Made by a program: the position numbers and the translations under genes. The notes below the pieces were generated by a model that was not told where the DNA came from, searched no databases, and saw only the letters and a program-made list of their open reading frames with translations. From Oscillospiraceae bacterium (GTDB taxonomy: Bacteria; Bacillota; Clostridia; Oscillospirales; Oscillospiraceae), in NCBI GenBank assembly GCA_015067435.1, contig SVMM01000003.1, positions 124,001 through 188,000 of the forward strand: a stretch of 64,000 nt of DNA, in the 5' to 3' direction. Below are positions 1 to 64,000 of this stretch, piece after piece. Each line of letters opens with the position of its first letter. The first letter of the stretch is position 1.

Positions 1-226
1 TGACCGGCACCTTGGAAACGCCGCGGATCTCGCGGCACCAGTGGTAACCGTCGTAGAACGGCAGCGATATGTCGAGCAGCACGAGCTGCGGCGCGCAGGC
101 GGAAAACTCCGCCATCACGTTTCTGAAATCGCGGACGCAGACCGTCTCCATGTCCCACAGCGCGGTCTGGGCTGCAATGGCGTCCGCGATCCCGCGGTCG
201 TCCTCGACGAGAAAAATTCGATACAA
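1..226 (-). CDS. Response regulator, receiver domain (3' part cut by window edge)
   Basis: Only the first 75 codons are inside the window. The reading begins L-Y-R-I-F-L-V-E-D-D, giving the paired acidic residues of a receiver domain. A later L-L-D-I-S-L-P carries the likely phospho-acceptor Asp, followed by the F-Y-D-G-Y loop. The output domain lies off the left edge, so the family cannot be set; OmpR/PhoB-like is a guess from the receiver. No ATG is available. I chose TTG at 224-226 because AAGGGGG sits 8 bases upstream. A near-consensus promoter lies just behind it (258-286), divergent from the kinase gene at 437. Confidence 0.75.
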   Translation of the reverse strand, partial: MYRIFLVEDDRGIADAIAAQTALWDMETVCVRDFRNVMAEFSACAPQLVLLDISLPFYDGYHWCREIRGVSKVPV

Positions 227-257
227 TGCACATGCCCCCTTCCGCGGATCATCCTCA

Positions 258-286
258 ATTATCTTCCGCATCCGCCGCCGTGTCAA
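258..286 (-). promoter_or_regulatory. Promoter of the left-edge response regulator
   Basis: On the minus strand TTGACA (281-286) and GATAAT (258-263) are separated by 17 bases. This predicts a start near 251, about 25 bases ahead of the TTG start codon. Confidence 0.7.
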
Positions 287-302
287 GCGCGGAAAAACCA
301 TC

Positions 303-331
303 TTGACAACGTCGCGGCGCCTTTATATAAT
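303..331 (+). promoter_or_regulatory. Perfect-consensus sigma-A promoter of the P-loop kinase gene
   Basis: TTGACA (303-308) and TATAAT (326-331) are separated by exactly 17 bases. It is back to back with the minus-strand promoter; the two -35 boxes are only 16 bases apart. Confidence 0.85.
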
Positions 332-357
332 AACGTACGTTAAATAACAGTTATTAT
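327..357. promoter_or_regulatory. Nested palindromes over the transcription start (operator candidate)
   Basis: Three symmetric elements overlap the -10 and the expected start site. They are a 12-bp perfect palindrome TAACGTACGTTA (331-342), a 13-bp palindrome AATAAC-A-GTTATT (343-355), and an outer 8-bp inverted repeat ATAATAAC/GTTATTAT (327-334 and 350-357). A repressor bound here would block the perfect promoter. A 5' mRNA hairpin is the alternative reading. Confidence 0.55.
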
Positions 358-436
358 CAATCGCTTGATCCGTCTTGTGGAGGACGGCGAAGCACGCCTC
401 CGAAGGTCAGTTTCAGAAGGAATGGGGTAATCAGCC

Positions 437-907
437 ATGGTCATCGGCATCATCGGAGAGAATTGCAGCGGAAAATCCACGCTGGCGGGCGAGATCAGCC
501 GCGCGCTCGGCGCGGAGGTCGTCACGGGAAGGGACTATCTGCGGCTGGCAAAAACCGAGAGCGAGGCGGAGGCGCTGTTCCGGGACAAGCTCCGTCGGGC
601 GGTTTCCGAGGGAAACGTGATCTATGTGATCTCCGAGCCGGAGCTTTTGAAGCTGCTGCCGGAGGGCGCGATCAGGATTCTGGTCAGCGCCGATCTGGAC
701 ACGATCAAGGAACGCTTCCGCGCGCGGATGCACGGCGGACTGCCCGCGCCGGTGGAGGCAATGCTGGAGAAAAAGCACGGAATGTTCGACGACGGGAATT
801 ACAGCTTCCGCTTCGACGGAGCATCGGGCGACGCGGCGTCCCTGTGCGCGGAGCTTCAGAAACACGCCTCCGCTCCGTCGGCGGCAACGGAAACCGCGTC
901 GGCCTGA
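437..907 (+). CDS. Small P-loop nucleotide kinase-like protein
   Basis: This 156-residue protein has a Walker A motif G-E-N-C-S-G-K-S-T at residues 7-15, directly after a first beta strand, as in shikimate, adenylate or cytidylate-type kinases. Later segments (V-I-Y-V-I-S-E and I-R-I-L-V-S-A-D) fit the central strands of such a fold. No substrate-specific motif is recognisable, so the phosphate acceptor is unknown. ATG 437 is the first start after the promoter; the upstream AAGGAATGGGG is a loose ribosome site. It is monocistronic, with a new promoter downstream. The tail is Ala/Ser-rich and probably disordered. Confidence 0.65.
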   Translation: MVIGIIGENCSGKSTLAGEISRALGAEVVTGRDYLRLAKTESEAEALFRDKLRRAVSEGNVIYVISEPELLKLLPEGAIRILVSADLDTIKERFRARMHGGLPAPVEAMLEKKHGMFDDGNYSFRFDGASGDAASLCAELQKHASAPSAATETASA

Positions 908-968
908 CCCGCAAGGATCACGTTCTTCCCGCCGCTTTTCTCCCGCGCTCCGCAGAGTGGGCAGAGCC

Positions 969-997
969 TTGGCAAAACCGCCGCGCTGTGTTATACT
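969..997 (+). promoter_or_regulatory. Promoter of the BMP-like / phosphoesterase pair
   Basis: TTGGCA (969-974), a 17-base spacer, then TATACT (992-997). It lies 116 bases ahead of the ATG at 1113. The interval 908-1112 holds nothing else that I can support. Confidence 0.6.
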
Positions 998-1112
998 GGT
1001 ACACGGCACAGAACTCCGCCCTGCGGAAAAGGACACACGGCGACATGACGGCAGCAGGCAATTGCCGTCTGCCGCCGGCCGCGGCGGCGCACAGCTTCGG
1101 GAGGTGAACGCC

Positions 1113-3068
1113 ATGAGCATCAGGCAGGAGGCTTCGGCGCAGTATCAGGAGGCGCTCAAGCGCGGCAAAAAGACCTGTAAGCAGCGCGCGGCGCGCGATC
1201 TGTCCCCCTATCCCGCCGTGCTGGACTTACAGGTGAACGACGCCCAGCTCGCGGGGCGCGTGGAGCTGGGGCTTTGCGACATTCCGGCGGATCGCATCGT
1301 CGGCACGAAGACCGAAGGGCGGCAGAACGCCTTTGCCGCCGATTTCATGCCGCTGATGGAGACGGGCACGGAGTTCGCCGAGAAGTGGATCAACCTCTGC
1401 GCCGCGCACCTGAGCGACGAGGGCATCCGCGAGCCGATCCGCTGCTACGAATATCTGGGCAGATTCTATGTGCAGGAGGGCAACAAGCGCGTCAGCGTGC
1501 TGCGCAGCTACGGCGCGCCGACCGTCCCCGCCTATGTCATACGCCTGTTGCCCGAGCGCACGGACGCGCCCGAAATCGAGGCGTACTACGACTTTCTCCA
1601 CGCGTGGCAGCTCACGGGGCTGTTTCAGGTCTCGTTCAGCCGCGCGGGCGGCTTTGCCCGGCTTCAGGCGGCGCTGGGGTACGAGCCGGAGCACGTCTGG
1701 ACGCAGGAGGAGCGCCGCCGTTTCCTCGCGCGCTTTTCCGCGTTCGAGCGCGCGTTCGATCTGCTGGACGATGTGACGCTCGGCATCACCGCCGCCGACG
1801 CGCTGCTTGTGTGGCTGCGCATTTACTCTTTTGACGAGCTGGCCGGCATATCCGAAGCGGAGCTGAACCGCTCCCTGTCCGCCGTCTGGGCGGACGTGGA
1901 GGTCGCGGCGCGGGGCGAGCCGCTGGAGATCAGCACCGAGGCGGCGGAAAAGGCGCCCGGCGTGCTGAACCGTATCGTCAAGAGCGTGTTCCCGAGTCAT
2001 CTGAACGTCGCGTTCGTCAGCAACCTCATGCCGGACGAGAGCGACTGGGCGCACGCCCACGACCTCGGGCGGCAGTATCTGGAGGCGGTGATGGGCGATC
2101 AGGTCGCCACGCAGGACTATTGCGGCATGGCGACCGAGTCAGAGGCGGAGGATGCGATGGAGCGGGCGGCGGCAAACGGCGCAGACGTGATCTTCGCCAC
2201 GACGCCAACGCTGATCGGCGCCTGCCGCAAGGCGGCGGCGAAGCATCCGGACGTGCGCGTGCTCAACTGCGCGGCGTCCATGCCCAACGCGGGCGTTCGC
2301 ACCTATTACAGCCGCATCTACGAGGGCAAGTTTATCACCGGCGCCATCGCCGGCGCGCTGTGCAAGAGCGGGCGCATCGGCTATATCGCCAGCAGCCCGA
2401 TCTTCGGCGTGCCCGCCAGCGTTAACGCCTTCGCCCTCGGCGTGCAGCTGACGAATCCGGAGGCGCGCGTCCGGCTGCGCTGGTCGTGCGTGGACGAGGA
2501 CGCCATGGGCGCGCTCGCCGCCGAGGGCATGGAGGTCGTCTCCAACCGTGACGTGCCCTCCCCCGACCGGATGCGCGAGCCGTGGGGGCTCTGTCAGGTC
2601 TGGGACGGGAGCTACTACGCCGTCGCCTCCCCCTACTGGCACTGGGGCAACGTGTACGTCAAGCTCGTGCGCGGCATCCTGAGCGGGAGCTGGGACGCGT
2701 TCAGCTCCGGTGCGCCGCGCGCGGTGAGCTATTGGTGGGGGCTGCGCGACCGCGCCGTGGACGTGCTGCTGCGCGGCGACCTGCCCGGCGGCGTGGTGCA
2801 GCTCACCGAGCTGCTGCGCCGCAGCATCGCGGACGGCTCGCTGCTCCCCTTTGACCGTCCCATCCGCTCACAGGACGGCACGATCCGCAGCGACGGGACG
2901 CATTGGTTCCCGCCGGACGAGATTTTGCACATGGACTGGCTGGCGGAGAACGTGGACGGCTCCATCCCGCCGTTCGACGACCTGCTGCCCATGTCCCGCG
3001 GGCTTGTCCGCCTGCAGGGCATCTACCGCGACAGCATCCCGCCCGAAAAGGAGGGAACGCTGCTGTGA
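1113..3068 (+). CDS. Cytoplasmic BMP-family binding protein with ParB-like N-terminal part
   Basis: This 651-residue protein's C-terminal half (from about residue 296, N-V-A-F-V-S-N) matches the Bmp/Med basic membrane protein family of periplasmic-type nucleoside or purine-ligand binding proteins. It contains G-A-D-V-I-F-A, Y-Y-S-R-I-Y-E-G-K and G-R-I-G-Y-I-A-S. It has no signal peptide or lipobox, so it should stay in the cytoplasm. Around residues 115-130, V-Q-E-G-N-K-R-V-S-V-L resembles the nucleotide-binding box of ParB-like proteins. The reading frame is open back to 957, but ATG 1113 has GGGAGG 7 bases upstream and is the credible start. The stop overlaps the next gene by 4 bases, so the two are coupled. 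It is more likely a ligand sensor than a transport component; no permease is adjacent. Confidence 0.7.
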   Translation: MSIRQEASAQYQEALKRGKKTCKQRAARDLSPYPAVLDLQVNDAQLAGRVELGLCDIPADRIVGTKTEGRQNAFAADFMPLMETGTEFAEKWINLCAAHLSDEGIREPIRCYEYLGRFYVQEGNKRVSVLRSYGAPTVPAYVIRLLPERTDAPEIEAYYDFLHAWQLTGLFQVSFSRAGGFARLQAALGYEPEHVWTQEERRRFLARFSAFERAFDLLDDVTLGITAADALLVWLRIYSFDELAGISEAELNRSLSAVWADVEVAARGEPLEISTEAAEKAPGVLNRIVKSVFPSHLNVAFVSNLMPDESDWAHAHDLGRQYLEAVMGDQVATQDYCGMATESEAEDAMERAAANGADVIFATTPTLIGACRKAAAKHPDVRVLNCAASMPNAGVRTYYSRIYEGKFITGAIAGALCKSGRIGYIASSPIFGVPASVNAFALGVQLTNPEARVRLRWSCVDEDAMGALAAEGMEVVSNRDVPSPDRMREPWGLCQVWDGSYYAVASPYWHWGNVYVKLVRGILSGSWDAFSSGAPRAVSYWWGLRDRAVDVLLRGDLPGGVVQLTELLRRSIADGSLLPFDRPIRSQDGTIRSDGTHWFPPDEILHMDWLAENVDGSIPPFDDLLPMSRGLVRLQGIYRDSIPPEKEGTLL

Positions 3069-3658
3069 AGCTCCTGCTGCTGTCCGACCATGAGTGCAAA
3101 TACCTCTGGGACTACTACCGTCCGGGACGGCTGGACGGCTACGATTTGATCCTCTCCTGCGGCGATCTGGACGCGCGCTACCTCTCGTTCCTCGTCACAA
3201 TGGGCCGCGCGCCGCTTCTGTACGTCCACGGCAACCACGACGCGCTCTACGAGCGCACGCCGCCGGAGGGCTGCGACTGCATCGAGGACAAGCTCGTCAC
3301 CGTGAACGGGCTGCGCATCCTCGGTCTCGGCGGAAGCGCGCGATACAGCGGCGGCGCGCATCAGTACACCGAGCGCGAGATGGAGCGCCGCATCCGCGCT
3401 CTGCGGATGCGCATCCGCCGCGCGGGCGGCGTCGACCTCGTGCTCGCGCACGCGCCGCCGCGCTCCTGCGGCGACCGCGACGATCCGGCGCACCGGGGCT
3501 TCGCCTGCTTTCTCGACCTGATCGACCGGTACCGACCCGCGTACTTCATCCACGGGCACATCCACCCCAGCTATGTGCCCGGGGAATTCCAGCGCGTGCT
3601 TCAGCGCGGCGATACGACGGTCGTCAACGCGTGGGAGCGATATGAGCTCGAACTGTAA
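3065..3658 (+). CDS. Calcineurin-type metallophosphoesterase
   Basis: This 197-residue protein shows the metal-binding blocks of the calcineurin-like phosphoesterase superfamily: S-D-H at the N-terminus (in place of the usual D-x-H), C-G-D-L-D, H-G-N-H-D, L-A-H-A-P-P and H-G-H-I-H-P. The start is GTG at 3065, overlapping the stop of the upstream gene (GTGA), with AAGGAGGG about 11 bases before it. Translation is therefore coupled to the BMP-like protein. The substrate (phosphodiester, nucleotide or protein) cannot be told. The pairing with a cytoplasmic ligand-binding protein suggests ligand-controlled hydrolysis, which is inference. Confidence 0.8.
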   Translation: MKLLLLSDHECKYLWDYYRPGRLDGYDLILSCGDLDARYLSFLVTMGRAPLLYVHGNHDALYERTPPEGCDCIEDKLVTVNGLRILGLGGSARYSGGAHQYTEREMERRIRALRMRIRRAGGVDLVLAHAPPRSCGDRDDPAHRGFACFLDLIDRYRPAYFIHGHIHPSYVPGEFQRVLQRGDTTVVNAWERYELEL

Positions 3659-3659
3659 C

Positions 3660-3702
3660 AAAACCTCTCCCGCGGCAGCATAGCTGCCGCGGGAGAGGTT
3701 TT
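3660..3702. terminator. Bidirectional terminator between convergent operons
   Basis: A 20-bp perfect inverted repeat (3660-3679 and 3683-3702) with a 3-base loop, A-tract on the left and T-tract on the right. It serves the phosphoesterase on the plus strand and the dpp-like operon on the minus strand. Confidence 0.9.
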
Positions 3703-3713
3703 GTTTGCGTTTG

Positions 3714-5078
3714 TCAGCGGGTCAAAAATCTGCCCGGAAGCGCGCCGGTCAGGCGGTTGTTCTCCACCACGGCCACGCCGCCGATCAGCGTCGCGGCGAT
3801 ACCGCGGTTTGGAACGTCTACGTCCGTGTACGTCGCGCCGTCGGCGATCGTATCGGGGTCAAAGATGACCAGATCGGCGTCGAAGCCGGTCTTGATCTGC
3901 CCCTTTTGCGAAAGTCCCGCGCGCGCCGCCGCGCGGCGCGTCATCTTGTCCAGCGCGTCCATCAGGGTAAGCGCCTTCTCCTCGCGCACGTACTTCCCGA
4001 GGATGCGCGGGAACGTCCCCGCCGCGCGCGGGTGTCCGAGATATCCTGCGCTGACGCTGCCGTCGCTGCCGAACAGCCCCGCGGGGTGCGCCACGGCGTC
4101 GCGGATACCGTCCTCGTCCATGGCGAAGGCGACGACGTAGGCGCCCGGCGTCTCCCGGCGCACCTTTTCGTAGAGCTCCTCTGTGCAGCGCTGCCCAACG
4201 TAGGGCTCGTGCGTCAGCATGATGATGTCATAGCCCACGTTCCACTTCGCCCGCCAGTCCATGTCGAACGCCGCGCTGCCGATGAGCGTCATGAACGCCG
4301 TGTACGGATAGGTGTCGTAGCCGAAGCGCGGGTTGTCGGCGATCTCGCGCGCGAGGAAATCCAGCGCCGCCGGCATCTGCCCGCCGACGCCCGCCAGACT
4401 GCTCAGGTGCGAGACCTCGACGCGGCAGCCGGTGTCGCGGGAGAGCTGCGCCATCTCGCGCAGGGAGTCCATGCAGTTCTCGCAGTCGGCGCGGAAGTGA
4501 ATGGAGACAAAGGGGTCGTACGCGCGGATCGCGTCCACCGCCGCCGTCATCTCCTCCGTGGAGATGCCCGGCGCGTATTCGAGGCCAAAGGAAACGCCCC
4601 ACGCGCCCGCCTCCATCTCGCGGCGCAGCGCCTCGACGATCGCCGCGCGCTGCCGCGCCGGCGCGCCGTCGTACCAGCCGAGCCCCTGCGCCTCGCGCAG
4701 ATAGTTGTAGCCCGCGAGCACGGCGTAGTTGATCGGCGCGCCGCCGTTCTCCGCCAGAATGGCGCGGAACGCGGCGATGGGGCGGTGCTGCTCACCGCAG
4801 TTGCCCGCGACGCCCGTCGTCACGCCCTGTTTGGCAAGGAGCACGGAGATGTCGTAGCTGTGGTCGCCGTCCCTGAACTCCTCCTCGTGCATGTGCATGT
4901 CGATGAAGCCCGGCGAGACGACGCAGCCCGCCGCGTCGATGACCCTCTGCGCGTCTGGACGCTCTCCGGCGGGCAGCAGCGCGGCGATCTTCCCGTCCTT
5001 GAGGGCGATCTCCGCGCGCCTGAGTTCGCCGGCGTCAAAATCGGGATACCGCCCGCCGAGGATCAGCGTGTCAAACAT
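3714..5078 (-). CDS. N-acyl-D-amino-acid deacylase (D-aminoacylase family)
   Basis: This 454-residue amidohydrolase should remove acyl groups from N-acyl-D-amino acids. The TIM-barrel metal site begins with D-M-H-M-H (His62, His64). The family's Cys ligand loop appears as V-A-G-N-C-G (Cys95), and V-E-V-S-H-L and the late G-F-D-A-D-L-V-I-F-D strand fit the family. It is the last gene of the minus-strand peptide-import operon; its start overlaps the end of the ATPase gene by 8 bases. In that setting it would release D-amino acids from imported acyl-D-aminoacyl or cell-wall-derived peptides. A dihydroorotase-like or other amidohydrolase role is possible but fits less well. Confidence 0.8.
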   Translation of the reverse strand: MFDTLILGGRYPDFDAGELRRAEIALKDGKIAALLPAGERPDAQRVIDAAGCVVSPGFIDMHMHEEEFRDGDHSYDISVLLAKQGVTTGVAGNCGEQHRPIAAFRAILAENGGAPINYAVLAGYNYLREAQGLGWYDGAPARQRAAIVEALRREMEAGAWGVSFGLEYAPGISTEEMTAAVDAIRAYDPFVSIHFRADCENCMDSLREMAQLSRDTGCRVEVSHLSSLAGVGGQMPAALDFLAREIADNPRFGYDTYPYTAFMTLIGSAAFDMDWRAKWNVGYDIIMLTHEPYVGQRCTEELYEKVRRETPGAYVVAFAMDEDGIRDAVAHPAGLFGSDGSVSAGYLGHPRAAGTFPRILGKYVREEKALTLMDALDKMTRRAAARAGLSQKGQIKTGFDADLVIFDPDTIADGATYTDVDVPNRGIAATLIGGVAVVENNRLTGALPGRFLTR

Positions 5079-6063
5079 CGGTTTCGTCGCTTCCTTTCAT
5101 AAAATCCAGCTCGCCGGCGTAGAGGCATGCCGCCTCGTGGTCGGCGCCCATGCGCTTCATGGCGGGCTCGTCCGTGCGGCACGCCTCGCGCGCAAAGGAG
5201 CAGCGGGAGGCGAAGCGGCAGCCCTTCTGCTCGCCGGAGAGGCTGGGCATGTCGCCGCTGAGCAGATACTTCTTCCGGCTGCGCTCTCTGGGGTGCAGCG
5301 GCGGCACGGAGGAGAGGAGGCTCAGCGTGTAGGGGTGGGCGCAGGCGCCGTAGACCGCCTCCGCCTCGCCCGTCTCCATGACCTTACCGCCGTACATCAC
5401 GCAGATGCGGTCGCTCATGTAGCGCACGACCGAGAGGTTGTGCGTGATGAAGAGATACGCCAGTCCGAACTTCTCCTGTAAGTCCAGCAGCTCGTTGAGC
5501 GTCTGCGCCTGCACGGAGACGTCCAGCGCGGAGGTCGGCTCATCGAGCACGAGCAGCTTCGGGCGCAACATGATCGCGCGCGCAATGGACACGCGCTGCT
5601 GCTGCCCGCCGGAGAGCTCGTGCGGAAAACGGTCGAGCAGCTCGCGGCGCAGGTTCACCTTTTCCACGGTCTCGTAAATGAGCTCGCGCGCGTCCGATTT
5701 GCTCACGCCGTTGACCGTCAGCGGCCGTTCGAGCGAGCGGTACACCGTCGCGCGCGGGTTGAGCGAGGAGGCGGGGTCCTGAAACACCGCGTCCACGTCG
5801 TGACGGGCGCGGTATGCCCGGCTGTGGATGTCCGTGCCGTCGATGCGGATCGTGCCCTCCGTCGGAGGCAGCAGGCCGAGGATCAGCTTGGCGAGCGTCG
5901 TCTTGCCGGAGCCGGACTCGCCGACCAGCCCCAGCGTCTCGCCGGGACGGATCACGAGCGACACGTCGTCCACCGCGCGGACGAACTCCCGGCTTTTGCG
6001 CAGGCCGCGTCCGGTGGGAAAGTACTTTTTGAGGCAGCTTACCTCCAGCAGCGGTTCACTCAT
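5071..6063 (-). CDS. Oligopeptide/dipeptide ABC transporter ATPase (OppF/DppF type)
   Basis: This 330-residue ATPase has Walker A G-E-S-G-S-G-K-T-T, signature L-S-G-G-Q-Q-Q-R, Walker B L-L-V-L-D-E-P and an H-loop F-I-T-H-N. The C-terminal extension with two Cys-containing stretches (C-R-F-A-S-R-C and, after S-F-A-R-E-A, a further C) is typical of peptide-transporter ATPases. It pairs with the OppD-type ATPase, whose 3' end it overlaps by 8 bases (6056-6063). It would energise the permease pair encoded upstream. Confidence 0.9.
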   Translation of the reverse strand: MSEPLLEVSCLKKYFPTGRGLRKSREFVRAVDDVSLVIRPGETLGLVGESGSGKTTLAKLILGLLPPTEGTIRIDGTDIHSRAYRARHDVDAVFQDPASSLNPRATVYRSLERPLTVNGVSKSDARELIYETVEKVNLRRELLDRFPHELSGGQQQRVSIARAIMLRPKLLVLDEPTSALDVSVQAQTLNELLDLQEKFGLAYLFITHNLSVVRYMSDRICVMYGGKVMETGEAEAVYGACAHPYTLSLLSSVPPLHPRERSRKKYLLSGDMPSLSGEQKGCRFASRCSFAREACRTDEPAMKRMGADHEAACLYAGELDFMKGSDETDV

Positions 6064-7024
6064 TCGCCGTCCCTCCCTTCACGCGATGGCAGGCGCAGAA
6101 ATGCCCCGGCTCCGCCTCGGCCGTCACGGGCGCGGCGCTGCGGCAGCGCTCGTCGGCGTCCGGACAGCGGGAGGCGAAGCGGCAGCCCGCGATCGGCTCG
6201 GAGAGGTCCGGCACCGTGCCGGGGATGGTCTCCAGCCGTCCCTCCCGCTTGGTGATGGTGGGCAGCGCCTTCATCAGAAGGCGGGTGTAGGGGTGGAGCG
6301 GCCGGTCGAAGATCGTGAACACGTCGCCGACCTCCACCAGCTCGCCCGCGTACATGACGCCCACGCGGTCCGCCATGTCCGCCACGATGCCGAAATCATG
6401 GGTGATGATGAGCACCGCCGTGTCGTATTCGCGTCGCAGCTCGTTCATCAGCTCGATGATGCCCGCCTGGATCGTCACGTCCAGCGCGGTGGTCGGCTCG
6501 TCGGCGATGAGCAGCTTCGGATGGCGGCAGAGCATCATGCCGATCATGATGCGCTGGCGCATGCCGCCGGAGATCTCATAGGGATAGGACTTCGCGCGCT
6601 TGTCCGCGTCGGGGATTTTCACGTTGCGCAGCATGTCGGCGGCGAGCTTCCACGCCTTCCGCTTCTCCATGCGGTCGACGATCAGGCCCTCGGCGACCTG
6701 CGCGCCGGCGGTGTAGACGGGGTTGAGCGAATCCAGCGGGTTCTGGAAGATCATGCCGATGTTCCTGCCGCGGACCGCCGTCATCTCCCTGTCGCTGAGC
6801 GTCAGCAGGTTCTGTCCGCAAAAGCGCACCTCGCCCCCGGTGATCTTTCCCGGTTCGCGGATCAGGCGCATGATGGCGCGGGCGGTGGTGGACTTGCCGC
6901 AGCCGGACTCCCCGACGAGGGCGAAGGTCTCACCGCGCGCAAGGGAGAAGCTGACGCCGGACACCGCTTGCACGCCGCCGGAAAACGAGACCGAAAGGTT
7001 TTTTACCTCCAAAATGTTCTCCAT
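6056..7024 (-). CDS. Oligopeptide/dipeptide ABC transporter ATPase (OppD/DppD type)
   Basis: This 322-residue ATPase has Walker A G-E-S-G-C-G-K-S-T, signature I-S-G-G-M-R-Q-R and Walker B L-L-I-A-D-E-P, with the M-R in the signature that marks the OppD/DppD branch. The C-terminal C-R-F-A-S-R-C-P-D is the peptide-transporter extension. It follows the DppC-type permease by 1 base and overlaps the second ATPase by 8 bases, so the three are translated as a block. Confidence 0.9.
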   Translation of the reverse strand: MENILEVKNLSVSFSGGVQAVSGVSFSLARGETFALVGESGCGKSTTARAIMRLIREPGKITGGEVRFCGQNLLTLSDREMTAVRGRNIGMIFQNPLDSLNPVYTAGAQVAEGLIVDRMEKRKAWKLAADMLRNVKIPDADKRAKSYPYEISGGMRQRIMIGMMLCRHPKLLIADEPTTALDVTIQAGIIELMNELRREYDTAVLIITHDFGIVADMADRVGVMYAGELVEVGDVFTIFDRPLHPYTRLLMKALPTITKREGRLETIPGTVPDLSEPIAGCRFASRCPDADERCRSAAPVTAEAEPGHFCACHRVKGGTANE

Positions 7025-7025
7025 A

Positions 7026-7862
7026 TCACACCTTCATCCTTGGGTCGAGCAGATCCTTGACGCCCTCCGCGGTCAGGTTGAAGCCGAGTACCGTCCACAC
7101 GATGGCGACGCCGGGCCAGAATGAGATCCAATACGCCTTTTTGATAAACTGGATGCCGCCGGAGAGGATCATGCCCCAGTCCGGCAGCGGCTCCTGCGCG
7201 CCGAGGGACAAAAAGCCCATGGACGTCGTCGACAAAATGGCGGAGGGCAGCGCGAGCGACGCGAGAATGACGATCGTGGACGTCAGGTTCGGCAGGATGT
7301 AGCGCAGGATGATCTGCAAATCGCTCTCGCCGTAGATGCGCGCCGCCTCGATGTAGGAAAGCGTCTTGATCGACTGCACCTTCGCGCGCACGATCTTGGT
7401 GAACTGCGCCCACGTCACCAGCGCGATCGCCACCGCCACATGCTCCGCGCTGGGACCGAGCAGCAGCACGATTGCCATGGCGAGGATGATGGGCGGGATC
7501 GACCAGATCATGTCCGTGAGGAACATGATAACGCGGTCGAGCGTCTTGCCGTAGTAGCCGGCGAGGATGCCCAGCGTCACGCCGATGACCGTCTCGATCA
7601 CGACGGCGATCAGCCCGACGCGCAGCGCGATGCGCGAGCCGTAGACGATGCGGCTGAACACGCAGCGCCCGTACTGGTCGGTGCCCAGCGGATAGTCCGC
7701 GCAGGGGCCGGAGAGCTTCATGGTAAGGTCCATGTCCGCGTAGTCATGCGGCGCGATCTGCGGCGCGAACACCGCCGTCAGGATCACGGCGGCGAGCATG
7801 GCGAAACCGATGAATGCCAGCGGCCGCCGCAGCACCGCGAGGAGCTTGCTTTTCTTCTTCAT
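7026..7862 (-). CDS. Peptide ABC transporter permease (DppC/OppC type)
   Basis: This 278-residue membrane protein has a first hydrophobic helix after K-K-K-S-K, the OppC-family L-G-T-D-Q-Y-G-R-C-V-F-S-R motif near residue 58, and an EAA-type loop I-E-A-A-R-I-Y-G that contacts the ATPases. It lies 12 bases downstream of the DppB-type permease and 1 base upstream of OppD. Together they form the membrane channel. Confidence 0.9.
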   Translation of the reverse strand: MKKKSKLLAVLRRPLAFIGFAMLAAVILTAVFAPQIAPHDYADMDLTMKLSGPCADYPLGTDQYGRCVFSRIVYGSRIALRVGLIAVVIETVIGVTLGILAGYYGKTLDRVIMFLTDMIWSIPPIILAMAIVLLLGPSAEHVAVAIALVTWAQFTKIVRAKVQSIKTLSYIEAARIYGESDLQIILRYILPNLTSTIVILASLALPSAILSTTSMGFLSLGAQEPLPDWGMILSGGIQFIKKAYWISFWPGVAIVWTVLGFNLTAEGVKDLLDPRMKV

Positions 7863-7874
7863 ATCCGTCCCCCC

Positions 7875-8804
7875 TTACTCCAGGCGGATCCGGGGATCCA
7901 GGATACCGGAGACGATGTCCCCCATCAGGTTGCACACGACCGTGAGCACGGCGATGGCGAGGACGATGCCCTGCACCACCGGAAAGTCCTGCTTGACGAT
8001 GCTCTTCCAGAGGAGCTGCCCCATGCCCGGCCAGGCGAAGACGTTCTCCACCACCACCGAGCCGCCGATGAGCCACGGCAGGCTCAGGAAAAACGTGACG
8101 GTAACGGGGATCAGCGCATTGCGCAGCACGTGCTTCACCAGCACGGCGCGGTCGGAGACGCCCTTGGCGTACGCCGTTTCGACGTGCTTTTCCTCCATAA
8201 CGTCCAGCACCTCGCTGCGCGTCAGGCGGAAGGTCTGCGCGAGCGACGGCAGCGCCAGCGTCATCGCGGGCAGGATCAGCGAGCGGAACCCGCTGTAGCC
8301 CGAGATGGGGAAAAGCGAGTGCCGGATGGCGAACTCCATGATGAACAGCACGCCCAGCCAGAACGTCGGCATGGACCAGAGCACCACCATCACGACGGTC
8401 ATTCCCCGGTCGAACGCCTTCTCCCGCCGCACGGCGGCCATCAGCCCCAGCGGCACGGCGAGGAGATACTCCACGAGGATCGCCGCGCCCGTCAGCTGCA
8501 AGGTGAAGGGCAGCCGCTCGCGGATGAGGTAGGTCACGTCCTGCTTGGTGGTGATCGACGTGCCGAAGTCGCCGTGCAGCACGTTGGCGAGCCAGTAGAA
8601 ATACTGCACGACGGGCGGCTTGTCCAGCCCCCAGCGCGCCTTGAGCTCCGCGACCTTCTCCTGCGACACGCGGGCGTCCGCCATCAGGTCGATCGGATCG
8701 CCCGGCATGGCCTGCATGATACCGAAGATAATCACGGAGACACAGAGCACCACCAGAATGCCGGTGAGCAGACGTCTCACGATGTATTTTGCCATTTCGC
8801 TCAC
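7875..8804 (-). CDS. Peptide ABC transporter permease (DppB/OppB type)
   Basis: About 309 residues, starting with M-A-K-Y-I-V-R-R-L-L-T-G-I-L-V-V-L typical of DppB. It carries M-P-G-D-P-I-D, F-G-T-S-I-T-T and a C-terminal D-P-R-I-R-L-E. The frame is open further upstream to 8939, but that part has no ribosome site. GTG at 8802-8804 has AGGAGG 8 bases before it; ATG three codons later (8795) is the alternative. Two strong hairpins lie in the 85 bases ahead of it, separating it from the binding-protein part of the operon. Confidence 0.88.
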   Translation of the reverse strand: MSEMAKYIVRRLLTGILVVLCVSVIIFGIMQAMPGDPIDLMADARVSQEKVAELKARWGLDKPPVVQYFYWLANVLHGDFGTSITTKQDVTYLIRERLPFTLQLTGAAILVEYLLAVPLGLMAAVRREKAFDRGMTVVMVVLWSMPTFWLGVLFIMEFAIRHSLFPISGYSGFRSLILPAMTLALPSLAQTFRLTRSEVLDVMEEKHVETAYAKGVSDRAVLVKHVLRNALIPVTVTFFLSLPWLIGGSVVVENVFAWPGMGQLLWKSIVKQDFPVVQGIVLAIAVLTVVCNLMGDIVSGILDPRIRLE

Positions 8805-8823
8805 GGGATGCGCCTCCTTTTTC

Positions 8824-8873
8824 GGGGCGTCGTCCGCAAAGACGCCCCAAAGCGCGCAGCGGCGCCTGCGCGC
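8824..8873 (-). promoter_or_regulatory. Two intra-operon hairpins ahead of the DppB-type gene
   Basis: Perfect 8-bp stems GGGGCGTC/GACGCCCC (8824-8831 and 8841-8848) and GCGCGCAG/CTGCGCGC (8852-8859 and 8866-8873). Neither has a proper U-tract in the direction of transcription. They probably act as mRNA-stability or partial-attenuation structures, giving more binding protein than permease. Confidence 0.5.
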
Positions 8874-8889
8874 CGTTGCGTTGGAAATA

Positions 8890-9942
8890 CTATTCGCCGC
8901 GGAACAGCTCGTCCAGAACCGCGAAGTACAGCTCGTCACGCGCGATCCCGTCCCAGTTGGTCAGCAGGATCGCGCTCACGCCGTCGTCCGGGAAACGCGA
9001 CACGCGGGAGATGAAGCCCGGCACGCTGCCGGTGTGCCAGATCTCACGGTGTCCGGGATAGCCGCGCTGCTGCGCCTCCATGGGACCGAGGAACCAGCCG
9101 AGCGCATAGTGGATGTCCCGCCCGTCCGCGAGGCGGTGCGGCGCGAACATCTCGCGCAGCGTGCCGGGCTTGACCAGCGGCGCGCCGTCGGTCTCGAACA
9201 AAAAGTGATGCCAGCGCAGCAGGTCGTCCACGTTGGAGGAGATGTTGCCGTCGGCGTAGCCGACGAGCAGCATGTCGTAGGGCTGGCGCTCGAAAACGCC
9301 CGGCTGCGTCTCCACAAAGCCCGGCACCTGCCGGGGGTCCCGCGCGGACATATCGTCCGGCGCGCGGGACGCGCCCATGCCGAGCGGCGTGAATATTTCC
9401 GTCTCCACGAACCGTCCGAACGGCTTGCCGGTGAGCTGGCGGACGATGTCGCCGAGCATGACGAAGCCGCTGTTGCAGTACGACCACGCGGTGTTCGGCG
9501 CAAAGCCGAGCGCGCCGCCGAAGCCGCGGATCAGATCGAGGACGTCCGCCGTCTCCGCTGTGCGCAGCCGGTCCTTTTCCGCCGCGTCCGCGTTCTCAAA
9601 ATACTCCCGGATGCCGGAGGTGTGCGTCATCAGCATCCGCACGGTGATTGTTTTCCGGTAATCCGGAAAATCGGGAAAAAACCGTTCGATCGGCTCGTCG
9701 AGCGACAGCAGTCCCCGGTCGCGCAGCATCAGGGTCGCAAGGCAGGCGAACTGCTTGGTGTTGGACGCGATGATGAAGTTGTCGTCCGCGCCTGCCGGCA
9801 CGCCGCGCTCGGGATCGGCCATGCCGCAGCCCTTGCGGTACAGCACCTGTCCGCCTTTTGCGAGCAGGAGCGCGCAACCGGGCGTGCGGTCGGTCACAAA
9901 GCGGCCGACCGCACGATCCACGCGTTGTTCCAGATCGTTCAT
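8890..9942 (-). CDS. Serine hydrolase, class C beta-lactamase / D-aminopeptidase fold
   Basis: This 350-residue protein has the three active-site motifs of the penicillin-binding fold: S-N-T-K (Ser60, Lys63), Y-C-N (Tyr155) and H-T-G (303-305, in place of K-T-G). Family members are DD-peptidases, D-aminopeptidases, esterases and class C beta-lactamases. I see no clear signal peptide, so it is probably intracellular. It lies between the peptide-binding protein (2-base gap) and the permeases of a peptide importer that ends in a D-aminoacylase. That favours hydrolysis of imported D-amino-acid-containing peptides over antibiotic resistance. Confidence 0.8.
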   Translation of the reverse strand: MNDLEQRVDRAVGRFVTDRTPGCALLLAKGGQVLYRKGCGMADPERGVPAGADDNFIIASNTKQFACLATLMLRDRGLLSLDEPIERFFPDFPDYRKTITVRMLMTHTSGIREYFENADAAEKDRLRTAETADVLDLIRGFGGALGFAPNTAWSYCNSGFVMLGDIVRQLTGKPFGRFVETEIFTPLGMGASRAPDDMSARDPRQVPGFVETQPGVFERQPYDMLLVGYADGNISSNVDDLLRWHHFLFETDGAPLVKPGTLREMFAPHRLADGRDIHYALGWFLGPMEAQQRGYPGHREIWHTGSVPGFISRVSRFPDDGVSAILLTNWDGIARDELYFAVLDELFRGE

Positions 9943-9944
9943 CC

Positions 9945-11582
9945 TCAGTTCTTCGTTACGTCGCTGAGCCAGGAGCGGCCGTCGTTCGTGACGATCAGGC
10001 CGTTGATGTTGCCCTTGGTCGCGATGATATAGTTGTCGGCGAAGAGCGAGATGGCCTTGAAGTCCTTCGCCAGCAGCTCAGAGGCGGCTGCGTAGGCGTC
10101 GACGCGCTTGGCGGTGTCGTTCTCCTGACGCGCGGTCACGAGCGCCGCGGTGACGGCGGGATCATCCCACTGGTAGCCGGACTCCTCGGTGAACACATAG
10201 TAGAGGATGTCCGCGTCCGCCCACTCGAAGTTGCGCGAGCCCATGTCGTACGCGTCCTCGCGCATCTGCTGCTTGATGTAGTCCGCCTCATACTCGCGGA
10301 TCTGCGCGTCCACGCCGATCGCCGCGAACTGCTTTTGCAGCACCGGGCCGGACGCCTTCAGGGAGGCGCGGTCGGAGGGCAGGAGCATCTCGAAGCTCAG
10401 CTTCTGGCCGTCCTTTTCGAGGATGCCGTCGCCGTCGACGTCCGCCCAGCCCGCGTCCGCGAGCAGCTGCTTCGCCTTGTCGGGCGCAAACGCCAGCTCA
10501 CCGGCAAGCTTCGCCTCCTCGGCGGCGCTGTAGCCCGCCTGCGCCTCGGAGATGAAGCCGTAAGTCGGGGTGACGACGCCGTCGAGCGCCGCGTTGAGCT
10601 CGTCACGGTCAACGGCATAGCTCAGCGCCATGCGCACGTTGGCGTCCTCCAGCAGACCCTTGCCGGTCTGGAGGTTCAGGAAGGACACGCCGGGCTGGAG
10701 ATAGTTGTAGACGTTGACGTCGGGGTTCGCCTCCAGATCCGCCATGCTGGTGGTGGGGACGTTGTAGATGATATCCACATCGCCGCTCTCCAGCTCGCTC
10801 ACGCGGGTGAACTCGTCGGGGATGAAGCGGATGACGATGGTGTCGAACGGCGCGGCGCCCTTGTTCGTGAGATTGGGGTTCGCGGTCTTGAAGTATTCGT
10901 TGCGCTTGAGCGTGATCTGGGAGCCCTGCACCCACTCGTCCACATAGTAGAGGCCGTTGGCCACGGGCTGGCGGTTGAATTCCTCGTCGCCCACGGTCTC
11001 CGCGACCGCCACGTCAACGACGCCGCCGAAAATACTGGCGATCGAGCACCACATGTACGGCGCGGGGCCGGTCAGGTTGTAGCGCACCGTGCGCTCATCG
11101 ACGACCTCGATGTCGGACACGGCGTCCAGATCGCCGGCGTAGTCGCTGATCGCGAGATAGCGGTCAACGGACGCCTTGAGCGCGTTGGCGTCGAGCGCGT
11201 CGCCGTTGCTGAACTTCGCGTCGGCGGGCAGGACGAATTCAATGTAGTCGTTCGTGACGCTGTAGGACTCCGCGAAGGACGGCTGGATCTCCGAGAGGTC
11301 CGGGCTGAAGACGACCAGCGGCTCATAGATCAGCTCGTGCACCACGTTCGTCCACGTGACCTGCTGCACGTCGCAGCCCTCGACCTCGTCCTGAATGGCG
11401 ATGGTCAGGGTTCCGCCGCCGGCCTCGGCCGCACCGCCGGATGCGCCGCCGGACGCGGTGCCGCCCGCGGACGTGCCGCCGCCCTCGGCAGGCGTTGTAC
11501 GGGTGCCGCCGCCGCAGGCGGTGAGCAGCAGGCAAAGACAAAGGATCATGGCAAGAGAACGTACAGAGCGATAGAGTTTCAT
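9945..11582 (-). CDS. Peptide ABC transporter substrate-binding lipoprotein
   Basis: This 545-residue family 5 extracellular binding protein (DppA/OppA-like) starts with a lipoprotein signal ending L-L-L-T-A-C (Cys23), followed by a Gly/Ala/Thr-rich linker to about residue 60. The mature part contains typical family elements such as E-P-L-V-V-F, Q-P-S-F-A-E-S and A-L-S-Y-A-V-D-R-D. ATG 11580-11582 is preceded by AAGGAGGAAAGGAT; the frame is open 7 codons further up without a better start. It is the first gene of the seven-gene operon and should set its substrate range. Confidence 0.9.
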   Translation of the reverse strand: MKLYRSVRSLAMILCLCLLLTACGGGTRTTPAEGGGTSAGGTASGGASGGAAEAGGGTLTIAIQDEVEGCDVQQVTWTNVVHELIYEPLVVFSPDLSEIQPSFAESYSVTNDYIEFVLPADAKFSNGDALDANALKASVDRYLAISDYAGDLDAVSDIEVVDERTVRYNLTGPAPYMWCSIASIFGGVVDVAVAETVGDEEFNRQPVANGLYYVDEWVQGSQITLKRNEYFKTANPNLTNKGAAPFDTIVIRFIPDEFTRVSELESGDVDIIYNVPTTSMADLEANPDVNVYNYLQPGVSFLNLQTGKGLLEDANVRMALSYAVDRDELNAALDGVVTPTYGFISEAQAGYSAAEEAKLAGELAFAPDKAKQLLADAGWADVDGDGILEKDGQKLSFEMLLPSDRASLKASGPVLQKQFAAIGVDAQIREYEADYIKQQMREDAYDMGSRNFEWADADILYYVFTEESGYQWDDPAVTAALVTARQENDTAKRVDAYAAASELLAKDFKAISLFADNYIIATKGNINGLIVTNDGRSWLSDVTKN

Positions 11583-11642
11583 ATCCTTTCCTCCTTTTCC
11601 CAAGCGGTCGGTTTACTTTATGACTATGCCGCTTTAAAGTGT

Positions 11643-11672
11643 ATGATACAGTGCCCTTGTATAATTTGTCAA
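11643..11672 (-). promoter_or_regulatory. Promoter of the peptide-import operon
   Basis: On the minus strand TTGACA (11667-11672), an 18-base spacer and TATCAT (11643-11648), about 60 bases ahead of the binding-protein start codon. Confidence 0.65.
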
Positions 11673-11732
11673 TAGGTCGGAGCATTTCCTGTATATATGC
11701 ACGAAAATTGTGTCCCGCGCGCGCAAAATCTG

Positions 11733-11761
11733 TTGCATTGGGAGACAAAGCGCGCTATAAT
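11733..11761 (+). promoter_or_regulatory. Promoter of the small membrane protein gene
   Basis: TTGCAT (11733-11738), a 17-base spacer and TATAAT (11756-11761). It is divergent from the peptide-import promoter. Confidence 0.6.
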
Positions 11762-11841
11762 TCAAGCAGATAAGGCTGGATGCTGCCGCAGGCGGCGTAT
11801 TGACGGCGGTCAATAATTATTCACGGAGGAGGGTCAAGAGG

Positions 11842-12099
11842 ATGACAGGTCTGCAATGGCTCATCACGGTGATCGTCCTGACGGTCGCGGGCGCGCTCGG
11901 CGTACCGCTGTTGGGGAGTTGGCTCCGGAACAGGGATTTCGAGGCGCAGGTCAGCGGCAAAAAGCCGACGCGCCGCTGCGACGAGACAACCGAAGCCGCT
12001 TTGCGCGGGGACAGCGAAAGGAAAAGAAGCCTTGAGGCGGAGGGTATGAAGTGGATCATGACGCTGAAAAGCAGGCAGAATTTCTTCGGTCCCAAATGA
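11842..12099 (+). CDS. Small single-pass membrane protein, unknown function
   Basis: This 85-residue protein has one hydrophobic helix at about residues 5-27 (W-L-I-T-V-I-V-L-T-V-A-G-A-L-G-V), then a strongly basic, charged tail of about 55 residues. ATG 11842 has GGAGGAGGG 8 bases upstream; a TTG 14 codons earlier keeps the frame but lacks a ribosome site. It has its own promoter and ends at a bidirectional terminator. I do not recognise a family. The promoter, ribosome site and terminator argue that it is real. Confidence 0.55.
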   Translation: MTGLQWLITVIVLTVAGALGVPLLGSWLRNRDFEAQVSGKKPTRRCDETTEAALRGDSERKRSLEAEGMKWIMTLKSRQNFFGPK

Positions 12100-12117
12100 G
12101 CGTACACCCGTAAAAGA

Positions 12118-12161
12118 TAAGAAACTCCGGAAATCGCGGGCGATTTCCGGAGTTTCTTATT
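12118..12161. terminator. Bidirectional terminator
   Basis: A 21-bp perfect inverted repeat (12118-12138 and 12141-12161) between the convergent small membrane protein gene and the DMT transporter gene. Confidence 0.85.
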
Positions 12162-12163
12162 GA

Positions 12164-13036
12164 TCAAGGCTCGCTCTCGCTCACCAGCGCCGCGCCGATG
12201 ATGAGGCACGCGCCGACGATCCCGAAGACCGTCATCCGCTCCTTCAGGATCAGCGCGGCAAGCACCAGCGCCACGACGGGGTCCAGATAGCTGATGATCG
12301 CGACCGTCTGCGCCCGCAGGCCGTCCATGCTGCCGAAGTAGAGCGCGTAGGCTAAGCCGGTGTGGACAAATCCGACGACCAGCAGCAGGAGCAGCACGCC
12401 GGGCGTCCACGCAGCGACGGAGAGCTGCCCCGCGAGCAGCAGATACGGGAGCAGGACCGCCGACGCCGACAGCAGCTGGATGATCGTCTTTTCATAGGCG
12501 TCGATGCCGGGCAGCTTCTTGTTCATCATGACCACGGCGGCGTAGAGCGCCGCCGCGCCGAGGCCGAACAGGACGCCCCTGCTCTCGGCGAGTGTCGGGA
12601 CGCCGTTTTCCGCGAAGCCGGACACCAGCGCCATCCCGACGACGGAGAGCGCGGCGCAAAGCCCCTTCCGCGCGGTGATCCGCTCCCCGAACACCAGCGG
12701 CGAGAGCAGGATCACGATCGTCGGCTGCATGTAATAGCACAGCGTGGCGGTCGCCACCGTGGTGTAGTTGTAGGCTTCAAAGAGGAAGATCCAGTTCAGC
12801 CCGATCATGGCGCCCGTGAGCGCGAGCAGCAGAACTTTGCGGGCGCCGATATGATGGTTGACCGTCCTTCCCCGCACCTTCGCCGCGGCAAGCAGCAGCA
12901 GCGCCCCCGACGCGCCTCTGAAGCAGGCAAGCGCCGCCGACGGCAGGGGGATATATCGTCTGAAAATGCCGATACTCCCGAAGATCACCATCGAAAGCGT
13001 CAGCATCAGCAGGGATCTTGAGCTGTTTTTTTGCAT
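12164..13036 (-). CDS. EamA/DMT-superfamily transporter
   Basis: This 290-residue protein with about ten hydrophobic segments is arranged as two EamA repeats of roughly 140 residues. Family-like landmarks are F-R-R-Y-I-P and A-C-F-R-G in helices 1-2, an E-A-Y-N-Y-T-T-V-A segment, and the repeat-2 S-Y-L-D-P-V-V-A-L with L-K-E-R before the last helix. Members export amino acids, amines or metabolites; the substrate cannot be read from sequence. ATG 13034-13036 follows a GAGGG box. It is monocistronic, and an operator-like palindrome (13053-13072) sits just upstream. Confidence 0.85.
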   Translation of the reverse strand: MQKNSSRSLLMLTLSMVIFGSIGIFRRYIPLPSAALACFRGASGALLLLAAAKVRGRTVNHHIGARKVLLLALTGAMIGLNWIFLFEAYNYTTVATATLCYYMQPTIVILLSPLVFGERITARKGLCAALSVVGMALVSGFAENGVPTLAESRGVLFGLGAAALYAAVVMMNKKLPGIDAYEKTIIQLLSASAVLLPYLLLAGQLSVAAWTPGVLLLLLVVGFVHTGLAYALYFGSMDGLRAQTVAIISYLDPVVALVLAALILKERMTVFGIVGACLIIGAALVSESEP

Positions 13037-13052
13037 TCCGGTCCCTCAACAA

Positions 13053-13072
13053 TCAAAATGAATCGATTTTGA
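13053..13072. promoter_or_regulatory. Palindrome upstream of the DMT transporter
   Basis: TCAAAAT-N6-ATTTTGA (13053-13059 and 13066-13072), 17 bases ahead of the start codon. The length and symmetry fit a dimeric repressor site. I cannot place a clear -35/-10 pair around it. Confidence 0.4.
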
Positions 13073-13109
13073 CACGTTATCACATCGCCGCACCGATTGC
13101 AAGGGTGAA

Positions 13110-13139
13110 AAATGCACCCGCTTTTCGACGGGTGCATTT
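13110..13139 (-). terminator. Terminator of the cotH operon
   Basis: An 11-bp perfect stem (13110-13120 and 13129-13139) with an 8-base loop. It is followed on the minus strand by a short T-run, just past the cotH-like stop. Confidence 0.8.
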
Positions 13140-13149
13140 CGGGACGGTA

Positions 13150-15195
13150 TTATTTTGTCACGCGATAGCGCTTCGCGATCACGATGGCGGTCAGCAGCAC
13201 CAGAACGCAGACACCGAGCAGGATCAGGTTCTGCTGAGAGGATACGGCGCCCGCGCCGTTCCCGCCGGGGAAATCACCGCCCGCGAAACCGCTGTCCGAG
13301 CTGCCGCCGGGGAACCCGCCGCCCGGAAAGCCGCTGTCCGAGCTGCCGCCGCCGGGGAACCCGCCGCCCGGAAAGCCGCTGTTCGAGCTGCCGCCGCCGG
13401 AGCTTTCGCCGGGGCCTCCGCCGCCGGGGAAGCCGCCGCCACCGCCGCCCATGGAGCCGAGGTCGGAGAGCGTCAGCGCGGAAGCGTCCACCAGCGCGGA
13501 GGAATCGGCGCTCTGGCCTTCGTCGGTCGAGGGGATCGTACCGTCGAGCTGGCCGCGCACGCTTTCGCTGCGCAGCGCGCAGAAGGCGCGCAGCGTCTCC
13601 ACGCCCGTCTCGAACTCCTCATAGGTGCAGAACTTCGACGGGTCCTTCTCGACGTATGGCGCGATCAGCGCCGCAGTCTGGCTGATAAAGGCGTCCAGAT
13701 CAAAGGAATCCAGAAACTCCGCCATCAGCTCATGGTACTTCGCCGTGTACTCCTCGCTGGCGAAGATCCAGTCCGCCATGGCGCGGCTGTCCCCGCTGCC
13801 GACGGAGAGCGGCGTGTCGATGGGATCGTTGACCGCGGCGGAGGCGTCGCTGCTCTGGAACGTGCCAAAGGCGAGGTTGTAGTCCCACGGGATCATGGAA
13901 AACTTCCCGTCCGACTCGTAGAGATAGTAGTTGTGGATCATACTGCCGGTGTAGCTGTCGCCGTTGACCACGAAGTTGTGGATGACGAAGTAGCGGAGCA
14001 CCTCGTCCACGTCGAGCACCTCTTCCAGATCCTCCTGCGCGGAGAGCTGCTTGAGCGAGGCGATGAGCCGCGTCTTGTCCGCTTTGGTCACGGTGGTCTT
14101 GGCGCTTTCAAAGATCGCGGAATAGCTGTCGGGGTCGTCGTCGATATAGTTCAGCTTCACGTCGCTGCTGCCCATGCCAAAGCCGCCGAAGCCACCGCCC
14201 CCGGGGAACCCGCCGCCGGGGCCGCTCCTTCCCTCGGAGCTCTCGCCGTCCGGCGCGCCGGAGGGTTTGTCGGCTCTCTCACCGCCGGAGGGAGCCTCGC
14301 CGGATGCGTCGCCGGACGCGTCGGAGCCGGAGGGACGGTTCGGCCGTCCGCCGCCGGAGAAATCGCCGCCGGGGAAGCCGCCGGAGAAGTCTCCTCCGCC
14401 GGGGAAGCCGTTTCCTCCGCCCGGCATACCGGGAAAGCCGCCCGAGCCCTGCGCGTCGTCGAGCTTGTCGCGGATCTCCTCCTCCGTCAGCTCGCTGACG
14501 TCCACGTCCTCGCCGAAGATGTCCTGCAGGATCTCGTCCATGTCGAAGTCTCGCCCGTTGCCGCGGCCGCCGCCCATGCTGATGCTGTCGGGCTTGTAGA
14601 GGTCGCCGCCCTCATTGCCGTAGTTGCGCGTAAGGAACGAATCCTCGATGCCCTCCACCGCGAGGTAGAGGCCCCAGTCCTCGCCGTTGACGGTGATGTA
14701 GACGTACGAGCACAGCGGCGCGTCGACGCCGAACTCCGCCATCAGGCGATAGGTCAGGTAGTCCTTCATATAGGTGTCGTCCTGAATGATGTTGTTCAGG
14801 CACAGCTTGTCGAGACCGTAATAGCTCTCGTTGTCGTTGAAGTGGTCAAATTCCAGCTTGAAGCTGTAGCGGTCGCTGTCCATCGACTTCACGGAGGAAA
14901 GCGAGGTATTGCCCTTGGCGCGCAGCGCGACGTTCTTGTAGCTCTCGCCGTCGATGACCGCCGTGCAGGCGACGTACTCCTCGTTCTCGCAGCTTTCGAT
15001 AAACTCGTCCCAGCCGTCGACGACGAGGTCCAGCGTGTGCACCTTCGAGGTGTCGAACAGACGGCTTTCGTAGCCCGCCGTGCGCTCCACGGTCTGCACG
15101 CCAAGCGCCGTGCCGTTCATGAACACGACCGTCAGCAGCAGCCCCAGCGCGAGGCAGACCGCCGCGATCCGGTCAAAATGCTTGTTGGTTGACAT
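13150..15195 (-). CDS. cotH: CotH kinase-like secreted/membrane-anchored protein
   Basis: This 681-residue protein has an N-terminal membrane segment or signal anchor (residues 8-27), then the CotH-family core: R-A-K-G-N-T-S-L near residue 93, the L-C-L-N-N-I-I-Q-D stretch, and a late I-P-W-D-Y-N-L-A-F motif typical of CotH atypical protein kinases. A Gly/Pro/Ser-rich insert (about residues 205-300) and a second C-terminal Gly-Phe-Pro repeat region (about 580-650) flank the core. A final hydrophobic helix ends in K-R-Y-R-V-T-K, so both ends may be membrane-tethered with the kinase outside. It is third in an operon behind VTC and DUF4956 genes, 3 bases from the latter. CotH proteins phosphorylate spore-coat proteins in Bacillus; here a surface target is inferred. 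Confidence 0.85.
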   Translation of the reverse strand: MSTNKHFDRIAAVCLALGLLLTVVFMNGTALGVQTVERTAGYESRLFDTSKVHTLDLVVDGWDEFIESCENEEYVACTAVIDGESYKNVALRAKGNTSLSSVKSMDSDRYSFKLEFDHFNDNESYYGLDKLCLNNIIQDDTYMKDYLTYRLMAEFGVDAPLCSYVYITVNGEDWGLYLAVEGIEDSFLTRNYGNEGGDLYKPDSISMGGGRGNGRDFDMDEILQDIFGEDVDVSELTEEEIRDKLDDAQGSGGFPGMPGGGNGFPGGGDFSGGFPGGDFSGGGRPNRPSGSDASGDASGEAPSGGERADKPSGAPDGESSEGRSGPGGGFPGGGGFGGFGMGSSDVKLNYIDDDPDSYSAIFESAKTTVTKADKTRLIASLKQLSAQEDLEEVLDVDEVLRYFVIHNFVVNGDSYTGSMIHNYYLYESDGKFSMIPWDYNLAFGTFQSSDASAAVNDPIDTPLSVGSGDSRAMADWIFASEEYTAKYHELMAEFLDSFDLDAFISQTAALIAPYVEKDPSKFCTYEEFETGVETLRAFCALRSESVRGQLDGTIPSTDEGQSADSSALVDASALTLSDLGSMGGGGGGFPGGGGPGESSGGGSSNSGFPGGGFPGGGSSDSGFPGGGFPGGSSDSGFAGGDFPGGNGAGAVSSQQNLILLGVCVLVLLTAIVIAKRYRVTK
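13288..13400. repeat. Tandem repeat coding for Gly-Phe-Pro-rich tail of CotH
   Basis: Units of 42-45 bp beginning near 13291, 13333 and 13378 repeat almost exactly. They encode S-G-F-P-G-G-G-F-P-G-G type blocks. Slippage could change the tail length between strains. Confidence 0.7.
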
Positions 15196-15198
15196 AAT

Positions 15199-15870
15199 TT
15201 ATCCCATGTAATCGCCGTTGTAGCTCACGAGCACCGCGCTCGACACACCGTCGAGGTCCGCGAGCGCGTTGACAAAGTCGGTGTTGTCGTCCTTGAGGCG
15301 GATCTCGCAGTTCAGCTCGACCATACCCTTCTGCGCGGTCTTGCTCTTCACGACGCACTTCTGCGTGTGCTCGCCGAGCAGGGAAAGCGCCTTGCGCTCG
15401 GTCTCGCTGCCGTCGCATTGCAGGACGACGATGTAGGGATTGACATGGCTCTTGCGGTTGACGAACACCAGCAGGATGATGCCGATGATGACGCTGCCGA
15501 ACACGGCGAGCGGAATGAGCCCCGCCGCCAGCACGATGCCCGCCGCGATGGACCAGAACAGGAACGCGATGTCCAGCGGCTCCTTGATGGCGGTGCGGAA
15601 ACGGACGATGGACAGCGCGCCCACCATACCGAGCGACAGCACCACGTTGGACGTGACCGCGAGGATCACGAGCGTCGTAATCATCGTCAGCGCGATGAGG
15701 GTCACGCCGAAGCTCGACGAGTACATCACGCCCTGATAGGTCTTTTTGTAGACGAAGAAGATGAACAGGCCCACGCAGAACGCGAGCACGAGGGCGAGCA
15801 CCATGTCGAACGGCTCGATGGAGCTCACATTGTCAAGATAGCTGGATTTGAAGATGTCACTGAAAGTCAT
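15199..15870 (-). CDS. DUF4956 membrane protein
   Basis: This 223-residue protein has four hydrophobic helices in the first 150 residues, including the recognisable S-L-G-M-V-G-A-L-S-I-V-R-F-R-T-A-I-K-E-P segment of DUF4956. A soluble C-terminal domain of about 75 residues ends in N-G-D-Y-M-G. The ribosome site AAAAGGAG lies 7 bases before ATG. DUF4956 proteins commonly sit beside VTC-domain polyphosphate polymerases and CotH proteins, as here. The role is unknown; a membrane partner or channel for the polymerase is the usual guess. Confidence 0.88.
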   Translation of the reverse strand: MTFSDIFKSSYLDNVSSIEPFDMVLALVLAFCVGLFIFFVYKKTYQGVMYSSSFGVTLIALTMITTLVILAVTSNVVLSLGMVGALSIVRFRTAIKEPLDIAFLFWSIAAGIVLAAGLIPLAVFGSVIIGIILLVFVNRKSHVNPYIVVLQCDGSETERKALSLLGEHTQKCVVKSKTAQKGMVELNCEIRLKDDNTDFVNALADLDGVSSAVLVSYNGDYMG

Positions 15871-15903
15871 GGTAATAACTCCTTTTTTTACTTTTTTGAG
15901 GCG

Positions 15904-16461
15904 TCAGCCGTAAACGCGGCACTGGGCGTACTTGGAGAACGCGCCGACGCGGCGGCCGGGCGTCTGCACGGCGTCGCGGATGATGGAGGGCAGGAACGCG
16001 TCCCACTTGACCTCCAGAATGATCGGCGCCTCGCCCGCGGGGACGGTGACGCACCTGGGGTCGAGGAAATCCGTGTCCGCCAGCCCCGTGCGGATGTCGT
16101 AGTCGAAGGTGACGCGGACGTTGCCGGGGGCGTAGATAAACGGCTCGCGCGTGTAGTCCACGATGGTCTTCGCTCGCAGGCCCTGATAGCGCATTTTGCA
16201 GTACAGCTCGCGCACGAGCGGCTGCGGCGACTGCATCATCCAGCCGGTGTCGCCGTCGACGATCGCCTGCGCCTCCTGCGCGGTGAGCTTCGCGCTGAAC
16301 TTCGTGCCAAGGCCGTTGAGTTTGCTCTTTTTCTCCAGATGGATGACCGACGGGTCGTTGTTGTAATAGCGGATGCGGAATTTCTCGCGCATGTTCACGC
16401 CGTCGACCTTTTCGCGCAGCGCCTTGTCGTTCAGGTTATCGAAATAGAGGCTTCGGATCAT
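15904..16461 (-). CDS. VTC-domain polyphosphate polymerase (start uncertain; N-terminus probably extends to about 16581)
   Basis: From ATG 16461 this is 185 residues of VTC domain: I-R-S-L-Y-F-D-N, the basic strand F-R-I-R-Y-Y, the L-E-K-K-S-K pair, the V-D-Y-T-R-E-P motif and a final I-L-E-V-K-W-D. The domain polymerises ATP phosphates into polyphosphate. The family's basic first strand (R-H-E-W-K-H-E-I) is encoded in frame upstream, with no stop, back to about 16581, where SD-like AGGGAAGGGAG occurs. No ATG, GTG or TTG exists in that stretch in this frame; a TTG exists one base out of frame. The true product is therefore probably about 225 residues, started at an unusual codon or with a small sequence error. 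It is the first gene of the VTC-DUF4956-CotH operon. Confidence 0.82.
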   Translation of the reverse strand: MIRSLYFDNLNDKALREKVDGVNMREKFRIRYYNNDPSVIHLEKKSKLNGLGTKFSAKLTAQEAQAIVDGDTGWMMQSPQPLVRELYCKMRYQGLRAKTIVDYTREPFIYAPGNVRVTFDYDIRTGLADTDFLDPRCVTVPAGEAPIILEVKWDAFLPSIIRDAVQTPGRRVGAFSKYAQCRVYG

Positions 16462-16609
16462 ATATTTTCCGTCGATCGCGTGCGGGTCCGGCTGCGCGAC
16501 CGCGCGCAGCCTTGCGCGGATCGCGAGCAGATCGCAGTACGTGATCTCATGTTTCCATTCATGCCGGTAATTCGTCTCAACCGCTCCCTTCCCTGAATTG
16601 ATTGGCGAC

Positions 16610-16644
16610 AGTATAGCCCGCCAACTTAAAATCTACTTAAAATC
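16610..16644 (-). promoter_or_regulatory. Activator-type promoter of the VTC-DUF4956-cotH operon
   Basis: On the minus strand a good -10, TATACT (16610-16615), has no -35. The -35 place is occupied by two direct repeats TTTAAG-N5-TTTAAG (16625-16630 and 16636-16641), with 11-bp period. The gap from repeat to -10 is 9 bases. This layout is typical of OmpR/PhoB-family activation; the same box is the published CiaR site of streptococci. Confidence 0.7.
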
Positions 16645-16690
16645 GCTTATGAACAATTTGTGAACGATGGCGCGAAAATTTTTTCGATTT

Positions 16691-16722
16691 TTTAACCACA
16701 TTTTAAGTAACGCATATATAAT
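16691..16722 (+). promoter_or_regulatory. Activator-type promoter of the response regulator/kinase pair
   Basis: TTTAAC-N5-TTTAAG (16691-16696 and 16702-16707), 9 bases, then TATAAT (16717-16722), with no -35. It mirrors the divergent promoter in spacing, which suggests autoregulation by the same response regulator. Confidence 0.7.
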
Positions 16723-16753
16723 GTAGGCAACCAAACCGGTACGGGAGGCGCTT

Positions 16754-17431
16754 ATGAGACTGCTGGTCGCAGACGACGAACGGGATATCACCAAGGCGGT
16801 CAAGGCCGTGTTGGAGCACAGTAAATACACGGTCGACACCGTGGACAACGGCAACGACGCGCTGGAATACGCAAAGACGGGCAGCTATGACGGCGTCATC
16901 CTCGACATCATGATGCCGGGACGGGACGGCCTGACCGTTCTGCAGGAGCTGCGCATGGCAGGCGTGGAGACGCCGGTGCTGCTGCTGACCGCGCGCGGCG
17001 AGCTGGACGACCGCATCGCCGGCTTCGAGGCGGGGGCGGACGACTACCTGCCCAAGCCCTTCGCCATGGCGGAGCTGCTCGCGCGCGTCAAGGCGATGCT
17101 GCGGCGGCGCACGGGCTACACGGCGGACACGCTGCGCCTCGGCGCGCTGTCGCTGGACTGCTCCGCCTATGAGCTGGCGGCAAAGGGACGGAGCGTCCGC
17201 CTGAACAACAAGGAATTTCAGATCATGGAATGCTTTCTGCGCTCGCCGCGGCAGGTGTTCTCCACCGAGGACCTGATGGCAAAGTTCTGGAACTGGGACA
17301 GCGAGGCGGAGATCAACGTCGTGTGGACGAACATCGCCAACCTGCGCCGCAAGCTCGCGCAGCTGGACGCGGACGTGGAGATCAAGTCGATCCGCGGCGT
17401 GGGTTATCAATTGGAGGAAAGGTCATGCTGA
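16754..17431 (+). CDS. OmpR/PhoB-family response regulator
   Basis: This 225-residue regulator has a receiver domain (1-120) with acidic pair D7-D8, phospho-acceptor Asp51 in L-D-I-M-M-P-G-R-D-G and Lys101 in Y-L-P-K-P-F. A winged-helix DNA-binding domain (about 128-222) includes L-N-N-K-E-F-Q-I-M-E and I-R-G-V-G-Y-Q-L. GGGAGG lies 7 bases before ATG. It overlaps the kinase gene by 7 bases. Tandem TTTAAG boxes in its own promoter and in the divergent VTC operon promoter make it the likely activator of polyphosphate/CotH functions. Confidence 0.92.
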   Translation: MRLLVADDERDITKAVKAVLEHSKYTVDTVDNGNDALEYAKTGSYDGVILDIMMPGRDGLTVLQELRMAGVETPVLLLTARGELDDRIAGFEAGADDYLPKPFAMAELLARVKAMLRRRTGYTADTLRLGALSLDCSAYELAAKGRSVRLNNKEFQIMECFLRSPRQVFSTEDLMAKFWNWDSEAEINVVWTNIANLRRKLAQLDADVEIKSIRGVGYQLEERSC

Positions 17432-18666
17432 AGCGGCTGCGGTGGAAATTCACGCTCTCGGCGATGCTGGCGGTGCTGATCGTGCTCGCCGCGCTCGTCG
17501 CGGGCATCAATCTGGTCTACCGCCGGATCACGTTCGACGGCGTGGACCGCATGCTCGCGGTCATCGCGGACAACGGCGGGCAGATGCCCCTCTACGTTCC
17601 GAACGCGCCGGGCGGCGGCAAGGGGCCGTGGGGCTTCCAGATGACGCCGGAAACGCCGTTTGAGACGCGCTTTTTCGTCGTGTGGGAGAACGACGGCGGG
17701 GAGATCTATCAAAAGCAGCTCGACTACATCGCCGCCGTCACCGGCGAGGACGCGGACTCGTTCTACGAGCGCGCGAGCGCGACCGGAAAGGACGCCGGTC
17801 TGATCGGACCATACCGCTTCCGCCGCACGGCGGGCGAAAACGGCGACCTTTTCGTCTTCCTCGATTGCAGCCGCCAGCTCCGCTCCATGCAAAACCTGCT
17901 GCTGGTCTCGTCGCTCGTCACGTTCGCCGCGCTGCTGGGCATGTTCGCGCTGGTGTGGCTGCTCTCCGGCAAGGCGATCGAGCCGACCGTGCAGGGCATC
18001 GAGCGGCAGAAGCGTTTTATCACCGACGCGAGCCACGAGATCAAGACGCCCCTGACGGTCATCCGCTCCTATGCCGACGTGATGTGCATGGAGGACGAGG
18101 AGAACGAGTGGGCGCGCGGCATCCAGAAGGAGAGCGAGCGGCTGTCGCATCTGGTGTCCAACCTCGTGCTGCTCTCCCGCTGGGACGAGGAGGCGCCCAT
18201 CACGGAAAAGCGCGAATTTGACCTGAGCCGCGCCCTGTGGGACACGCTGACGCCGTATCAGAACCTCGCGGAGGCGAAGGGCAGGGAGCTGCGCGCGGAC
18301 GTGGCGGACGGTCTGCGCGTGACCGGCGACGAGAGCGCGGTGCAGACCGCGTTTGCAACGCTGTTGGAGAACGCGGTGCAGTACAGCCTGCCCGACAGCT
18401 CGATCGAGTTCACGGCGCGGCGGGAGAAGCGGCACGCGGTCGCGCGGCTTTCCAACCGCTGCGCGCTCTCCGAGGGCTTCGACCCGAACCGTCTGTTCGA
18501 CCGCTTCTACCGCTCCGACCACTCCCGCTCCCGCGACACGGGCGGCAGCGGCATCGGATTGTCGCTGGCGAAGGCGATCATCGAGGCGCACGGCGGAGAG
18601 ATCGGCGCGCGGATGCAGGGCGCCGATACCATCGTCTTCGACGTGCGGCTCCCGCTCTGCCCCTGA
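17425..18666 (+). CDS. Sensor histidine kinase partner
   Basis: This 413-residue kinase has transmembrane helices at about 10-31 and 155-178 that bracket an external domain of about 125 residues. The dimerisation box is D-A-S-H-E-I-K-T-P-L-T (His204), followed by N box L-L-E-N-A-V-Q-Y and G box G-G-S-G-I-G-L-S-L-A-K. No clear HAMP or PAS is visible. ATG 17425 overlaps the regulator's stop and has TTGGAGG upstream. Layout (regulator then kinase, short external loop, TTTAAG boxes) resembles CiaRH; orthology is not shown. The sensed signal is unknown. Confidence 0.9.
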   Translation: MLKRLRWKFTLSAMLAVLIVLAALVAGINLVYRRITFDGVDRMLAVIADNGGQMPLYVPNAPGGGKGPWGFQMTPETPFETRFFVVWENDGGEIYQKQLDYIAAVTGEDADSFYERASATGKDAGLIGPYRFRRTAGENGDLFVFLDCSRQLRSMQNLLLVSSLVTFAALLGMFALVWLLSGKAIEPTVQGIERQKRFITDASHEIKTPLTVIRSYADVMCMEDEENEWARGIQKESERLSHLVSNLVLLSRWDEEAPITEKREFDLSRALWDTLTPYQNLAEAKGRELRADVADGLRVTGDESAVQTAFATLLENAVQYSLPDSSIEFTARREKRHAVARLSNRCALSEGFDPNRLFDRFYRSDHSRSRDTGGSGIGLSLAKAIIEAHGGEIGARMQGADTIVFDVRLPLCP

Positions 18667-18675
18667 AAAAAGGCA

Positions 18676-18711
18676 ATGCCGCGCGCTATCCGCAGCGCGC
18701 GGCATTTTTTC
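18676..18711 (+). terminator. Terminator of the two-component operon
   Basis: A 12-bp perfect stem (18676-18687 and 18694-18705) followed by a run of six or seven T. Confidence 0.9.
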
Positions 18712-18759
18712 TGTTCAGACAGCGCAAAATCATCTGGAAAAAGGAGAAAAACTGTGATA

Positions 18760-18782
18760 GGATATATGATGTGGTGATATCC
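18760..18782. promoter_or_regulatory. Inverted repeat in leader of the hybrid kinase gene
   Basis: GGATAT (18760-18765) and ATATCC (18777-18782) with an 11-base loop, ending 20 bases before the start codon. The same stretch holds a possible 7-codon GTG-started leader frame (18754-18777) with AAAGGAG in front. Neither is convincing alone. Confidence 0.3.
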
Positions 18783-18802
18783 TTATACAAAGGAGGCTCC
18801 GT

Positions 18803-20278
18803 ATGTTCTCCACGCTGTGCTATCTTATGGTATATCTCGGGAGCGCGCTGATGGTGTACAACATCGTCGGCTTTGTCCGTTTTGCCCATTACATCAAAAG
18901 CCTGCGCTCATGGAAACACGGCAACGATATCCTGTATGTCCCGATCGCGCTGCTGGTGTTCTTCCTGCTGGGCTATCTGGCGGTGGGCATCCTCGGCAAG
19001 CCTGACCTGATCGTCTCCGGCATCCTGTTCGGCGGCAGCATCTTCGTCTTTATCATGTATTATCTGCTCAGTGTCATCACGCGCCGCATTCTGGAGAGCG
19101 AGCAGATTGAGGCAAAGCTCATGGCGGCGGAGGAATCCAACCGCGCCAAGACCAGCTTTCTCGCCACCGTCAGCCATGAGATGCGCACGCCCATGAATAT
19201 GATTATCGGGCTGGATGAACTAACCCTGAAAAGCGAAAAACTGGAGCCGGAGGCACGGGATAATCTGGAAAAGATCGGTTTGAGCGCCCGGCATATGCTC
19301 GGCCTCATCAACAATATTCTGGACCTGAACAGCATCGAGGCCGGCGAGTTGAAGATCCGTCACGAGCCGTTTTCCCTCAAGGACTCGCTCGACCAGGTCG
19401 ATCTTCTCGCACGGGAGCTCTGTGAGAAAAAGGGGCTTATCTATCACACTTCGGCGCCGGCCTGCGTCGGCGGGTGCCACATCGGAGACCCCACACAGAT
19501 CAAGAAGGTGCTGCTGCGGCTGCTCGACAACGCCGTGAAATACACGAACATGCCGGGCACGGTCACGCTGCGCACGGAGTGCCTTTCCAACCGGGACGGC
19601 GTCCGGACATACCGTTTTTCGGTCCGGGACACCGGCGTGGGTATTGACAGTGAGTTTCTGCCGAACATCTTCGACCTGTTCTCGCAGGAGGATGCCAGCT
19701 CCACGAACCGATACGGCGGCAGCGGCCTGAGCCTTGCCGCCGCGAAGGGCGTGGTGGAGCTCATGGGCGGCACCATCACGGCGGAGAGCCGGAAAAACGA
19801 GGGCTCGGTCTTTTCCGTCACGCTTCCGCTGGTCTTCACGGAGGACGAGACTGTCGCCGAAGCGGCAGATGAGGACTCGGCGCTGGCCGGCAAGCGCATC
19901 CTGATTGCCGAGGATCACGCAATGAACGCGGAGATCGTCGCGGCGCTGCTGGAGATGCGCGGGATCGCGAGCGAGCACGCCGAAAACGGGCAGGCCGCGC
20001 TGGAGATGTTCGAAAAGGCGGAGCCCGGATACTATGACGCGGTGCTGATGGATATCCGCATGCCCGTGATGGACGGGCTGGAGGCGACGCGGCGCATCCG
20101 CGCGCTGGATCGTGCGGACGCGAAGACCATCCCTATCGTCGCGTTGACCGCCAACGCCTTTGAGAGCGACGTGCAGCAGTCGCTGGAGGCGGGCGTGAGC
20201 GCCCATCTGGCGAAGCCGACCGACGCCGACGCGCTGTACGCCGCGCTGAAAAAGATCATCTGCGGCGAGGATCAGTGA
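18803..20278 (+). CDS. Hybrid sensor histidine kinase with C-terminal receiver
   Basis: This 491-residue protein has an N-terminal membrane part (helices at about 5-25, 44-63 and 68-90) with almost no external domain. A short coiled linker leads to H box V-S-H-E-M-R-T-P (His125), N box L-L-D-N-A-V-K-Y, and G boxes D-T-G-V-G-I and G-G-S-G-L-S-L. A receiver follows from about residue 363 with Asp417 in L-M-D-I-R-M-P. There is no HPt or DNA-binding domain, so the phosphate must go to a partner elsewhere. The ribosome site AAAGGAGG is strong. A single gene between two terminator-bounded units; the ligand is unknown. Confidence 0.9.
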   Translation: MFSTLCYLMVYLGSALMVYNIVGFVRFAHYIKSLRSWKHGNDILYVPIALLVFFLLGYLAVGILGKPDLIVSGILFGGSIFVFIMYYLLSVITRRILESEQIEAKLMAAEESNRAKTSFLATVSHEMRTPMNMIIGLDELTLKSEKLEPEARDNLEKIGLSARHMLGLINNILDLNSIEAGELKIRHEPFSLKDSLDQVDLLARELCEKKGLIYHTSAPACVGGCHIGDPTQIKKVLLRLLDNAVKYTNMPGTVTLRTECLSNRDGVRTYRFSVRDTGVGIDSEFLPNIFDLFSQEDASSTNRYGGSGLSLAAAKGVVELMGGTITAESRKNEGSVFSVTLPLVFTEDETVAEAADEDSALAGKRILIAEDHAMNAEIVAALLEMRGIASEHAENGQAALEMFEKAEPGYYDAVLMDIRMPVMDGLEATRRIRALDRADAKTIPIVALTANAFESDVQQSLEAGVSAHLAKPTDADALYAALKKIICGEDQ

Positions 20279-20322
20279 TCCCGTGTTTTGCGAAACCGTG
20301 ATACGGTAAGGCGGAGGCTGGC

Positions 20323-20973
20323 ATGTACTTTCCCTACGGCGAAACGGAAATCGCATACCTGCGCTCGAAGGACAGGCGGCTCGGCGCGGTCATTGACCGC
20401 GTGGGGCACATCGACCGCGCCGTCGACGACGACCTGTTCTCCGCCGTCGTGCACCAGATCATCGGCCAGCAGATCTCCACCAAGGCGCAGCAGACGATCT
20501 GGCGGCGGATGCGGGACGCGCTCGGCGCGGTCACGCCGGAGACGGTGGGCGGCGCGGAGGCGGAGGCGCTGCAATCGCTCGGCATGTCGCTGCGCAAGGC
20601 GGCATACATCAAGGATTTCTCTGAAAAGGTCACGAGCGGAGCGCTCGACCTCGCCGCCGTGGAGCGGATGAGCGACGCGGAGGCGATCGCCGCACTCTCC
20701 TCGCTCAAGGGCGTCGGCGTGTGGACGGCGGAGATGATCCTGCTGTTCTGCCTCGCCCGTCCGGACATTTTCAGCTTCGACGACCTCGGCATCCGGCGGG
20801 GATTGCGGATGGTCTATTGTCACCGTACGATTGACCGCGCGCTGTTTGAGAAGTACCGCCGCCGCTTCTCCCCGTACGGCAGCGTGGCGAGCCTCTATCT
20901 GTGGGCGGTGTCGGGCGGCGCGCTGCCGGAGCTGCGCGATCCCGCGCCGAAGGCGGCCAAAAAAGGCAAATAA
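20323..20973 (+). CDS. DNA-3-methyladenine glycosylase II-type (AlkA/HhH-GPD)
   Basis: This 216-residue base-excision repair glycosylase has H-Q-I-I-G-Q-Q-I-S at 44-52, a helix-hairpin-helix L-K-G-V-G-V-W-T-A-E-M around 128-138, and the catalytic Asp in F-D-D-L-G-I-R-R-G (Asp154), as in AlkA. It lacks the C-terminal four-Cys iron-sulfur cluster of Nth/MutY. The Lys/Ala-rich tail is extra. It follows the hybrid kinase by 44 bases and could share its transcript, but I see no functional link. Confidence 0.88.
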   Translation: MYFPYGETEIAYLRSKDRRLGAVIDRVGHIDRAVDDDLFSAVVHQIIGQQISTKAQQTIWRRMRDALGAVTPETVGGAEAEALQSLGMSLRKAAYIKDFSEKVTSGALDLAAVERMSDAEAIAALSSLKGVGVWTAEMILLFCLARPDIFSFDDLGIRRGLRMVYCHRTIDRALFEKYRRRFSPYGSVASLYLWAVSGGALPELRDPAPKAAKKGK

Positions 20974-20976
20974 AAG

Positions 20977-21022
20977 CAGGGACTGCGAACATGAGAGAAA
21001 TCCTCATGCTTCGCAGTCCCTG
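20977..21022. terminator. Bidirectional terminator
   Basis: A long imperfect hairpin: outer 13-bp stem CAGGGACTGCGAA/TTCGCAGTCCCTG and inner ATGAG/CTCAT. It lies between the convergent glycosylase and LacI-family genes. Confidence 0.85.
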
Positions 21023-21032
21023 ATTCGTTTTT

Positions 21033-22085
21033 CTATTCCGCGCGCGGCGCTGTCGTGCTGCCCCGCAGGATCAGGCGGCTCTTATACTCCGCGCGGGTGA
21101 TGGGATGCACGTCCGCGTTGTCCGCCGCGGCGTCGATCTTGTTCTTGAGCAGATGGAACGCATGCCCGCCGTGGTAGATCGTCGAATGGTCGACCGTTGT
21201 GATCCACATCCGCCGGAAGGAGGACGGGAACACGTTGTCGAAGCCGCAGAGGCTGTAGTCCTCCGGCACGCGCTTCCCCTGCTCCGACAGTTCGTCCAGA
21301 ACACCGTAGCCCACCATGTCGTTGATGGCGACGATGGCGGTGATCTTCCCGTCGCGCAGGCACTGCTTCGCCAGCTCGCGCCCGCACAGCAGCTCGATGT
21401 TGGGCGTTTGCAGCTCTTCCTCGTATTTGACGTCCTTGCAGAACACCGTGACGCTGCCCTCCGGGCAGCGCTCCCGAACGGTTTCCAGCAGGCCCTCGTA
21501 GCGCCGTACGCGCGCAATGTGGTGCGCGTTGAGCGAGGTGGTGAGATACGCGATGTTGCGGTGCCCCAGCTCGATCAGGTGCTCCGCCACCAGCTTTCCG
21601 GCGCTGAAATTGTTGATATCCACCGTGTCGATCTCCAGATCGTTGACGATGTCGCCCACCGCCACGATCGGGATGCGCCGGTCGAGCGCATGCACCATCT
21701 CCAGCTGCAGCGGGTTCATGACGTAGATGATGCCCGCCACGCCCTTGCGCTCCAGCTGCGTCAGGATCGACTGCTCGGACTCCGGGCTCCAGTAAGTATT
21801 ATAGGTGGCGGTGATGTATCCGTACTCCAGCGCCGCGCGCTCGATCCCCATGATGATGGTCGTGTGGTAGGGGTTGTTGACCGAGGGGCTGATGATGGCG
21901 ATCTCCCTCTGCCCGCCCGTGGAGGAAGGCGACACATAGCGCAGCTCCTGCGCCGTCTCGCGCACGCGTGCCACCAGCTCCGGGGAAAAGCGCGTGATAT
22001 CCTTGCCGTTGAGGATCATGGACACGCTGGCGGAGGTGACGCCGACGCGCTCCGCGATATCTTTTAATGTGACCCGTTTCGCCAT
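21033..22085 (-). CDS. LacI-family transcriptional regulator
   Basis: This 350-residue regulator has an N-terminal helix-turn-helix (V-T-L-K-D-I-A-E-R-V-G-V-T-S-A-S-V-S at 5-22) and hinge helix S-P-E-L-V-A-R-V. A periplasmic-binding-type core runs from about 62 (E-I-A-I-I-S-P-S-V-N-N-P-Y) to the end. It is divergent from the TRAP operon. TTAAGC half-sites within its own promoter and an inverted pair in the TRAP leader suggest that it represses both; the effector is probably the TRAP substrate or its catabolite. These are inferences from position. Confidence 0.9.
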   Translation of the reverse strand: MAKRVTLKDIAERVGVTSASVSMILNGKDITRFSPELVARVRETAQELRYVSPSSTGGQREIAIISPSVNNPYHTTIIMGIERAALEYGYITATYNTYWSPESEQSILTQLERKGVAGIIYVMNPLQLEMVHALDRRIPIVAVGDIVNDLEIDTVDINNFSAGKLVAEHLIELGHRNIAYLTTSLNAHHIARVRRYEGLLETVRERCPEGSVTVFCKDVKYEEELQTPNIELLCGRELAKQCLRDGKITAIVAINDMVGYGVLDELSEQGKRVPEDYSLCGFDNVFPSSFRRMWITTVDHSTIYHGGHAFHLLKNKIDAAADNADVHPITRAEYKSRLILRGSTTAPRAE

Positions 22086-22133
22086 GGGCGCCCTCCCTTC
22101 CGGTCATGCTGCTTGATTTTCTGCTTACTATTT

Positions 22134-22169
22134 GCTTAAAATATTACTATACATTTAAGCGATTTGCAA
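22134..22169 (-). promoter_or_regulatory. Promoter of the LacI-family gene with overlapping TTAAGC half-sites
   Basis: On the minus strand TTGCAA (22164-22169), 17 bases, TAATAT (22141-22146). One half-site (22155-22160) lies in the spacer and an inverted one (22134-22139) just past the -10, so a bound repressor would shut its own gene. A further half-site lies at 22187-22192. Confidence 0.5.
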
Positions 22170-22233
22170 TTGGCGTATCTAACAATTTAAGCAGACAAGA
22201 AATGTGCAAAACGTTGATATTTGTGAAAGGGTA

Positions 22234-22260
22234 TTGACTTTTTGAGGAAACAGGTATAAA
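22234..22260 (+). promoter_or_regulatory. Probable promoter of the TRAP operon
   Basis: TTGACT (22234-22239) and TATAAA (22255-22260) have a short 15-base spacer. Shifting the -10 two bases gives TAAAAG at 17. The sub-optimal geometry leaves room for regulation. Confidence 0.5.
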
Positions 22261-22287
22261 AGTATGCTCGCAAGAAGCGCTTATCGC

Positions 22288-22302
22288 GCTTAAATATTAA
22301 GC
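22288..22302. promoter_or_regulatory. Operator candidate in the TRAP leader
   Basis: GCTTAA-ATA-TTAAGC (22288-22302) lies between the -10 and the ribosome site. It uses the same half-site found in the divergent regulator promoter. Confidence 0.55.
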
Positions 22303-22322
22303 TAGAAAACAGGAGGAAAACC

Positions 22323-23438
22323 ATGAAGAAGACACTTGCTCTGCTTCTCGCTCTGGTCATGACGCTGGCCCTGTGCGCCTGCGGCGGCACGACCACCGAG
22401 CAGCCCGCCGCCACCACGCCCGCTCCCGCGGCGACCACCCCGGCGGCGACCACCCCTGCCGCAACCACTCCCGCCGCCGACACCACTCCCGCGGACGACT
22501 ATCACATCGAGCTCAAGCTCAGCCACGTGTTTGCTCCCACCGAGCAGCTCACCATCGAGATGGAGACCGTCGCGCAGCGCATCCGTGAGCGCACGAACGG
22601 CGCCGTCGATATCCAGACCTACGGTTCCAGCCAGCTCGCCGTTTACAAGGACAACCTCCAGCAGGTCGTCGATGGTGCGAACTGGATCGCCTGCGAGGAC
22701 CCCTCTTACCTCGCCGACTACAACATCGACTTCGAGGCGCTGATCGCTCCGATGCTCTACACCACGCTTGACGAGTATTCCTATGTCTGCCAGTCCGACG
22801 TTGTCAAGGCCATGTGCCAGAACATCGAGGACAACTACGGCATCCACGTCCTCGCGCTCGACTTCAACGTGGGCCTGCGCTGCATGCAGACCAACAAGGT
22901 CATCACCACGCCCGCCGACATGAAGGGCATGAAGATCCGCGTTCCCAACAGCTCCATGTACATCAACTGCCTGACCGCCATGGGCGCCACCCCGACCGCG
23001 ATGGCGTTCAGCGAGACCATCTCCGCCGTGCAGCAGGGCGTCGTGGACGGCCTTGAGGGCAACATGAACGCCTACTCCACCAACGGCTCCGCCGAGGTCG
23101 CCAAGCAGATGTCCTTCACCAACCACCTCATCGGCACCTGCGGCGCCTACATCAACATCAACGTCTGGAACTCCATCCCCGAGCAGTATCGCGACATCAT
23201 TCAGGAGGAGTTCAGCAAGGGCGCGCGTGAGCTCACCGACTTCACGAACGAGTCCTTCGAGTCCACCAAGGCCATGCTCGAGGCCGAGCAGGGCTGCCAC
23301 TTCAACGACGTCGACGTGGAAGCCTTCCGCGCCGTCATGGAGCCCGAGTATGAGCGCATGGTCACCGAGGACGGCGTGACCCCCGGCTTCATCGCCCAGC
23401 TCCAGCAGCTCGTCGCCGAGTACAACGCGAAGAACTGA
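22323..23438 (+). CDS. TRAP transporter solute-binding lipoprotein (DctP family)
   Basis: This 371-residue protein has a lipoprotein signal ending A-L-C-A-C (Cys20), then a Thr-Pro-Ala repeat linker (about 24-56), then the DctP fold. The fold shows L-S-H-V-F-A-P, the central G-L-R-C-M-Q-T-N-K-V-I and M-K-G-M-K-I-R-V-P-N-S, whose Arg normally binds the substrate carboxylate. F-S-E-T-I-S-A-V-Q-Q-G-V-V-D-G-L-E-G follows. It should capture an organic acid outside the cell and deliver it to DctQ/DctM. AGGAGG lies 6 bases ahead of ATG. Confidence 0.93.
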   Translation: MKKTLALLLALVMTLALCACGGTTTEQPAATTPAPAATTPAATTPAATTPAADTTPADDYHIELKLSHVFAPTEQLTIEMETVAQRIRERTNGAVDIQTYGSSQLAVYKDNLQQVVDGANWIACEDPSYLADYNIDFEALIAPMLYTTLDEYSYVCQSDVVKAMCQNIEDNYGIHVLALDFNVGLRCMQTNKVITTPADMKGMKIRVPNSSMYINCLTAMGATPTAMAFSETISAVQQGVVDGLEGNMNAYSTNGSAEVAKQMSFTNHLIGTCGAYININVWNSIPEQYRDIIQEEFSKGARELTDFTNESFESTKAMLEAEQGCHFNDVDVEAFRAVMEPEYERMVTEDGVTPGFIAQLQQLVAEYNAKN

Positions 23439-23455
23439 TCCATCAGCTTTTTCGG

Positions 23456-23491
23456 GATTCCCCGCCCCCCAACTCCGTGGGGCGGGGAATC
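23456..23491 (+). promoter_or_regulatory. Strong hairpin between the TRAP binding-protein and membrane genes
   Basis: A 13-bp perfect stem (23456-23468 and 23479-23491) lies 18 bases after the DctP stop, with no U-tract. It probably protects the upstream mRNA and gives excess binding protein over the membrane subunits. Confidence 0.6.
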
Positions 23492-23565
23492 TGTCCCTTA
23501 CCGCCCCGCCCTCCGCAAGGCAGGACGATGCGAAAACAATATCAAGAAAGGAAGGGTGCTTTGCA

Positions 23566-24063
23566 TTGAAGGGTAAACTCGGCAACGTCCTGAAGAATCT
23601 GGACGCCTATTTTGCCGGTTTCATGTTCGCCATCACGCTGACGATCGTCATCGTCAACGTGTTTACGCGCTATTTTATCGGCTACATCATTCCCTGGGGC
23701 GAAGAGGTCGCAACGAGCTGCTTCGTCTACACCACGTTCATCGGCGCGGCATGGTGCCTGCGCACGCACCAGCACGCGGGCGTTGACCTGCTGGTGGACA
23801 AGCTGCCCGAAAAGGCGCGCAAGTGCGTCCATCTGCTCACCGACATCATCATCCTCGTGCTCAACTGCTACATCACCTATCTCAGCGTTTTCTTTGTCTA
23901 TTCCTCCCGTATCAAAACCATGCCGATCCTGAAGATCACCTCCATCCCGCTCAACCTGTCGCTGACGTTCGGCTTCGGGCTGATGGCGATCTATTCGCTG
24001 ATCCAGTGCGTGAATGACATCCGCTTCTGGAACGGCGCGCCGGAAAAGGAGGATGCGAAATGA
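23566..24063 (+). CDS. TRAP transporter small permease (DctQ family)
   Basis: This 165-residue protein has four hydrophobic helices and the family signature W-G-E-E-V-A after the second strand of the first hairpin (Y-I-I-P-W-G-E-E). TTG 23566 is the only usable start in frame, with AAAGGAAGGG about 9 bases before it. The stop overlaps the DctM start (ATGA). It pairs with DctM in the membrane complex. Confidence 0.88.
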   Translation: MKGKLGNVLKNLDAYFAGFMFAITLTIVIVNVFTRYFIGYIIPWGEEVATSCFVYTTFIGAAWCLRTHQHAGVDLLVDKLPEKARKCVHLLTDIIILVLNCYITYLSVFFVYSSRIKTMPILKITSIPLNLSLTFGFGLMAIYSLIQCVNDIRFWNGAPEKEDAK

Positions 24064-25343
24064 TCTTTCTTCCCATTATCATCGCGCTGGTGCTGTACTT
24101 CACGGGCATCCCCATCGCCTACGCCCTGCTCGCCGGCACGCTGTACTTCTTCGGTTTCGTGGACACCACGTCCCACGCCTACCTGCTGCTGCAAAAGTTC
24201 ATCACGGCAACGCAGTCGTTCCCGTTCCTCGCGATCCCCTTCTTCATCATGTGCGGCTCCATTATGAACTACTCCGGCATGAGCGCGAAGCTCATGGCGT
24301 TCGCCGACGCGCTGACCGGCCACATGAAGGGCGGCCTCGCGCAGATCAACGTCCTTTTGAGCATGCTCATGGGCGGCTGCTCCGGCTCCGCCAACGCGGA
24401 CGCCGCCATGGAGTGCAAGATGCTGGTGCCGGAGATGGAAAAGCGCGGCTACGGCAAGGGCTTCTCCGCCGCCATCACCGCCGCGTCCTCCTGCATCACG
24501 CCCATCATCCCGCCGGGAATCAACCTGATCGTCTACGGCCTGATTGCGGGCGCGTCCGTCGGCAAGCTGTTCGCCGCGGGCTACCTGCCGGGCTTTCTGA
24601 TGGCGGTCGTGCTCATGATCACGGTCAGCATGATCGCGGGCAAGCGCGGCTACGCTCCCAGCCGTGAAAAGCGCGCCTCCGCCGGCGAGATCGGCCGGCA
24701 GGCGGTGGATTCCCTCTGGGCGCTGCTGTTCCCGCTGGGCATCATCATGGGCATGCGCTTCGGCCTCTTCACCCCCACCGAGGCGGGCGGCATCGGCGTG
24801 CTGTACTGCTTCCTCGTGGGCAAGTTCATCTACAAGGGTCTCAAGAAGGAGCATTTCATCCCGATCTTTAAAGAGACCGTCGCGGGCACCTGCACCGTCA
24901 TGCTCATCATCGTCGCCGCGACGCTCTTCGGCTACTACCTCAACTGGGAGAACATCCCCAACATGCTGCTCAAGGCGGTCAGCGGCCTTGCGAGCAACAA
25001 GTATCTGATCCTGCTGCTGCTCAACGTTGTGCTGCTCGTCGCGGGCATGTTCCTGGAGGGCGGCGCAGCGCTCATCATTCTGGCGCCCCTGATGGTGCCG
25101 CTGGTGAAGGCTGCGGGCATCGACCTCGTCCACTTCGGCATCGTGGTGAACGTCAACATCATGATCGGCGGTCTGACGCCGCCCTTCGGCTCGATGATGT
25201 TCACCTGCGTGGCGATCACCAAATGCAAGATGTCCGAATTCATCCGCGAGGTTTTGCCGTTCATTGTCGCGCTGATTGTCGCGCTGCTGCTGATCACCTA
25301 CATACCGGCGGTCTCCCTGCTGATCCCCAACCTGATCTACTAA
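24060..25343 (+). CDS. TRAP transporter large permease (DctM family)
   Basis: This 427-residue protein has about twelve hydrophobic segments. It shows the DctM landmarks F-L-A-I-P-F-F-I-M-C-G, G-G-C-S-G-S-A-N-A-D, I-I-P-P-G-I-N-L-I-V-Y-G and the C-terminal G-G-L-T-P-P-F-G-S-M-M-F. These re-entrant loops bind Na+ and substrate in the SiaM/DctM group. It forms the ion-coupled channel. Confidence 0.93.
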   Translation: MIFLPIIIALVLYFTGIPIAYALLAGTLYFFGFVDTTSHAYLLLQKFITATQSFPFLAIPFFIMCGSIMNYSGMSAKLMAFADALTGHMKGGLAQINVLLSMLMGGCSGSANADAAMECKMLVPEMEKRGYGKGFSAAITAASSCITPIIPPGINLIVYGLIAGASVGKLFAAGYLPGFLMAVVLMITVSMIAGKRGYAPSREKRASAGEIGRQAVDSLWALLFPLGIIMGMRFGLFTPTEAGGIGVLYCFLVGKFIYKGLKKEHFIPIFKETVAGTCTVMLIIVAATLFGYYLNWENIPNMLLKAVSGLASNKYLILLLLNVVLLVAGMFLEGGAALIILAPLMVPLVKAAGIDLVHFGIVVNVNIMIGGLTPPFGSMMFTCVAITKCKMSEFIREVLPFIVALIVALLLITYIPAVSLLIPNLIY

Positions 25344-25360
25344 GAGGAGTTTACGAATCT

Positions 25361-26089
25361 ATGAAAGTCATTGCACACCGCGGCTACAGCGGGGCATATC
25401 CGGAAAACACCATGCTCGCGTTCCGCAAGGCGGTCGAGGTCGGCGCGGACGGCATCGAGATGGACGTCCACGAGACGAAGGACGGCGTGCTCGTCGTCAT
25501 CCACGACGAAACCGTGAACCGCACCACGGACGGCAAGGGCGCCGTCAAGGATTTCACCTTCGACGAGCTGCGCAAGCTCAACGCCGCGGCACGTTACGGC
25601 GGCGAGTTCCAGCCCATCCCCTCCTTTGAGGAGTACTGCGAATGGGCGGCGCAGCAGCCGATCTTCACCAACGTGGAGATCAAGACCGACAACACCTACT
25701 ATCCCGACATCGAGCAGAAGATCTGGGACACCGCGGTGAAATACGGGCTTGAAAAGAGCACGCTCTTTTCCTCGTTCAACCACGTTTCCCTGCTGCGGCT
25801 CAAGCAGATCGCGCCCGAGGCGCACACCGGCGCGCTGACCGAGTGCTACGTCACGACCTTCCCCGGCTACTACTGCAAGAGCGCCGGATTTGAGGCGTAC
25901 CACCCCGGCGTGACCCTGCTCACCGACGAGAACGTGCGCAACTGCAAGGAGCACGGCATCGCCATCAACGTGTGGACTGTGAACGACATGACCGCTCTCG
26001 CCCGCCTGCTCGACTGGGGCTGCGACGCCGCCATGACCAACTATCCCGAGACCGCGCTCGCGTGGCTCTCGGCGCGCGGCGCCCACTGA
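25361..26089 (+). CDS. Glycerophosphodiester phosphodiesterase family protein
   Basis: This 242-residue protein starts I-A-H-R-G (catalytic His6) and continues with P-E-N-T-M-L-A-F, D-G-I-E-M-D-V-H-E-T-K-D-G, V-V-I-H-D-E-T-V-N-R-T-T-D-G and N-V-E-I-K. That is the complete GDPD TIM-barrel active site. It lacks a signal peptide, so it is cytoplasmic. AGAGGAG precedes ATG 25361. It lies 17 bases after DctM in the same operon. That raises the possibility that the TRAP system imports a glycerophosphodiester or that lipid head groups feed this pathway; the link is positional only. Confidence 0.88.
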   Translation: MKVIAHRGYSGAYPENTMLAFRKAVEVGADGIEMDVHETKDGVLVVIHDETVNRTTDGKGAVKDFTFDELRKLNAAARYGGEFQPIPSFEEYCEWAAQQPIFTNVEIKTDNTYYPDIEQKIWDTAVKYGLEKSTLFSSFNHVSLLRLKQIAPEAHTGALTECYVTTFPGYYCKSAGFEAYHPGVTLLTDENVRNCKEHGIAINVWTVNDMTALARLLDWGCDAAMTNYPETALAWLSARGAH

Positions 26090-26136
26090 AAACAACCGTC
26101 AAACGATTTGAATTTTAATAAGGAGGAGTACGAACC

Positions 26137-27246
26137 ATGGAAACCAGACCTTATGTTTCTTGGGAACTGATGAACTCGTTCATGATCGACGTGTTCAAGT
26201 GCTACGGCGTGCCGGAGGAGGACGCGAAAATCTGCGCCGACGTGCTGCTGGAGTCCGACCGCCGCGGCATCGAGAGCCACGGCTGCAACCGCTTCAAGCC
26301 CATCTACCTCGACCGCATCAAGAACGGCACGCTCCTGCCCGTGACGAAGATGGACATTGTCAAGGACACTCCGACCACCGTGGTCATGGACGCCAACAAC
26401 GGCATGGGCATGGTCGCGAGCTACCACATGATGGAGATGCTCATTGAGAAGGCGAAGCAGTACGGCATGGCGGGCGGCGCGATCTACAACTCCACCCACT
26501 ACGGCATCGCGGGCTACTGGTCCACGATGGCGGAGAAGGCGGGCATGATCGGCATCACCGGCACGAACGCGCGTCCCTCCGTCGCCCCGACGTGGGGCGT
26601 GGAGCCGATGATGGGCACGAACCCGTTCACGTTCACCATGCCCACGGACGAGGCGTTCCCGTTCAACTTCGACTGTGCGACGAGCATCGTGCAGAACGGT
26701 AAGATCGAGTTCTATGAGCGCATCGGCCACGAGACGCCGGCAGGCCTCGTCGTCACGAAGGACGGCGGCACGATGACCGACTCCGGCAAGATCCTCAAGG
26801 AAATGCGCGCCGGCAACTGCGCGCTGCTGTCCATCGGCGGCCTCGGCGAGGCGACCGGCGGCTACAAGGGCTACGGCTTCACGACCATCGTCGAGATCCT
26901 GTCCGCGGCGCTCGCGGGCGGCCCGTTCCTCAAGGAGCTGAGCGGCAAGAACCCCGACGGCACGAACAAGATGTACCGCCTCGGCCACTTCTTCTTCGTC
27001 ATCAACCCCGAATTCTTCATGGGCCTCGACACGTTCAAGAAGACCACGGGCGAGATCCTGCGCGGCCTGCGTTCTTCCGAGAAGGCGCCCGGCGCGGAGC
27101 GCATCTACACCGCCGGTGAGAAGGAGTGGGACGCCTGGCAGGAGCGCAAGGACAAGGGCGTGCCCGTCGGCGAGAGCATCCAGAAGGAGCTCATCGCCCT
27201 GCGCGACGAGTACAAGCTCGACTACAAGTTCCCGTTTGAGAATTGA
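26137..27246 (+). CDS. Ldh-family (malate/L-lactate-type) NAD(P)-dependent dehydrogenase
   Basis: This 369-residue protein is of the MDH/LDH-2 family (not the Rossmann-type enzymes). It has the R-G-I-E-S-H-G-C motif near residue 43 holding the catalytic His, then N-S-T-H-Y-G-I-A-G-Y, a S-V-A-P-T-W-G-V-E-P-M-M-G-T-N-P-F nucleotide/substrate loop and G-G-Y-K-G-Y-G-F. Family members oxidise 2-hydroxy acids such as malate, sulfolactate or ureidoglycolate. AAGGAGGAG precedes ATG. The neighbouring TRAP importer and malic enzyme favour a C4 or related hydroxy-acid. Confidence 0.87.
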   Translation: METRPYVSWELMNSFMIDVFKCYGVPEEDAKICADVLLESDRRGIESHGCNRFKPIYLDRIKNGTLLPVTKMDIVKDTPTTVVMDANNGMGMVASYHMMEMLIEKAKQYGMAGGAIYNSTHYGIAGYWSTMAEKAGMIGITGTNARPSVAPTWGVEPMMGTNPFTFTMPTDEAFPFNFDCATSIVQNGKIEFYERIGHETPAGLVVTKDGGTMTDSGKILKEMRAGNCALLSIGGLGEATGGYKGYGFTTIVEILSAALAGGPFLKELSGKNPDGTNKMYRLGHFFFVINPEFFMGLDTFKKTTGEILRGLRSSEKAPGAERIYTAGEKEWDAWQERKDKGVPVGESIQKELIALRDEYKLDYKFPFEN

Positions 27247-27266
27247 TGGAAAGGACGGTTGCCGAA

Positions 27267-28439
<1,173 letters not shown>

Positions 28440-28490
28440 GCCAAAAAGCGCCGCCGCAAAGCGGCAGCGCGGAAGAGATACCCTCTCTAC

Positions 28491-28533
28491 AAAAGGAGCG
28501 CGTTGCAGATTCCGTCTGCAACGCGCTCCTTTT
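28491..28533. terminator. Bidirectional terminator
   Basis: A 19-bp perfect stem with a 5-base loop (28491-28509 and 28515-28533), with flanking A and T runs. It lies between the convergent malic enzyme and flavin reductase genes. A weaker GC hairpin precedes it at about 28448-28470. Confidence 0.9.
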
Positions 28534-28551
28534 ATGCTGTTTTGATGGCGC

Positions 28552-30504
28552 TCACACGTCCAGCGCGGCGTGGTACCCCTGATAGACCGCGTGGGTGATC
28601 GTGTCGGGCTTTACGCAGTTGCCGATGGCGAAGAACTTCGGCGCGGCGCCGCGCAGCTCGTCCACCACGGCGGTGTTCGGCTTGAGGCCGAGGCCGCAGA
28701 GAATGGTGTCGCCGGGGATCTCGACCTGCGTGCCGTCCGCAGTGGAGCAGACGACCCCCGTCTCCCCCGCCTTCTCGCACTTGCAGGAGGTGTGCACCTC
28801 GACATGGCACTTCTCCAGCTCCGCCATCAGCAGCGGGCGGTAGCGCACGTTCGCGTCCGGGCAGAGCTGGTCGCGCATTTCGACAAGGTGCACCTTCTTG
28901 CCCTCGCGGGCGAGGCAGACCGCCAGCTCGCAGCCGACAAGGCCGCCGCCGAGGACGATGGCGGTGTCCCCGATCTCGCCCTTGCGGAGATAGTAGTCCT
29001 CCGCCGGGATCATGTTCTTCGCCTCGCGCAGCCCCGGGATCGGCGGGATCAGCGGCTCGCTGCCCGCGGCGACGATCAGCGCATCCGGCGCTTCGCGCTC
29101 GACGTACGCGCGGTCCACGCGCGTGTTGAGGCGGATCTCCACGCCCTCCTGCTCGCAGAAGTGGGCGTAGGTGCCGGCGAGCTGGTACATCTCATACTTG
29201 AACGGGATCGCCGCCTCGCCCTTGAGAAGTCCGCCCAGCTCGTCCGACGCCTCGCAGAGCGTGACGGTGTGACCGCGCCGTGCCGCCGTATAAGCCGCAT
29301 ACAGACCGCCGGGGCCGCCGCCGACCACCAGCACCTTCTTCGGGTTCGAGGACTTCGCGATCTCGCCGAAGCCCTCGTTCTCACGCCCGATGAGCGGGTT
29401 GACCGTGCAGCGGCGCGTGAAGGTCGCGGCGCGCTCCGCCATGCAGGTGAAGCAGCGCAGGCAGTGGACGATCTCGTCGTCGCGGTTCTCCATGACCTTG
29501 TTCGGGAGCTGGTGATCCGCGAGCAGCTGGCGCGCCATCTCGACCACGTCCGCCTTGCCGGAAGCGATGATCTCCTCCATCATGGCGGGGTCGCTCAGAC
29601 CGCCGACGGTGGTGACGGGCTTTTGGACGTGCTTTTTGATCTCCGCGGCGAGGTATACGTTGCGGCCGTGCTCCTCGAACCACGACGGATGCGTGATGCC
29701 GAAGGTCTTCTGGTACGTGCCCGCCGAGACGTGGATCAGATCGACATACTCCTCGACCGCCTGCGCGATGCGGATGCCCTCGTCGAGGTGGTAGCCGCCG
29801 TCGACAAACTCGTCGCCGCTCATGCGGAACTCGATCGGGAAGCCGGGGCCGACCGCCGCGCGTACGGAGGCAAGCACCTCGCGCGCAAAGCGCGTGCGGT
29901 TTTCCAGGCTTCCGCCGTACTCGTCCGTGCGGCGGTTGAAGAGCGGCGAGAGGAACTGGTTGATGAGCCAGCCGTGCCCGCCGTGCACCATGACCATGCG
30001 GAAGCCCGCGCGCTTCGCGAGCGCCGCGGTCTCGCCGTAGGCGCGCACGATCTCGTCGATGGCCGCCTTGTCGAGCTCTCTGATCTCCAGCCCGTCGGCG
30101 CGCTTTCCCGCGGAGGGGCCGTACTGCGCCATGGACGCTTTTCTGTTCTTGTCGGCGAGGTAGGTGCCGGAAAACTGGCCGGAGTGTGACAGCTCGACCG
30201 ACGCGACCGCGCCGTGGCGGTTGATGGCGTCGGCGGTGTAGGTGAAGCTCGGCAAGCTCCCGGGCACGCTTAAATCGAGCCGGAAGGCGTGGCTGCCGTC
30301 CGTCGGGTGCACCATGCACTCCGACACGGTCACCGCCGCCGCGCCGCCGTAGGCGCGCAGCTCATAGAACTTGACGGAGCGCTCTCCGATGCAGCCGTCC
30401 GGTGTGATGTCCGTGCCGCCCATCGGCGAGGAGAACATGCGGTTGCGGAACGTGACGTTGCCCAGCTTGATGGGCGAGCAAAGATGGGGATATTTGTACT
30501 CCAT
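28552..30504 (-). CDS. Old Yellow Enzyme-type iron-sulfur flavoprotein reductase (2,4-dienoyl-CoA reductase / BaiCD-like)
   Basis: This 650-residue protein has an N-terminal FMN TIM barrel (1-340) with [14 protein letters not shown] and [14 protein letters not shown]. An iron-sulfur motif C-L-R-C-F-T-C with a fourth Cys in R-R-C-T-V-N-P follows. A C-terminal FAD/NAD(P) module begins at about 388 ([10 protein letters not shown]) with a second nucleotide fold at [10 protein letters not shown]. It reduces activated C=C bonds, for example enoates or bile-acid and flavonoid intermediates; the substrate is not predictable. Monocistronic, ending at the bidirectional terminator. Confidence 0.9.
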
Positions 30505-30657
30505 GATGCTTTCCTTTCTGCGCCGTGCCTTGACTTTAAATTATACTATAATGCATTCTTTATAATTTTCGTTTATAGTTTACCACCCGCATTGAGGTTT
30601 TGTAAAGAGTTTTTTTCGCGGAAATGCATGTTTTTGCAAGCATGCCGCCGTTTGGCG
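30505..30657. other. AT-rich divergent regulatory interval
   Basis: This stretch contains several TATAAT-like hexamers on both strands around 30540-30570 and must include the flavin reductase promoter. I cannot choose a -35/-10 pair with confidence. No small gene is visible. Confidence 0.35.
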
Positions 30658-30686
30658 TTGCTTTTCGCAAAATGCCCTGCTATGAT
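30658..30686 (+). promoter_or_regulatory. Promoter of the YwlG-type gene
   Basis: TTGCTT (30658-30663), 17 bases, TATGAT (30681-30686), about 80 bases before the start codon. Confidence 0.55.
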
Positions 30687-30766
30687 ATGCTTGTCGGCGC
30701 CGGAGCCGGGCGTGCGCGTCACATCCGGCAGGGCGCCGCGGGTAATCGCATCGGGAGGAAACGAAC

Positions 30767-31336
30767 ATGGAATTTGAAGAGATCAGGCGGCAGGCAAACG
30801 CCGCCGTTACGGAGCTGCTGGACGCGGCGCGCCCGGAGGCGGGCGGGATCTTCATCGTCGGCTGCTCGACCAGCGAGATCATGGGCGCGCACATTGGCAA
30901 GGGCTCCAGTCTGGACGCCGCTCGCGCGGTGTACGACGGGATCTTTCCCGTACTGCGCGAGCACGGCCTGTTCCTCGCCGCGCAGTGCTGTGAGCACCTG
31001 AACCGCGCGGTCATCGTCGAGCGCGCGGCGCTGCTGTCGGGCACGGAGATCTGCAACGTCGTGCCGAAGCTGCACGCGGGCGGCGCGTTCGCCATGACGG
31101 TCTACGAAAACGCGGAGCACCCCGTCGCCGTCGAGCAGATCCGCGCGGTTGCCGGCATGGACATCGGTGACACGCTGATCGGGATGCACCTCAGGAGCGT
31201 CGCCGTCCCCGTCCGCATCTCCGTCAAGCGCATCGGGGAGGCAAATCTGGTGTGCGCCCGGACGCGTCCGAAGTTCATCGGCGGCGCGCGTGCGGAATAC
31301 GATCCCGTGCTCATCGGCGATGAGATCAAACGCTGA
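30767..31336 (+). CDS. YwlG / TIGR01440 family protein (UPF0340)
   Basis: This 189-residue protein is recognisable by G-G-I-F-I-V-G-C-S-T-S-E-I, H-I-G-K-G-S-S, the Q-C-C-E-H-L-N-R-A motif and G-M-D-I-G-D-T-L-I-G-M-H-L. The family is widespread in Bacillota and has no established function. The conserved Cys and His residues hint at metal or thiol chemistry. GGGAGGAAACGAAC precedes ATG. Single gene with its own promoter and terminator. Confidence 0.85.
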   Translation: MEFEEIRRQANAAVTELLDAARPEAGGIFIVGCSTSEIMGAHIGKGSSLDAARAVYDGIFPVLREHGLFLAAQCCEHLNRAVIVERAALLSGTEICNVVPKLHAGGAFAMTVYENAEHPVAVEQIRAVAGMDIGDTLIGMHLRSVAVPVRISVKRIGEANLVCARTRPKFIGGARAEYDPVLIGDEIKR

Positions 31337-31345
31337 AACAGGTAA

Positions 31346-31381
31346 AAAACCACGGCAGCCCGCATGGACCGCCGTGGTTTT
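31346..31381. terminator. Bidirectional terminator
   Basis: An 11-bp stem (31346-31356 and 31371-31381) with A-run left and T-run right, between convergent genes. Confidence 0.8.
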
Positions 31382-31392
31382 CTCATATTTCG

Positions 31393-31869
31393 TTATGATT
31401 CGTTGACGAGCTTTCCGGTCATGTGCTCGATGGTCAGGGCGAACATCAGCGTGCCGGGGCCGGAGTTTTGAATTTCGTGCTCGATGTACGCCTCGTCCTG
31501 CGTGAACTTGCGGCTGAGCCGCCGGGAGATATCGTAGACCTTCTCGCGGTCCTCGATGAATTCGACGCGGCCGAACACGATGACGCTTTTGATGTTCAGC
31601 GCCCAGTCGCCCTCCTTGCGAAAGCCCTCGTCATATACGCAGAACGACGCCTTGTCGCAGCGGCGGAGCGCGTCGATCTTGTGGCCCTTCTTCCCGCCGT
31701 GGAAGTAGAGCTTCCCGTCCTCCTCGCAGTAGAAGTGGTTGATCGGCATTCCGTAGGGATAACCGTCGTCGCCGAGGACGCTCAGCACGCCGCGCGGCTG
31801 CCGGGCGAGGATTTCGACGCACTCCTCCCGCGTGAGCTGCTGTTTGATGCGAAGCATTTCCCTGAACAT
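31393..31869 (-). CDS. Pyridoxamine 5'-phosphate oxidase-fold flavoprotein (NimA-like)
   Basis: This 158-residue split-barrel protein has G-V-L-S-V-L-G-D-D-G-Y-P-Y-G-M-P-I-N as the first strands, then L-Y-F-H-G-G-K-K-G-H-K-I-D-A-L with the FMN phosphate-binding residues, and a V-I-V-F-G-R-V strand. This subgroup includes nitroimidazole-resistance-like proteins and flavin-dependent reductases of unknown substrate. GGAGGG lies about 10 bases upstream of the start, behind a good promoter. The physiological substrate is unknown, and resistance should not be inferred. Confidence 0.85.
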   Translation of the reverse strand: MFREMLRIKQQLTREECVEILARQPRGVLSVLGDDGYPYGMPINHFYCEEDGKLYFHGGKKGHKIDALRRCDKASFCVYDEGFRKEGDWALNIKSVIVFGRVEFIEDREKVYDISRRLSRKFTQDEAYIEHEIQNSGPGTLMFALTIEHMTGKLVNES

Positions 31870-31908
31870 ATCGTTCCCTCCGTAAGCTGTTGTGATCGGT
31901 CAGAGCAG

Positions 31909-31937
31909 ATTATACACCGCGTCGTGGCGAAGCGCAA
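31909..31937 (-). promoter_or_regulatory. Promoter of the NimA-like gene
   Basis: On the minus strand TTGCGC (31932-31937), 17 bases, TATAAT (31909-31914), about 40 bases ahead of the start codon. Confidence 0.6.
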
Positions 31938-32000
31938 GTAGATGTTTGGGTTTTATGGTAAACCGGAACAAAAAAAGTGCGTCCGAGGCTCGTTGTTTTG

Positions 32001-32029
32001 TTGCTTTTTTCGGCGCGGCATGGTATACT
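32001..32029 (+). promoter_or_regulatory. Promoter of the SLH 5'-nucleotidase gene
   Basis: TTGCTT (32001-32006), 17 bases, TATACT (32024-32029), 66 bases ahead of ATG 32095. Confidence 0.65.
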
Positions 32030-32094
32030 GCCTTTACCACACCGCCGCGGCGCGAAAGAGACGCGCCGCAGGCAAAAAGAAAGGAATGATACCA

Positions 32095-34260
32095 ATGAAT
32101 CGCAGAAGACTGTTATCCCTGCTTCTTACTCTGGTAATGGCGCTCTCCCTTGCAGTTCCCTCCATGGCTGCCGACACCCCGTGGTACGCCGAGGCGCAGG
32201 CATATGTCACGCAGAACGGCCTGATGAAGGACGCCGCCGGCGGCTTTGACGCCAACGCTCCCGTGGATCGTCTGACCACGATCGAGGCGCTCTATGCTCT
32301 GGCGGGCAAGCCCGCCGTTGCCGGCGCGGACAACACCGCGGTCGAGTGGGCGGACGCCGTCTTGCCCGCGTTTGACCCCAGTGTGGGCGGCGACGGCACG
32401 GTCACCCGTGAACAGGTCAAGAGTCTCCTGGAGACCTATGCCACCGTGAGCGGCATCACCACCGACGGTCTGATGATCGGCGATGCGAGCGGCAACCTGA
32501 TGCTCGACAAGGTGATGACCCGCGCCGAGTTTGCGCAGGTCCTGCTGCGTCTTTCCAAGAAGAACATCGCGACCTACACCGAGGTCATGGATCTGCAGGT
32601 GCTCGCCACCAGCGACCTCCACGGCAAGTTCTATCCCTGGGCCTACGCCACCAACACGGAGAGCACCTCCGGCAGCATGACCCAGCTTGCCACCGCCATC
32701 AAGTCGCTGCGCACCGAGAACACCCTGCTCGTTGACGCGGGCGACACCGTGCAGGACAACTCCGCCCAGATCTTCCAGAACGAGGAAGTCCATCCGATGA
32801 TCGCGGCGCTCAACGCCATCGGCTATGACATCTGGGTCACGGGCAACCACGAGTACAACTTCGGCATGGACTATCTGAAGAAGGTCATCGCCTCCTTTGA
32901 CGGCAAGACGCTTGTCGGCAACGTGCTCGACGAGGACGGCAAGCCCATCGCCGACGGCTACACCATCATCGAGAAGAACGGCGTCAAGATCGGCGTCATC
33001 GGCATGGTCACGCAGAACATCACCCGCTGGGATGCCACCAACCTTGCCAAGTGCACCGTCACCGACCCCGTGCAGGAAACCCGCAAGATCATCGACAAGA
33101 TCGGCGGCGATGTGGACGTGCTCATTGCCGTGATGCACATGGGCGTTGAGAACGAGTACGGCGTCGCCAACTCCGGCACCATCGACCTCGCCAACGCCTG
33201 CCCCGAGTTCGACCTGATCGTCTCCTCCCATGAGCACGCACTCATCGAGGGCAAGGAGTATAACGGCATTCTGACCATCCAGAACAAGAATCAGGCGCAG
33301 ACGATGAACGACGTCCATCTCACCCTCGCCAAGTCCGCGGACGGCTGGAATGTCATCAACCGCACCTCCAAGGTGATCGAGATCAAGAACTACGAGTCCG
33401 ATCCCGACCTGCTGGCGATGCTCAAGCCCTATCACGAGCAGGCGGTTGCCGACGCGAACGTCGTCATCGGCAAGCTGGAGGGCGGCAACCTCGCTCCCGA
33501 CAACGAGATCAAGGAGATCCCCTCCGCGCAGATCATGGACACCGCGCTGATCGACCTGATCAACGATGTCCAGATGTACTACACCGGCGCGAAGGTCTCC
33601 GCCGCGGCGCTGTTCGTCATGGAGGCCAACCTCAAGGTCGGCGACATTCACAAGTCCGACTCCTCTCTGGTCTACAAGTACGACAATACGCTCTACAAGA
33701 TGCAGATGACCGGCGCGCAGCTCAAGAAGTTCATGGAATGGTCCGCCAGCTACTTCAACCAGTACAAGGACGGCGACCTGACCATCTCCTTCAGCCCCGA
33801 CATCCGCGCCTACAACTACGATATGTTCGCGGGCGTCAACTATGAGATCGACATCTCCAAGCCCGCCGGCGAGCGCATCGTCAACCTGACCTGGCCCGAC
33901 GGCACGCCCGTCAAGGACGACGAGAGCTTCGTCATCGCGGTCAACAACTACCGCTGCAACTCCCAGCTGCTCTCCGACGTCATCTATAAGGATGGCGACA
34001 AGCCCACGCTGCTGGAGATCGACGTCCGCGGCGACATCGGCGGCGTGCGCGAGCTGATCGGCGAGTACATCAAGACCGTCAAGGGCGGCACGATCACCCC
34101 GGTTTGCGACAACAACTGGAAGATCGTCGGCAACAACTGGGACGAGGCCCTGCATCAGAAGGCTGTCGAGCAGCTTGCCGCCGGCCAGCTGACCATCCCC
34201 TCCTCCGAGGACGGCCGCACGCCCAACGTCAAGGCGATCACGGTCAACGACCTGAAGTAA
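32095..34260 (+). CDS. Surface 5'-nucleotidase / 2',3'-cyclic phosphodiesterase with SLH-type domains
   Basis: This 721-residue protein has a signal peptide (residues 1-25, cleavage likely after A-V-P-S-M-A). Two or three S-layer-homology-like repeats follow to about 165 (W-Y-A-E-A-Q-A-Y-V, V-D-R-L-T-T-I-E-A-L, M-T-R-A-E-F-A-Q-V-L). The metallophosphatase domain (about 168-400) has S-D-L-H-G, D-A-G-D-T, G-N-H-E-Y-N-F-G, M-H-M-G and S-H-E-H. The UshA-type C-terminal nucleotide-binding domain ends near residue 700. It would be held on the cell wall and release phosphate and nucleoside from external nucleotides. AAAGGAATG precedes the start; the frame is open to 31942 without another ribosome site. 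Confidence 0.9.
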   Translation: MNRRRLLSLLLTLVMALSLAVPSMAADTPWYAEAQAYVTQNGLMKDAAGGFDANAPVDRLTTIEALYALAGKPAVAGADNTAVEWADAVLPAFDPSVGGDGTVTREQVKSLLETYATVSGITTDGLMIGDASGNLMLDKVMTRAEFAQVLLRLSKKNIATYTEVMDLQVLATSDLHGKFYPWAYATNTESTSGSMTQLATAIKSLRTENTLLVDAGDTVQDNSAQIFQNEEVHPMIAALNAIGYDIWVTGNHEYNFGMDYLKKVIASFDGKTLVGNVLDEDGKPIADGYTIIEKNGVKIGVIGMVTQNITRWDATNLAKCTVTDPVQETRKIIDKIGGDVDVLIAVMHMGVENEYGVANSGTIDLANACPEFDLIVSSHEHALIEGKEYNGILTIQNKNQAQTMNDVHLTLAKSADGWNVINRTSKVIEIKNYESDPDLLAMLKPYHEQAVADANVVIGKLEGGNLAPDNEIKEIPSAQIMDTALIDLINDVQMYYTGAKVSAAALFVMEANLKVGDIHKSDSSLVYKYDNTLYKMQMTGAQLKKFMEWSASYFNQYKDGDLTISFSPDIRAYNYDMFAGVNYEIDISKPAGERIVNLTWPDGTPVKDDESFVIAVNNYRCNSQLLSDVIYKDGDKPTLLEIDVRGDIGGVRELIGEYIKTVKGGTITPVCDNNWKIVGNNWDEALHQKAVEQLAAGQLTIPSSEDGRTPNVKAITVNDLK

Positions 34261-34296
34261 GATCGGCATCCGCCGAAGCGGCAACTTTACACGGAA

Positions 34297-34324
34297 CGAG
34301 CCCCCGACGTTTGTCGGGGGCTCG
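34297..34324. terminator. Terminator of the 5'-nucleotidase gene
   Basis: A 12-bp perfect GC-rich stem (34297-34308 and 34313-34324) with a GTTT loop. The T-run afterwards is poor. It may also serve the convergent gene. Confidence 0.65.
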
Positions 34325-34369
34325 CGTCGTATATGCGTCATATGCGCGGAGCCGCGCGTTCCGCGCGTG

Positions 34370-35143
34370 TTATCCGCCGTAGCGCGCCGCGTGCTCCGCC
34401 GCGGTGCTCTCGTCGGTCGGCGTCTGCGCGGCGGCGGCGTTGCCGGGCTGCTGATAGAACAGCGTGTTGGACGACGCGCCGCTCGTCACATACCAGCGGT
34501 CGCTGCCGTCGAATTTGCTCAGGTTGATGTTGACCTGATTGCCGCCGGCGTAGCTCTTGACCCAGTAGACGATGTTCAGCCGTCCCAGCTGCTCCAGCGA
34601 CTGGGCGTTGATCGTCTCCGTGTTCGTGCTGTTATAGTACAGCTCGATGGTCAGCGGGCGCGCGGGCTTGAAGCCGTTGGACGCGCTCGCGCCGTTGAAA
34701 TACGCGCGCGGCAGCCACTTCATGTTCGCGTCCCGCAGGCGCTCGTTGAAATAGGTGTCCCAGCCCGCGCGGCCGGACTTGCCGCCCTCGGTAAAGCCGC
34801 GGCCGTAGGGCTCCAGGTCGGCAAAGAGATACTTCATCATGCCCATGCCGTCGTCATAGCTGTCCGTCAGGCGCGTGACCGCCCAGACCCAGTACGCCGC
34901 GACGCTGCGCGGATCGCGCACATCCACGACCTTTTTGAGCTCCCCGAGGTTCCACGGCGCGGGATCGGCGAGCCTGAAGTCCTGATCGCGCTTCCACAGA
35001 GGGTTGAGCGCCTTCGCGTCCAGCATGGGGATGGTGGTGTCGATCTGCACCGCCGCGCCCTTGACCGCCTCCGCCACCGACGCCGCCCCCTGCAGCAGCG
35101 AGGCGCCCTTGCGGAACAAATTGCCGAGATCGTTCGTATTCAT
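34370..35143 (-). CDS. Unrecognised protein with conserved-looking C-terminal beta-rich domain
   Basis: This 257-residue protein has no signal peptide or membrane helix. The first 35 residues form an amphipathic Ala/Gly-rich helix (N-L-F-R-K-G-A-S-L-L-Q-G-A-A). The rest is Trp/Tyr-rich (Y-W-V-W-A-V-T-R-L, M-K-Y-L-F-A-D-L-E-P-Y, T-I-E-L-Y-Y-N-S-T-N) and ends in a disordered Ala/Gln tail. From memory it may correspond to DUF6935; I cannot verify this. AGGAGG 7 bases before ATG supports translation. It is a single gene between two regulatory intervals, with no functional clue from neighbours. Confidence 0.6.
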   Translation of the reverse strand: MNTNDLGNLFRKGASLLQGAASVAEAVKGAAVQIDTTIPMLDAKALNPLWKRDQDFRLADPAPWNLGELKKVVDVRDPRSVAAYWVWAVTRLTDSYDDGMGMMKYLFADLEPYGRGFTEGGKSGRAGWDTYFNERLRDANMKWLPRAYFNGASASNGFKPARPLTIELYYNSTNTETINAQSLEQLGRLNIVYWVKSYAGGNQVNINLSKFDGSDRWYVTSGASSNTLFYQQPGNAAAAQTPTDESTAAEHAARYGG

Positions 35144-35290
35144 GACCGTACCTCCTCATATTTCGCAGTTCTCTCTGTCATTCGCATTTGCCTTGATGAT
35201 AGATATGATAGCACGTTTTTCGTGAAAGCACATCGTACCAACGGGCAATTCCGCAAAAAATGTCAGTCACATTGCAGGCATGGCGTATTG

Positions 35291-35305
35291 CACAATTATA
35301 TTGTG
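35291..35305. promoter_or_regulatory. Operator candidate upstream of the Fbp/Afu-type operon
   Basis: The 15-bp palindrome CACAAT-TAT-ATTGTG (35291-35305) ends 6 bases before the -35. This is a position suited to an activator. Confidence 0.5.
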
Positions 35306-35311
35306 TGTGCC

Positions 35312-35340
35312 TTGACTTTTTTGTGCAAGAAGCGTACAAT
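35312..35340 (+). promoter_or_regulatory. Promoter of the Fbp/Afu-type operon
   Basis: TTGACT (35312-35317), 17 bases, TACAAT (35335-35340), about 60 bases ahead of ATG 35402. Confidence 0.7.
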
Positions 35341-35401
35341 TCTACCCGTGGCAGCGGTTTGTCCGCGCCCCAAATACATCGTGAATTGAGGAGGATGGAA
35401 C

Positions 35402-36580
35402 ATGAAAAAGACATTTGCCCTTGCATTGGCGCTTGTCATGGTACTCGGCATGCTTGTCGGCTGCGGCGGCAGCGGCGGCGGAACCGAGCCCGCGGCGCAG
35501 CCGGCGACCACTCAGCCCGCCACCGGCACCGCGCAGCCCGCGGCCCAGCCGGCGGCGCCCGCCGCGTCCGATCCGATGGCCGATCTGATCGCCGCCGCGA
35601 AGGCGGAGGGCGAGCTGGTCGTCTACGGCTCCTGCGAGGAGGACTACCTCGCTGCGGCGTGCGCGAACTTCGAGAAGCTCTACGGCATCAAGACGCAGTA
35701 TCAGCGCCTCTCCACCGGCGAGGTTCCGACGAAGATCGAGGAAGAGAACGGCAACCCCTCCGCGGACGTCTGGTTCGGCGGCACGAACAACCCCTATGAC
35801 ACCGCCGCGGCGAAGGACCTGCTGGACAACAGCTACACGCCCATCAACGCCTCCCACCTGACCAAGGACATCTACAAGGACCCCAGCGGCTACTGGTACG
35901 GCATCTACACCGGTATCCTCGGCTTCATGGCGAACAAGGGCGAGCTTGACCGTCTCGGCCTTGCCGCGCCGCAGACCTGGGACGACCTGCTCAAGCCCGA
36001 GTACAAGGGTCTCATCTGGCTGTCCAACTACAACACCGCCGGCACGGCGAAGCTGGTCATCAACACGATGCTCCAGATGAAGGGCCATGACGAGGGCATC
36101 AAGTACCTCGTCGAGCTCGACAAGAACATTCAGGTCTACACCAAGTCCGGCTCCGGCCCGAGCAAGAACGTCGGCACCGGCGAGTGCGTGATCGGCATCG
36201 GCTTCCTGCATGACGGCATCACCCAGATTGTCGACAACGGCTACGATAACGTCCAGCTCATCATCCCCGCGGACGGCACGTCCTGCGAGATCGGGCCGGT
36301 CGCCATCTTCAAGGGAGCCAAGCACATGGCGGCGGCGAAGCTGTTCATGGAGTACGCCCTCTCCCCCGACTGCGTGGAGCTGGCGGCGAACAACGGCTCG
36401 TATCAGTTCCTCGTCATCGACAACGCCCAGCAGCCGCAGCAGGCGATCGACTTCGGCCTCGATCCCAGTCTCGTTTGGGACGGCTATGACTTCGCGGACG
36501 CCGCGGCGAACACCGCCACGTACGTCGAGGAGGTCATGGCGGCGCTCAACGGCGGCGACGACCGTTTCAAGACGGAATAA
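35402..36580 (+). CDS. ABC transporter substrate-binding lipoprotein (FbpA/AfuA-type)
   Basis: This 392-residue protein has a lipoprotein signal ending M-L-V-G-C (Cys21) and an Ala/Pro/Thr/Gln linker to about residue 57. A class D binding fold follows, with L-V-V-Y-G-S, P-S-A-D-V-W-F-G-G-T-N-N, S-K-N-V-G-T-G-E-C-V-I-G-I-G and the late G-P-V-A-I-F-K-G-A-K-H. I do not see the paired C-terminal Tyr residues of ferric-binding FbpA, so iron is not supported. AfuA of the same family binds sugar phosphates. The downstream kinase and isomerase agree with a sugar-type ligand. GAGGAGG precedes ATG. Confidence 0.85.
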   Translation: MKKTFALALALVMVLGMLVGCGGSGGGTEPAAQPATTQPATGTAQPAAQPAAPAASDPMADLIAAAKAEGELVVYGSCEEDYLAAACANFEKLYGIKTQYQRLSTGEVPTKIEEENGNPSADVWFGGTNNPYDTAAAKDLLDNSYTPINASHLTKDIYKDPSGYWYGIYTGILGFMANKGELDRLGLAAPQTWDDLLKPEYKGLIWLSNYNTAGTAKLVINTMLQMKGHDEGIKYLVELDKNIQVYTKSGSGPSKNVGTGECVIGIGFLHDGITQIVDNGYDNVQLIIPADGTSCEIGPVAIFKGAKHMAAAKLFMEYALSPDCVELAANNGSYQFLVIDNAQQPQQAIDFGLDPSLVWDGYDFADAAANTATYVEEVMAALNGGDDRFKTE

Positions 36581-36617
36581 ACAACTGTTGAACCGAATAC
36601 CGCAGCAAACGCAAGCG

Positions 36618-36652
36618 AGCGTGGGGACGACGGAACGCCGCCGTCCCCCGCT
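36618..36652 (+). promoter_or_regulatory. Intra-operon hairpin after the binding-protein gene
   Basis: An imperfect stem of 14 pairs (AGCG, GGGGACG, CGG against CCG, CGTCCCC, CGCT) with a 4-base loop and no U-tract, in the 110-base gap before the permease. The position is analogous to the hairpin in the TRAP operon. Confidence 0.55.
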
Positions 36653-36690
36653 TCCATTTCCCTTGTGTGTGAAAGGAGGGGTTCTCCCTT

Positions 36691-38403
36691 ATGGCAACGA
36701 CGCAAGGAGCGGCGCTGGACCGAAAAAAACTGATGGCCGACCCCATCATGGTGACCACCATCGTCGTGCTCATTACGTTTTTGACGCTTTTCATCCTGTA
36801 TCCTCTTGCGATCCTTCTGATCGACAGTCTGTACGGCACAAACGGGCTGTCGCTTGAAACCTTCCGGCGCGTGCTCGCTATGCCGACGTTCACGCGTGCC
36901 ATCACCAACACGCTCAAGGTCGGCTTCGTGGTCGGCATCCTCTCCACGCTCATCGGCCTGCTGTTCGCCTATGTGGAGGTGTATGTCAAGCTCCACACCG
37001 TCGCGGGCGGCCTGTTCAAGGTCGTTTCGATGCTGCCCGTCGTCTCGCCGCCGTTCGTGCTGTCGCTGTCGATGATCATGCTCTTCGGCAAGGCGGGTCT
37101 CATCACGCGCTTTGTGCTGGGCATCTACGACAACAATGTCTACGGCTACTGGGGCATCGTCATCGTGCAGACGCTGACGTTCTTCCCCGTGTGCTACATG
37201 ATGCTCAAGGGCCTCTTAAAGAACATCGACCCCTCGCTGGAGGAGGCGGCGCGCGACATGGGCGCGAGCCGTTGGAAGGTGTTCACGGACGTGACGTTCC
37301 CGCTGATGCTGCCGGGTCTCGGCAACGCGTTCTTAGTGACGTTCATCGAGTCCATCGCGGACTTCGCCAACCCGATGATTATCGGCGGCTCCTACGACAC
37401 GCTGGCGACGAGCATCTACCTCCAGATCACCGGTGCGTTCGACAAGGAGGGCGCGGCGGCGATGGCGGTGGTGCTGCTGTGTATCACGCTGGCGATGTTC
37501 GCCGTGCAGAAGTATTACCTCGAATCCAAGACCGCCGCGACGCTCACGGGCAAGGCGTCCCGCGCGCGTATGCTGATCGAGGACAAGAGCGTCAGCGTCC
37601 CGCTGACCATCCTGTGCTCGATCTCGGCGCTGTTCGTCATCATGATGTATATCTGCGTGCCCATCGGCGCGCTGTTCCCGACCTGGGGCTACAAGTTCAC
37701 GCCGCTCACGTTCAAGTGGTTCGGTCAGGTGTTCAGCAAGTACAAGGGTCTCAAGGCGTTCCGCGACTCGTTCATGCTCTCGCTCATCGCCTCGCCGATC
37801 ACGGCGCTGCTCAGCATGATTATCTCCTACCTCGTCGTCAAGCGCAAGTTCAAGGCGAAGGGCTTCATCGAGGCGGTGTCGATGCTCGCCATGGCGGTGC
37901 CCGGCACGGTGCTCGGCGTCGGCTATATCCGCGGCTTCTCCGGCGGACTGTTCCACACGGGCTTCCTCGGCGGCATCTACGGCACGGGGCTGATCCTCAT
38001 CATCGTGTTTGTCGTTCGCTCGCTGCCCACCGGCACGCGCAGCGGCATCTCCGCCCTGCGCCAGATCGACAAGAGCATCGAGGAATCCGCCTATGACATG
38101 GGCGCGGACAGCTTCAAGGTGTTCATGACCGTGACGCTGCCGCTCATCAAGGATTCGTTCCTCAGCGGGCTTGTTACCGCGTTCGTGCGTTCGATCACGG
38201 CGATCTCCGCGATCATCCTGCTCGTGACGCCGCAGTATCTGCTCATCACGGTGCAGATCAACGAGTTCGCGGAAAAGGGCGCGTTCAGCATCGCCTGCGC
38301 GTTCGCGACGATCCTGATCCTCATCACCTACGGCAGCGTGCTGCTGATGAACGTGCTGATGAAATTCTTCGGAACGAGCCGCAAAATAAAGGAGGAGGAG
38401 TAA
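36691..38403 (+). CDS. ABC transporter permease, fused two-module (FbpB/AfuB-type)
   Basis: This 570-residue protein has about twelve helices in two homologous halves. Each half carries an EAA loop: E-E-A-A-R-D-M-G-A-S-R-W-K-V-F near residue 184 and E-E-S-A-Y-D-M-G-A-D-S-F-K-V-F near 464. It forms the whole membrane channel from one chain, as in FbpB/AfuB. AAAGGAGGGG precedes ATG, and the ATPase follows after 4 bases. Confidence 0.92.
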   Translation: MATTQGAALDRKKLMADPIMVTTIVVLITFLTLFILYPLAILLIDSLYGTNGLSLETFRRVLAMPTFTRAITNTLKVGFVVGILSTLIGLLFAYVEVYVKLHTVAGGLFKVVSMLPVVSPPFVLSLSMIMLFGKAGLITRFVLGIYDNNVYGYWGIVIVQTLTFFPVCYMMLKGLLKNIDPSLEEAARDMGASRWKVFTDVTFPLMLPGLGNAFLVTFIESIADFANPMIIGGSYDTLATSIYLQITGAFDKEGAAAMAVVLLCITLAMFAVQKYYLESKTAATLTGKASRARMLIEDKSVSVPLTILCSISALFVIMMYICVPIGALFPTWGYKFTPLTFKWFGQVFSKYKGLKAFRDSFMLSLIASPITALLSMIISYLVVKRKFKAKGFIEAVSMLAMAVPGTVLGVGYIRGFSGGLFHTGFLGGIYGTGLILIIVFVVRSLPTGTRSGISALRQIDKSIEESAYDMGADSFKVFMTVTLPLIKDSFLSGLVTAFVRSITAISAIILLVTPQYLLITVQINEFAEKGAFSIACAFATILILITYGSVLLMNVLMKFFGTSRKIKEEE

Positions 38404-38407
38404 CATC

Positions 38408-39484
<1,077 letters not shown>

Positions 39485-39487
39485 GCC

Positions 39488-41200
39488 ATGCTGGGCGAAA
39501 TGCTGAAACGTTCGGACGCCGGGCAGCCCTTGTGGCTGCCCGACGTTCGCGACGCCTTCCGGATGTCGGACGGCGTGCCGCTGGTGCTGCGTCTGAGCTC
39601 CTTCGACGGGGAGACGCGCGACTTTCGGCACGTCCTCCCTCGCTGGGAGAGTCCGGCGGAGCGCGCGCTCGTGCGCGACTATCTCTGCGCCTCGATCCAC
39701 AACATGCTCTCCGCCTGCGGCGGGTATGAGCTGGTGATTTTCATTGATCCAGAGGAAACGGAGGCGGCAAAGCTGCTCGACGAGCTGCCGGCGCTCTTCC
39801 AGCTCGCTGAGCGAAAACGCAGCGGGCTCGGCAAGGTCGTGAGCATCGCGGACCGCATGGGGCGCGCCTTCGGGCGCGGAGCGTTCCGCTTTGAGCGGAC
39901 GGACATCCGCTATTATGCGCCGGTGCGACGCATCTCACGGGAGGCGGCGCCGGTGGCAGAGCGCCTGCGCGCGCTCTGCGCCGAGGCGGAACACCTCAAC
40001 ATCGTCGGCGTGGACGTCGGCGGCACGGACATCAAGCTCACCGCCGCGGCGCGGGGACGGCTCGTCGCCGTCAAGGAGTACGACTGGAACCCCGCCGCGT
40101 TTTCCACGGTGGATCAGATCATCGAACCGATCCTGCTGCTCACGCGCCTGATGCGCGCCTGCATTGCGTCGGACGGCGCGGACGAGGGGCTGGCGCGCGC
40201 GCTCCGGCGGGACGTGCCCGACGCGGAGATCGCCGCCGCCGTCGCCGGCGCGGAGAAGCGCTTCGACACCGGCGTGCTCGACGCGGTCGGCGTCAGCTTC
40301 CCCGACATCGTGCTGGGCGATTGCATCGTCGGCGGCGAAACACCCAAGACGGACGGCGTGCGCCGCAACGGCTCCGTCGATTATGAGGCGGAGTTCGCGC
40401 GGCTCGGCGCGCTGCGGGACGTTCTGCTGCCTCTGTGCCGCGGGAAGGGGCGCTGCCGCATCGTCAACGATGGGAACATGGCGGCGTTCACCGCCGCGGC
40501 GGAGCTCGCTTGCGGCGGCGCGCCGGAGCTGATCGGGCGCGGCGTGGTCGCGCACAGCCTCGGCACCGACCTCGGCACGGGCTGGCTGATGGAGGACGGC
40601 ACGATCCCGCAGATGCCGCTGGAGCTCTACGATCTGCTGCTGGATCTCGGCGCGGGGCCCGCGTCGCGGTTCCCGGCGGAGGATCTGCGCAGCACCCGCA
40701 ATGAAAACTCCGGCCTTGCCGACGCGCGGCGCTATCTGGGCCAGTCGGCGGCATACCGGCTCGCGTGGAGGTTCGACCACTCCCTGCTGGACGGCTTCAC
40801 GGAGGAGCGCGACGGCGTTTTGCGCATCCGCACGGAGCCGGACGATCTGCGCAAGCCCTGTCTGGAGCACCTGATGCGCCGCGCGGAGGACGGGGATGAC
40901 GCGGCGGAAGAGGTATTCCGGCAGATCGGGCGCAGCTTCGCGGTCGTGAGCCGCGAGATGCGCTATCTGCTCGCGCCGGAGACGGACACGCGCTTCCTCT
41001 TCGGGCGCTTTGTGAAGTCGGAGCGCTGCTTCACCCTCCTGCGCGAGGGCTGCGCGGAGAGCATGCCGTCGCTGCGGCTGGAAAACGGCGGGGACGGCCT
41101 CGCCGAGACGCCGCTGATGCGCCAGCTCGCATCCCGGCGCGACGTGACCGTGGCGCAGTTTGCGCAGGCGGTGGGCGCGCTGTACTATGCGCTGACATAA
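39488..41200 (+). CDS. ROK-type (ASKHA) kinase-like protein with N-terminal extension
   Basis: This 570-residue protein has an N-terminal 170 residues that match nothing I know. From about residue 173 comes the ASKHA phosphate-1 loop V-G-V-D-V-G-G-T-D-I-K, then V-G-V-S-F-P-D, the R-I-V-N-D-G-N-M-A-A region and the phosphate-2/adenosine loop S-L-G-T-D-L-G-T-G-W-L, as in ROK sugar kinases and repressors. No ROK zinc motif or helix-turn-helix is evident. It is much longer than a standard 300-residue ROK kinase. It lies in an importer operon beside a lyxose isomerase, so sugar phosphorylation is likely; the exact sugar is unknown. Confidence 0.7.
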   Translation: MLGEMLKRSDAGQPLWLPDVRDAFRMSDGVPLVLRLSSFDGETRDFRHVLPRWESPAERALVRDYLCASIHNMLSACGGYELVIFIDPEETEAAKLLDELPALFQLAERKRSGLGKVVSIADRMGRAFGRGAFRFERTDIRYYAPVRRISREAAPVAERLRALCAEAEHLNIVGVDVGGTDIKLTAAARGRLVAVKEYDWNPAAFSTVDQIIEPILLLTRLMRACIASDGADEGLARALRRDVPDAEIAAAVAGAEKRFDTGVLDAVGVSFPDIVLGDCIVGGETPKTDGVRRNGSVDYEAEFARLGALRDVLLPLCRGKGRCRIVNDGNMAAFTAAAELACGGAPELIGRGVVAHSLGTDLGTGWLMEDGTIPQMPLELYDLLLDLGAGPASRFPAEDLRSTRNENSGLADARRYLGQSAAYRLAWRFDHSLLDGFTEERDGVLRIRTEPDDLRKPCLEHLMRRAEDGDDAAEEVFRQIGRSFAVVSREMRYLLAPETDTRFLFGRFVKSERCFTLLREGCAESMPSLRLENGGDGLAETPLMRQLASRRDVTVAQFAQAVGALYYALT

Positions 41201-41212
41201 GGAGGCTTTATC

Positions 41213-41899
41213 ATGAAACGAAGCGAGATCAATGCCGCGCTGCGGGAGATGGAGGCAATGATAAACGAATACCGCGTCTCCCTGCCCGACTTCTGCCACT
41301 TCACACCCGACGCTTGGCGGACGAAGGGGCATGAGTACGACGAGGTGCGCGACAACATGCTGGGCTGGGACATTACGGACTACGGTCTCGGCAAATTCGA
41401 CGAGCTGGGCTTTTCGCTCATCACGCTGCGCAACGGGAACCTGAAGCTGCGCGAGAAGTACGCCAAGACCTACGCCGAAAAGCTGCTCTACCTCAAGGAT
41501 GGGCAGTACGCGCCGATGCATTTCCACTGGGCAAAGATGGAGGACATTATCAACCGCGCGGGCGGCAATGTGCTCATCCGCGTCTACAACTCGGACGAGA
41601 ACGAGCAGATCGACCGTGAAAGCCCCGTTACCGTCCACCTCGACGGCTGCGAGCGCGTCGTGCCCGCGGGCACGCAGGTGCGGCTGACGCCAGGGCAGAG
41701 CATCACGATCGTGCCGCTGCTGTACCACGACTTCACGGTGGAGGCGGGCAGCGGCGCGGTGCTGCTGGGCGAGGTCAGCCAGTGCAACGACGACAACACG
41801 GACAACCGCTTCGAGCCGCCGATGGGGCGCTTCCCCGCCATCGAGGAGGACGAGCCGCCCTACCGCCTGCTGTGCAACGAGTATCCCGGGGCGGAATAG
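41213..41899 (+). CDS. D-lyxose ketol-isomerase family protein
   Basis: This 228-residue cupin has the metal-binding residues in P-M-H-F-H-W-A-K-M-E-D (two His and Glu). A distal His lies in L-L-Y-H-D-F-T-V-E, and the family tail G-E-V-S-Q-C-N-D-D-N-T-D-N is present. Characterised members interconvert D-lyxose/D-xylulose and D-mannose/D-fructose. AAGGAGG lies 7 bases before ATG. Last gene of the importer operon, 12 bases after the kinase; together they suggest uptake, isomerisation and phosphorylation of a pentose or hexose. Confidence 0.87.
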   Translation: MKRSEINAALREMEAMINEYRVSLPDFCHFTPDAWRTKGHEYDEVRDNMLGWDITDYGLGKFDELGFSLITLRNGNLKLREKYAKTYAEKLLYLKDGQYAPMHFHWAKMEDIINRAGGNVLIRVYNSDENEQIDRESPVTVHLDGCERVVPAGTQVRLTPGQSITIVPLLYHDFTVEAGSGAVLLGEVSQCNDDNTDNRFEPPMGRFPAIEEDEPPYRLLCNEYPGAE

Positions 41900-41976
41900 G
41901 CTGTCTCAACCTGCGGTGCGGAACCCAGGCGGCGCAAAAAGTGCCTCAGGCGGCGCAAAAAAGAGCCCCCGCCGGA

Positions 41977-42005
41977 TTGAAAAACGGATCAAACAGGGAT
42001 ATAAT
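41977..42005 (+). promoter_or_regulatory. Promoter of the PAS-GGDEF-EAL gene
   Basis: TTGAAA (41977-41982), 17 bases, TATAAT (42000-42005), 27 bases ahead of the ATG. Confidence 0.75.
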
Positions 42006-42032
42006 AGGTTATTGGATGGGGGTGTGCCCGCA

Positions 42033-43727
42033 ATGAGCAATTCTGTGCCGGACGAGGTCAAAAGGAACCTGGATCAGCTGTTTAATGCTTTTTCCACGGT
42101 TGCCGAGGGTACGTATGTCTACCTTTGCAACATGAAATATGATTACTCGCGCTGGTCCGAGTCCGCGGTCACTTCGTTCGGGCTGCCGTCTGAATACATG
42201 TTTGGCGCGGGCGCGATCTGGGAGGAGCACATCCACCCGGAGGATCGCGAGAACTACCACAGGAGCATCGACGCCATCTTCTCCGGCCAGGACGACGGGC
42301 ACGACATGCAGTACCGCGCGCGCAAGCCGAACGGCGATTACGAGGTCTGCACCTGCCGCGGCGTCGTGATCTGCGATCAAAACGGCGAGCCGGAGTATTT
42401 CGGCGGGGCGATCCGGAACCACGGCGTGCAGGGGCACATAGACACGCTGGTCGGCCTGCGCAACCAGTACGGCTTCTTCGAGGATCTGGAAAGCTATCTG
42501 GTGAAGAAGCGCAGCGTCCGCATCAGCGTGATCGGACTTTCCAAGTTCACCGAGATCAACGAGGTCTACGGCTACCTCTTCGGCAATCAGGTTTTGCAGC
42601 GCTTCGGCCGCTACCTCTTCGAGCACATCGGAAACCGCGGGCACGTCTATCGTCTGGACGGGACGAAGTTCGCCGTCATCTCCGTGACGCTCAGCACCGG
42701 GGAGCTCAAGGCGGAATACGAAAAGCTCCGCACCTACTTCCGGGACGGCTGCGAGGTCGACGGCAGGCATATCATTCTCGACATGAGCGCGGGTATCCTT
42801 TCGCTCGACGACTTCACCGTGGATGTGCAGACCATCTACTCCTGCCTGAACTTCGCTTTCGGTGAATCGAAGATCCGGCAGCAGGGCGACATGGTGGAGT
42901 TCGTGAACGAGCTGAACGACGACAGCCAGCAGCGGCTTGAGATGCTCCACGCCATCCGCGACTCGATCACGCGGGACTGCAGGGGCTTCTGCCTCTATTA
43001 TCAGCCGGTCGTCAACGCCGTGAGCGGGCGCCTCACCGGAGCGGAATCGCTGATCCGCTGGCGGGACGAGACTTACGGCATGGTCATGCCGGATCGGTTC
43101 ATCCCCCTGCTGGAGCGCGACTCGCTGTTTCCCCAGCTGGGACGCTGGATCCTCAAAAAGTCGCTGTGCGACGCGAAAAAGGTACTCTCCGTCTGCCCCG
43201 ACTTCGTCGTCAACGTCAACCTCTCCTACACGCAGCTGGAGAAGCCAGACTTCCCGGACATGGTGCTGGAGCTGCTGCGGGAGGTGGACTATCCGCCGGA
43301 GCATCTGTGTCTGGAGATCACGGAGCGCTGCCGTCTGCTCGACCTCGGTCAGCTTTTGAACATCGTCGCGCGGCTGCGCGCTTCCGGCATCCGCTTCGCG
43401 CTGGACGACTTCGGCACCGGCTTCTCCTCGATCGGCGTCATCAAGGCGATCCCTCTCGATACGATCAAGATCGACCGCAGCTTTGTGATCCACATCGAGA
43501 AGAACGCGCAGGAGCAGCAGCTGGTCGAGCATTTCACCGCCGTTGCCGCGCTGTTCGGCGCAAAGGTCTGCGTGGAGGGGATCGAGACCGCCGGCATGCG
43601 GGACATTCTCCGGCACTACCGCGTCCACAGCTTTCAGGGCTATTACTACGGCCGGCCGATGGACTTCGGGGCGTTTCTCTTCCTCGCCCGGTCGCAGCCC
43701 GTCGACGCGCCCGCCAAAGCCCGCTGA
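42033..43727 (+). CDS. PAS-GGDEF(degenerate)-EAL cyclic-di-GMP phosphodiesterase
   Basis: This 564-residue protein has a PAS domain at about 10-130 (H-I-H-P-E-D-R-E-N-Y, then G-D-Y-E-V-C-T-C-R-G). A GGDEF fold at about 140-300 has D-G-T-K-F in place of G-G-D-E-F, so it cannot make c-di-GMP. An EAL domain (about 310-555) reads E-S-L at the signature but keeps N-V-N-L-S, L-E-I-T-E, D-D-F-G-T-G, I-K-I-D-R-S-F and V-E-G-I-E-T. This set fits an active phosphodiesterase. There is no membrane segment; a cytoplasmic PAS ligand would control it. The frame is open to 41916, but the promoter at 41977-42005 requires a later start. Confidence 0.9.
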   Translation: MSNSVPDEVKRNLDQLFNAFSTVAEGTYVYLCNMKYDYSRWSESAVTSFGLPSEYMFGAGAIWEEHIHPEDRENYHRSIDAIFSGQDDGHDMQYRARKPNGDYEVCTCRGVVICDQNGEPEYFGGAIRNHGVQGHIDTLVGLRNQYGFFEDLESYLVKKRSVRISVIGLSKFTEINEVYGYLFGNQVLQRFGRYLFEHIGNRGHVYRLDGTKFAVISVTLSTGELKAEYEKLRTYFRDGCEVDGRHIILDMSAGILSLDDFTVDVQTIYSCLNFAFGESKIRQQGDMVEFVNELNDDSQQRLEMLHAIRDSITRDCRGFCLYYQPVVNAVSGRLTGAESLIRWRDETYGMVMPDRFIPLLERDSLFPQLGRWILKKSLCDAKKVLSVCPDFVVNVNLSYTQLEKPDFPDMVLELLREVDYPPEHLCLEITERCRLLDLGQLLNIVARLRASGIRFALDDFGTGFSSIGVIKAIPLDTIKIDRSFVIHIEKNAQEQQLVEHFTAVAALFGAKVCVEGIETAGMRDILRHYRVHSFQGYYYGRPMDFGAFLFLARSQPVDAPAKAR

Positions 43728-43750
43728 CTCTCCCCCGCTGTGCAAAATAA

Positions 43751-43783
43751 CAGCCCGAAGCCTTTCGAAACGGCTTCGGGCTG
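43751..43783. terminator. Bidirectional terminator
   Basis: A 12-bp perfect stem (43751-43762 and 43772-43783) followed by T-rich sequence, between the convergent EAL and asparagine synthetase genes. Confidence 0.85.
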
Positions 43784-43795
43784 TGTCTTTTTGTT

Positions 43796-45379
43796 TTACG
43801 TTCCGCTTGCGCCGTAGTTCGAGAGCACACGCGCGGAGGGGTCGTTCACGTCGCAGCCCTCCCAGCTCTTGTTTGGCATCCAGAAGTCGACGATCATCTC
43901 CGCCTGTCCGGGATAGTATTTCTCAAACAGCTCGCGGTAGAGCAGGGACTCCTTCGTAAACGGCTGCGCGTGGGAATAGCGCGCGCGGCGGAGCTGAAAT
44001 TTCTCGTCGGTGTAATACTGCTCGGCATACGCCTTGAGGTCGTCCACCATCGAGTGGCCCACAGCATCGGAGAACGCCGCCTTCTCGCGCCAGAGAATGC
44101 TTTCGGGCAGGATGTGGTCCGCCTCGAAAGCGTGGCGCAGGAGGTACTTGCCCTTGTTGTAGGTGTTGAGCTTCTTCTCCGGATCGATCGCCATGACATA
44201 GCGCACGAAGTCGAGGTCGCCGAAGGGCACGCGCGCCTCCAATGAGTTGACGGAAATGCAGCGGTCGGCGCGCAGCACGTCGTACATGTGGAGCTCGCGG
44301 ATGCGCTTTTGCGCCTCCTTCTGGAACTCCTCGGCGCTCGGCGCGAAATCGGTGTATTTGTAGCCGAACAGCTCGTCGCTGATCTCGCCGGTCAGCAGCA
44401 CGCGGATGTCCGTCTGCTCATGGATCGCCTTGCAGACGAGGTACATGCCGATGGAGGCGCGGATGGTCGTGATGTCGAAAGTGCCGAGCAGCGCGACCAC
44501 CGGCTCCAGCGCCGCGAGGACGTCGTCCTTCGTGATGATGACCTCCGTGTGCTCGCTGTGGATAAAGTCCGCGACCTCGCGGGCGTATTTGAGGTCGATG
44601 GCGTCGATGTCCATGCCGATGGCGAAGGTGCGCACGGGCGTCTCGCTCTCCCGCGCGGCGATGGCGCACACGAGCGAGGAATCGAGACCGCCGGAGAGCA
44701 GGAAGCCCACCTTCGCGTCGGCGACAAGGCGCTTGCGCACGCCCGCGATCAGCTTGTCATGGATGCTGCGGCACACGGTCTCCAGATCGTCGTGACATAC
44801 CGCGGGGACGGCGGCGATGTCGTCGTAGCAGACGAACTCCCCGCCCTTCCAGTAGTGCCCCGGCGGGAAGGGCTTGACCTCGGCGCAGAGCCCGACGAGG
44901 TTCTTCGCCTCGCTCGCGAACAGGATCGCGCCCTTTTCGTCGTAGCCGTAGAACAGCGGGCGGATGCCGATGGGGTCGCGCGCGGCGACGAACTCCTTCG
45001 TCCGCCCGTCGTAGAGGATCAGCGCAAATTCCGCGTCGAGCATCGGGAACATGTCGACGCCGTGCTCGAACCAGAGCGGGAGCAGGATCTCGCAGTCGGA
45101 CTCGCTGACAAAGCTGTAGCCCTTGTCCTGAAGCGCCTGCCGCATCGCGGCGAAGCCGTAGACCTCGCCGTTGCAGACCACGTAGCTGCCGTCGCGCTCG
45201 AAGGGCTGCATCCCCTCGGGGTGCAAACCCATGATGGCGAGGCGGTGGAAGCCCAGCAGCCCGCCGCCCGTCTGCACGACGGCGCTCGCGTCGGGACCGC
45301 GGGACACGGTTTTCTCAAAGCCCTCGCGGAACGCGTCCATCGGCGCATCCGCGTCGCAATAACCCATGATTGAACACAT
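43796..45379 (-). CDS. asnB: Asparagine synthetase (glutamine-hydrolysing)
   Basis: This 527-residue enzyme keeps the nucleophile Cys2 after Met removal (M-C-S-I-M-G). Glutaminase loops R-G-P-D-A-S, H-R-L-A-I and C-N-G-E-V-Y follow, then the synthetase pyrophosphate loop L-L-S-G-G-L-D-S-S-L and L-L-T-G-E-I-S-D-E-L-F-G. The start is ATG 45379 with AAGGAG upstream, although the frame is open to 45448. A hairpin with a GGAA loop sits just before the ribosome site. It lies downstream of glnN on the same strand (122-base gap), consistent with an ammonia-assimilation unit using the glutamine made by GlnN. Confidence 0.92.
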   Translation of the reverse strand: MCSIMGYCDADAPMDAFREGFEKTVSRGPDASAVVQTGGGLLGFHRLAIMGLHPEGMQPFERDGSYVVCNGEVYGFAAMRQALQDKGYSFVSESDCEILLPLWFEHGVDMFPMLDAEFALILYDGRTKEFVAARDPIGIRPLFYGYDEKGAILFASEAKNLVGLCAEVKPFPPGHYWKGGEFVCYDDIAAVPAVCHDDLETVCRSIHDKLIAGVRKRLVADAKVGFLLSGGLDSSLVCAIAARESETPVRTFAIGMDIDAIDLKYAREVADFIHSEHTEVIITKDDVLAALEPVVALLGTFDITTIRASIGMYLVCKAIHEQTDIRVLLTGEISDELFGYKYTDFAPSAEEFQKEAQKRIRELHMYDVLRADRCISVNSLEARVPFGDLDFVRYVMAIDPEKKLNTYNKGKYLLRHAFEADHILPESILWREKAAFSDAVGHSMVDDLKAYAEQYYTDEKFQLRRARYSHAQPFTKESLLYRELFEKYYPGQAEMIVDFWMPNKSWEGCDVNDPSARVLSNYGASGT

Positions 45380-45396
45380 AGTGCTTTCTCCTTCCT

Positions 45397-45420
45397 GCTC
45401 CGTGCCTTCCGGCACGGAGC
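45397..45420 (-). promoter_or_regulatory. Hairpin just ahead of the asnB ribosome site
   Basis: A 10-bp perfect stem (45397-45406 and 45411-45420) with a GGAA tetraloop on the minus strand, 18 bases upstream of the start codon. It could gate ribosome entry. Confidence 0.45.
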
Positions 45421-45476
45421 GCAGCCATATTTCGCGGTTGCCGCGCAAGCGGCGAGCGAAACGGCGATTCCTTCAG

Positions 45477-45515
45477 CGTAGGACAGCTGCCGTTAGGCGG
45501 CTATCTTACGCTAAA
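45477..45515 (-). promoter_or_regulatory. Hairpin over the glnN stop codon
   Basis: An imperfect stem with outer AGCGTA/TACGCT and inner GCC/GGC arms spans the end of glnN. There is no U-tract after it, so partial termination or mRNA-end protection between glnN and asnB is the likely role. Confidence 0.4.
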
Positions 45516-47597
45516 CAGCAATTCCCCGTAGGTCGGGAACGGCCAGTAATCGCTTGCCGTGACCGTCTCCGCCTCGTCGCACACCGCGCGCAGCTCCGCC
45601 ATGCGCGGCAGCACCACGTCGCGGATGGTGAACGCCTCGTTGACCGACTCATCCGTCTCGCGCACGGCGAGCATGGCGCGCTCCAGCGCCGCGGTCTTGT
45701 CCGCGATGCAGTCCGTGAGGCCGGAAAGCCGCTCCACCAGCTTCGTTTCGTATGTGCAGCCGAGCGTCGGCGCAAGCGCCTTCTTCTTTCCGGCGTTTTC
45801 GGCGGTCTCGGCGGTGAAGGCGGTCACCGCGGGCAGGATCTCCCGCCGCGCCATCTCCGTCATCGTCTCCGCCTCGATCATGATTGCCTTGGAGTAGTTC
45901 TCCAGCATGATCTCATAGCGGGAGTGCAGCTCGTTTTCGGTGAAGACGCCATGGCGCGTCAGCAGCTCGACGTTCTTCTTCTTGATGAGTGACGGGATGC
46001 AGTCCGGCGTCGTGCGCAACTCGGAAAGGCCGCGTTTTTCTGTCGCCTCGCGGATCCACGCCTCGTCGTAACCGTTGCCGTTGAAGATGATGCGCTTGTG
46101 CGCCGTGATCGTCTTCTGGATGAGCGTGTGGAGCGCGTCGTTGAAGTTGTTCGCGCCCTCCAGCTCGTCGGCGTACTGGCGCAGCGATTCGGCGACCGCC
46201 GTGTTGAGGATGGTGTTCACCGTCGCGATGGACTGGGACGAACCGACCATGCGGAACTCGAACTTGTTGCCCGTGAAGGCGAAGGGCGAGGTGCGGTTGC
46301 GGTCGGTCATGTCGCGGGCAAAACGCGGCAGCGCGTGGACACCGAGCTTTACGACGGTCTTCTCCGCCGCGCTGTACGGCGTGTCGGTCTCCAGCGATTC
46401 CAGAATCGCCGTCAGCTCGTCGCCGAGGAAGACGGACACGACGGCGGGCGGCGCCTCGTTGCCGCCGAGGCGGTGGTCGTTGCCCGCCGTGGCGACGGCG
46501 GTGCGCAGCAGCTCCTGATACTCATCCACCGCCTGCACCACCGCCACGAGGAACAGCAGGAACTGCGCGTTCTCGTGCGGCGTCTCGCCGGGGGAAAGCA
46601 GGTTGACGCCCGTGTCCGTGGCGATCGACCAGTTGTTGTGCTTGCCGGAGCCGTTGACGCCCGCAAACGGCTTCTCGTGCAGCAGGCACACCAGATCGTG
46701 CTTCGCCGCGACCTTCTGCATGACCTCCATGGTCAACTGGTTCTGGTCGGTGGCGAGGTTCGTCGTGGTGTAGATCGGCGCCAGCTCGTGCTGGGACGGC
46801 GCGACCTCGTTGTGCTCGGTCTTGGCGTAGATGCCCAGCTTCCACAGCTCCTCGTTCAGCTCGTCCATGTACGCCTGCACGCGCGGCTTGATGGCGCCGA
46901 AGTAGTGGTCGTCCAGCTCCTGCCCCTTGGGCGGCTTCGCGCCGAAGAGCGTGCGCCCGGTGTAGATCAGGTCGCGCCGCTTCTCATAGACGCTTTTGTC
47001 GATGAGGAAATACTCCTGCTCGGGGCCGACGGAGGTGGTGACGTGGCTGACGCTCTCGTTGCCGAACAGCCGCAGCACGCGCATCGCCTGCTTGTTGATT
47101 GCCTCCATCGAGCGCAGCAGCGGCGTTTTCTGGTCCAGCGCCTCGCCGCCGTAGGCGCAGAACGCCGTGGGGATGCACAGTGTCTTGCCCTTGAGAAAGG
47201 CGTAGGACGTCGGGTCCCACGCGGTGTAGCCGCGCGCCTCGAAGGTCGCGCGCAGGCCGCCGGAGGGGAAGCTCGACGCGTCCGGCTCGCCCTGGATCAG
47301 CTCCTTGCCGGAGAATTCGAGGATGACGCCGCCGTCCGGCGCGGGAGAAATGAAGCTGTCGTGCTTCTCGGCGGTGATGTCCGTCATGGGCTGGAACCAG
47401 TGGGTGAAGTGCGTCGCGCCCTTCTCCACCGCCCAGTCGCGCATGGCGTCCGCCACCGCGTCGGCGACTTCGGGATCGAGCCGCTCGCCCCGGCGGATCG
47501 TCTGCTTGAGGGAGTGGTACACCTTTGCGGAGAGGCGCGCCTTCATCACACGCTCATCAAAGACCATGCTGCCGAAAAAGTCGGGGATATTCGCCAT
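45501..47597 (-). CDS. glnN: Glutamine synthetase type III
   Basis: This 698-residue enzyme makes glutamine from glutamate, ammonia and ATP. Length and landmarks fit GSIII: N-terminal [51 protein letters not shown] and [17 protein letters not shown] start at M-A-N-I-P (ATG 47597, AAAGGG upstream), matching family N-termini. The frame extends upstream through the leader, but that includes the terminator hairpin. A promoter and an intrinsic terminator in the leader point to attenuation control. Confidence 0.93.
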
Positions 47598-47623
47598 ATC
47601 AAACACCCTTTCCGAATGAAAAT

Positions 47624-47664
47624 AAAAAGACGCCTCAGGGAGCGCAAAAGCTCTCTGAGACGTC
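47624..47664 (-). terminator. Leader terminator (attenuator) of glnN
   Basis: On the minus strand a 15-position stem with one mismatch (47650-47664 with 47629-47643), 6-base loop, followed directly by TTTTTATTTT. It lies between the glnN promoter and coding start, with no other gene upstream on this strand. It should therefore stop transcription before glnN unless antiterminated. Confidence 0.8.
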
Positions 47665-47681
47665 ATTGTCCCGATGTGTGC

Positions 47682-47710
47682 AGTATAAAACGACGTTTCC
47701 ATAATGTCAA
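47682..47710 (-). promoter_or_regulatory. Promoter of glnN
   Basis: On the minus strand TTGACA (47705-47710), 17 bases, TATACT (47682-47687). The predicted start is near 47675, only about ten bases before the attenuator stem. Confidence 0.85.
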
Positions 47711-47766
47711 CCGTCAGTTTGTATTATTTTTTTGAAATATCGCCATAAAATTTTGTGAACTTGCGA

Positions 47767-47796
47767 TTGACACGCAAACGCCTTTCGTTGTATGCT
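47767..47796 (+). promoter_or_regulatory. Promoter of the type I glutamine synthetase gene
   Basis: TTGACA (47767-47772), an 18-base spacer, TATGCT (47791-47796), divergent from the glnN promoter. No terminator lies in this short leader. Confidence 0.65.
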
Positions 47797-47836
47797 TTTC
47801 TGGTATTTGAAATCACTTTATTAAGGAGCGATGGAT

Positions 47837-49048
47837 ATGAAGTACACGGCACAGGAAATCGCGCAGTACGTCGAGCAGGAGGATGTGAAGTTCATTCGTC
47901 TGGCGTTCTGCGACGTGTTCGGGCGGCAGAAAAACCTCGCCATCCTGCCCTCCGAGCTGGAGCGCGCCTTTTCCTTCGGCATCCCCTTCGACGCCTCCGC
48001 CATCCCCGGCTTCGGCGGTGAGGTACGCTCCGACCTGATCCTGCACCCCGACCCATCCACGCTCTCCAGCCTGCCGTGGCACCCCGAAAACGGGCGCGTC
48101 GTGCGGATGTTCTGCTCGATCACGCACCCGGACGGCTCGCCGTTCGACGGGGACTGCCGCGCACTGCTGCAGCGCGCCGTGGACGCCGCGGCGCAAAAGG
48201 GCGTCTCCTTCGCGTTTGGCGCGGAGATGGAGTTCTACCTCTTCAAGACCGACGAGGAGGGCGAGCCGACGCGCATCCCCTACGACCGCGCGCACTACAT
48301 GGACATCGCGCCGGAGGACAAGGGCGAGATCGTCCGCCGCGAGATCTGCCTGACGCTCGCGCAGATGGGCATTCAGCCGGAGTGCGCCCACCACGAGGAG
48401 GGGCCGGGGCAGAACGAGATCGACTTCCGCTATTCCGATCCCCTCTCGTCGGCGGACAACGCCATCACCTTCCGCTCCGTGGTCAAAACCATCGTCGCGC
48501 GCAACGGCCTCGCTGCCGATTTCTCGCCCAAGCCCCTGCCGGACGAGGCGGGCAACGGCATGCACATCAACTTCTCCGTCCGCTCGGCGGACCGGCGCGA
48601 CCTCCTGCCCCACGCCATCGCCGGTATCATGGACAAGGTGCGCGAGCTGACGCTGTTCCTGAACCCGACGGAGGATTCCTACCGGCGGCTCGGCAGCAAC
48701 AAGGCGCCGGGCTACATCACGTGGTCGAGCGAGAACCGCTCGCAGCTCATCCGCATCCCCGCCGCGCCGCAGGAGCTCTACCGCGCGGAGCTGCGCTCCC
48801 CCGATCCGACGGCGAACCCATATCTCGCGTTCGCGCTGCTGATCCACGCGGGGCTGGACGGCATCGAGCGTGAGCTGGAGCTGCCCGAGAGCGCGGACGT
48901 CAATCTCTTCACCGCCGACGAGGAGACCCTTCGCCGCTATCAGCGCATCCCCGCCTCGCTGCACGAGGCGGCGGCCGCCGCGAAGAGCAGCGATTTTCTC
49001 AGCACGCGCGTGCCCGCGCTGATCCTTTCCGCATACGCCGACCGCTGA
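47837..49048 (+). CDS. glnA: Glutamine synthetase type I-like
   Basis: This 403-residue enzyme is somewhat shorter than the usual 440-470. It shows F-C-D-V-F-G-R, F-G-A-E-M-E-F-Y-L-F (metal Glu), H-H-E-E-G-P-G-Q-N-E-I, G-N-G-M-H-I-N-F-S, the ATP/ammonia-side N-K-A-P-G-Y-I-T-W-S-S-E-N-R-S and R-A-E-L-R-S-P-D-P-T-A-N-P-Y-L. There is no adenylylation-type Tyr loop that I can identify. ATG 47837 has AAGGAG 8 bases upstream; ATG 47831 is too close to it. The ANTAR regulator follows in the same direction after 41 bases, the gene pair known as glnA-nitR in solvent-forming clostridia. Confidence 0.88.
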   Translation: MKYTAQEIAQYVEQEDVKFIRLAFCDVFGRQKNLAILPSELERAFSFGIPFDASAIPGFGGEVRSDLILHPDPSTLSSLPWHPENGRVVRMFCSITHPDGSPFDGDCRALLQRAVDAAAQKGVSFAFGAEMEFYLFKTDEEGEPTRIPYDRAHYMDIAPEDKGEIVRREICLTLAQMGIQPECAHHEEGPGQNEIDFRYSDPLSSADNAITFRSVVKTIVARNGLAADFSPKPLPDEAGNGMHINFSVRSADRRDLLPHAIAGIMDKVRELTLFLNPTEDSYRRLGSNKAPGYITWSSENRSQLIRIPAAPQELYRAELRSPDPTANPYLAFALLIHAGLDGIERELELPESADVNLFTADEETLRRYQRIPASLHEAAAAAKSSDFLSTRVPALILSAYADR

Positions 49049-49089
49049 TACCCACTGCCCCAAGATCGTCAGAAAGGAGGGAGCGGGCG

Positions 49090-49671
49090 ATGGTATTTCA
49101 GGAGCGGACATACGCCGTTCTGATCGTCTCGGTCAGCGCAAAATTTGACGAAGCGGTCCGCGCGCTCCTTCCACCCACGGATTACTGGCCGGTGGTCACG
49201 GCGCGCAGCGCCGGAGAGGCGCGGCGGCGGATGCTGGAGGAGACGTTCGACCTCGTGCTGATCCAGACGCCGCTGCGCGACGAGTTCGGCAGCAGGCTGG
49301 CGGCGGACATCTGCGAAAGCTCCGGCGCGGGCGTGCTGCTGCTGGTGAAAAAGGAGCTCTACGACGACGTGTACGCGAAGGTGATGGAACAGGGCGTCAT
49401 GGTGCTGCCCGTGCCCGCCTCCGCGCAGACGGTGGCGCAGACGCTGCGCATCCTCTGCGCCGCGCGCGAGAGATTGCGCCGCATGGAGGAAAAGCAGGCG
49501 AGCGTGGAGGAGAAGATCGAGGAGATCCGCCTCGTCAACCGCGCGAAATGGCTGCTGATCGAGCAGCTGCAAATGACGGAGACGGACGCGCACCGCTACA
49601 TCGAAAAGCAGTCGATGGATCTGCGCATTTCGCGCCGCGCCGTTGCGGAAAACATCATCAACACCTATTGA
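49090..49671 (+). CDS. ANTAR-domain antiterminator (NitR-like)
   Basis: This 193-residue protein has a receiver-like N-terminal domain (1-125) that lacks a clear phospho-acceptor (L-V-L-I-Q-T-P-L where the Asp would be). A coiled coil follows (R-L-R-R-M-E-E-K-Q-A-S-V-E-E-K), then an ANTAR domain (about 140-193) with L-V-N-R-A-K-W-L-L-I, M-T-E-T-D-A-H-R-Y-I-E-K and M-D-L-R-I-S-R-R-A-V-A-E-N-I-I. ANTAR proteins bind paired hexaloop hairpins in nascent RNA and prevent termination. Its place beside two glutamine synthetase genes suggests control of nitrogen assimilation; the glnN attenuator is an obvious candidate, but its loop does not match the usual ANTAR consensus. Confidence 0.88.
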   Translation: MVFQERTYAVLIVSVSAKFDEAVRALLPPTDYWPVVTARSAGEARRRMLEETFDLVLIQTPLRDEFGSRLAADICESSGAGVLLLVKKELYDDVYAKVMEQGVMVLPVPASAQTVAQTLRILCAARERLRRMEEKQASVEEKIEEIRLVNRAKWLLIEQLQMTETDAHRYIEKQSMDLRISRRAVAENIINTY

Positions 49672-49696
49672 CAAACACCATATCTTGTAGTATCTT
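49668..49696 (+). promoter_or_regulatory. Promoter of pyrG
   Basis: TTGACA (49668-49673), 17 bases, TATCTT (49691-49696). The -35 overlaps the stop codon of the ANTAR gene. Confidence 0.7.
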
Positions 49697-49710
49697 TAAT
49701 CTGTTGGACA

Positions 49711-49755
49711 AAGGTGTTCATTTGAGGGGCAAGTGCCCCCTCGGATGAACACCTT
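49711..49755 (+). promoter_or_regulatory. Long nested hairpin in the pyrG leader
   Basis: An outer 11-bp stem (49711-49721 and 49745-49755) encloses an inner GC stem (49724-49731 and 49734-49742, one bulge). It begins within about 10 bases of the predicted transcription start and ends about 15 bases before the ribosome site. There is no U-tract downstream. Confidence 0.6.
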
Positions 49756-49779
49756 CATCATTGTACGGAGGGATGGAAC

Positions 49780-51390
49780 ATGACCAAATACATCTTTGTG
49801 ACCGGCGGCGTGGTGTCGGGGCTGGGCAAGGGCATTACGGCGGCGTCGCTGGGACGTCTTCTGAAGGCGCGGGGACTGAAGGTCGCGGCGCAGAAGCTCG
49901 ACCCCTATATCAACGTCGACCCCGGCACCATGAGCCCCTACCAGCACGGCGAGGTCTATGTCACCGAAGACGGCGCGGAGACCGACCTCGACCTCGGCCA
50001 CTACGAGCGTTTCATCGACGAGGATCTGAACAAATACTCCAACCTCACCACCGGCAAGGTCTACTGGAACGTGCTTCACCGCGAGCGCCGCGGCGAATAC
50101 CTTGGCTCCACGGTGCAGGTCATCCCGCACATCACCGACGAGATCAAGGAATTCATCTACCGCGTCGGCTCCCACTCCGATGCGGACGTGGTCATCACCG
50201 AGATCGGCGGCACCATCGGCGACATTGAGAGCCGTCCCTTCATTGAGGCGGTGCGGCAGGTGTCGCTGGAGGTCGGGCGCGAGAACAGTCTCTTCATCCA
50301 CGTGACGCTCGTGCCGTTCCTCCGCGGCTCGAACGAGCACAAGTCCAAGCCGACGCAGCACTCGGTCAACGAGCTGCAGGGCATGGGCATCCATCCGGAC
50401 ATCATCGTGCTGCGCAGCGACGAACCGATCGAGGACGAGGGCATCTTCCGCAAGATCGCGCTGTTCTGCAACGTGCAGCCCGACTGCGTCATCGAAAACC
50501 GCACGGTGCCCTGCCTGTACGAAGCGCCGCTCATGCTGGAGGAGGCGGACTTTTCCGGCGTCGTGTGCCGCAAGCTCGGTCTGGACGCGCCGAAGCCGGA
50601 GCTGACGGAGTGGCGCGATATGGTGGAGCGCATGAAGCGCCCGACGAAAAACGTGACCGTCGCGCTGGTCGGCAAGTACACCCAGCTCCACGACGCCTAC
50701 CTCTCCGTGATGGAGTCCCTGCACCACGCGGGCAGCGCGCTGGGCGCGCAGGTCGACATCCGCTGGATCGACTCAGAGCAGCTGACGGCGGAGAACGTGG
50801 GCGCGACGCTCGCGGCGGCAGACGGCATTCTGGTGCCGGGCGGCTTCGGCGACCGCGGCGTCGAGGGCATGATCCTCGCCGCGCAGTACGCGCGCGAGCA
50901 CAAGAAGCCGTATCTGGGCCTGTGCCTCGGCATGCAGATCGCAGTCATCGAGTTTGCGCGGCACGTTGCAGGCCTTCCGGACGCCAACTCCGGCGAGTTC
51001 GACGAGCTGTGCCGCCACAAGGTGATCGACTTCATGCCCGGGCAGAGCCGGGAGATCGACAAGGGCGGCACGCTGCGGCTCGGCAGCTATCCCTGCGTCG
51101 TCGCGCCTGGCACGGTCATGGCGCGCTGCTACGGCGCGGAGCGCATCACCGAGCGCCACCGCCACCGCTACGAGTTCAACAACGACTACCGCGACGCGCT
51201 CACGTCTGCGGGGCTGACGCTCAGCGGCCTGTCGCCGGACGGCACGCTCGTCGAGACGGTGGAGCTCTCCGGTCTGCCGTTCTATGTGGGCGTGCAGTAT
51301 CACCCGGAGTTCAAGAGCCGCCCCAACCGCCCGCATCCGCTGTTCGTCGGGCTGATCGAGGCGGCGCTTGCCAAGCCGGAAAAATCCTGA
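49780..51390 (+). CDS. pyrG: CTP synthase
   Basis: This 536-residue enzyme aminates UTP to CTP with glutamine and ATP. The N-terminal synthetase opens [18 protein letters not shown] and has [13 protein letters not shown]. The C-terminal class I glutaminase has [10 protein letters not shown], nucleophile loop L-G-L-C-L-G-M-Q and the catalytic V-Q-Y-H-P-E-F. Length is normal. ACGGAGGG precedes ATG. It is the third glutamine-dependent enzyme in this 8-kb stretch. Confidence 0.97.
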
Positions 51391-51399
51391 AAACACATC

Positions 51400-51440
51400 A
51401 GCGCCGCGCAGGCGATGAACCTGCGCGGCGCTCTTTTTTT
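51400..51440 (+). terminator. Terminator of pyrG (probably shared with the convergent HD-GYP gene)
   Basis: A 13-bp perfect stem (51400-51412 and 51420-51432) followed by seven T. Confidence 0.92.
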
Positions 51441-51448
51441 GTGATGGT

Positions 51449-53626
51449 TCACTCGTCCGCGTGGGATTCCGCGATCCGGCGGATCTCGTCCTCGGCATGG
51501 AGGAACGCCTCGACCACCGCGGGGTCGAAGTGCGTGCCGGAGCCCTCGCGAATGGCCTCCGTCGCGCTCTCGACCGAGTGCGGCTCCTTGTAGCTGCGGC
51601 GGGAAACCAGCGCGTCGAACACGTCCGCCACCGCCATGATCCGCGCCGAAAGCGGGATCTCCTCGCCGGAGATGCCGTGGGGATAGCCCGTGCCGTTCCA
51701 TTTCTCATGGTGGTAGGCGGCAAGGTTCTGCGCCTCCTCCAGATAGCCGGAGTCCTCCGGCACGATGGCGATGGCGCGGCCGATGATCTGGCTGCCGGCG
51801 GTGGTGTGGCCCTTCATCTGCGCGAATTCCTCGTCGGTGAGGCGCGACGGCTTGTTGAGGATGGCGTCGGGCACCTGGATCTTGCCGATGTCGTGCAGCG
51901 GCGCGGAGCGGATCACGTCTTTGATGTACTGGTCGGTGAGAATGTCGGTGTGGACGCCGTCGCGGCGCATCTGCTCCATGATCGCCTTGGTGTATTCGGC
52001 GGTCTTGCGGATGTGGTGGCCGGTGTAGCGGTCGCGGCTCTCCACGATGTCCGCGAGGACCATGATGAGCCCCTCCTGCAGCTTGCTGATCTCCTCGCTC
52101 TTCTCCTGCGAGTCGGAGATGTAGCGCACGGTGTCCTCCGTGGTCTTTTCCAGCGCCGTGTAGAGGTGCTCGATCTCGTCGCCGGTGCGAATGCCCAGCT
52201 CGTGGATGCGGTCGAGGCTGTCCGTGCGCGCCTCCTCGCTGTTGTAGGCGAAGGCGCCGGCGGCAAGCGCCATGGTGTTGATCGGGAACGTAATGTTGTA
52301 CTCCGCGAGCCACAGGCTCAGCGCCAGCACCAGCACCAGAAAGCCGAAGAACAGCGAGATCACCTTGGCGATGAACGAATACTCGTCCGCTTTCAGCTGC
52401 GCCATGGAGATATCCGCCGCGGCGTAGCAGCGGCAGATGCCGTCCTCGTCGTACACCGGCTCGTATGCCATCAGGAGCCAGCCGAAGTTGTCGTTGGAGA
52501 TGATCGCCTTATCGATGGGCTTGCCCGCGAGGAGCTCGGATTCATAGCGCTTGAGCGCTTTTTCCAGCGGGAGGACGTCGCCCGGCTTGTTGCCCGCCAC
52601 ATCCTCGGTGTCCAGGTCGAAGACCACGTGGACGCCGTCCGGCCGGAACTGGTAGACATAGAGATACATGACGCCGGGGGAACCGGCGCGGATATGCTCC
52701 AGCTGCTCCTTCGTCTCCAGGTAGCCCTCCGCCGCCTCGCCATGCGCGATGAAGTCGTTCACGCGGCTGGGATCGATGACCTCGGCGGCAAGGCTCGCCG
52801 CGCCGAAGCCCAACTCCGCCTTGTCCGCCTCCACGGCGCTGCTGAACAGACGATAGCTGATGGTCGCCGCCGAGACGGAGATCACCACGGTGGCGGCGGC
52901 GATCAGAATGAGGATCTTCGAGCGCAGCGACATCGTGCGCGAGTAGCGGCGCTGCGCCGCCTTCTTCGCCTCGTCGTTCAGCGGCACCTGCTGCCAGCCG
53001 AAGGACTGGAAGCTCTCGATCCACTTCTTCGGCATCAGCCGCCACAGCGCCACGGCGGCGACGATGGTGACCGCCTTGTCCGCGAGGTCGATCAGCATAT
53101 TGGCGCTGAACAGTCCCCAGAAGGGCGTCATGCCGTAGCGCGCGCAGATCGCGTTGCTTAGGTCGGTGGCGATGTCCTCCCCGATCTGGAAGCCGTTCAA
53201 AAGCCACGTCAGAACGGAGCCGAGGCCGCCGCCGATGAGCGCGAGCAGCACGGTGGTCAGCAGGATGCCAGGGATCTTTTGCAGCCAGCCCCTCTTGGCG
53301 GCGTAGGCGGCGGTCAGGCCGATCAGCACGCTGAGCGAGCCGTAATACGCGGTGAAGGGGTCGGAAACGCTGGCAACGGCGTTCGTGAGGAAGCCCACCG
53401 CGACGCCCGGCAGAAAACCGCCCGCCGCAGCGGCGACGATGGTGCCGATGTTGTCCAGATACAGCGTCAGCCCCAGCGCGCCGACGAGCTTGATCCCCAG
53501 AATGTTGATCAGCAGGCATCCCGCGCTGAGCATAAGAACCGAATAGATCCCCATTCTGCGCTCCCGCACGCTGTCCGGTCTGGAATGAGGCTCGGCAAAA
53601 TAGCTGTTGTCAGAATACTGGCGCAT
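51449..53626 (-). CDS. HD-GYP phosphodiesterase with ECF-S-like membrane N-terminus
   Basis: This 725-residue protein has six or so helices at about 25-205, rich in small residues (G-A-L-G-L-T-L-Y-L-D-N-I-G-T, F-L-P-G-V-A-V-G-F-L-T-N). They look like an ECF-transporter S-component. An external sensor domain follows between helices near 240 and 430, then a linker helix. The HD-GYP domain (about 545-715) has H-D-I-G-K-I-Q-V-P, M-K-G-H-T, Y-H-H-E-K-W-N-G-T-G-Y-P and A-D-V-F-D-A-L, the complete metal and c-di-GMP hydrolase set. I start at ATG 53626, because the ribosome site GGAGGG abuts the earlier ATG (53632) too closely. Confidence 0.88.
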   Translation of the reverse strand: MRQYSDNSYFAEPHSRPDSVRERRMGIYSVLMLSAGCLLINILGIKLVGALGLTLYLDNIGTIVAAAAGGFLPGVAVGFLTNAVASVSDPFTAYYGSLSVLIGLTAAYAAKRGWLQKIPGILLTTVLLALIGGGLGSVLTWLLNGFQIGEDIATDLSNAICARYGMTPFWGLFSANMLIDLADKAVTIVAAVALWRLMPKKWIESFQSFGWQQVPLNDEAKKAAQRRYSRTMSLRSKILILIAAATVVISVSAATISYRLFSSAVEADKAELGFGAASLAAEVIDPSRVNDFIAHGEAAEGYLETKEQLEHIRAGSPGVMYLYVYQFRPDGVHVVFDLDTEDVAGNKPGDVLPLEKALKRYESELLAGKPIDKAIISNDNFGWLLMAYEPVYDEDGICRCYAAADISMAQLKADEYSFIAKVISLFFGFLVLVLALSLWLAEYNITFPINTMALAAGAFAYNSEEARTDSLDRIHELGIRTGDEIEHLYTALEKTTEDTVRYISDSQEKSEEISKLQEGLIMVLADIVESRDRYTGHHIRKTAEYTKAIMEQMRRDGVHTDILTDQYIKDVIRSAPLHDIGKIQVPDAILNKPSRLTDEEFAQMKGHTTAGSQIIGRAIAIVPEDSGYLEEAQNLAAYHHEKWNGTGYPHGISGEEIPLSARIMAVADVFDALVSRRSYKEPHSVESATEAIREGSGTHFDPAVVEAFLHAEDEIRRIAESHADE

Positions 53627-53732
53627 GGACATCCCTCCAAAGGTTGCATCAAATCCATACTGATTTTAGTGAAGCGCGGCGGTCTTGTCAATGCTTTTCC
53701 CCGCCGCGCCGCCATGTTTTTTCAAAACGGAC

Positions 53733-53756
53733 GCCGCCCTCCGCGGGGAGGGCGGC
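53733..53756 (-). terminator. Terminator of the twin-protein operon
   Basis: A 10-bp GC-rich stem (53733-53742 and 53747-53756) followed on the minus strand by a short, weak T-rich stretch. Confidence 0.6.
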
Positions 53757-53765
53757 ATTCGTTTC

Positions 53766-55058
53766 TCATTCGAACGCGTCAAGCTGGAAGCGGTTGAACA
53801 GCACGCGCCCCTTGCGGAGGTATTCCGCCGTCATCACGTCGAATTTGACGTTGTAGAAGCCGGGGATCGGGTTCATCCGCAAATCGTTCGAGCCGAACAC
53901 AAGCTCAAGAATATAGCCGTACGCGTCGTCGTATTCGTAATCATCCCGTACCTTGATCCGCGCGTCCTTGAACGGGGACGGCCGGTATCCGTCGACGATG
54001 ATATCGTATACCTTTTTTCCAATCAGCTTTTTCACCTCCGACGTCACGGTGCAGTTGCACCAGACCGTGATTTTCTCGCCGACCGGCAACGGGTTTTTGC
54101 TGTTGACGGCAACGCGGAAGATCAGCTCGGTGGGCTCGACGTCGACCTCGTAATACTCCATCCGCATGTCGCGGATGCGCGGGTCGCTGCCCAGCGAGAT
54201 GTAACGCTCAATATCGGAAACGTTGTCGAAATAATCACGTGTATCGGGGTTTTTCGGCGTTTTCGCGCCCGTCGGTACGGATGCCGGCGCGGGCGCGGGT
54301 TCCGGTTCCGGTTTCGGCATTGGCTCGGGTTCCGGCGTCAGTTCGGGCTCGGGTGCAGACGCAGGCGCGGGCTCGGGTTCCGGTTCCGCCATGCTGTATC
54401 CGGACGGGATGTACGCGTCCTCGTTCTCGTCGTTTGTCTCCTCGAAGAAGGGATAGGCCTCCATCCGCGCGTCTCTGGACAGCTTCGCGCCGCCGATGTC
54501 CAGCCCAACGATGTAGGTGCCGTCCTTGATCCACGTCAGCTCGTCCAGCGGGACGCTCATCGCCGCGTCAAAGCGCCAGACGCCATCCTCAAATTCCATC
54601 CCGTGGTGTTGGTTGACCGTCATCGGCACCAGACGGATGCTGGTATCGACCTCCCGGTAGTCCTCAAGGCCGTAGCCGCTCCCGACGCCGAACTTCCTTC
54701 TTCTTTCCCAGTACTCGTCCTGCGAAACGTCGTCGTGCAGGAAGCGGAGCAGGGTCAGTTGCACCAGCACATCTTCGAACTTCTCCGGCGGTCTCCTGCG
54801 GTCTGAGCACTTGAGATACACGCGCATGAAATGTCCCTCGCCGTCGGGGCGCACCTGACGATCCATCGTCGCGTCCCGCACCTCAAGGCCCTCGACGTCC
54901 GGGTTTGCGCCGAGGGTTTGGACAAACTGGCTGTAGGGAACGAAGATGCTCGACGGCTCCCACGGGTCTTTCGCGCTCTGCGGCGCGGGCGCGGGAGCAG
55001 GCTGCGGCGTGGGTTTCGGCGGCGGATTCCCCGTTTCGTTCTGAAAGAATAAGCCCAT
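53766..55058 (-). CDS. Unrecognised protein with Pro/Glu linkers and shared N-terminal octapeptide
   Basis: This 430-residue protein starts M-G-L-F-F-Q-N-E, exactly as its upstream neighbour does. A Pro/Ala/Gln linker (8-30) leads to a globular domain of about 190 residues (F-V-P-Y-S-Q-F-V, W-R-F-D-A-A-M-S-V-P-L, Y-I-V-G-L-D-I-G-G-A-K-L). A Pro-Glu repeat linker follows at about 220-265, then a second beta-rich domain (D-P-R-I-R-D-M-R-M-E-Y-Y-E-V-D to the end). There is no signal peptide or membrane helix, so it is cytoplasmic. I do not recognise either domain. Last gene of the four-gene operon, 21 bases after its neighbour; GGGAGGAGATGGT precedes ATG. Confidence 0.6.
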   Translation of the reverse strand: MGLFFQNETGNPPPKPTPQPAPAPAPQSAKDPWEPSSIFVPYSQFVQTLGANPDVEGLEVRDATMDRQVRPDGEGHFMRVYLKCSDRRRPPEKFEDVLVQLTLLRFLHDDVSQDEYWERRRKFGVGSGYGLEDYREVDTSIRLVPMTVNQHHGMEFEDGVWRFDAAMSVPLDELTWIKDGTYIVGLDIGGAKLSRDARMEAYPFFEETNDENEDAYIPSGYSMAEPEPEPAPASAPEPELTPEPEPMPKPEPEPAPAPASVPTGAKTPKNPDTRDYFDNVSDIERYISLGSDPRIRDMRMEYYEVDVEPTELIFRVAVNSKNPLPVGEKITVWCNCTVTSEVKKLIGKKVYDIIVDGYRPSPFKDARIKVRDDYEYDDAYGYILELVFGSNDLRMNPIPGFYNVKFDVMTAEYLRKGRVLFNRFQLDAFE

Positions 55059-55079
55059 ACCATCTCCTCCCTTGCGGCG

Positions 55080-55646
55080 TCAGACCTTGAACTCGTCAAC
55101 GCAGGCGAACGGCGCCTTGAGCGCGTCGCCGGTGATTGAGACGCTCAGGCGGTGCGTGCCGCGCTTGATGTTCCCGTTGATCCCGTCGGAGGCGCCGGAA
55201 TACTCCAGACTGAACTCGATCTCGTACGTCCCGTCCTCCAGACGCTTGGCCTTGGGCTTTCCGCTGCCGTCCGATCTGTGGACCACGGAGAGCTTGCGCG
55301 GCTTGGGCCCGTTCGTGCGCAGGACGGTCGACTCATTGTTGAACAGGCCGATGTGCGTGATCTCGACGTCGCAGTCCAGCGTGATGTGGGCGGGCGGCAG
55401 CACGTCGGCAAGCAGGATCAGATGGAAGAAGACCCCGTTCTGGATCACCCCGTCGACCCACAGCTTTTTGATGGCAAGCGAGCCCTCCGACACCTGCGGC
55501 TTCGCCGCCTGCGGCGCGGCCTGCTGCGTCGCGGGCGCGCTTGCGCTCTTCGGCGCGGTCTGCGGCGCATTCGCGCCCGGGGCGGTTGGTTTCGGCGTAC
55601 TCTGCGGCGCGGGAGACGCGGGTTCGTTTTGAAAGAATAAGCCCAT
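55080..55646 (-). CDS. Unrecognised protein with shared N-terminal octapeptide
   Basis: This 188-residue protein has the same M-G-L-F-F-Q-N-E start, an Ala/Pro/Gln linker to about residue 55, and one beta-rich domain (L-A-I-K-K-L-W-V-D-G-V-I, I-T-L-D-C-D-V-E-I-T, Y-E-I-E-F-S-L-E-Y-S-G). It resembles the C-terminal domain of the next gene in general character (predicted extended strands), but I cannot show homology. ATG 55646 has GGGGGAGG upstream; the frame is open to 55799 only because it runs through the broken YbjQ-type gene. Probably cytoplasmic. Function unknown. Confidence 0.6.
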   Translation of the reverse strand: MGLFFQNEPASPAPQSTPKPTAPGANAPQTAPKSASAPATQQAAPQAAKPQVSEGSLAIKKLWVDGVIQNGVFFHLILLADVLPPAHITLDCDVEITHIGLFNNESTVLRTNGPKPRKLSVVHRSDGSGKPKAKRLEDGTYEIEFSLEYSGASDGINGNIKRGTHRLSVSITGDALKAPFACVDEFKV

Positions 55647-55663
55647 GTCGTTTCCTCCCCCTT

Positions 55664-55951
55664 TTATTCCACCACCACGGCGGTGCCCATCAGGACGTAG
55701 TAGCCCTTTTTCGACCATCCGCCGCAGATATTGGTCAATCCCGTCGTCTGCGTCAGCCCGATCGCGCCGTTGTAGCCAATTTCCTGCAGAGAGCGGCAAA
55801 GGGAGTTCGCCGCCTTTTCTATGGCGGAAGTAACCACAGCCTCGCTGTTCACATTTATGTTATCGGTAATTTAATCGCCCACGCCCCAGACAGGGCCGAT
55901 CGTCCGGGTGATCCTGCGCCCCACGATGCTGTCCGTTGTGGAAAGATACAT
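55664..55951 (-). pseudogene. YbjQ-type (heavy-metal-binding domain) gene interrupted by in-frame TAA
   Basis: Reading from ATG 55951 (GAGGAAGGGG upstream), 26 codons give M-Y-L-S-T-T-D-S-I-V-G-R-R-I-T, the start of the YbjQ/DUF74 family, up to W-G-V-G-D. A TAA follows at 55871-55873. The same frame continues I-T-D-N-I-N-V-N and on to a family-like end G-T-A-V-V-V-E at 55664. The whole would be a 95-residue YbjQ-like protein with one nonsense codon. A GTG at 55852 could restart the second part (62 residues) but has no ribosome site. It is either a fresh pseudogene or a base error. It lies 15 bases after the SLH protein and 17 before the twin proteins. Confidence 0.7.
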
Positions 55952-55966
55952 GATTTTACCCCTTCC

Positions 55967-58900
55967 TCACTTTTTCTCGCGCACGAGGTAATAGTAGCCC
56001 GCCGGATCGTCGTACTGGAGATACATGTCGTCGATCCAGTCCGACTCGATGATCGTCAGGCCGTTGCCGAAATTCTGAAAAGTCAGGCCGTTGTAGCTGT
56101 CCGCGGCGTCGCGGTCGGAATAGTTCGACGCCCACGCGTAGGCTGTGCCAAGCAGAAAATCCTGTGCCTCGTAGCTGCTCTGCCGCGCGCCGCCCGCCAT
56201 CACGTAGAGCTGGTAGGAGAAGCCGTCGTCGCTGTCGCTGCTTTCGATGTAGAGCACGGCGCGCCCGTCGTCGCGGACATACTTGCCGGAGGTAAAGTAT
56301 CTGCGCCCGTAGCCCTCGCCCTCGGCGGTCCAGCTCCAGTCCTTCGGCGTAAAGCCGGTGACGTCGTTGTCGTCGGCGGTCAACAGGCCGCTGCCCTGCG
56401 GCGGCGTGGTCGGCGTCGTCGGTGTCGTCGGGGTCGTCGGTGTGGTTGGAGTGGTCGGGGTTGTCGGCGTCGTCGACTGGATGACGCCGCCGCTGTAGCC
56501 GCTCTTCTCACCGACGACGCTCTCGAACATGCGCAGCATCGTGGCGACCGCCTGCTCCGTCGTGAACGTGCCCGCCGGCATGAAGTTGTTGTTCTGATCG
56601 CCGCCCATGACGCGCGCGCCGCTGTACGGCGAGGTCACGGAGCTTATTTTGTTGATGTAGACCTGCGCCCAGTTGTTCGGCGCGTCGTTGAAGTGCTTCG
56701 CGCCGGACTCGCTTGTCAGCTTGCCGAGCAGCTCCGCCATCGTGACGAGCATCTTCGCCGCCTGCTCGCGCGTGATCGTGTTCTCCGGGCGGAACGAACC
56801 GTCCTCAAAACCGTTCACGATGCCCGTGCCGTAGGCAAAGGCAACCGCGGGGTCGCTGTACTGGCTGTCAAACGCGTTTCCGGGCTTTCTGGCATACTGC
56901 GCCATTTCCTCGTCGGTCATGCCCGTCGACGCCTTGACGGTGTTGTAGACAAGCTGGGCGAACTCGCGGCGCGTGATGTTGCCCGTCAGCTTGCCCATCA
57001 GCGCGTCGGGGATGATGTTCATGTTGTCCGCGAGCGCCAGCTCTTCCTCCGCCCACGAGCTGTAGCGTGCGCCGGAGCGTCTGCGGTGGAAGGTTTCGGC
57101 CGTGTCGCCGCTGTTGCGGCGGCTGCTGACGATCTGCGCGGAGTTGCCGTCCGCTTTCTGCGTGGCATTGTTCGCGATCTGCCGCGTGTCGGCGGTCGGC
57201 TGCTGGGGCGTCGCGGTCTGCGCCGTGCCGCCGTCGGCGGTCGCGGTGCCCTTTGCGATCTCCTGCCCGTCGGAGGAGAGCGTGGTGCTGTTGCCGCTTG
57301 ACGTGATATCCACGCCCTTCGAGGTATCGACGTTCTCGAAGCCCACGCTGTCGGTCGTACCGGAGACGGTGATATCCGACGTGCCGCTGTCGGTCGTGAC
57401 CTTCGCGCCGTCCGCGGCCGGGGTGATTGTGATCTCGCCCGCGCCCGTTTCGACCGTCGTGCCAAAGAGGTCGCCCTTCATCTTGTTCGAGGCGACGGCG
57501 AGCGTGCCCTCGGTGCCGTCGGTCCTTGCGGTGACGGAACCGTCGGGATTCATCGTCATTTCGTTCGCGCCGTCGGTGATGAGCGCGGTGGTGCCGGCGG
57601 TCTCCGCGCTGGCGTAGGTGCCGCCGATACGGCGCACGCGGATACTCTCGCCGCCCTGCACCGTGACATAGATCACGGTCTCGTCGCTGCCGACCGTCTT
57701 CTCCGCCACAACGGGAAGGCTGCCCGCTACCGTGTCGCCCGTGACGGTCGAGCTTTTGTCGCCGACGATGACCTCCGCGCCGCCGTCCGTGGTGACGACC
57801 ACCTTCGTCGCGGGAACGGCGGGATAGCTCAGCGCGGCGTTGTAACTATCCGCCGCCTTTTCGGTCGGCTTGACGAAGATGCTGGCGGAATAGCGTGCAA
57901 ACGAGGCGTCCCCGTCCGGAGTAATGTAGAGATACTGCGTCACTTCGGGATCGTTCGGGTCATAGACGCTCACCTTATAGTCGTGTCCCGTATCCTCCAC
58001 CTTGAAGGCGAGCACCGCGTGGTTGTATCTGACCTTTTCCGTCCCCTCCTCCCTCGTATATCTGAAGCCGACCACGACGGGGCTTTTCGGGTCGTTTTGC
58101 AGACGCTCGACCAGCTCGAGAGCGCTGGTTCTGCTCGGGGGATTGCCACCGCTCAGGTTGGCGTTCCGAATGCGCGTGAAATTGCTGTTGACCTGATAGA
58201 ACGCGATGTAATGCGCGAGCGTCTGATTGTCCGCGGGCTTAGCGAGGCTGTACGCGTCCGCCGCCCCGCCGACCTGATTCAGGCCGATCTTCTCCTCAAA
58301 GAGCAGGCCGCTCATGATGGACATGCCGCGGCAGTCTCCCCCCCATTCTTCGCTCAGCATGAGGTTGATTGCAGCGATCTGGTTGGCGTCGCGCCCGCTT
58401 ATCAGCGCGTCGTACGACGCCTCGTCGAGCAGGAAGCCGTCCGTGCCGTCCGCGAATTCCGCGCCGCGGAAGATCTTCGGGCGCTGGGGGCGCGGACCCG
58501 TCTCGAAGAAGAACTCATACTCGTTGTCAAAGGAGAAATTGTCGCGCCCCATGGTGTATTCCTTCTCCTGCGGCTGCGCGGGCACGCCGTCGACAGCCTT
58601 AAAGGTAAACCCACAGGGGAGGTACATGGGAATGCCGCCGGTTTCGCTTGCGTATCCGTGCATCCTCGTCGTATATCCCTTGCTGCTGTCGCTGTACTGC
58701 GCGATCCAGAGCTCATAGGGATGGACAAAGACGCCGGTGTTCGTCATGTCGAAGATGACGGACTCCGCCCCGGAGCCGTTGACAAGACCCCATTTGACGC
58801 CGCCTTTCAGATAGCTGTCATAGGCGACCTCTTTGGGAAGACTGGGATCGCCGTACGGAACGTCCACGTACGCTATGTCATAGGTCACGCGGCCGGACAT

Positions 58901-59185
58901 ATTGTTTACGATTGCCTGAAACTGCGGTGATTTCATGTCCTCCTCCGAGGCGTACCGGTCAAATTGCGGCGTCTCCAGACGCTTGAAATCAAGCGTCGCC
59001 TTTCCGGTCGTGAGATTCAGGGTGAGGTCCAGCCGGCAAAGGTGGGTCTTGATCGTTAACTGATAGCCCAATCTGACCTCTGCGCTCAGATAGATCACGT
59101 CGTCCGCCGCCCGCGCGCGCGGGGGCAGAAAGCCAAATGCCATCACAAGGCAAAGGAACAGCGCGAGAAAACGTGTCTTTTTCAT
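55967..59185 (-). CDS. Large secreted SLH-domain protein with papain-like cysteine peptidase motif
   Basis: This 1072-residue protein has a signal peptide (1-26, ending A-R-A). The N-terminal half (about 27-450) contains G-G-D-C-R-G-M-S (candidate nucleophile Cys), later R-Y-N-H-A-V-L-A-F (His) and V-Y-D-P-N-D-P-E (Asp/Asn), the order seen in papain-like peptidases. A Thr/Gly-rich middle (470-680) looks like repetitive beta structure. SLH-type repeats follow at about 710-905 (I-T-R-R-E-F-A-Q-L-V-Y, F-R-P-E-N-T-I-T-R-E-Q-A-A-K-M, M-P-A-G-T-F-T-T-E-Q-A). A (Thr-Thr-Pro)n linker and a C-terminal domain of about 140 residues finish it. It is exported and wall-attached. Peptidase activity is inferred from motif order only. 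Confidence 0.75.
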   Translation of the reverse strand: MKKTRFLALFLCLVMAFGFLPPRARAADDVIYLSAEVRLGYQLTIKTHLCRLDLTLNLTTGKATLDFKRLETPQFDRYASEEDMKSPQFQAIVNNMSGRVTYDIAYVDVPYGDPSLPKEVAYDSYLKGGVKWGLVNGSGAESVIFDMTNTGVFVHPYELWIAQYSDSSKGYTTRMHGYASETGGIPMYLPCGFTFKAVDGVPAQPQEKEYTMGRDNFSFDNEYEFFFETGPRPQRPKIFRGAEFADGTDGFLLDEASYDALISGRDANQIAAINLMLSEEWGGDCRGMSIMSGLLFEEKIGLNQVGGAADAYSLAKPADNQTLAHYIAFYQVNSNFTRIRNANLSGGNPPSRTSALELVERLQNDPKSPVVVGFRYTREEGTEKVRYNHAVLAFKVEDTGHDYKVSVYDPNDPEVTQYLYITPDGDASFARYSASIFVKPTEKAADSYNAALSYPAVPATKVVVTTDGGAEVIVGDKSSTVTGDTVAGSLPVVAEKTVGSDETVIYVTVQGGESIRVRRIGGTYASAETAGTTALITDGANEMTMNPDGSVTARTDGTEGTLAVASNKMKGDLFGTTVETGAGEITITPAADGAKVTTDSGTSDITVSGTTDSVGFENVDTSKGVDITSSGNSTTLSSDGQEIAKGTATADGGTAQTATPQQPTADTRQIANNATQKADGNSAQIVSSRRNSGDTAETFHRRRSGARYSSWAEEELALADNMNIIPDALMGKLTGNITRREFAQLVYNTVKASTGMTDEEMAQYARKPGNAFDSQYSDPAVAFAYGTGIVNGFEDGSFRPENTITREQAAKMLVTMAELLGKLTSESGAKHFNDAPNNWAQVYINKISSVTSPYSGARVMGGDQNNNFMPAGTFTTEQAVATMLRMFESVVGEKSGYSGGVIQSTTPTTPTTPTTPTTPTTPTTPTTPPQGSGLLTADDNDVTGFTPKDWSWTAEGEGYGRRYFTSGKYVRDDGRAVLYIESSDSDDGFSYQLYVMAGGARQSSYEAQDFLLGTAYAWASNYSDRDAADSYNGLTFQNFGNGLTIIESDWIDDMYLQYDDPAGYYYLVREKK
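56405..56474. repeat. 9-bp tandem repeat coding for (Thr-Thr-Pro)n
   Basis: About seven to eight near-identical 9-bp units of the GGYGTCGTC type on the plus strand encode a rigid linker after the SLH domains. Copy number is likely variable. Confidence 0.7.
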
Positions 59186-59291
59186 GATGCGGTCTCCCTT
59201 CAGCGGTAAGAATCGGGCGATGATAGAATCATTATAGCCGAAAAAATATATTTGTATAGATTCCGGAGCACATAATTATTTTTCTCTCCCG
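59186..59291. other. Divergent regulatory interval
   Basis: On the minus strand a TATAAT (59231-59236) in GGCTATAAT context is the likely -10 of the SLH protein operon. No good -35 exists, so an activator or alternative sigma factor may be needed. The remaining bases are AT-rich with no other feature I can support. Confidence 0.4.
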
Positions 59292-59321
59292 TTGCCATAT
59301 CGCGCTCCGGTTTGCTACTAT
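59292..59321 (+). promoter_or_regulatory. Possible promoter of the ECF sigma operon
   Basis: TTGCCA (59292-59297), 18 bases, TACTAT (59316-59321), about 40 bases ahead of ATG. The fit is modest. Confidence 0.4.
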
Positions 59322-59362
59322 AGGGGTGAAGGGAACCTTTCGATTCACAGCGGAGGAACGGC

Positions 59363-59920
59363 ATGGAGGATCAAGCGATCATCGAACTGTATTTTGCCCG
59401 CAGCGAGGACGCCGTCGGCGAGACCGACCGCAAATACGGCGCGTTCTGCCGCCGCGTCGCATGCAATATTCTCAGCGTACGCGAGGATGCGGAGGAGTGC
59501 GTCAACGACACCTATCACGCCGCGTGGAACGCGATCCCGCCGGAGCGCCCCGCAAGCCTGCGGGCGTATCTCGGCGCGATCACGCGCAACCTGTCCGTCG
59601 CGCGCTGGCGCACGGAGCACGCGCAGAAGCGCTTCGCGGGGATGGAAACGCTGCTCAGCGAGCTGGACGAGTGCGTCCCCGCCCGCGAGGGCACGGAGGC
59701 GGACTTTGCGCGCGGCGAGCTCACGGAGGCAATCGCGGCGTGGCTGCGCGGTCTCGCGCCGGACGACCGCGCGCTCTTTGTGCGGCGCTACTGGTACGGC
59801 GACGCGGTCAAGGCGCTGGCGAAGGAGTGCGGCGTCGGCGAAAACCAGATGGCGCAGCGGATGCGAAGGCTCCGCAGAGGGCTGAGGGCGGCATTGGAGG
59901 AAGGAGGTTTTTCCGTATGA
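59363..59920 (+). CDS. ECF-type RNA polymerase sigma factor
   Basis: This 185-residue sigma factor has region 2 at about 10-85 (D-A-E-E-C-V-N-D-T-Y-H-A-A-W-N-A-I-P, then L-G-A-I-T-R-N-L-S). A short linker leads to region 4 (about 125-180) with L-A-P-D-D-R-A-L-F-V-R-R-Y-W and helix-turn-helix A-K-E-C-G-V-G-E-N-Q-M-A-Q-R-M. GGAGG lies 6 bases ahead of ATG. The stop overlaps the partner gene (ATGA). Its activity should be controlled by that membrane protein; its regulon may include itself or the divergent SLH operon. Confidence 0.92.
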   Translation: MEDQAIIELYFARSEDAVGETDRKYGAFCRRVACNILSVREDAEECVNDTYHAAWNAIPPERPASLRAYLGAITRNLSVARWRTEHAQKRFAGMETLLSELDECVPAREGTEADFARGELTEAIAAWLRGLAPDDRALFVRRYWYGDAVKALAKECGVGENQMAQRMRRLRRGLRAALEEGGFSV

Positions 59921-61488
59921 ACGGCATCGACCTGTTTGACAGTATCACGGCGCTGCCCGCCGAGCTGGTGGAGGAGGCGGAGACGCACCGTTTCCGGAAG
60001 ACAACGCCGTGGCTGCGCTACGCGGCGGCAGCCGCCGCGCTCATCCTGGCGGTCGGCGTCGGCGGCGTGCTGACGGGGCGCATCCATCCGCCCATGGCAG
60101 GTTCGGGCAGCGGAGGCGGTTCGCCCTACGCGGGCGGAGGCGGCGACGAGGGCGGCGAGAACGGGTACAGCTACATGCACTATGTCGGTCCCGTCCTGCC
60201 GCTAACGGCAATGGGCGACGCGGCGGGCGTCGCCGTCGAGCGGCACGTGGACTACGATTTTTCGCCCTACGAGACGCGGACGGAAAACCTTGGCGACGGC
60301 GGAACCTATGAAGCGTGGAGCTCGGCAGCCATCGTCACCGACGACTATATGCTGACCAATACGACGGAAGATGACAAAACGCTGACGCTGCTCTATCCCG
60401 CGGCGATGACGGTCAACGAGGCCGTGGAGCAGCTGCCGGCCATTGCGGTGGACGGTGTGAAACGTGAAACGGCGATATACGCCGGGCCGTATTCCGGCGG
60501 TTTTCGCGACGCGAGCGGCGGGCACGATCCGAATGAGCGGGTCAATCTGGATGAGATATCCGACTGGGAGGGCTATGCTTCGCTGCTCTCGGGCGACAGC
60601 TATCAGGCGGCGGCGTTCGCGCCCGCGCCCGATCTCAACGTGCCGGTCACGGTCTATAAGGTGGACGACTACGTCTGCGCGCCGACGGACGCGGTGTACC
60701 CCTCGCTGCAGATCTCGTTCCGCGTCGACTACAACCAGACGACTGTGATGACCTACGGCTCCAACGGCGGCTCGGACGATGCGCAGCACGGCAAGTGCTC
60801 ACGTATCGTCGGCGGGCTCACAAACGAGTACCGGCCGGCGGAACCGATGTATATCGTTCTGTACGGCGACGACATCGACGGCTATACCTTACAGGGCTAC
60901 GCAAACATGGGCGGCGATCCGGGGACGGAGATCGACGCGTCGGCGACGGTCACGCGCTATGAGACGACGCTGGACGCCTTCCTGCGGCAGATCATCGACG
61001 GGATGCTGGACGGACGGTATGAGTGGCAGTACGGCGCGGACCTGGCGGCGAGTGAAATACCGCGGGAGCTGCTGTACCGGCTGGCGGCGGAGCTGCTGAC
61101 CCAATACGGCGTTTTGAGCGACGATCCGTACGAGCGCTATTTCGGGAGGCTGGAGGAGTTGTTCGAGGCGTATTCCATGCGGCGCATCCTCTATCTCTCG
61201 TTCGACGTGACCGTTCCGGCGGGAGAGAGCGTGCGGATCACGGCGGCCATGCGCCGCGACGGCAGCCACGACTTCATCGGGAAGAAGAAAAACGTCGACG
61301 GCTACGACCTCGCCACGCGCCTCGGCTCGACGCTCTCCTTCACCGCCCAGCGCGCCTCGGTCAGCCATACGGATGAAATCGTCATGGGTGAGAATAGCTT
61401 CGGCTTCGATCCCGACCGCGGCGTCACGGAGGTCGCGCTCGACCCGGCTGTGGAGCACTACTGGATGCAGGTGATGAAGCGGCAATAA
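59917..61488 (+). CDS. Membrane protein partner of the ECF sigma factor (anti-sigma/sensor candidate)
   Basis: This 523-residue protein has a cytoplasmic N-terminal stretch of 34 residues (N-G-I-D-L-F-D-S-I-T-A-L-P-A-E-L-V-E-E-A), one transmembrane helix (35-54) and a Gly/Ser-rich stem. The extracellular part of about 440 residues contains V-D-Y-D-F-S-P-Y, E-D-D-K-T-L-T-L-L-Y-P and R-I-L-Y-L-S-F-D-V-T-V-P. No zinc-type H-x3-C-x2-C anti-sigma motif is present. The short N-terminal helix resembles other clostridial sigma-linked membrane proteins. Translation is coupled to the sigma gene. An anti-sigma sensor for an envelope signal is the best inference. Confidence 0.75.
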   Translation: MNGIDLFDSITALPAELVEEAETHRFRKTTPWLRYAAAAAALILAVGVGGVLTGRIHPPMAGSGSGGGSPYAGGGGDEGGENGYSYMHYVGPVLPLTAMGDAAGVAVERHVDYDFSPYETRTENLGDGGTYEAWSSAAIVTDDYMLTNTTEDDKTLTLLYPAAMTVNEAVEQLPAIAVDGVKRETAIYAGPYSGGFRDASGGHDPNERVNLDEISDWEGYASLLSGDSYQAAAFAPAPDLNVPVTVYKVDDYVCAPTDAVYPSLQISFRVDYNQTTVMTYGSNGGSDDAQHGKCSRIVGGLTNEYRPAEPMYIVLYGDDIDGYTLQGYANMGGDPGTEIDASATVTRYETTLDAFLRQIIDGMLDGRYEWQYGADLAASEIPRELLYRLAAELLTQYGVLSDDPYERYFGRLEELFEAYSMRRILYLSFDVTVPAGESVRITAAMRRDGSHDFIGKKKNVDGYDLATRLGSTLSFTAQRASVSHTDEIVMGENSFGFDPDRGVTEVALDPAVEHYWMQVMKRQ

Positions 61489-61494
61489 AAAATG

Positions 61495-61538
61495 CGGCTG
61501 TGCGGAAACGGTTCGTTTCCGCGCAGCCGTGTTTTTTT
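61495..61538. terminator. Terminator of the ECF operon
   Basis: A 16-position stem with one mismatch around a 3-base loop (61495-61530), followed by seven T. The adjacent convergent kinase gene ends 6 bases further on. Confidence 0.88.
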
Positions 61539-61543
61539 CATAT

Positions 61544-64000
61544 TCATTCGTTCGGCGCGTCTGGCAGCAGCTGCTCCAGCTCCTCCCACTCGAAGTTGTC
61601 CGCCGCCTGCCGCATCTTCGCGAGGCGCTCGCCCTCGCCGTCCGGCAGGCGATAGCTCGCGAGCGAGCCCAGCATCTCCGCCGCACGGTCGTATTCGAAC
61701 TCCGAGAGCAGCGCGCGGATCATGCCGTAGGTCTTTTGCAGCTGCGCCTCCGAAAGCGGCGGCAATACGTCGTCGGGCGCGTTCTCCTTCTCCGGCGCGG
61801 CGAGCGGCGCGAGATGGTGTCCCAACGCGCGGCAGCGCGCCAGCAGGCCGTCCAGCTCCTCGTCCAGCGTCCTGGTGTCGCCCGCCTTGCCCGCCATTTC
61901 CAGCCGCTCCGCCATCGCGCTGATCTCGCCCGCGCCGATGGCGCGCGACGTGCTCTTGAGCGCGTGCATCTTGAGCGCGGTGAGCGCGACGTCGCCTCCG
62001 GCGTAGCAGGCCTCGACCTCGTCCGCGAAGGAAAGGGCGGTTCCGGCATAGATCTTCAGCGTGTCGAGATACGTCTCCTCCGTGCCGCAGAACTTCAGTC
62101 CGAGCGACACGTCGATCTCCCCCGTTTCGCCGAGCCAGTCCGGCAGCACGTGCGCTTCCTCCGGCTCCGTTTCCTCCGGTTCCGGTTTCTCCTGCTCCGG
62201 TTTCTTTTTTCGCTGCTTCTGCGTCTCCACCCGGCGCAGCTTGTCCAGCGGCAGGCGGTCCATGAGCATCTTCTCCAGCGCCCTGCTGTCCACGGGCTTG
62301 GACAGATAGTCGGAAAAGCCCACGTCGAGGTACAGCTCCCGCGAGCCGGAGATCGCGTTCGCGGTCAGCGCGATGAACTCCGTCTCCTCCGTCCCCGGCA
62401 GCTTTTTCATCTCTTGCAGCGTTTCGATGCCGTCCATGCCGGGCATCATGTGGTCGATGAAGATAACGTCATAGTGGTGCTGCTTCACCAGTTCGACCGC
62501 GTCGTAACCGGACGTCGCCGTGTCGACCGTGATCTGCGTCTTCTTGAGCAGCCCCTTGATGAGCGTCAGGTTGACCGCCATGTCGTCCACGACCAGTATC
62601 CGCGCGCGCGGCGCGTGGAACAGCTCGCTGTAGGCGGCGCGCTGCGCGCCGTCCCCCTCCAGCCGGACGGAATAGTTTCGGATGGGCGACCACTTGACGA
62701 CCGGCTGCTCCACCGAGAAGGCGAACGTCGAGCCCTCGCCGTAGACGCTGTGCACCTCCAGCTCGCTGCCCATGAGCGAGAGCAGGTGCTTCGTGATGCT
62801 CATGCCGAGGCCCGTGCCCTCGATGTAATAATTGCGCGCTTCCTCGATGCGGGCAAACGGGGAGAACAGCCTTTCCAGGTCCTCCTCTTTCATGCCGATG
62901 CCCGTGTCGGTGACGCTGAACCGGAGCGAGATCTTGTCCTCGGAGAGCTTCTCGAAGCCGATCTCCAGCTTCACCGAGCCCTTCTCCGTGTATTTCACCG
63001 CGTTCGTCAGGATATTGATGACGCATTGGCGGATGCGGATCTCGTCGCCGTACAGCAGATGGGGCGTGCGCTCGTCCGCCTGCACCTCGAAGCGGAGCCC
63101 CTTCTTCTCCGCGCGGCCGCGCGTCATGTTCACCAGGTCGTTAATCAGCGTGCTGAGGTTGTACTGCGTGGGCACGATCTCCATCTTGCCCTCTTCGACC
63201 TTGGAAAAGTCCAGAATGTCGTTGATGATCGTCAGCAGCGTTTTTCCCGCGTTTTCGATGTTCTCCGCATAGGTCAGGATGTCGCTTTCGCTGCTCTCGC
63301 GCAGGATCATCTCGTCCATGCCGAGGATGGCGTTGATCGGCGTGCGGATCTCGTGCGACATGTTGGCGAGGAACGACGACTTGGCGCGGTTCGCGTTGTC
63401 CGCGTAGGTCTTCTGCTCCCTGTCGCGCAGCGCGTCCCGCGCCGTCTGCAGCACGGTCGCGCCCAGCAGGAAAATGAGGCCGATGCCGAGGAAGAGTCCG
63501 AAGCGCGGCGTCGCCGCGAAGTAGAAGTCCAACAGCTCCAGAGCGCCGAAGAAGGCCAGGCCGAGCATCCCCATCGCGGTGGCGAAATACTCCTTGATCC
63601 TGCCCGAACGGCCGTCCAGCACAAGCGTCACGAACGCCAGCAGGATGGCAAGCGCCGCCCAGCTGTGTGAAATATCGAGCGTATTGTAATAGTCGGCGAC
63701 GCCGGCGGCGTTCAGCACGGAGTTCACGAGCACCTGTATCAGGATGACCGTCTCCATCGCCACATAATACTTTTCGTAGCGGTGCTTTTGCAGCTCGTTG
63801 AAATACATCATCACGAACGCCGGCAGGATCTCGATGAGGAGGAACGAGAAAACGTTGCTCAGGGACGGCGCGCGGAAGAGCAGCTGGCGGATCGCCGACT
63901 CGCTGAGCGACCACATGCCGGCGACCAAAATCGCCTCGCCGAGGTACAAAACGGTTCTGACGGAGGGCATCCGTTTGCGGACATAGAAGCAAAATCCGAC
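61544..64000 (-). CDS. Hybrid sensor histidine kinase with receiver and HPt domains (5' end beyond window)
   Basis: 818 codons are visible and the frame is open to the edge, so the start lies outside or at an internal ATG (63970). The hydrophobic N-terminal part has about six helices, reminiscent of a 7TMR-type membrane sensor (G-F-C-F-Y-V-R-K-R at the edge). Then come H box M-S-H-E-I-R-T-P (206 residues after ATG 63970), N box I-L-T-N-A-V-K-Y, and G boxes D-T-G-I-G-M and G-T-G-L-G-M. A receiver follows with V-V-D-D-M-A and F-I-D-H-M-M-P-G, then a charged Lys/Glu/Pro linker. A C-terminal HPt domain carries M-H-A-L-K-S-T-S-R. It holds a full His-Asp-His relay; the final regulator is not in view. 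Confidence 0.9.
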   Translation of the reverse strand, partial: VGFCFYVRKRMPSVRTVLYLGEAILVAGMWSLSESAIRQLLFRAPSLSNVFSFLLIEILPAFVMMYFNELQKHRYEKYYVAMETVILIQVLVNSVLNAAGVADYYNTLDISHSWAALAILLAFVTLVLDGRSGRIKEYFATAMGMLGLAFFGALELLDFYFAATPRFGLFLGIGLIFLLGATVLQTARDALRDREQKTYADNANRAKSSFLANMSHEIRTPINAILGMDEMILRESSESDILTYAENIENAGKTLLTIINDILDFSKVEEGKMEIVPTQYNLSTLINDLVNMTRGRAEKKGLRFEVQADERTPHLLYGDEIRIRQCVINILTNAVKYTEKGSVKLEIGFEKLSEDKISLRFSVTDTGIGMKEEDLERLFSPFARIEEARNYYIEGTGLGMSITKHLLSLMGSELEVHSVYGEGSTFAFSVEQPVVKWSPIRNYSVRLEGDGAQRAAYSELFHAPRARILVVDDMAVNLTLIKGLLKKTQITVDTATSGYDAVELVKQHHYDVIFIDHMMPGMDGIETLQEMKKLPGTEETEFIALTANAISGSRELYLDVGFSDYLSKPVDSRALEKMLMDRLPLDKLRRVETQKQRKKKPEQEKPEPEETEPEEAHVLPDWLGETGEIDVSLGLKFCGTEETYLDTLKIYAGTALSFADEVEACYAGGDVALTALKMHALKSTSRAIGAGEISAMAERLEMAGKAGDTRTLDEELDGLLARCRALGHHLAPLAAPEKENAPDDVLPPLSEAQLQKTYGMIRALLSEFEYDRAAEMLGSLASYRLPDGEGERLAKMRQAADNFEWEELEQLLPDAPNE

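Follow-up and report, generated by a model that had tools for sequence, protein, structure and literature searches.

Papain-like cysteine protease genes that are transcriptionally coupled to genes of small cytoplasmic proteins are described for staphopain/staphostatin and SpeB/Spi as well as for the Bacteroides C10 proteases and their Bfi and Bti partners (PMC3462683). In the same account the staphostatins and the Bacteroides partners are beta-sheet-rich, and some of these systems possess several copies of protease and partner (PMC3462683). In addition, protease inhibition inside the cell has been ascribed to IPI, an Ig-fold protein that has homologues joined to SLH domains; the paper concerned itself questions the inhibitor role (PMC3901451).

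The locus considered here lies in a stretch of 64,000 nucleotides from an Oscillospiraceae bacterium, hereafter the window. Four co-oriented frames on the minus strand encode an SLH protein, a YbjQ-like protein (Y) and two further proteins, F1 and F2, with gaps of 15, 17 and 21 bases, so that the frame coordinates bear out the four-gene run proposed in an earlier note on this DNA (Table 1). The papain-like peptidase gene and the F genes are thus co-oriented and close, with the YbjQ-like frame in between. The statement of that note that such an operon matches no known system was too strong, since its layout is that of the staphopain/staphostatin, SpeB/Spi and Bacteroides Btp/Bti pairs as described in PMC3462683. 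This known operating plan partly accounts for the strangeness seen at first. The operon itself was not found in the open-licence literature searched for YbjQ, for SLH together with cysteine protease and for the letters of the N-terminal tag. It is real, under-described, lineage-restricted and mosaic. Tentatively, the operon is read as one instance of a cassette that is confined to a lineage, duplicates and recombines, and in which a surface cysteine peptidase would be accompanied by cytoplasmic partners acting like staphostatin or Spi; the gene layout, the motif conservation and the selection estimates given below are the directly observed parts of this explanation.

Table 1 Features of the operon and its flanks (positions in the window)
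Feature	Position	Strand	Remarks
SLH-anchored papain-like protein, 1072 aa	55967..59185	-	SLH PF00395, E 1.7e-10
Signal-peptide-like start, residues 1-27 (...ARAADD)	59105..59185	-	by inspection; 81-89% identical to SLH-A, B, C
Variable N-terminal region, residues 28-205	58571..59104	-	15-45% identical to SLH-A, B, C
Papain-like domain	57836..58570	-	Cys285, His389, Asp409-x-Asn411; kept in 14/14 aligned rows
Codons of the conserved residues	Cys285 58331-58333; His389 58019-58021; Asp409 57959-57961	-	in papain-like domain of SLH protein
SLH region, residues 691-900	56486..57115	-	78-88% identical to SLH-A, B, C
C-terminal domain after Thr-Pro linker, residues 930-1072	55970..56398	-	matches no family
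YbjQ-like gene (Y), broken	55664..55951	-	in-frame TAA at codon 27 (55871-55873)
F1, 188 aa	55080..55646	-	tag MGLFFQNE (1-8), Pro/Ala linker (9-54), beta domain (about 55-188)
F2, 430 aa	53766..55058	-	tag (1-8), linker, F2N beta domain (about 31-205), then acidic linker and F3
F2 C-terminal half			acidic Pro/Glu linker (about 206-268), beta domain F3 (about 269-430)
Promoter-like TATACA-16-TATAAT, 5' of operon	59231..59258	-	10/12 consensus matches; weak
Candidate terminator, GC-rich 10-pair hairpin directly 3' of F2	53733..53756	.	scored on + strand only

Upstream, the operon faces an ECF sigma gene (59363-59920), as had been noticed before. Sigma homologues at G002, G008 and G063 have different neighbours in the stretches read. 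The promoter had been described as a -10 element without a -35; the TATAAT stands, and the second half of the statement went too far since a -35-like TATACA lies 16 nucleotides before it. The whole site is rated weak because the region has three sites of this type where shuffles lead one to expect 1.6. Likewise, the hairpin behind F2 is not significant alone, with five terminator-like sites found and 5.6 expected. A MAFFT alignment of the regions upstream of four SLH copies gave no clear common site.

The SLH protein combines an SLH domain, scored by Pfam over one stretch (PF00395, 41.1 bits) and the only domain detected by Pfam, with an export signal seen by inspection. Its Cys, His and Asn/Asp residues follow each other in the papain-like (clan CA) order, which we take to be papain-like motifs. 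These motifs, already pointed out in the earlier note, hold up: they are conserved throughout the alignment, whose 14 peptidase rows comprise four from this genome and ten from nine other genomes, while L032 (missed by the motif search) and the broken copy on contig C31 were left out. Neither the Pfam profiles nor the PDB sequences contain a known peptidase family that matches the domain, and the one viral C62 Pfam match, below the cut-off, concerns a relative; the label papain-like is therefore based on the residue order and on motifs typical of such peptidases. A domain profile built from four own copies finds relatives in 11 of 250 genomes of the family, the own one included. Among papain-like-domain proteins from other genera of the family, four of the five scanned carry SLH repeats.

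F1 and F2 had been called unrecognised, and this is borne out: no credible family match exists in Pfam, NCBIfam, PHROGs, PADLOC or the PDB sequences, and the few matches obtained are weak or lie on low-complexity linkers. Trypan_PARP, TonB and similar matches of F2 were rejected on this ground, as they fall on the low-complexity Pro/Glu linker; PHROGs matches are weak and of the linker type only (E 0.0089 and 0.02). Profiles of F1, F2, Y and the peptidase domain retrieved nothing credible from the PDB sequences. F2 unites two frames that occur separately in a congeneric species (CAMVAV01). No signal peptide is visible by inspection in the F and Y proteins or in the Z proteins of sister loci, and with the signal-peptide-like start of the SLH protein the proposed pairing of surface and cytoplasmic proteins holds at the level of inspection. 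Structure prediction gave beta sandwiches for both F proteins at low confidence; the strands of F1 are seen only in a model with a pLDDT of 55.5. In structure comparisons of this F1 model, IPI (3isy) ranked tied first in VIA-align and second in Foldseek, in both cases below standout level. Staphostatins, which have a lipocalin-like fold, and chagasins were absent among the rows shown, which excludes nothing, and the BsuPI/IPI Pfam profile did not match F1 (window and C20 copies) at E up to 1.

Both F proteins open with the octapeptide MGLFFQNE followed by Pro/Ala linkers, in agreement with the earlier reading. The back-translated octapeptide occurs four times in the 3.34 Mb genome compared to zero for the reversed control pattern, and all four sites are starts of F genes of this family, so that the octapeptide is beyond chance. 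With at most one mismatch allowed, the pattern finds the four family members and two other places in the own genome. The exact form exists in one of the 99 genomes searched, which is the own one; the equivalent tags in CAMVAV01 are MGLMFQNG and MGLLIENG. The Leu3 codon is TTA in all four own tags and in CAMVAV01 F2, and TTG in CAMVAV01 F1; in the seven window genes TTA makes up 3 of 349 Leu codons, two of which lie in the tags of F1 and F2. By eye, the sequences preceding these two genes are alike at the ribosome-binding site and not beyond it. We infer that the tags derive from one ancestral 5' end and that the CAMVAV01 species has retained the pattern, with conservative changes. The tag may act as a docking peptide, as a translation-start element or as both.

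The gene order is not unique to this genome, since it recurs in CAMVAV01 (Y-F1-F2-F3); within the own genome it also recurs at another locus (SLH-Y-Y-F1-F2). The stretch after the cassette, which in CAMVAV01 encodes a response regulator, two solute-binding-like proteins and a histidine-kinase-like protein (L009:2106-7057; named by eye), has about 79-81% nucleotide identity to C20 about 45107-51240, which indicates that the C20 and CAMVAV01 loci are orthologous. A third cluster at the start of a contig (L021:1-4925) consists of a broken SLH gene without SLH repeats and two intact Z genes. The Z proteins (L008:12000-13553, L020:6790-9039, L021:2639-4925) possess a constant header of 72 aa, a His/Cys motif that looks like a zinc-binding site, and variable beta-type domains of the F2 type; none has a Pfam match. 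Between SLH-C and the Z-type genes, a membrane-protein-like and a lipoprotein-like frame are located (L020:4731-5799; C20 40730-41798). The operon is one copy of a larger multi-copy mosaic family, which goes beyond what the earlier note had seen.

The mosaic extends into the SLH proteins. Six copies have 78-99% identity to one another in the SLH region (SLH-D was left out because it has lost this region), whereas the identity of residues 28-205 falls to 11-27% in many pairs. In G27a and G87 (L066:4483-7617, L067:2373-5549) the peptidase domains are 100% identical and the N-terminal regions 24%, which shows that modules were swapped. A variable N-terminal next to a constant C-terminal part, small downstream genes that can replace one another, copies that are broken or arranged in tandem, and recombination would also be expected if the SLH protein displayed a toxic peptidase to rivals and the F and Z proteins conferred immunity. 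This polymorphic toxin reading is quite improbable: the variable part precedes the peptidase instead of forming the C-terminal tip, and the type of the downstream gene is independent of the variable region, as the window protein and SLH-B share 45% identity in this part and are nevertheless accompanied by F and Z genes, respectively. Furthermore, the Pfam scans revealed no toxin family. A defence system was rejected as well, with no PADLOC match among the five proteins tried. An origin from a mobile element or phage was discarded too: an F1 relative is present in none of 30 pattern matches (viral contigs), and there is no clear composition step.

With codon 27 read as Q, the YbjQ-like gene of the window reaches 17.0 bits with YbjQ_1 (PF01906, E 0.0095), for which the cut-off is 23. 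This cut-off is missed by Y2 and by the copy of CAMVAV01 as well, and the intact paralogue Y1 passes it with 28.0 bits. The earlier note had treated the YbjQ-type gene as an intact one; the window frame is interrupted, and as assembled the operon has three intact genes. The TAA lies at the edge of an indel-rich stretch of the YbjQ-like alignment, where a single assembly gives the same picture for a mutation and for an error. This nonsense codon, the dN/dS of 0.53-0.79 among the Y copies and the remnants found elsewhere (F3 after C20 F2, the broken SLH-D on C31 and a 92-aa Z remnant in G001 C27) are what one would expect if F and Y were decaying passengers of a duplication hot spot at surface-protein genes with little present function. 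That view is nearly as improbable as the toxin one, as the window operon has retained F2N and F3 as complete frames, with a dN/dS of 0.29 compared to C20 and 0.20 compared to CAMVAV01.

Ten regions of 4-15 kb from ten other genomes, some bounded by a contig end, contain no Y, F or Z relative near the peptidase-SLH gene (single-sequence tblastn, E up to 0.1, SLH-protein matches only), a result that speaks against partners being strictly required. In a tree of the peptidase domain, five Z-labelled copies fall into one clade (support 83/91, together with the unlabelled G15) and the two Y/F-followed copies outside, a weak result with seven informative copies, several of them tandem neighbours; among them SLH-C precedes two other frames before the first Z-type gene, G27a a Z remnant, and SLH-D is broken. 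Peptidases without the module nearby would suit a cytoplasmic scaffold or stress module in which Y, F and Z assemble together and share just the operon and an induction signal with the surface protein. So would the two constant headers, of the MGLFFQNE type and of the 72-aa Z type, which precede the same F2N/F3-type domains as expected for a docking label. However, the window Y is broken as assembled and both partner-bearing genomes also hold several SLH-peptidase copies (partial searches); such a module is possible but doubtful. The headers, i.e. the tag MGL-Phi-Phi-[QE]-N-[EG] or the 72-aa Z header with its following His/Cys motif, could also be dedicated docking signals of a modular system, whose interchangeable Ig-like domains would be matched to surface peptidases with N-termini swapped by recombination. 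Though unlikely, this would mean a new polymorphic family of surface proteases and partners.

Inhibition or chaperoning in the cytoplasm by F (and Z) is favoured on account of the staphopain/staphostatin-type plan and of the Ig-fold protein IPI. According to this explanation, the large protein would leave the cell through Sec and be anchored to the wall by SLH, and its peptidase domain would act extracellularly. The F proteins would remain in the cytoplasm, as would Z at the sister loci, and bind nascent or mis-retained peptidase domains through Ig-like beta domains, either as inhibitors or as folding chaperones in the manner of staphostatin and Spi. The constant tag on its flexible linker would serve all partners as docking or translation-start element, and Y would be dispensable in the window operon, provided that the stop codon is genuine. 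If this is right, the principle of co-encoded cytoplasmic inhibitors, known from a few secreted papain-like proteases, also holds for SLH peptidases that uncultured Clostridia anchor to their wall, and the partner proteins belong to no described family. The multi-copy mosaic layout would then also supply pairs, both matched and mismatched, with which the evolution of inhibitor specificity could be tested in a natural series.

Compared with known proteins, the SLH papain-like proteins of other genera of the family share the Cys/His/Asp-x-Asn motifs and, in four of the five scanned, the SLH repeats but have no Y, F or Z relative in the stretches read. The YbjQ_1 family (PF01906) is represented above its cut-off by the paralogue Y1, whereas the window copy is interrupted by a stop codon. 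The low-confidence model of F1 may resemble the Ig-like beta fold of Bacillus subtilis IPI (BsuPI, PDB 3isy). In contrast to the staphostatin, Spi and Bti pairs, the protease-like domain here belongs to an SLH protein of 1072 aa, and a YbjQ-like frame lies in between. The partners begin with a tag and consist further of Pro-rich linkers and of one beta domain or two, and they show no sequence relation to the partners of these pairs.
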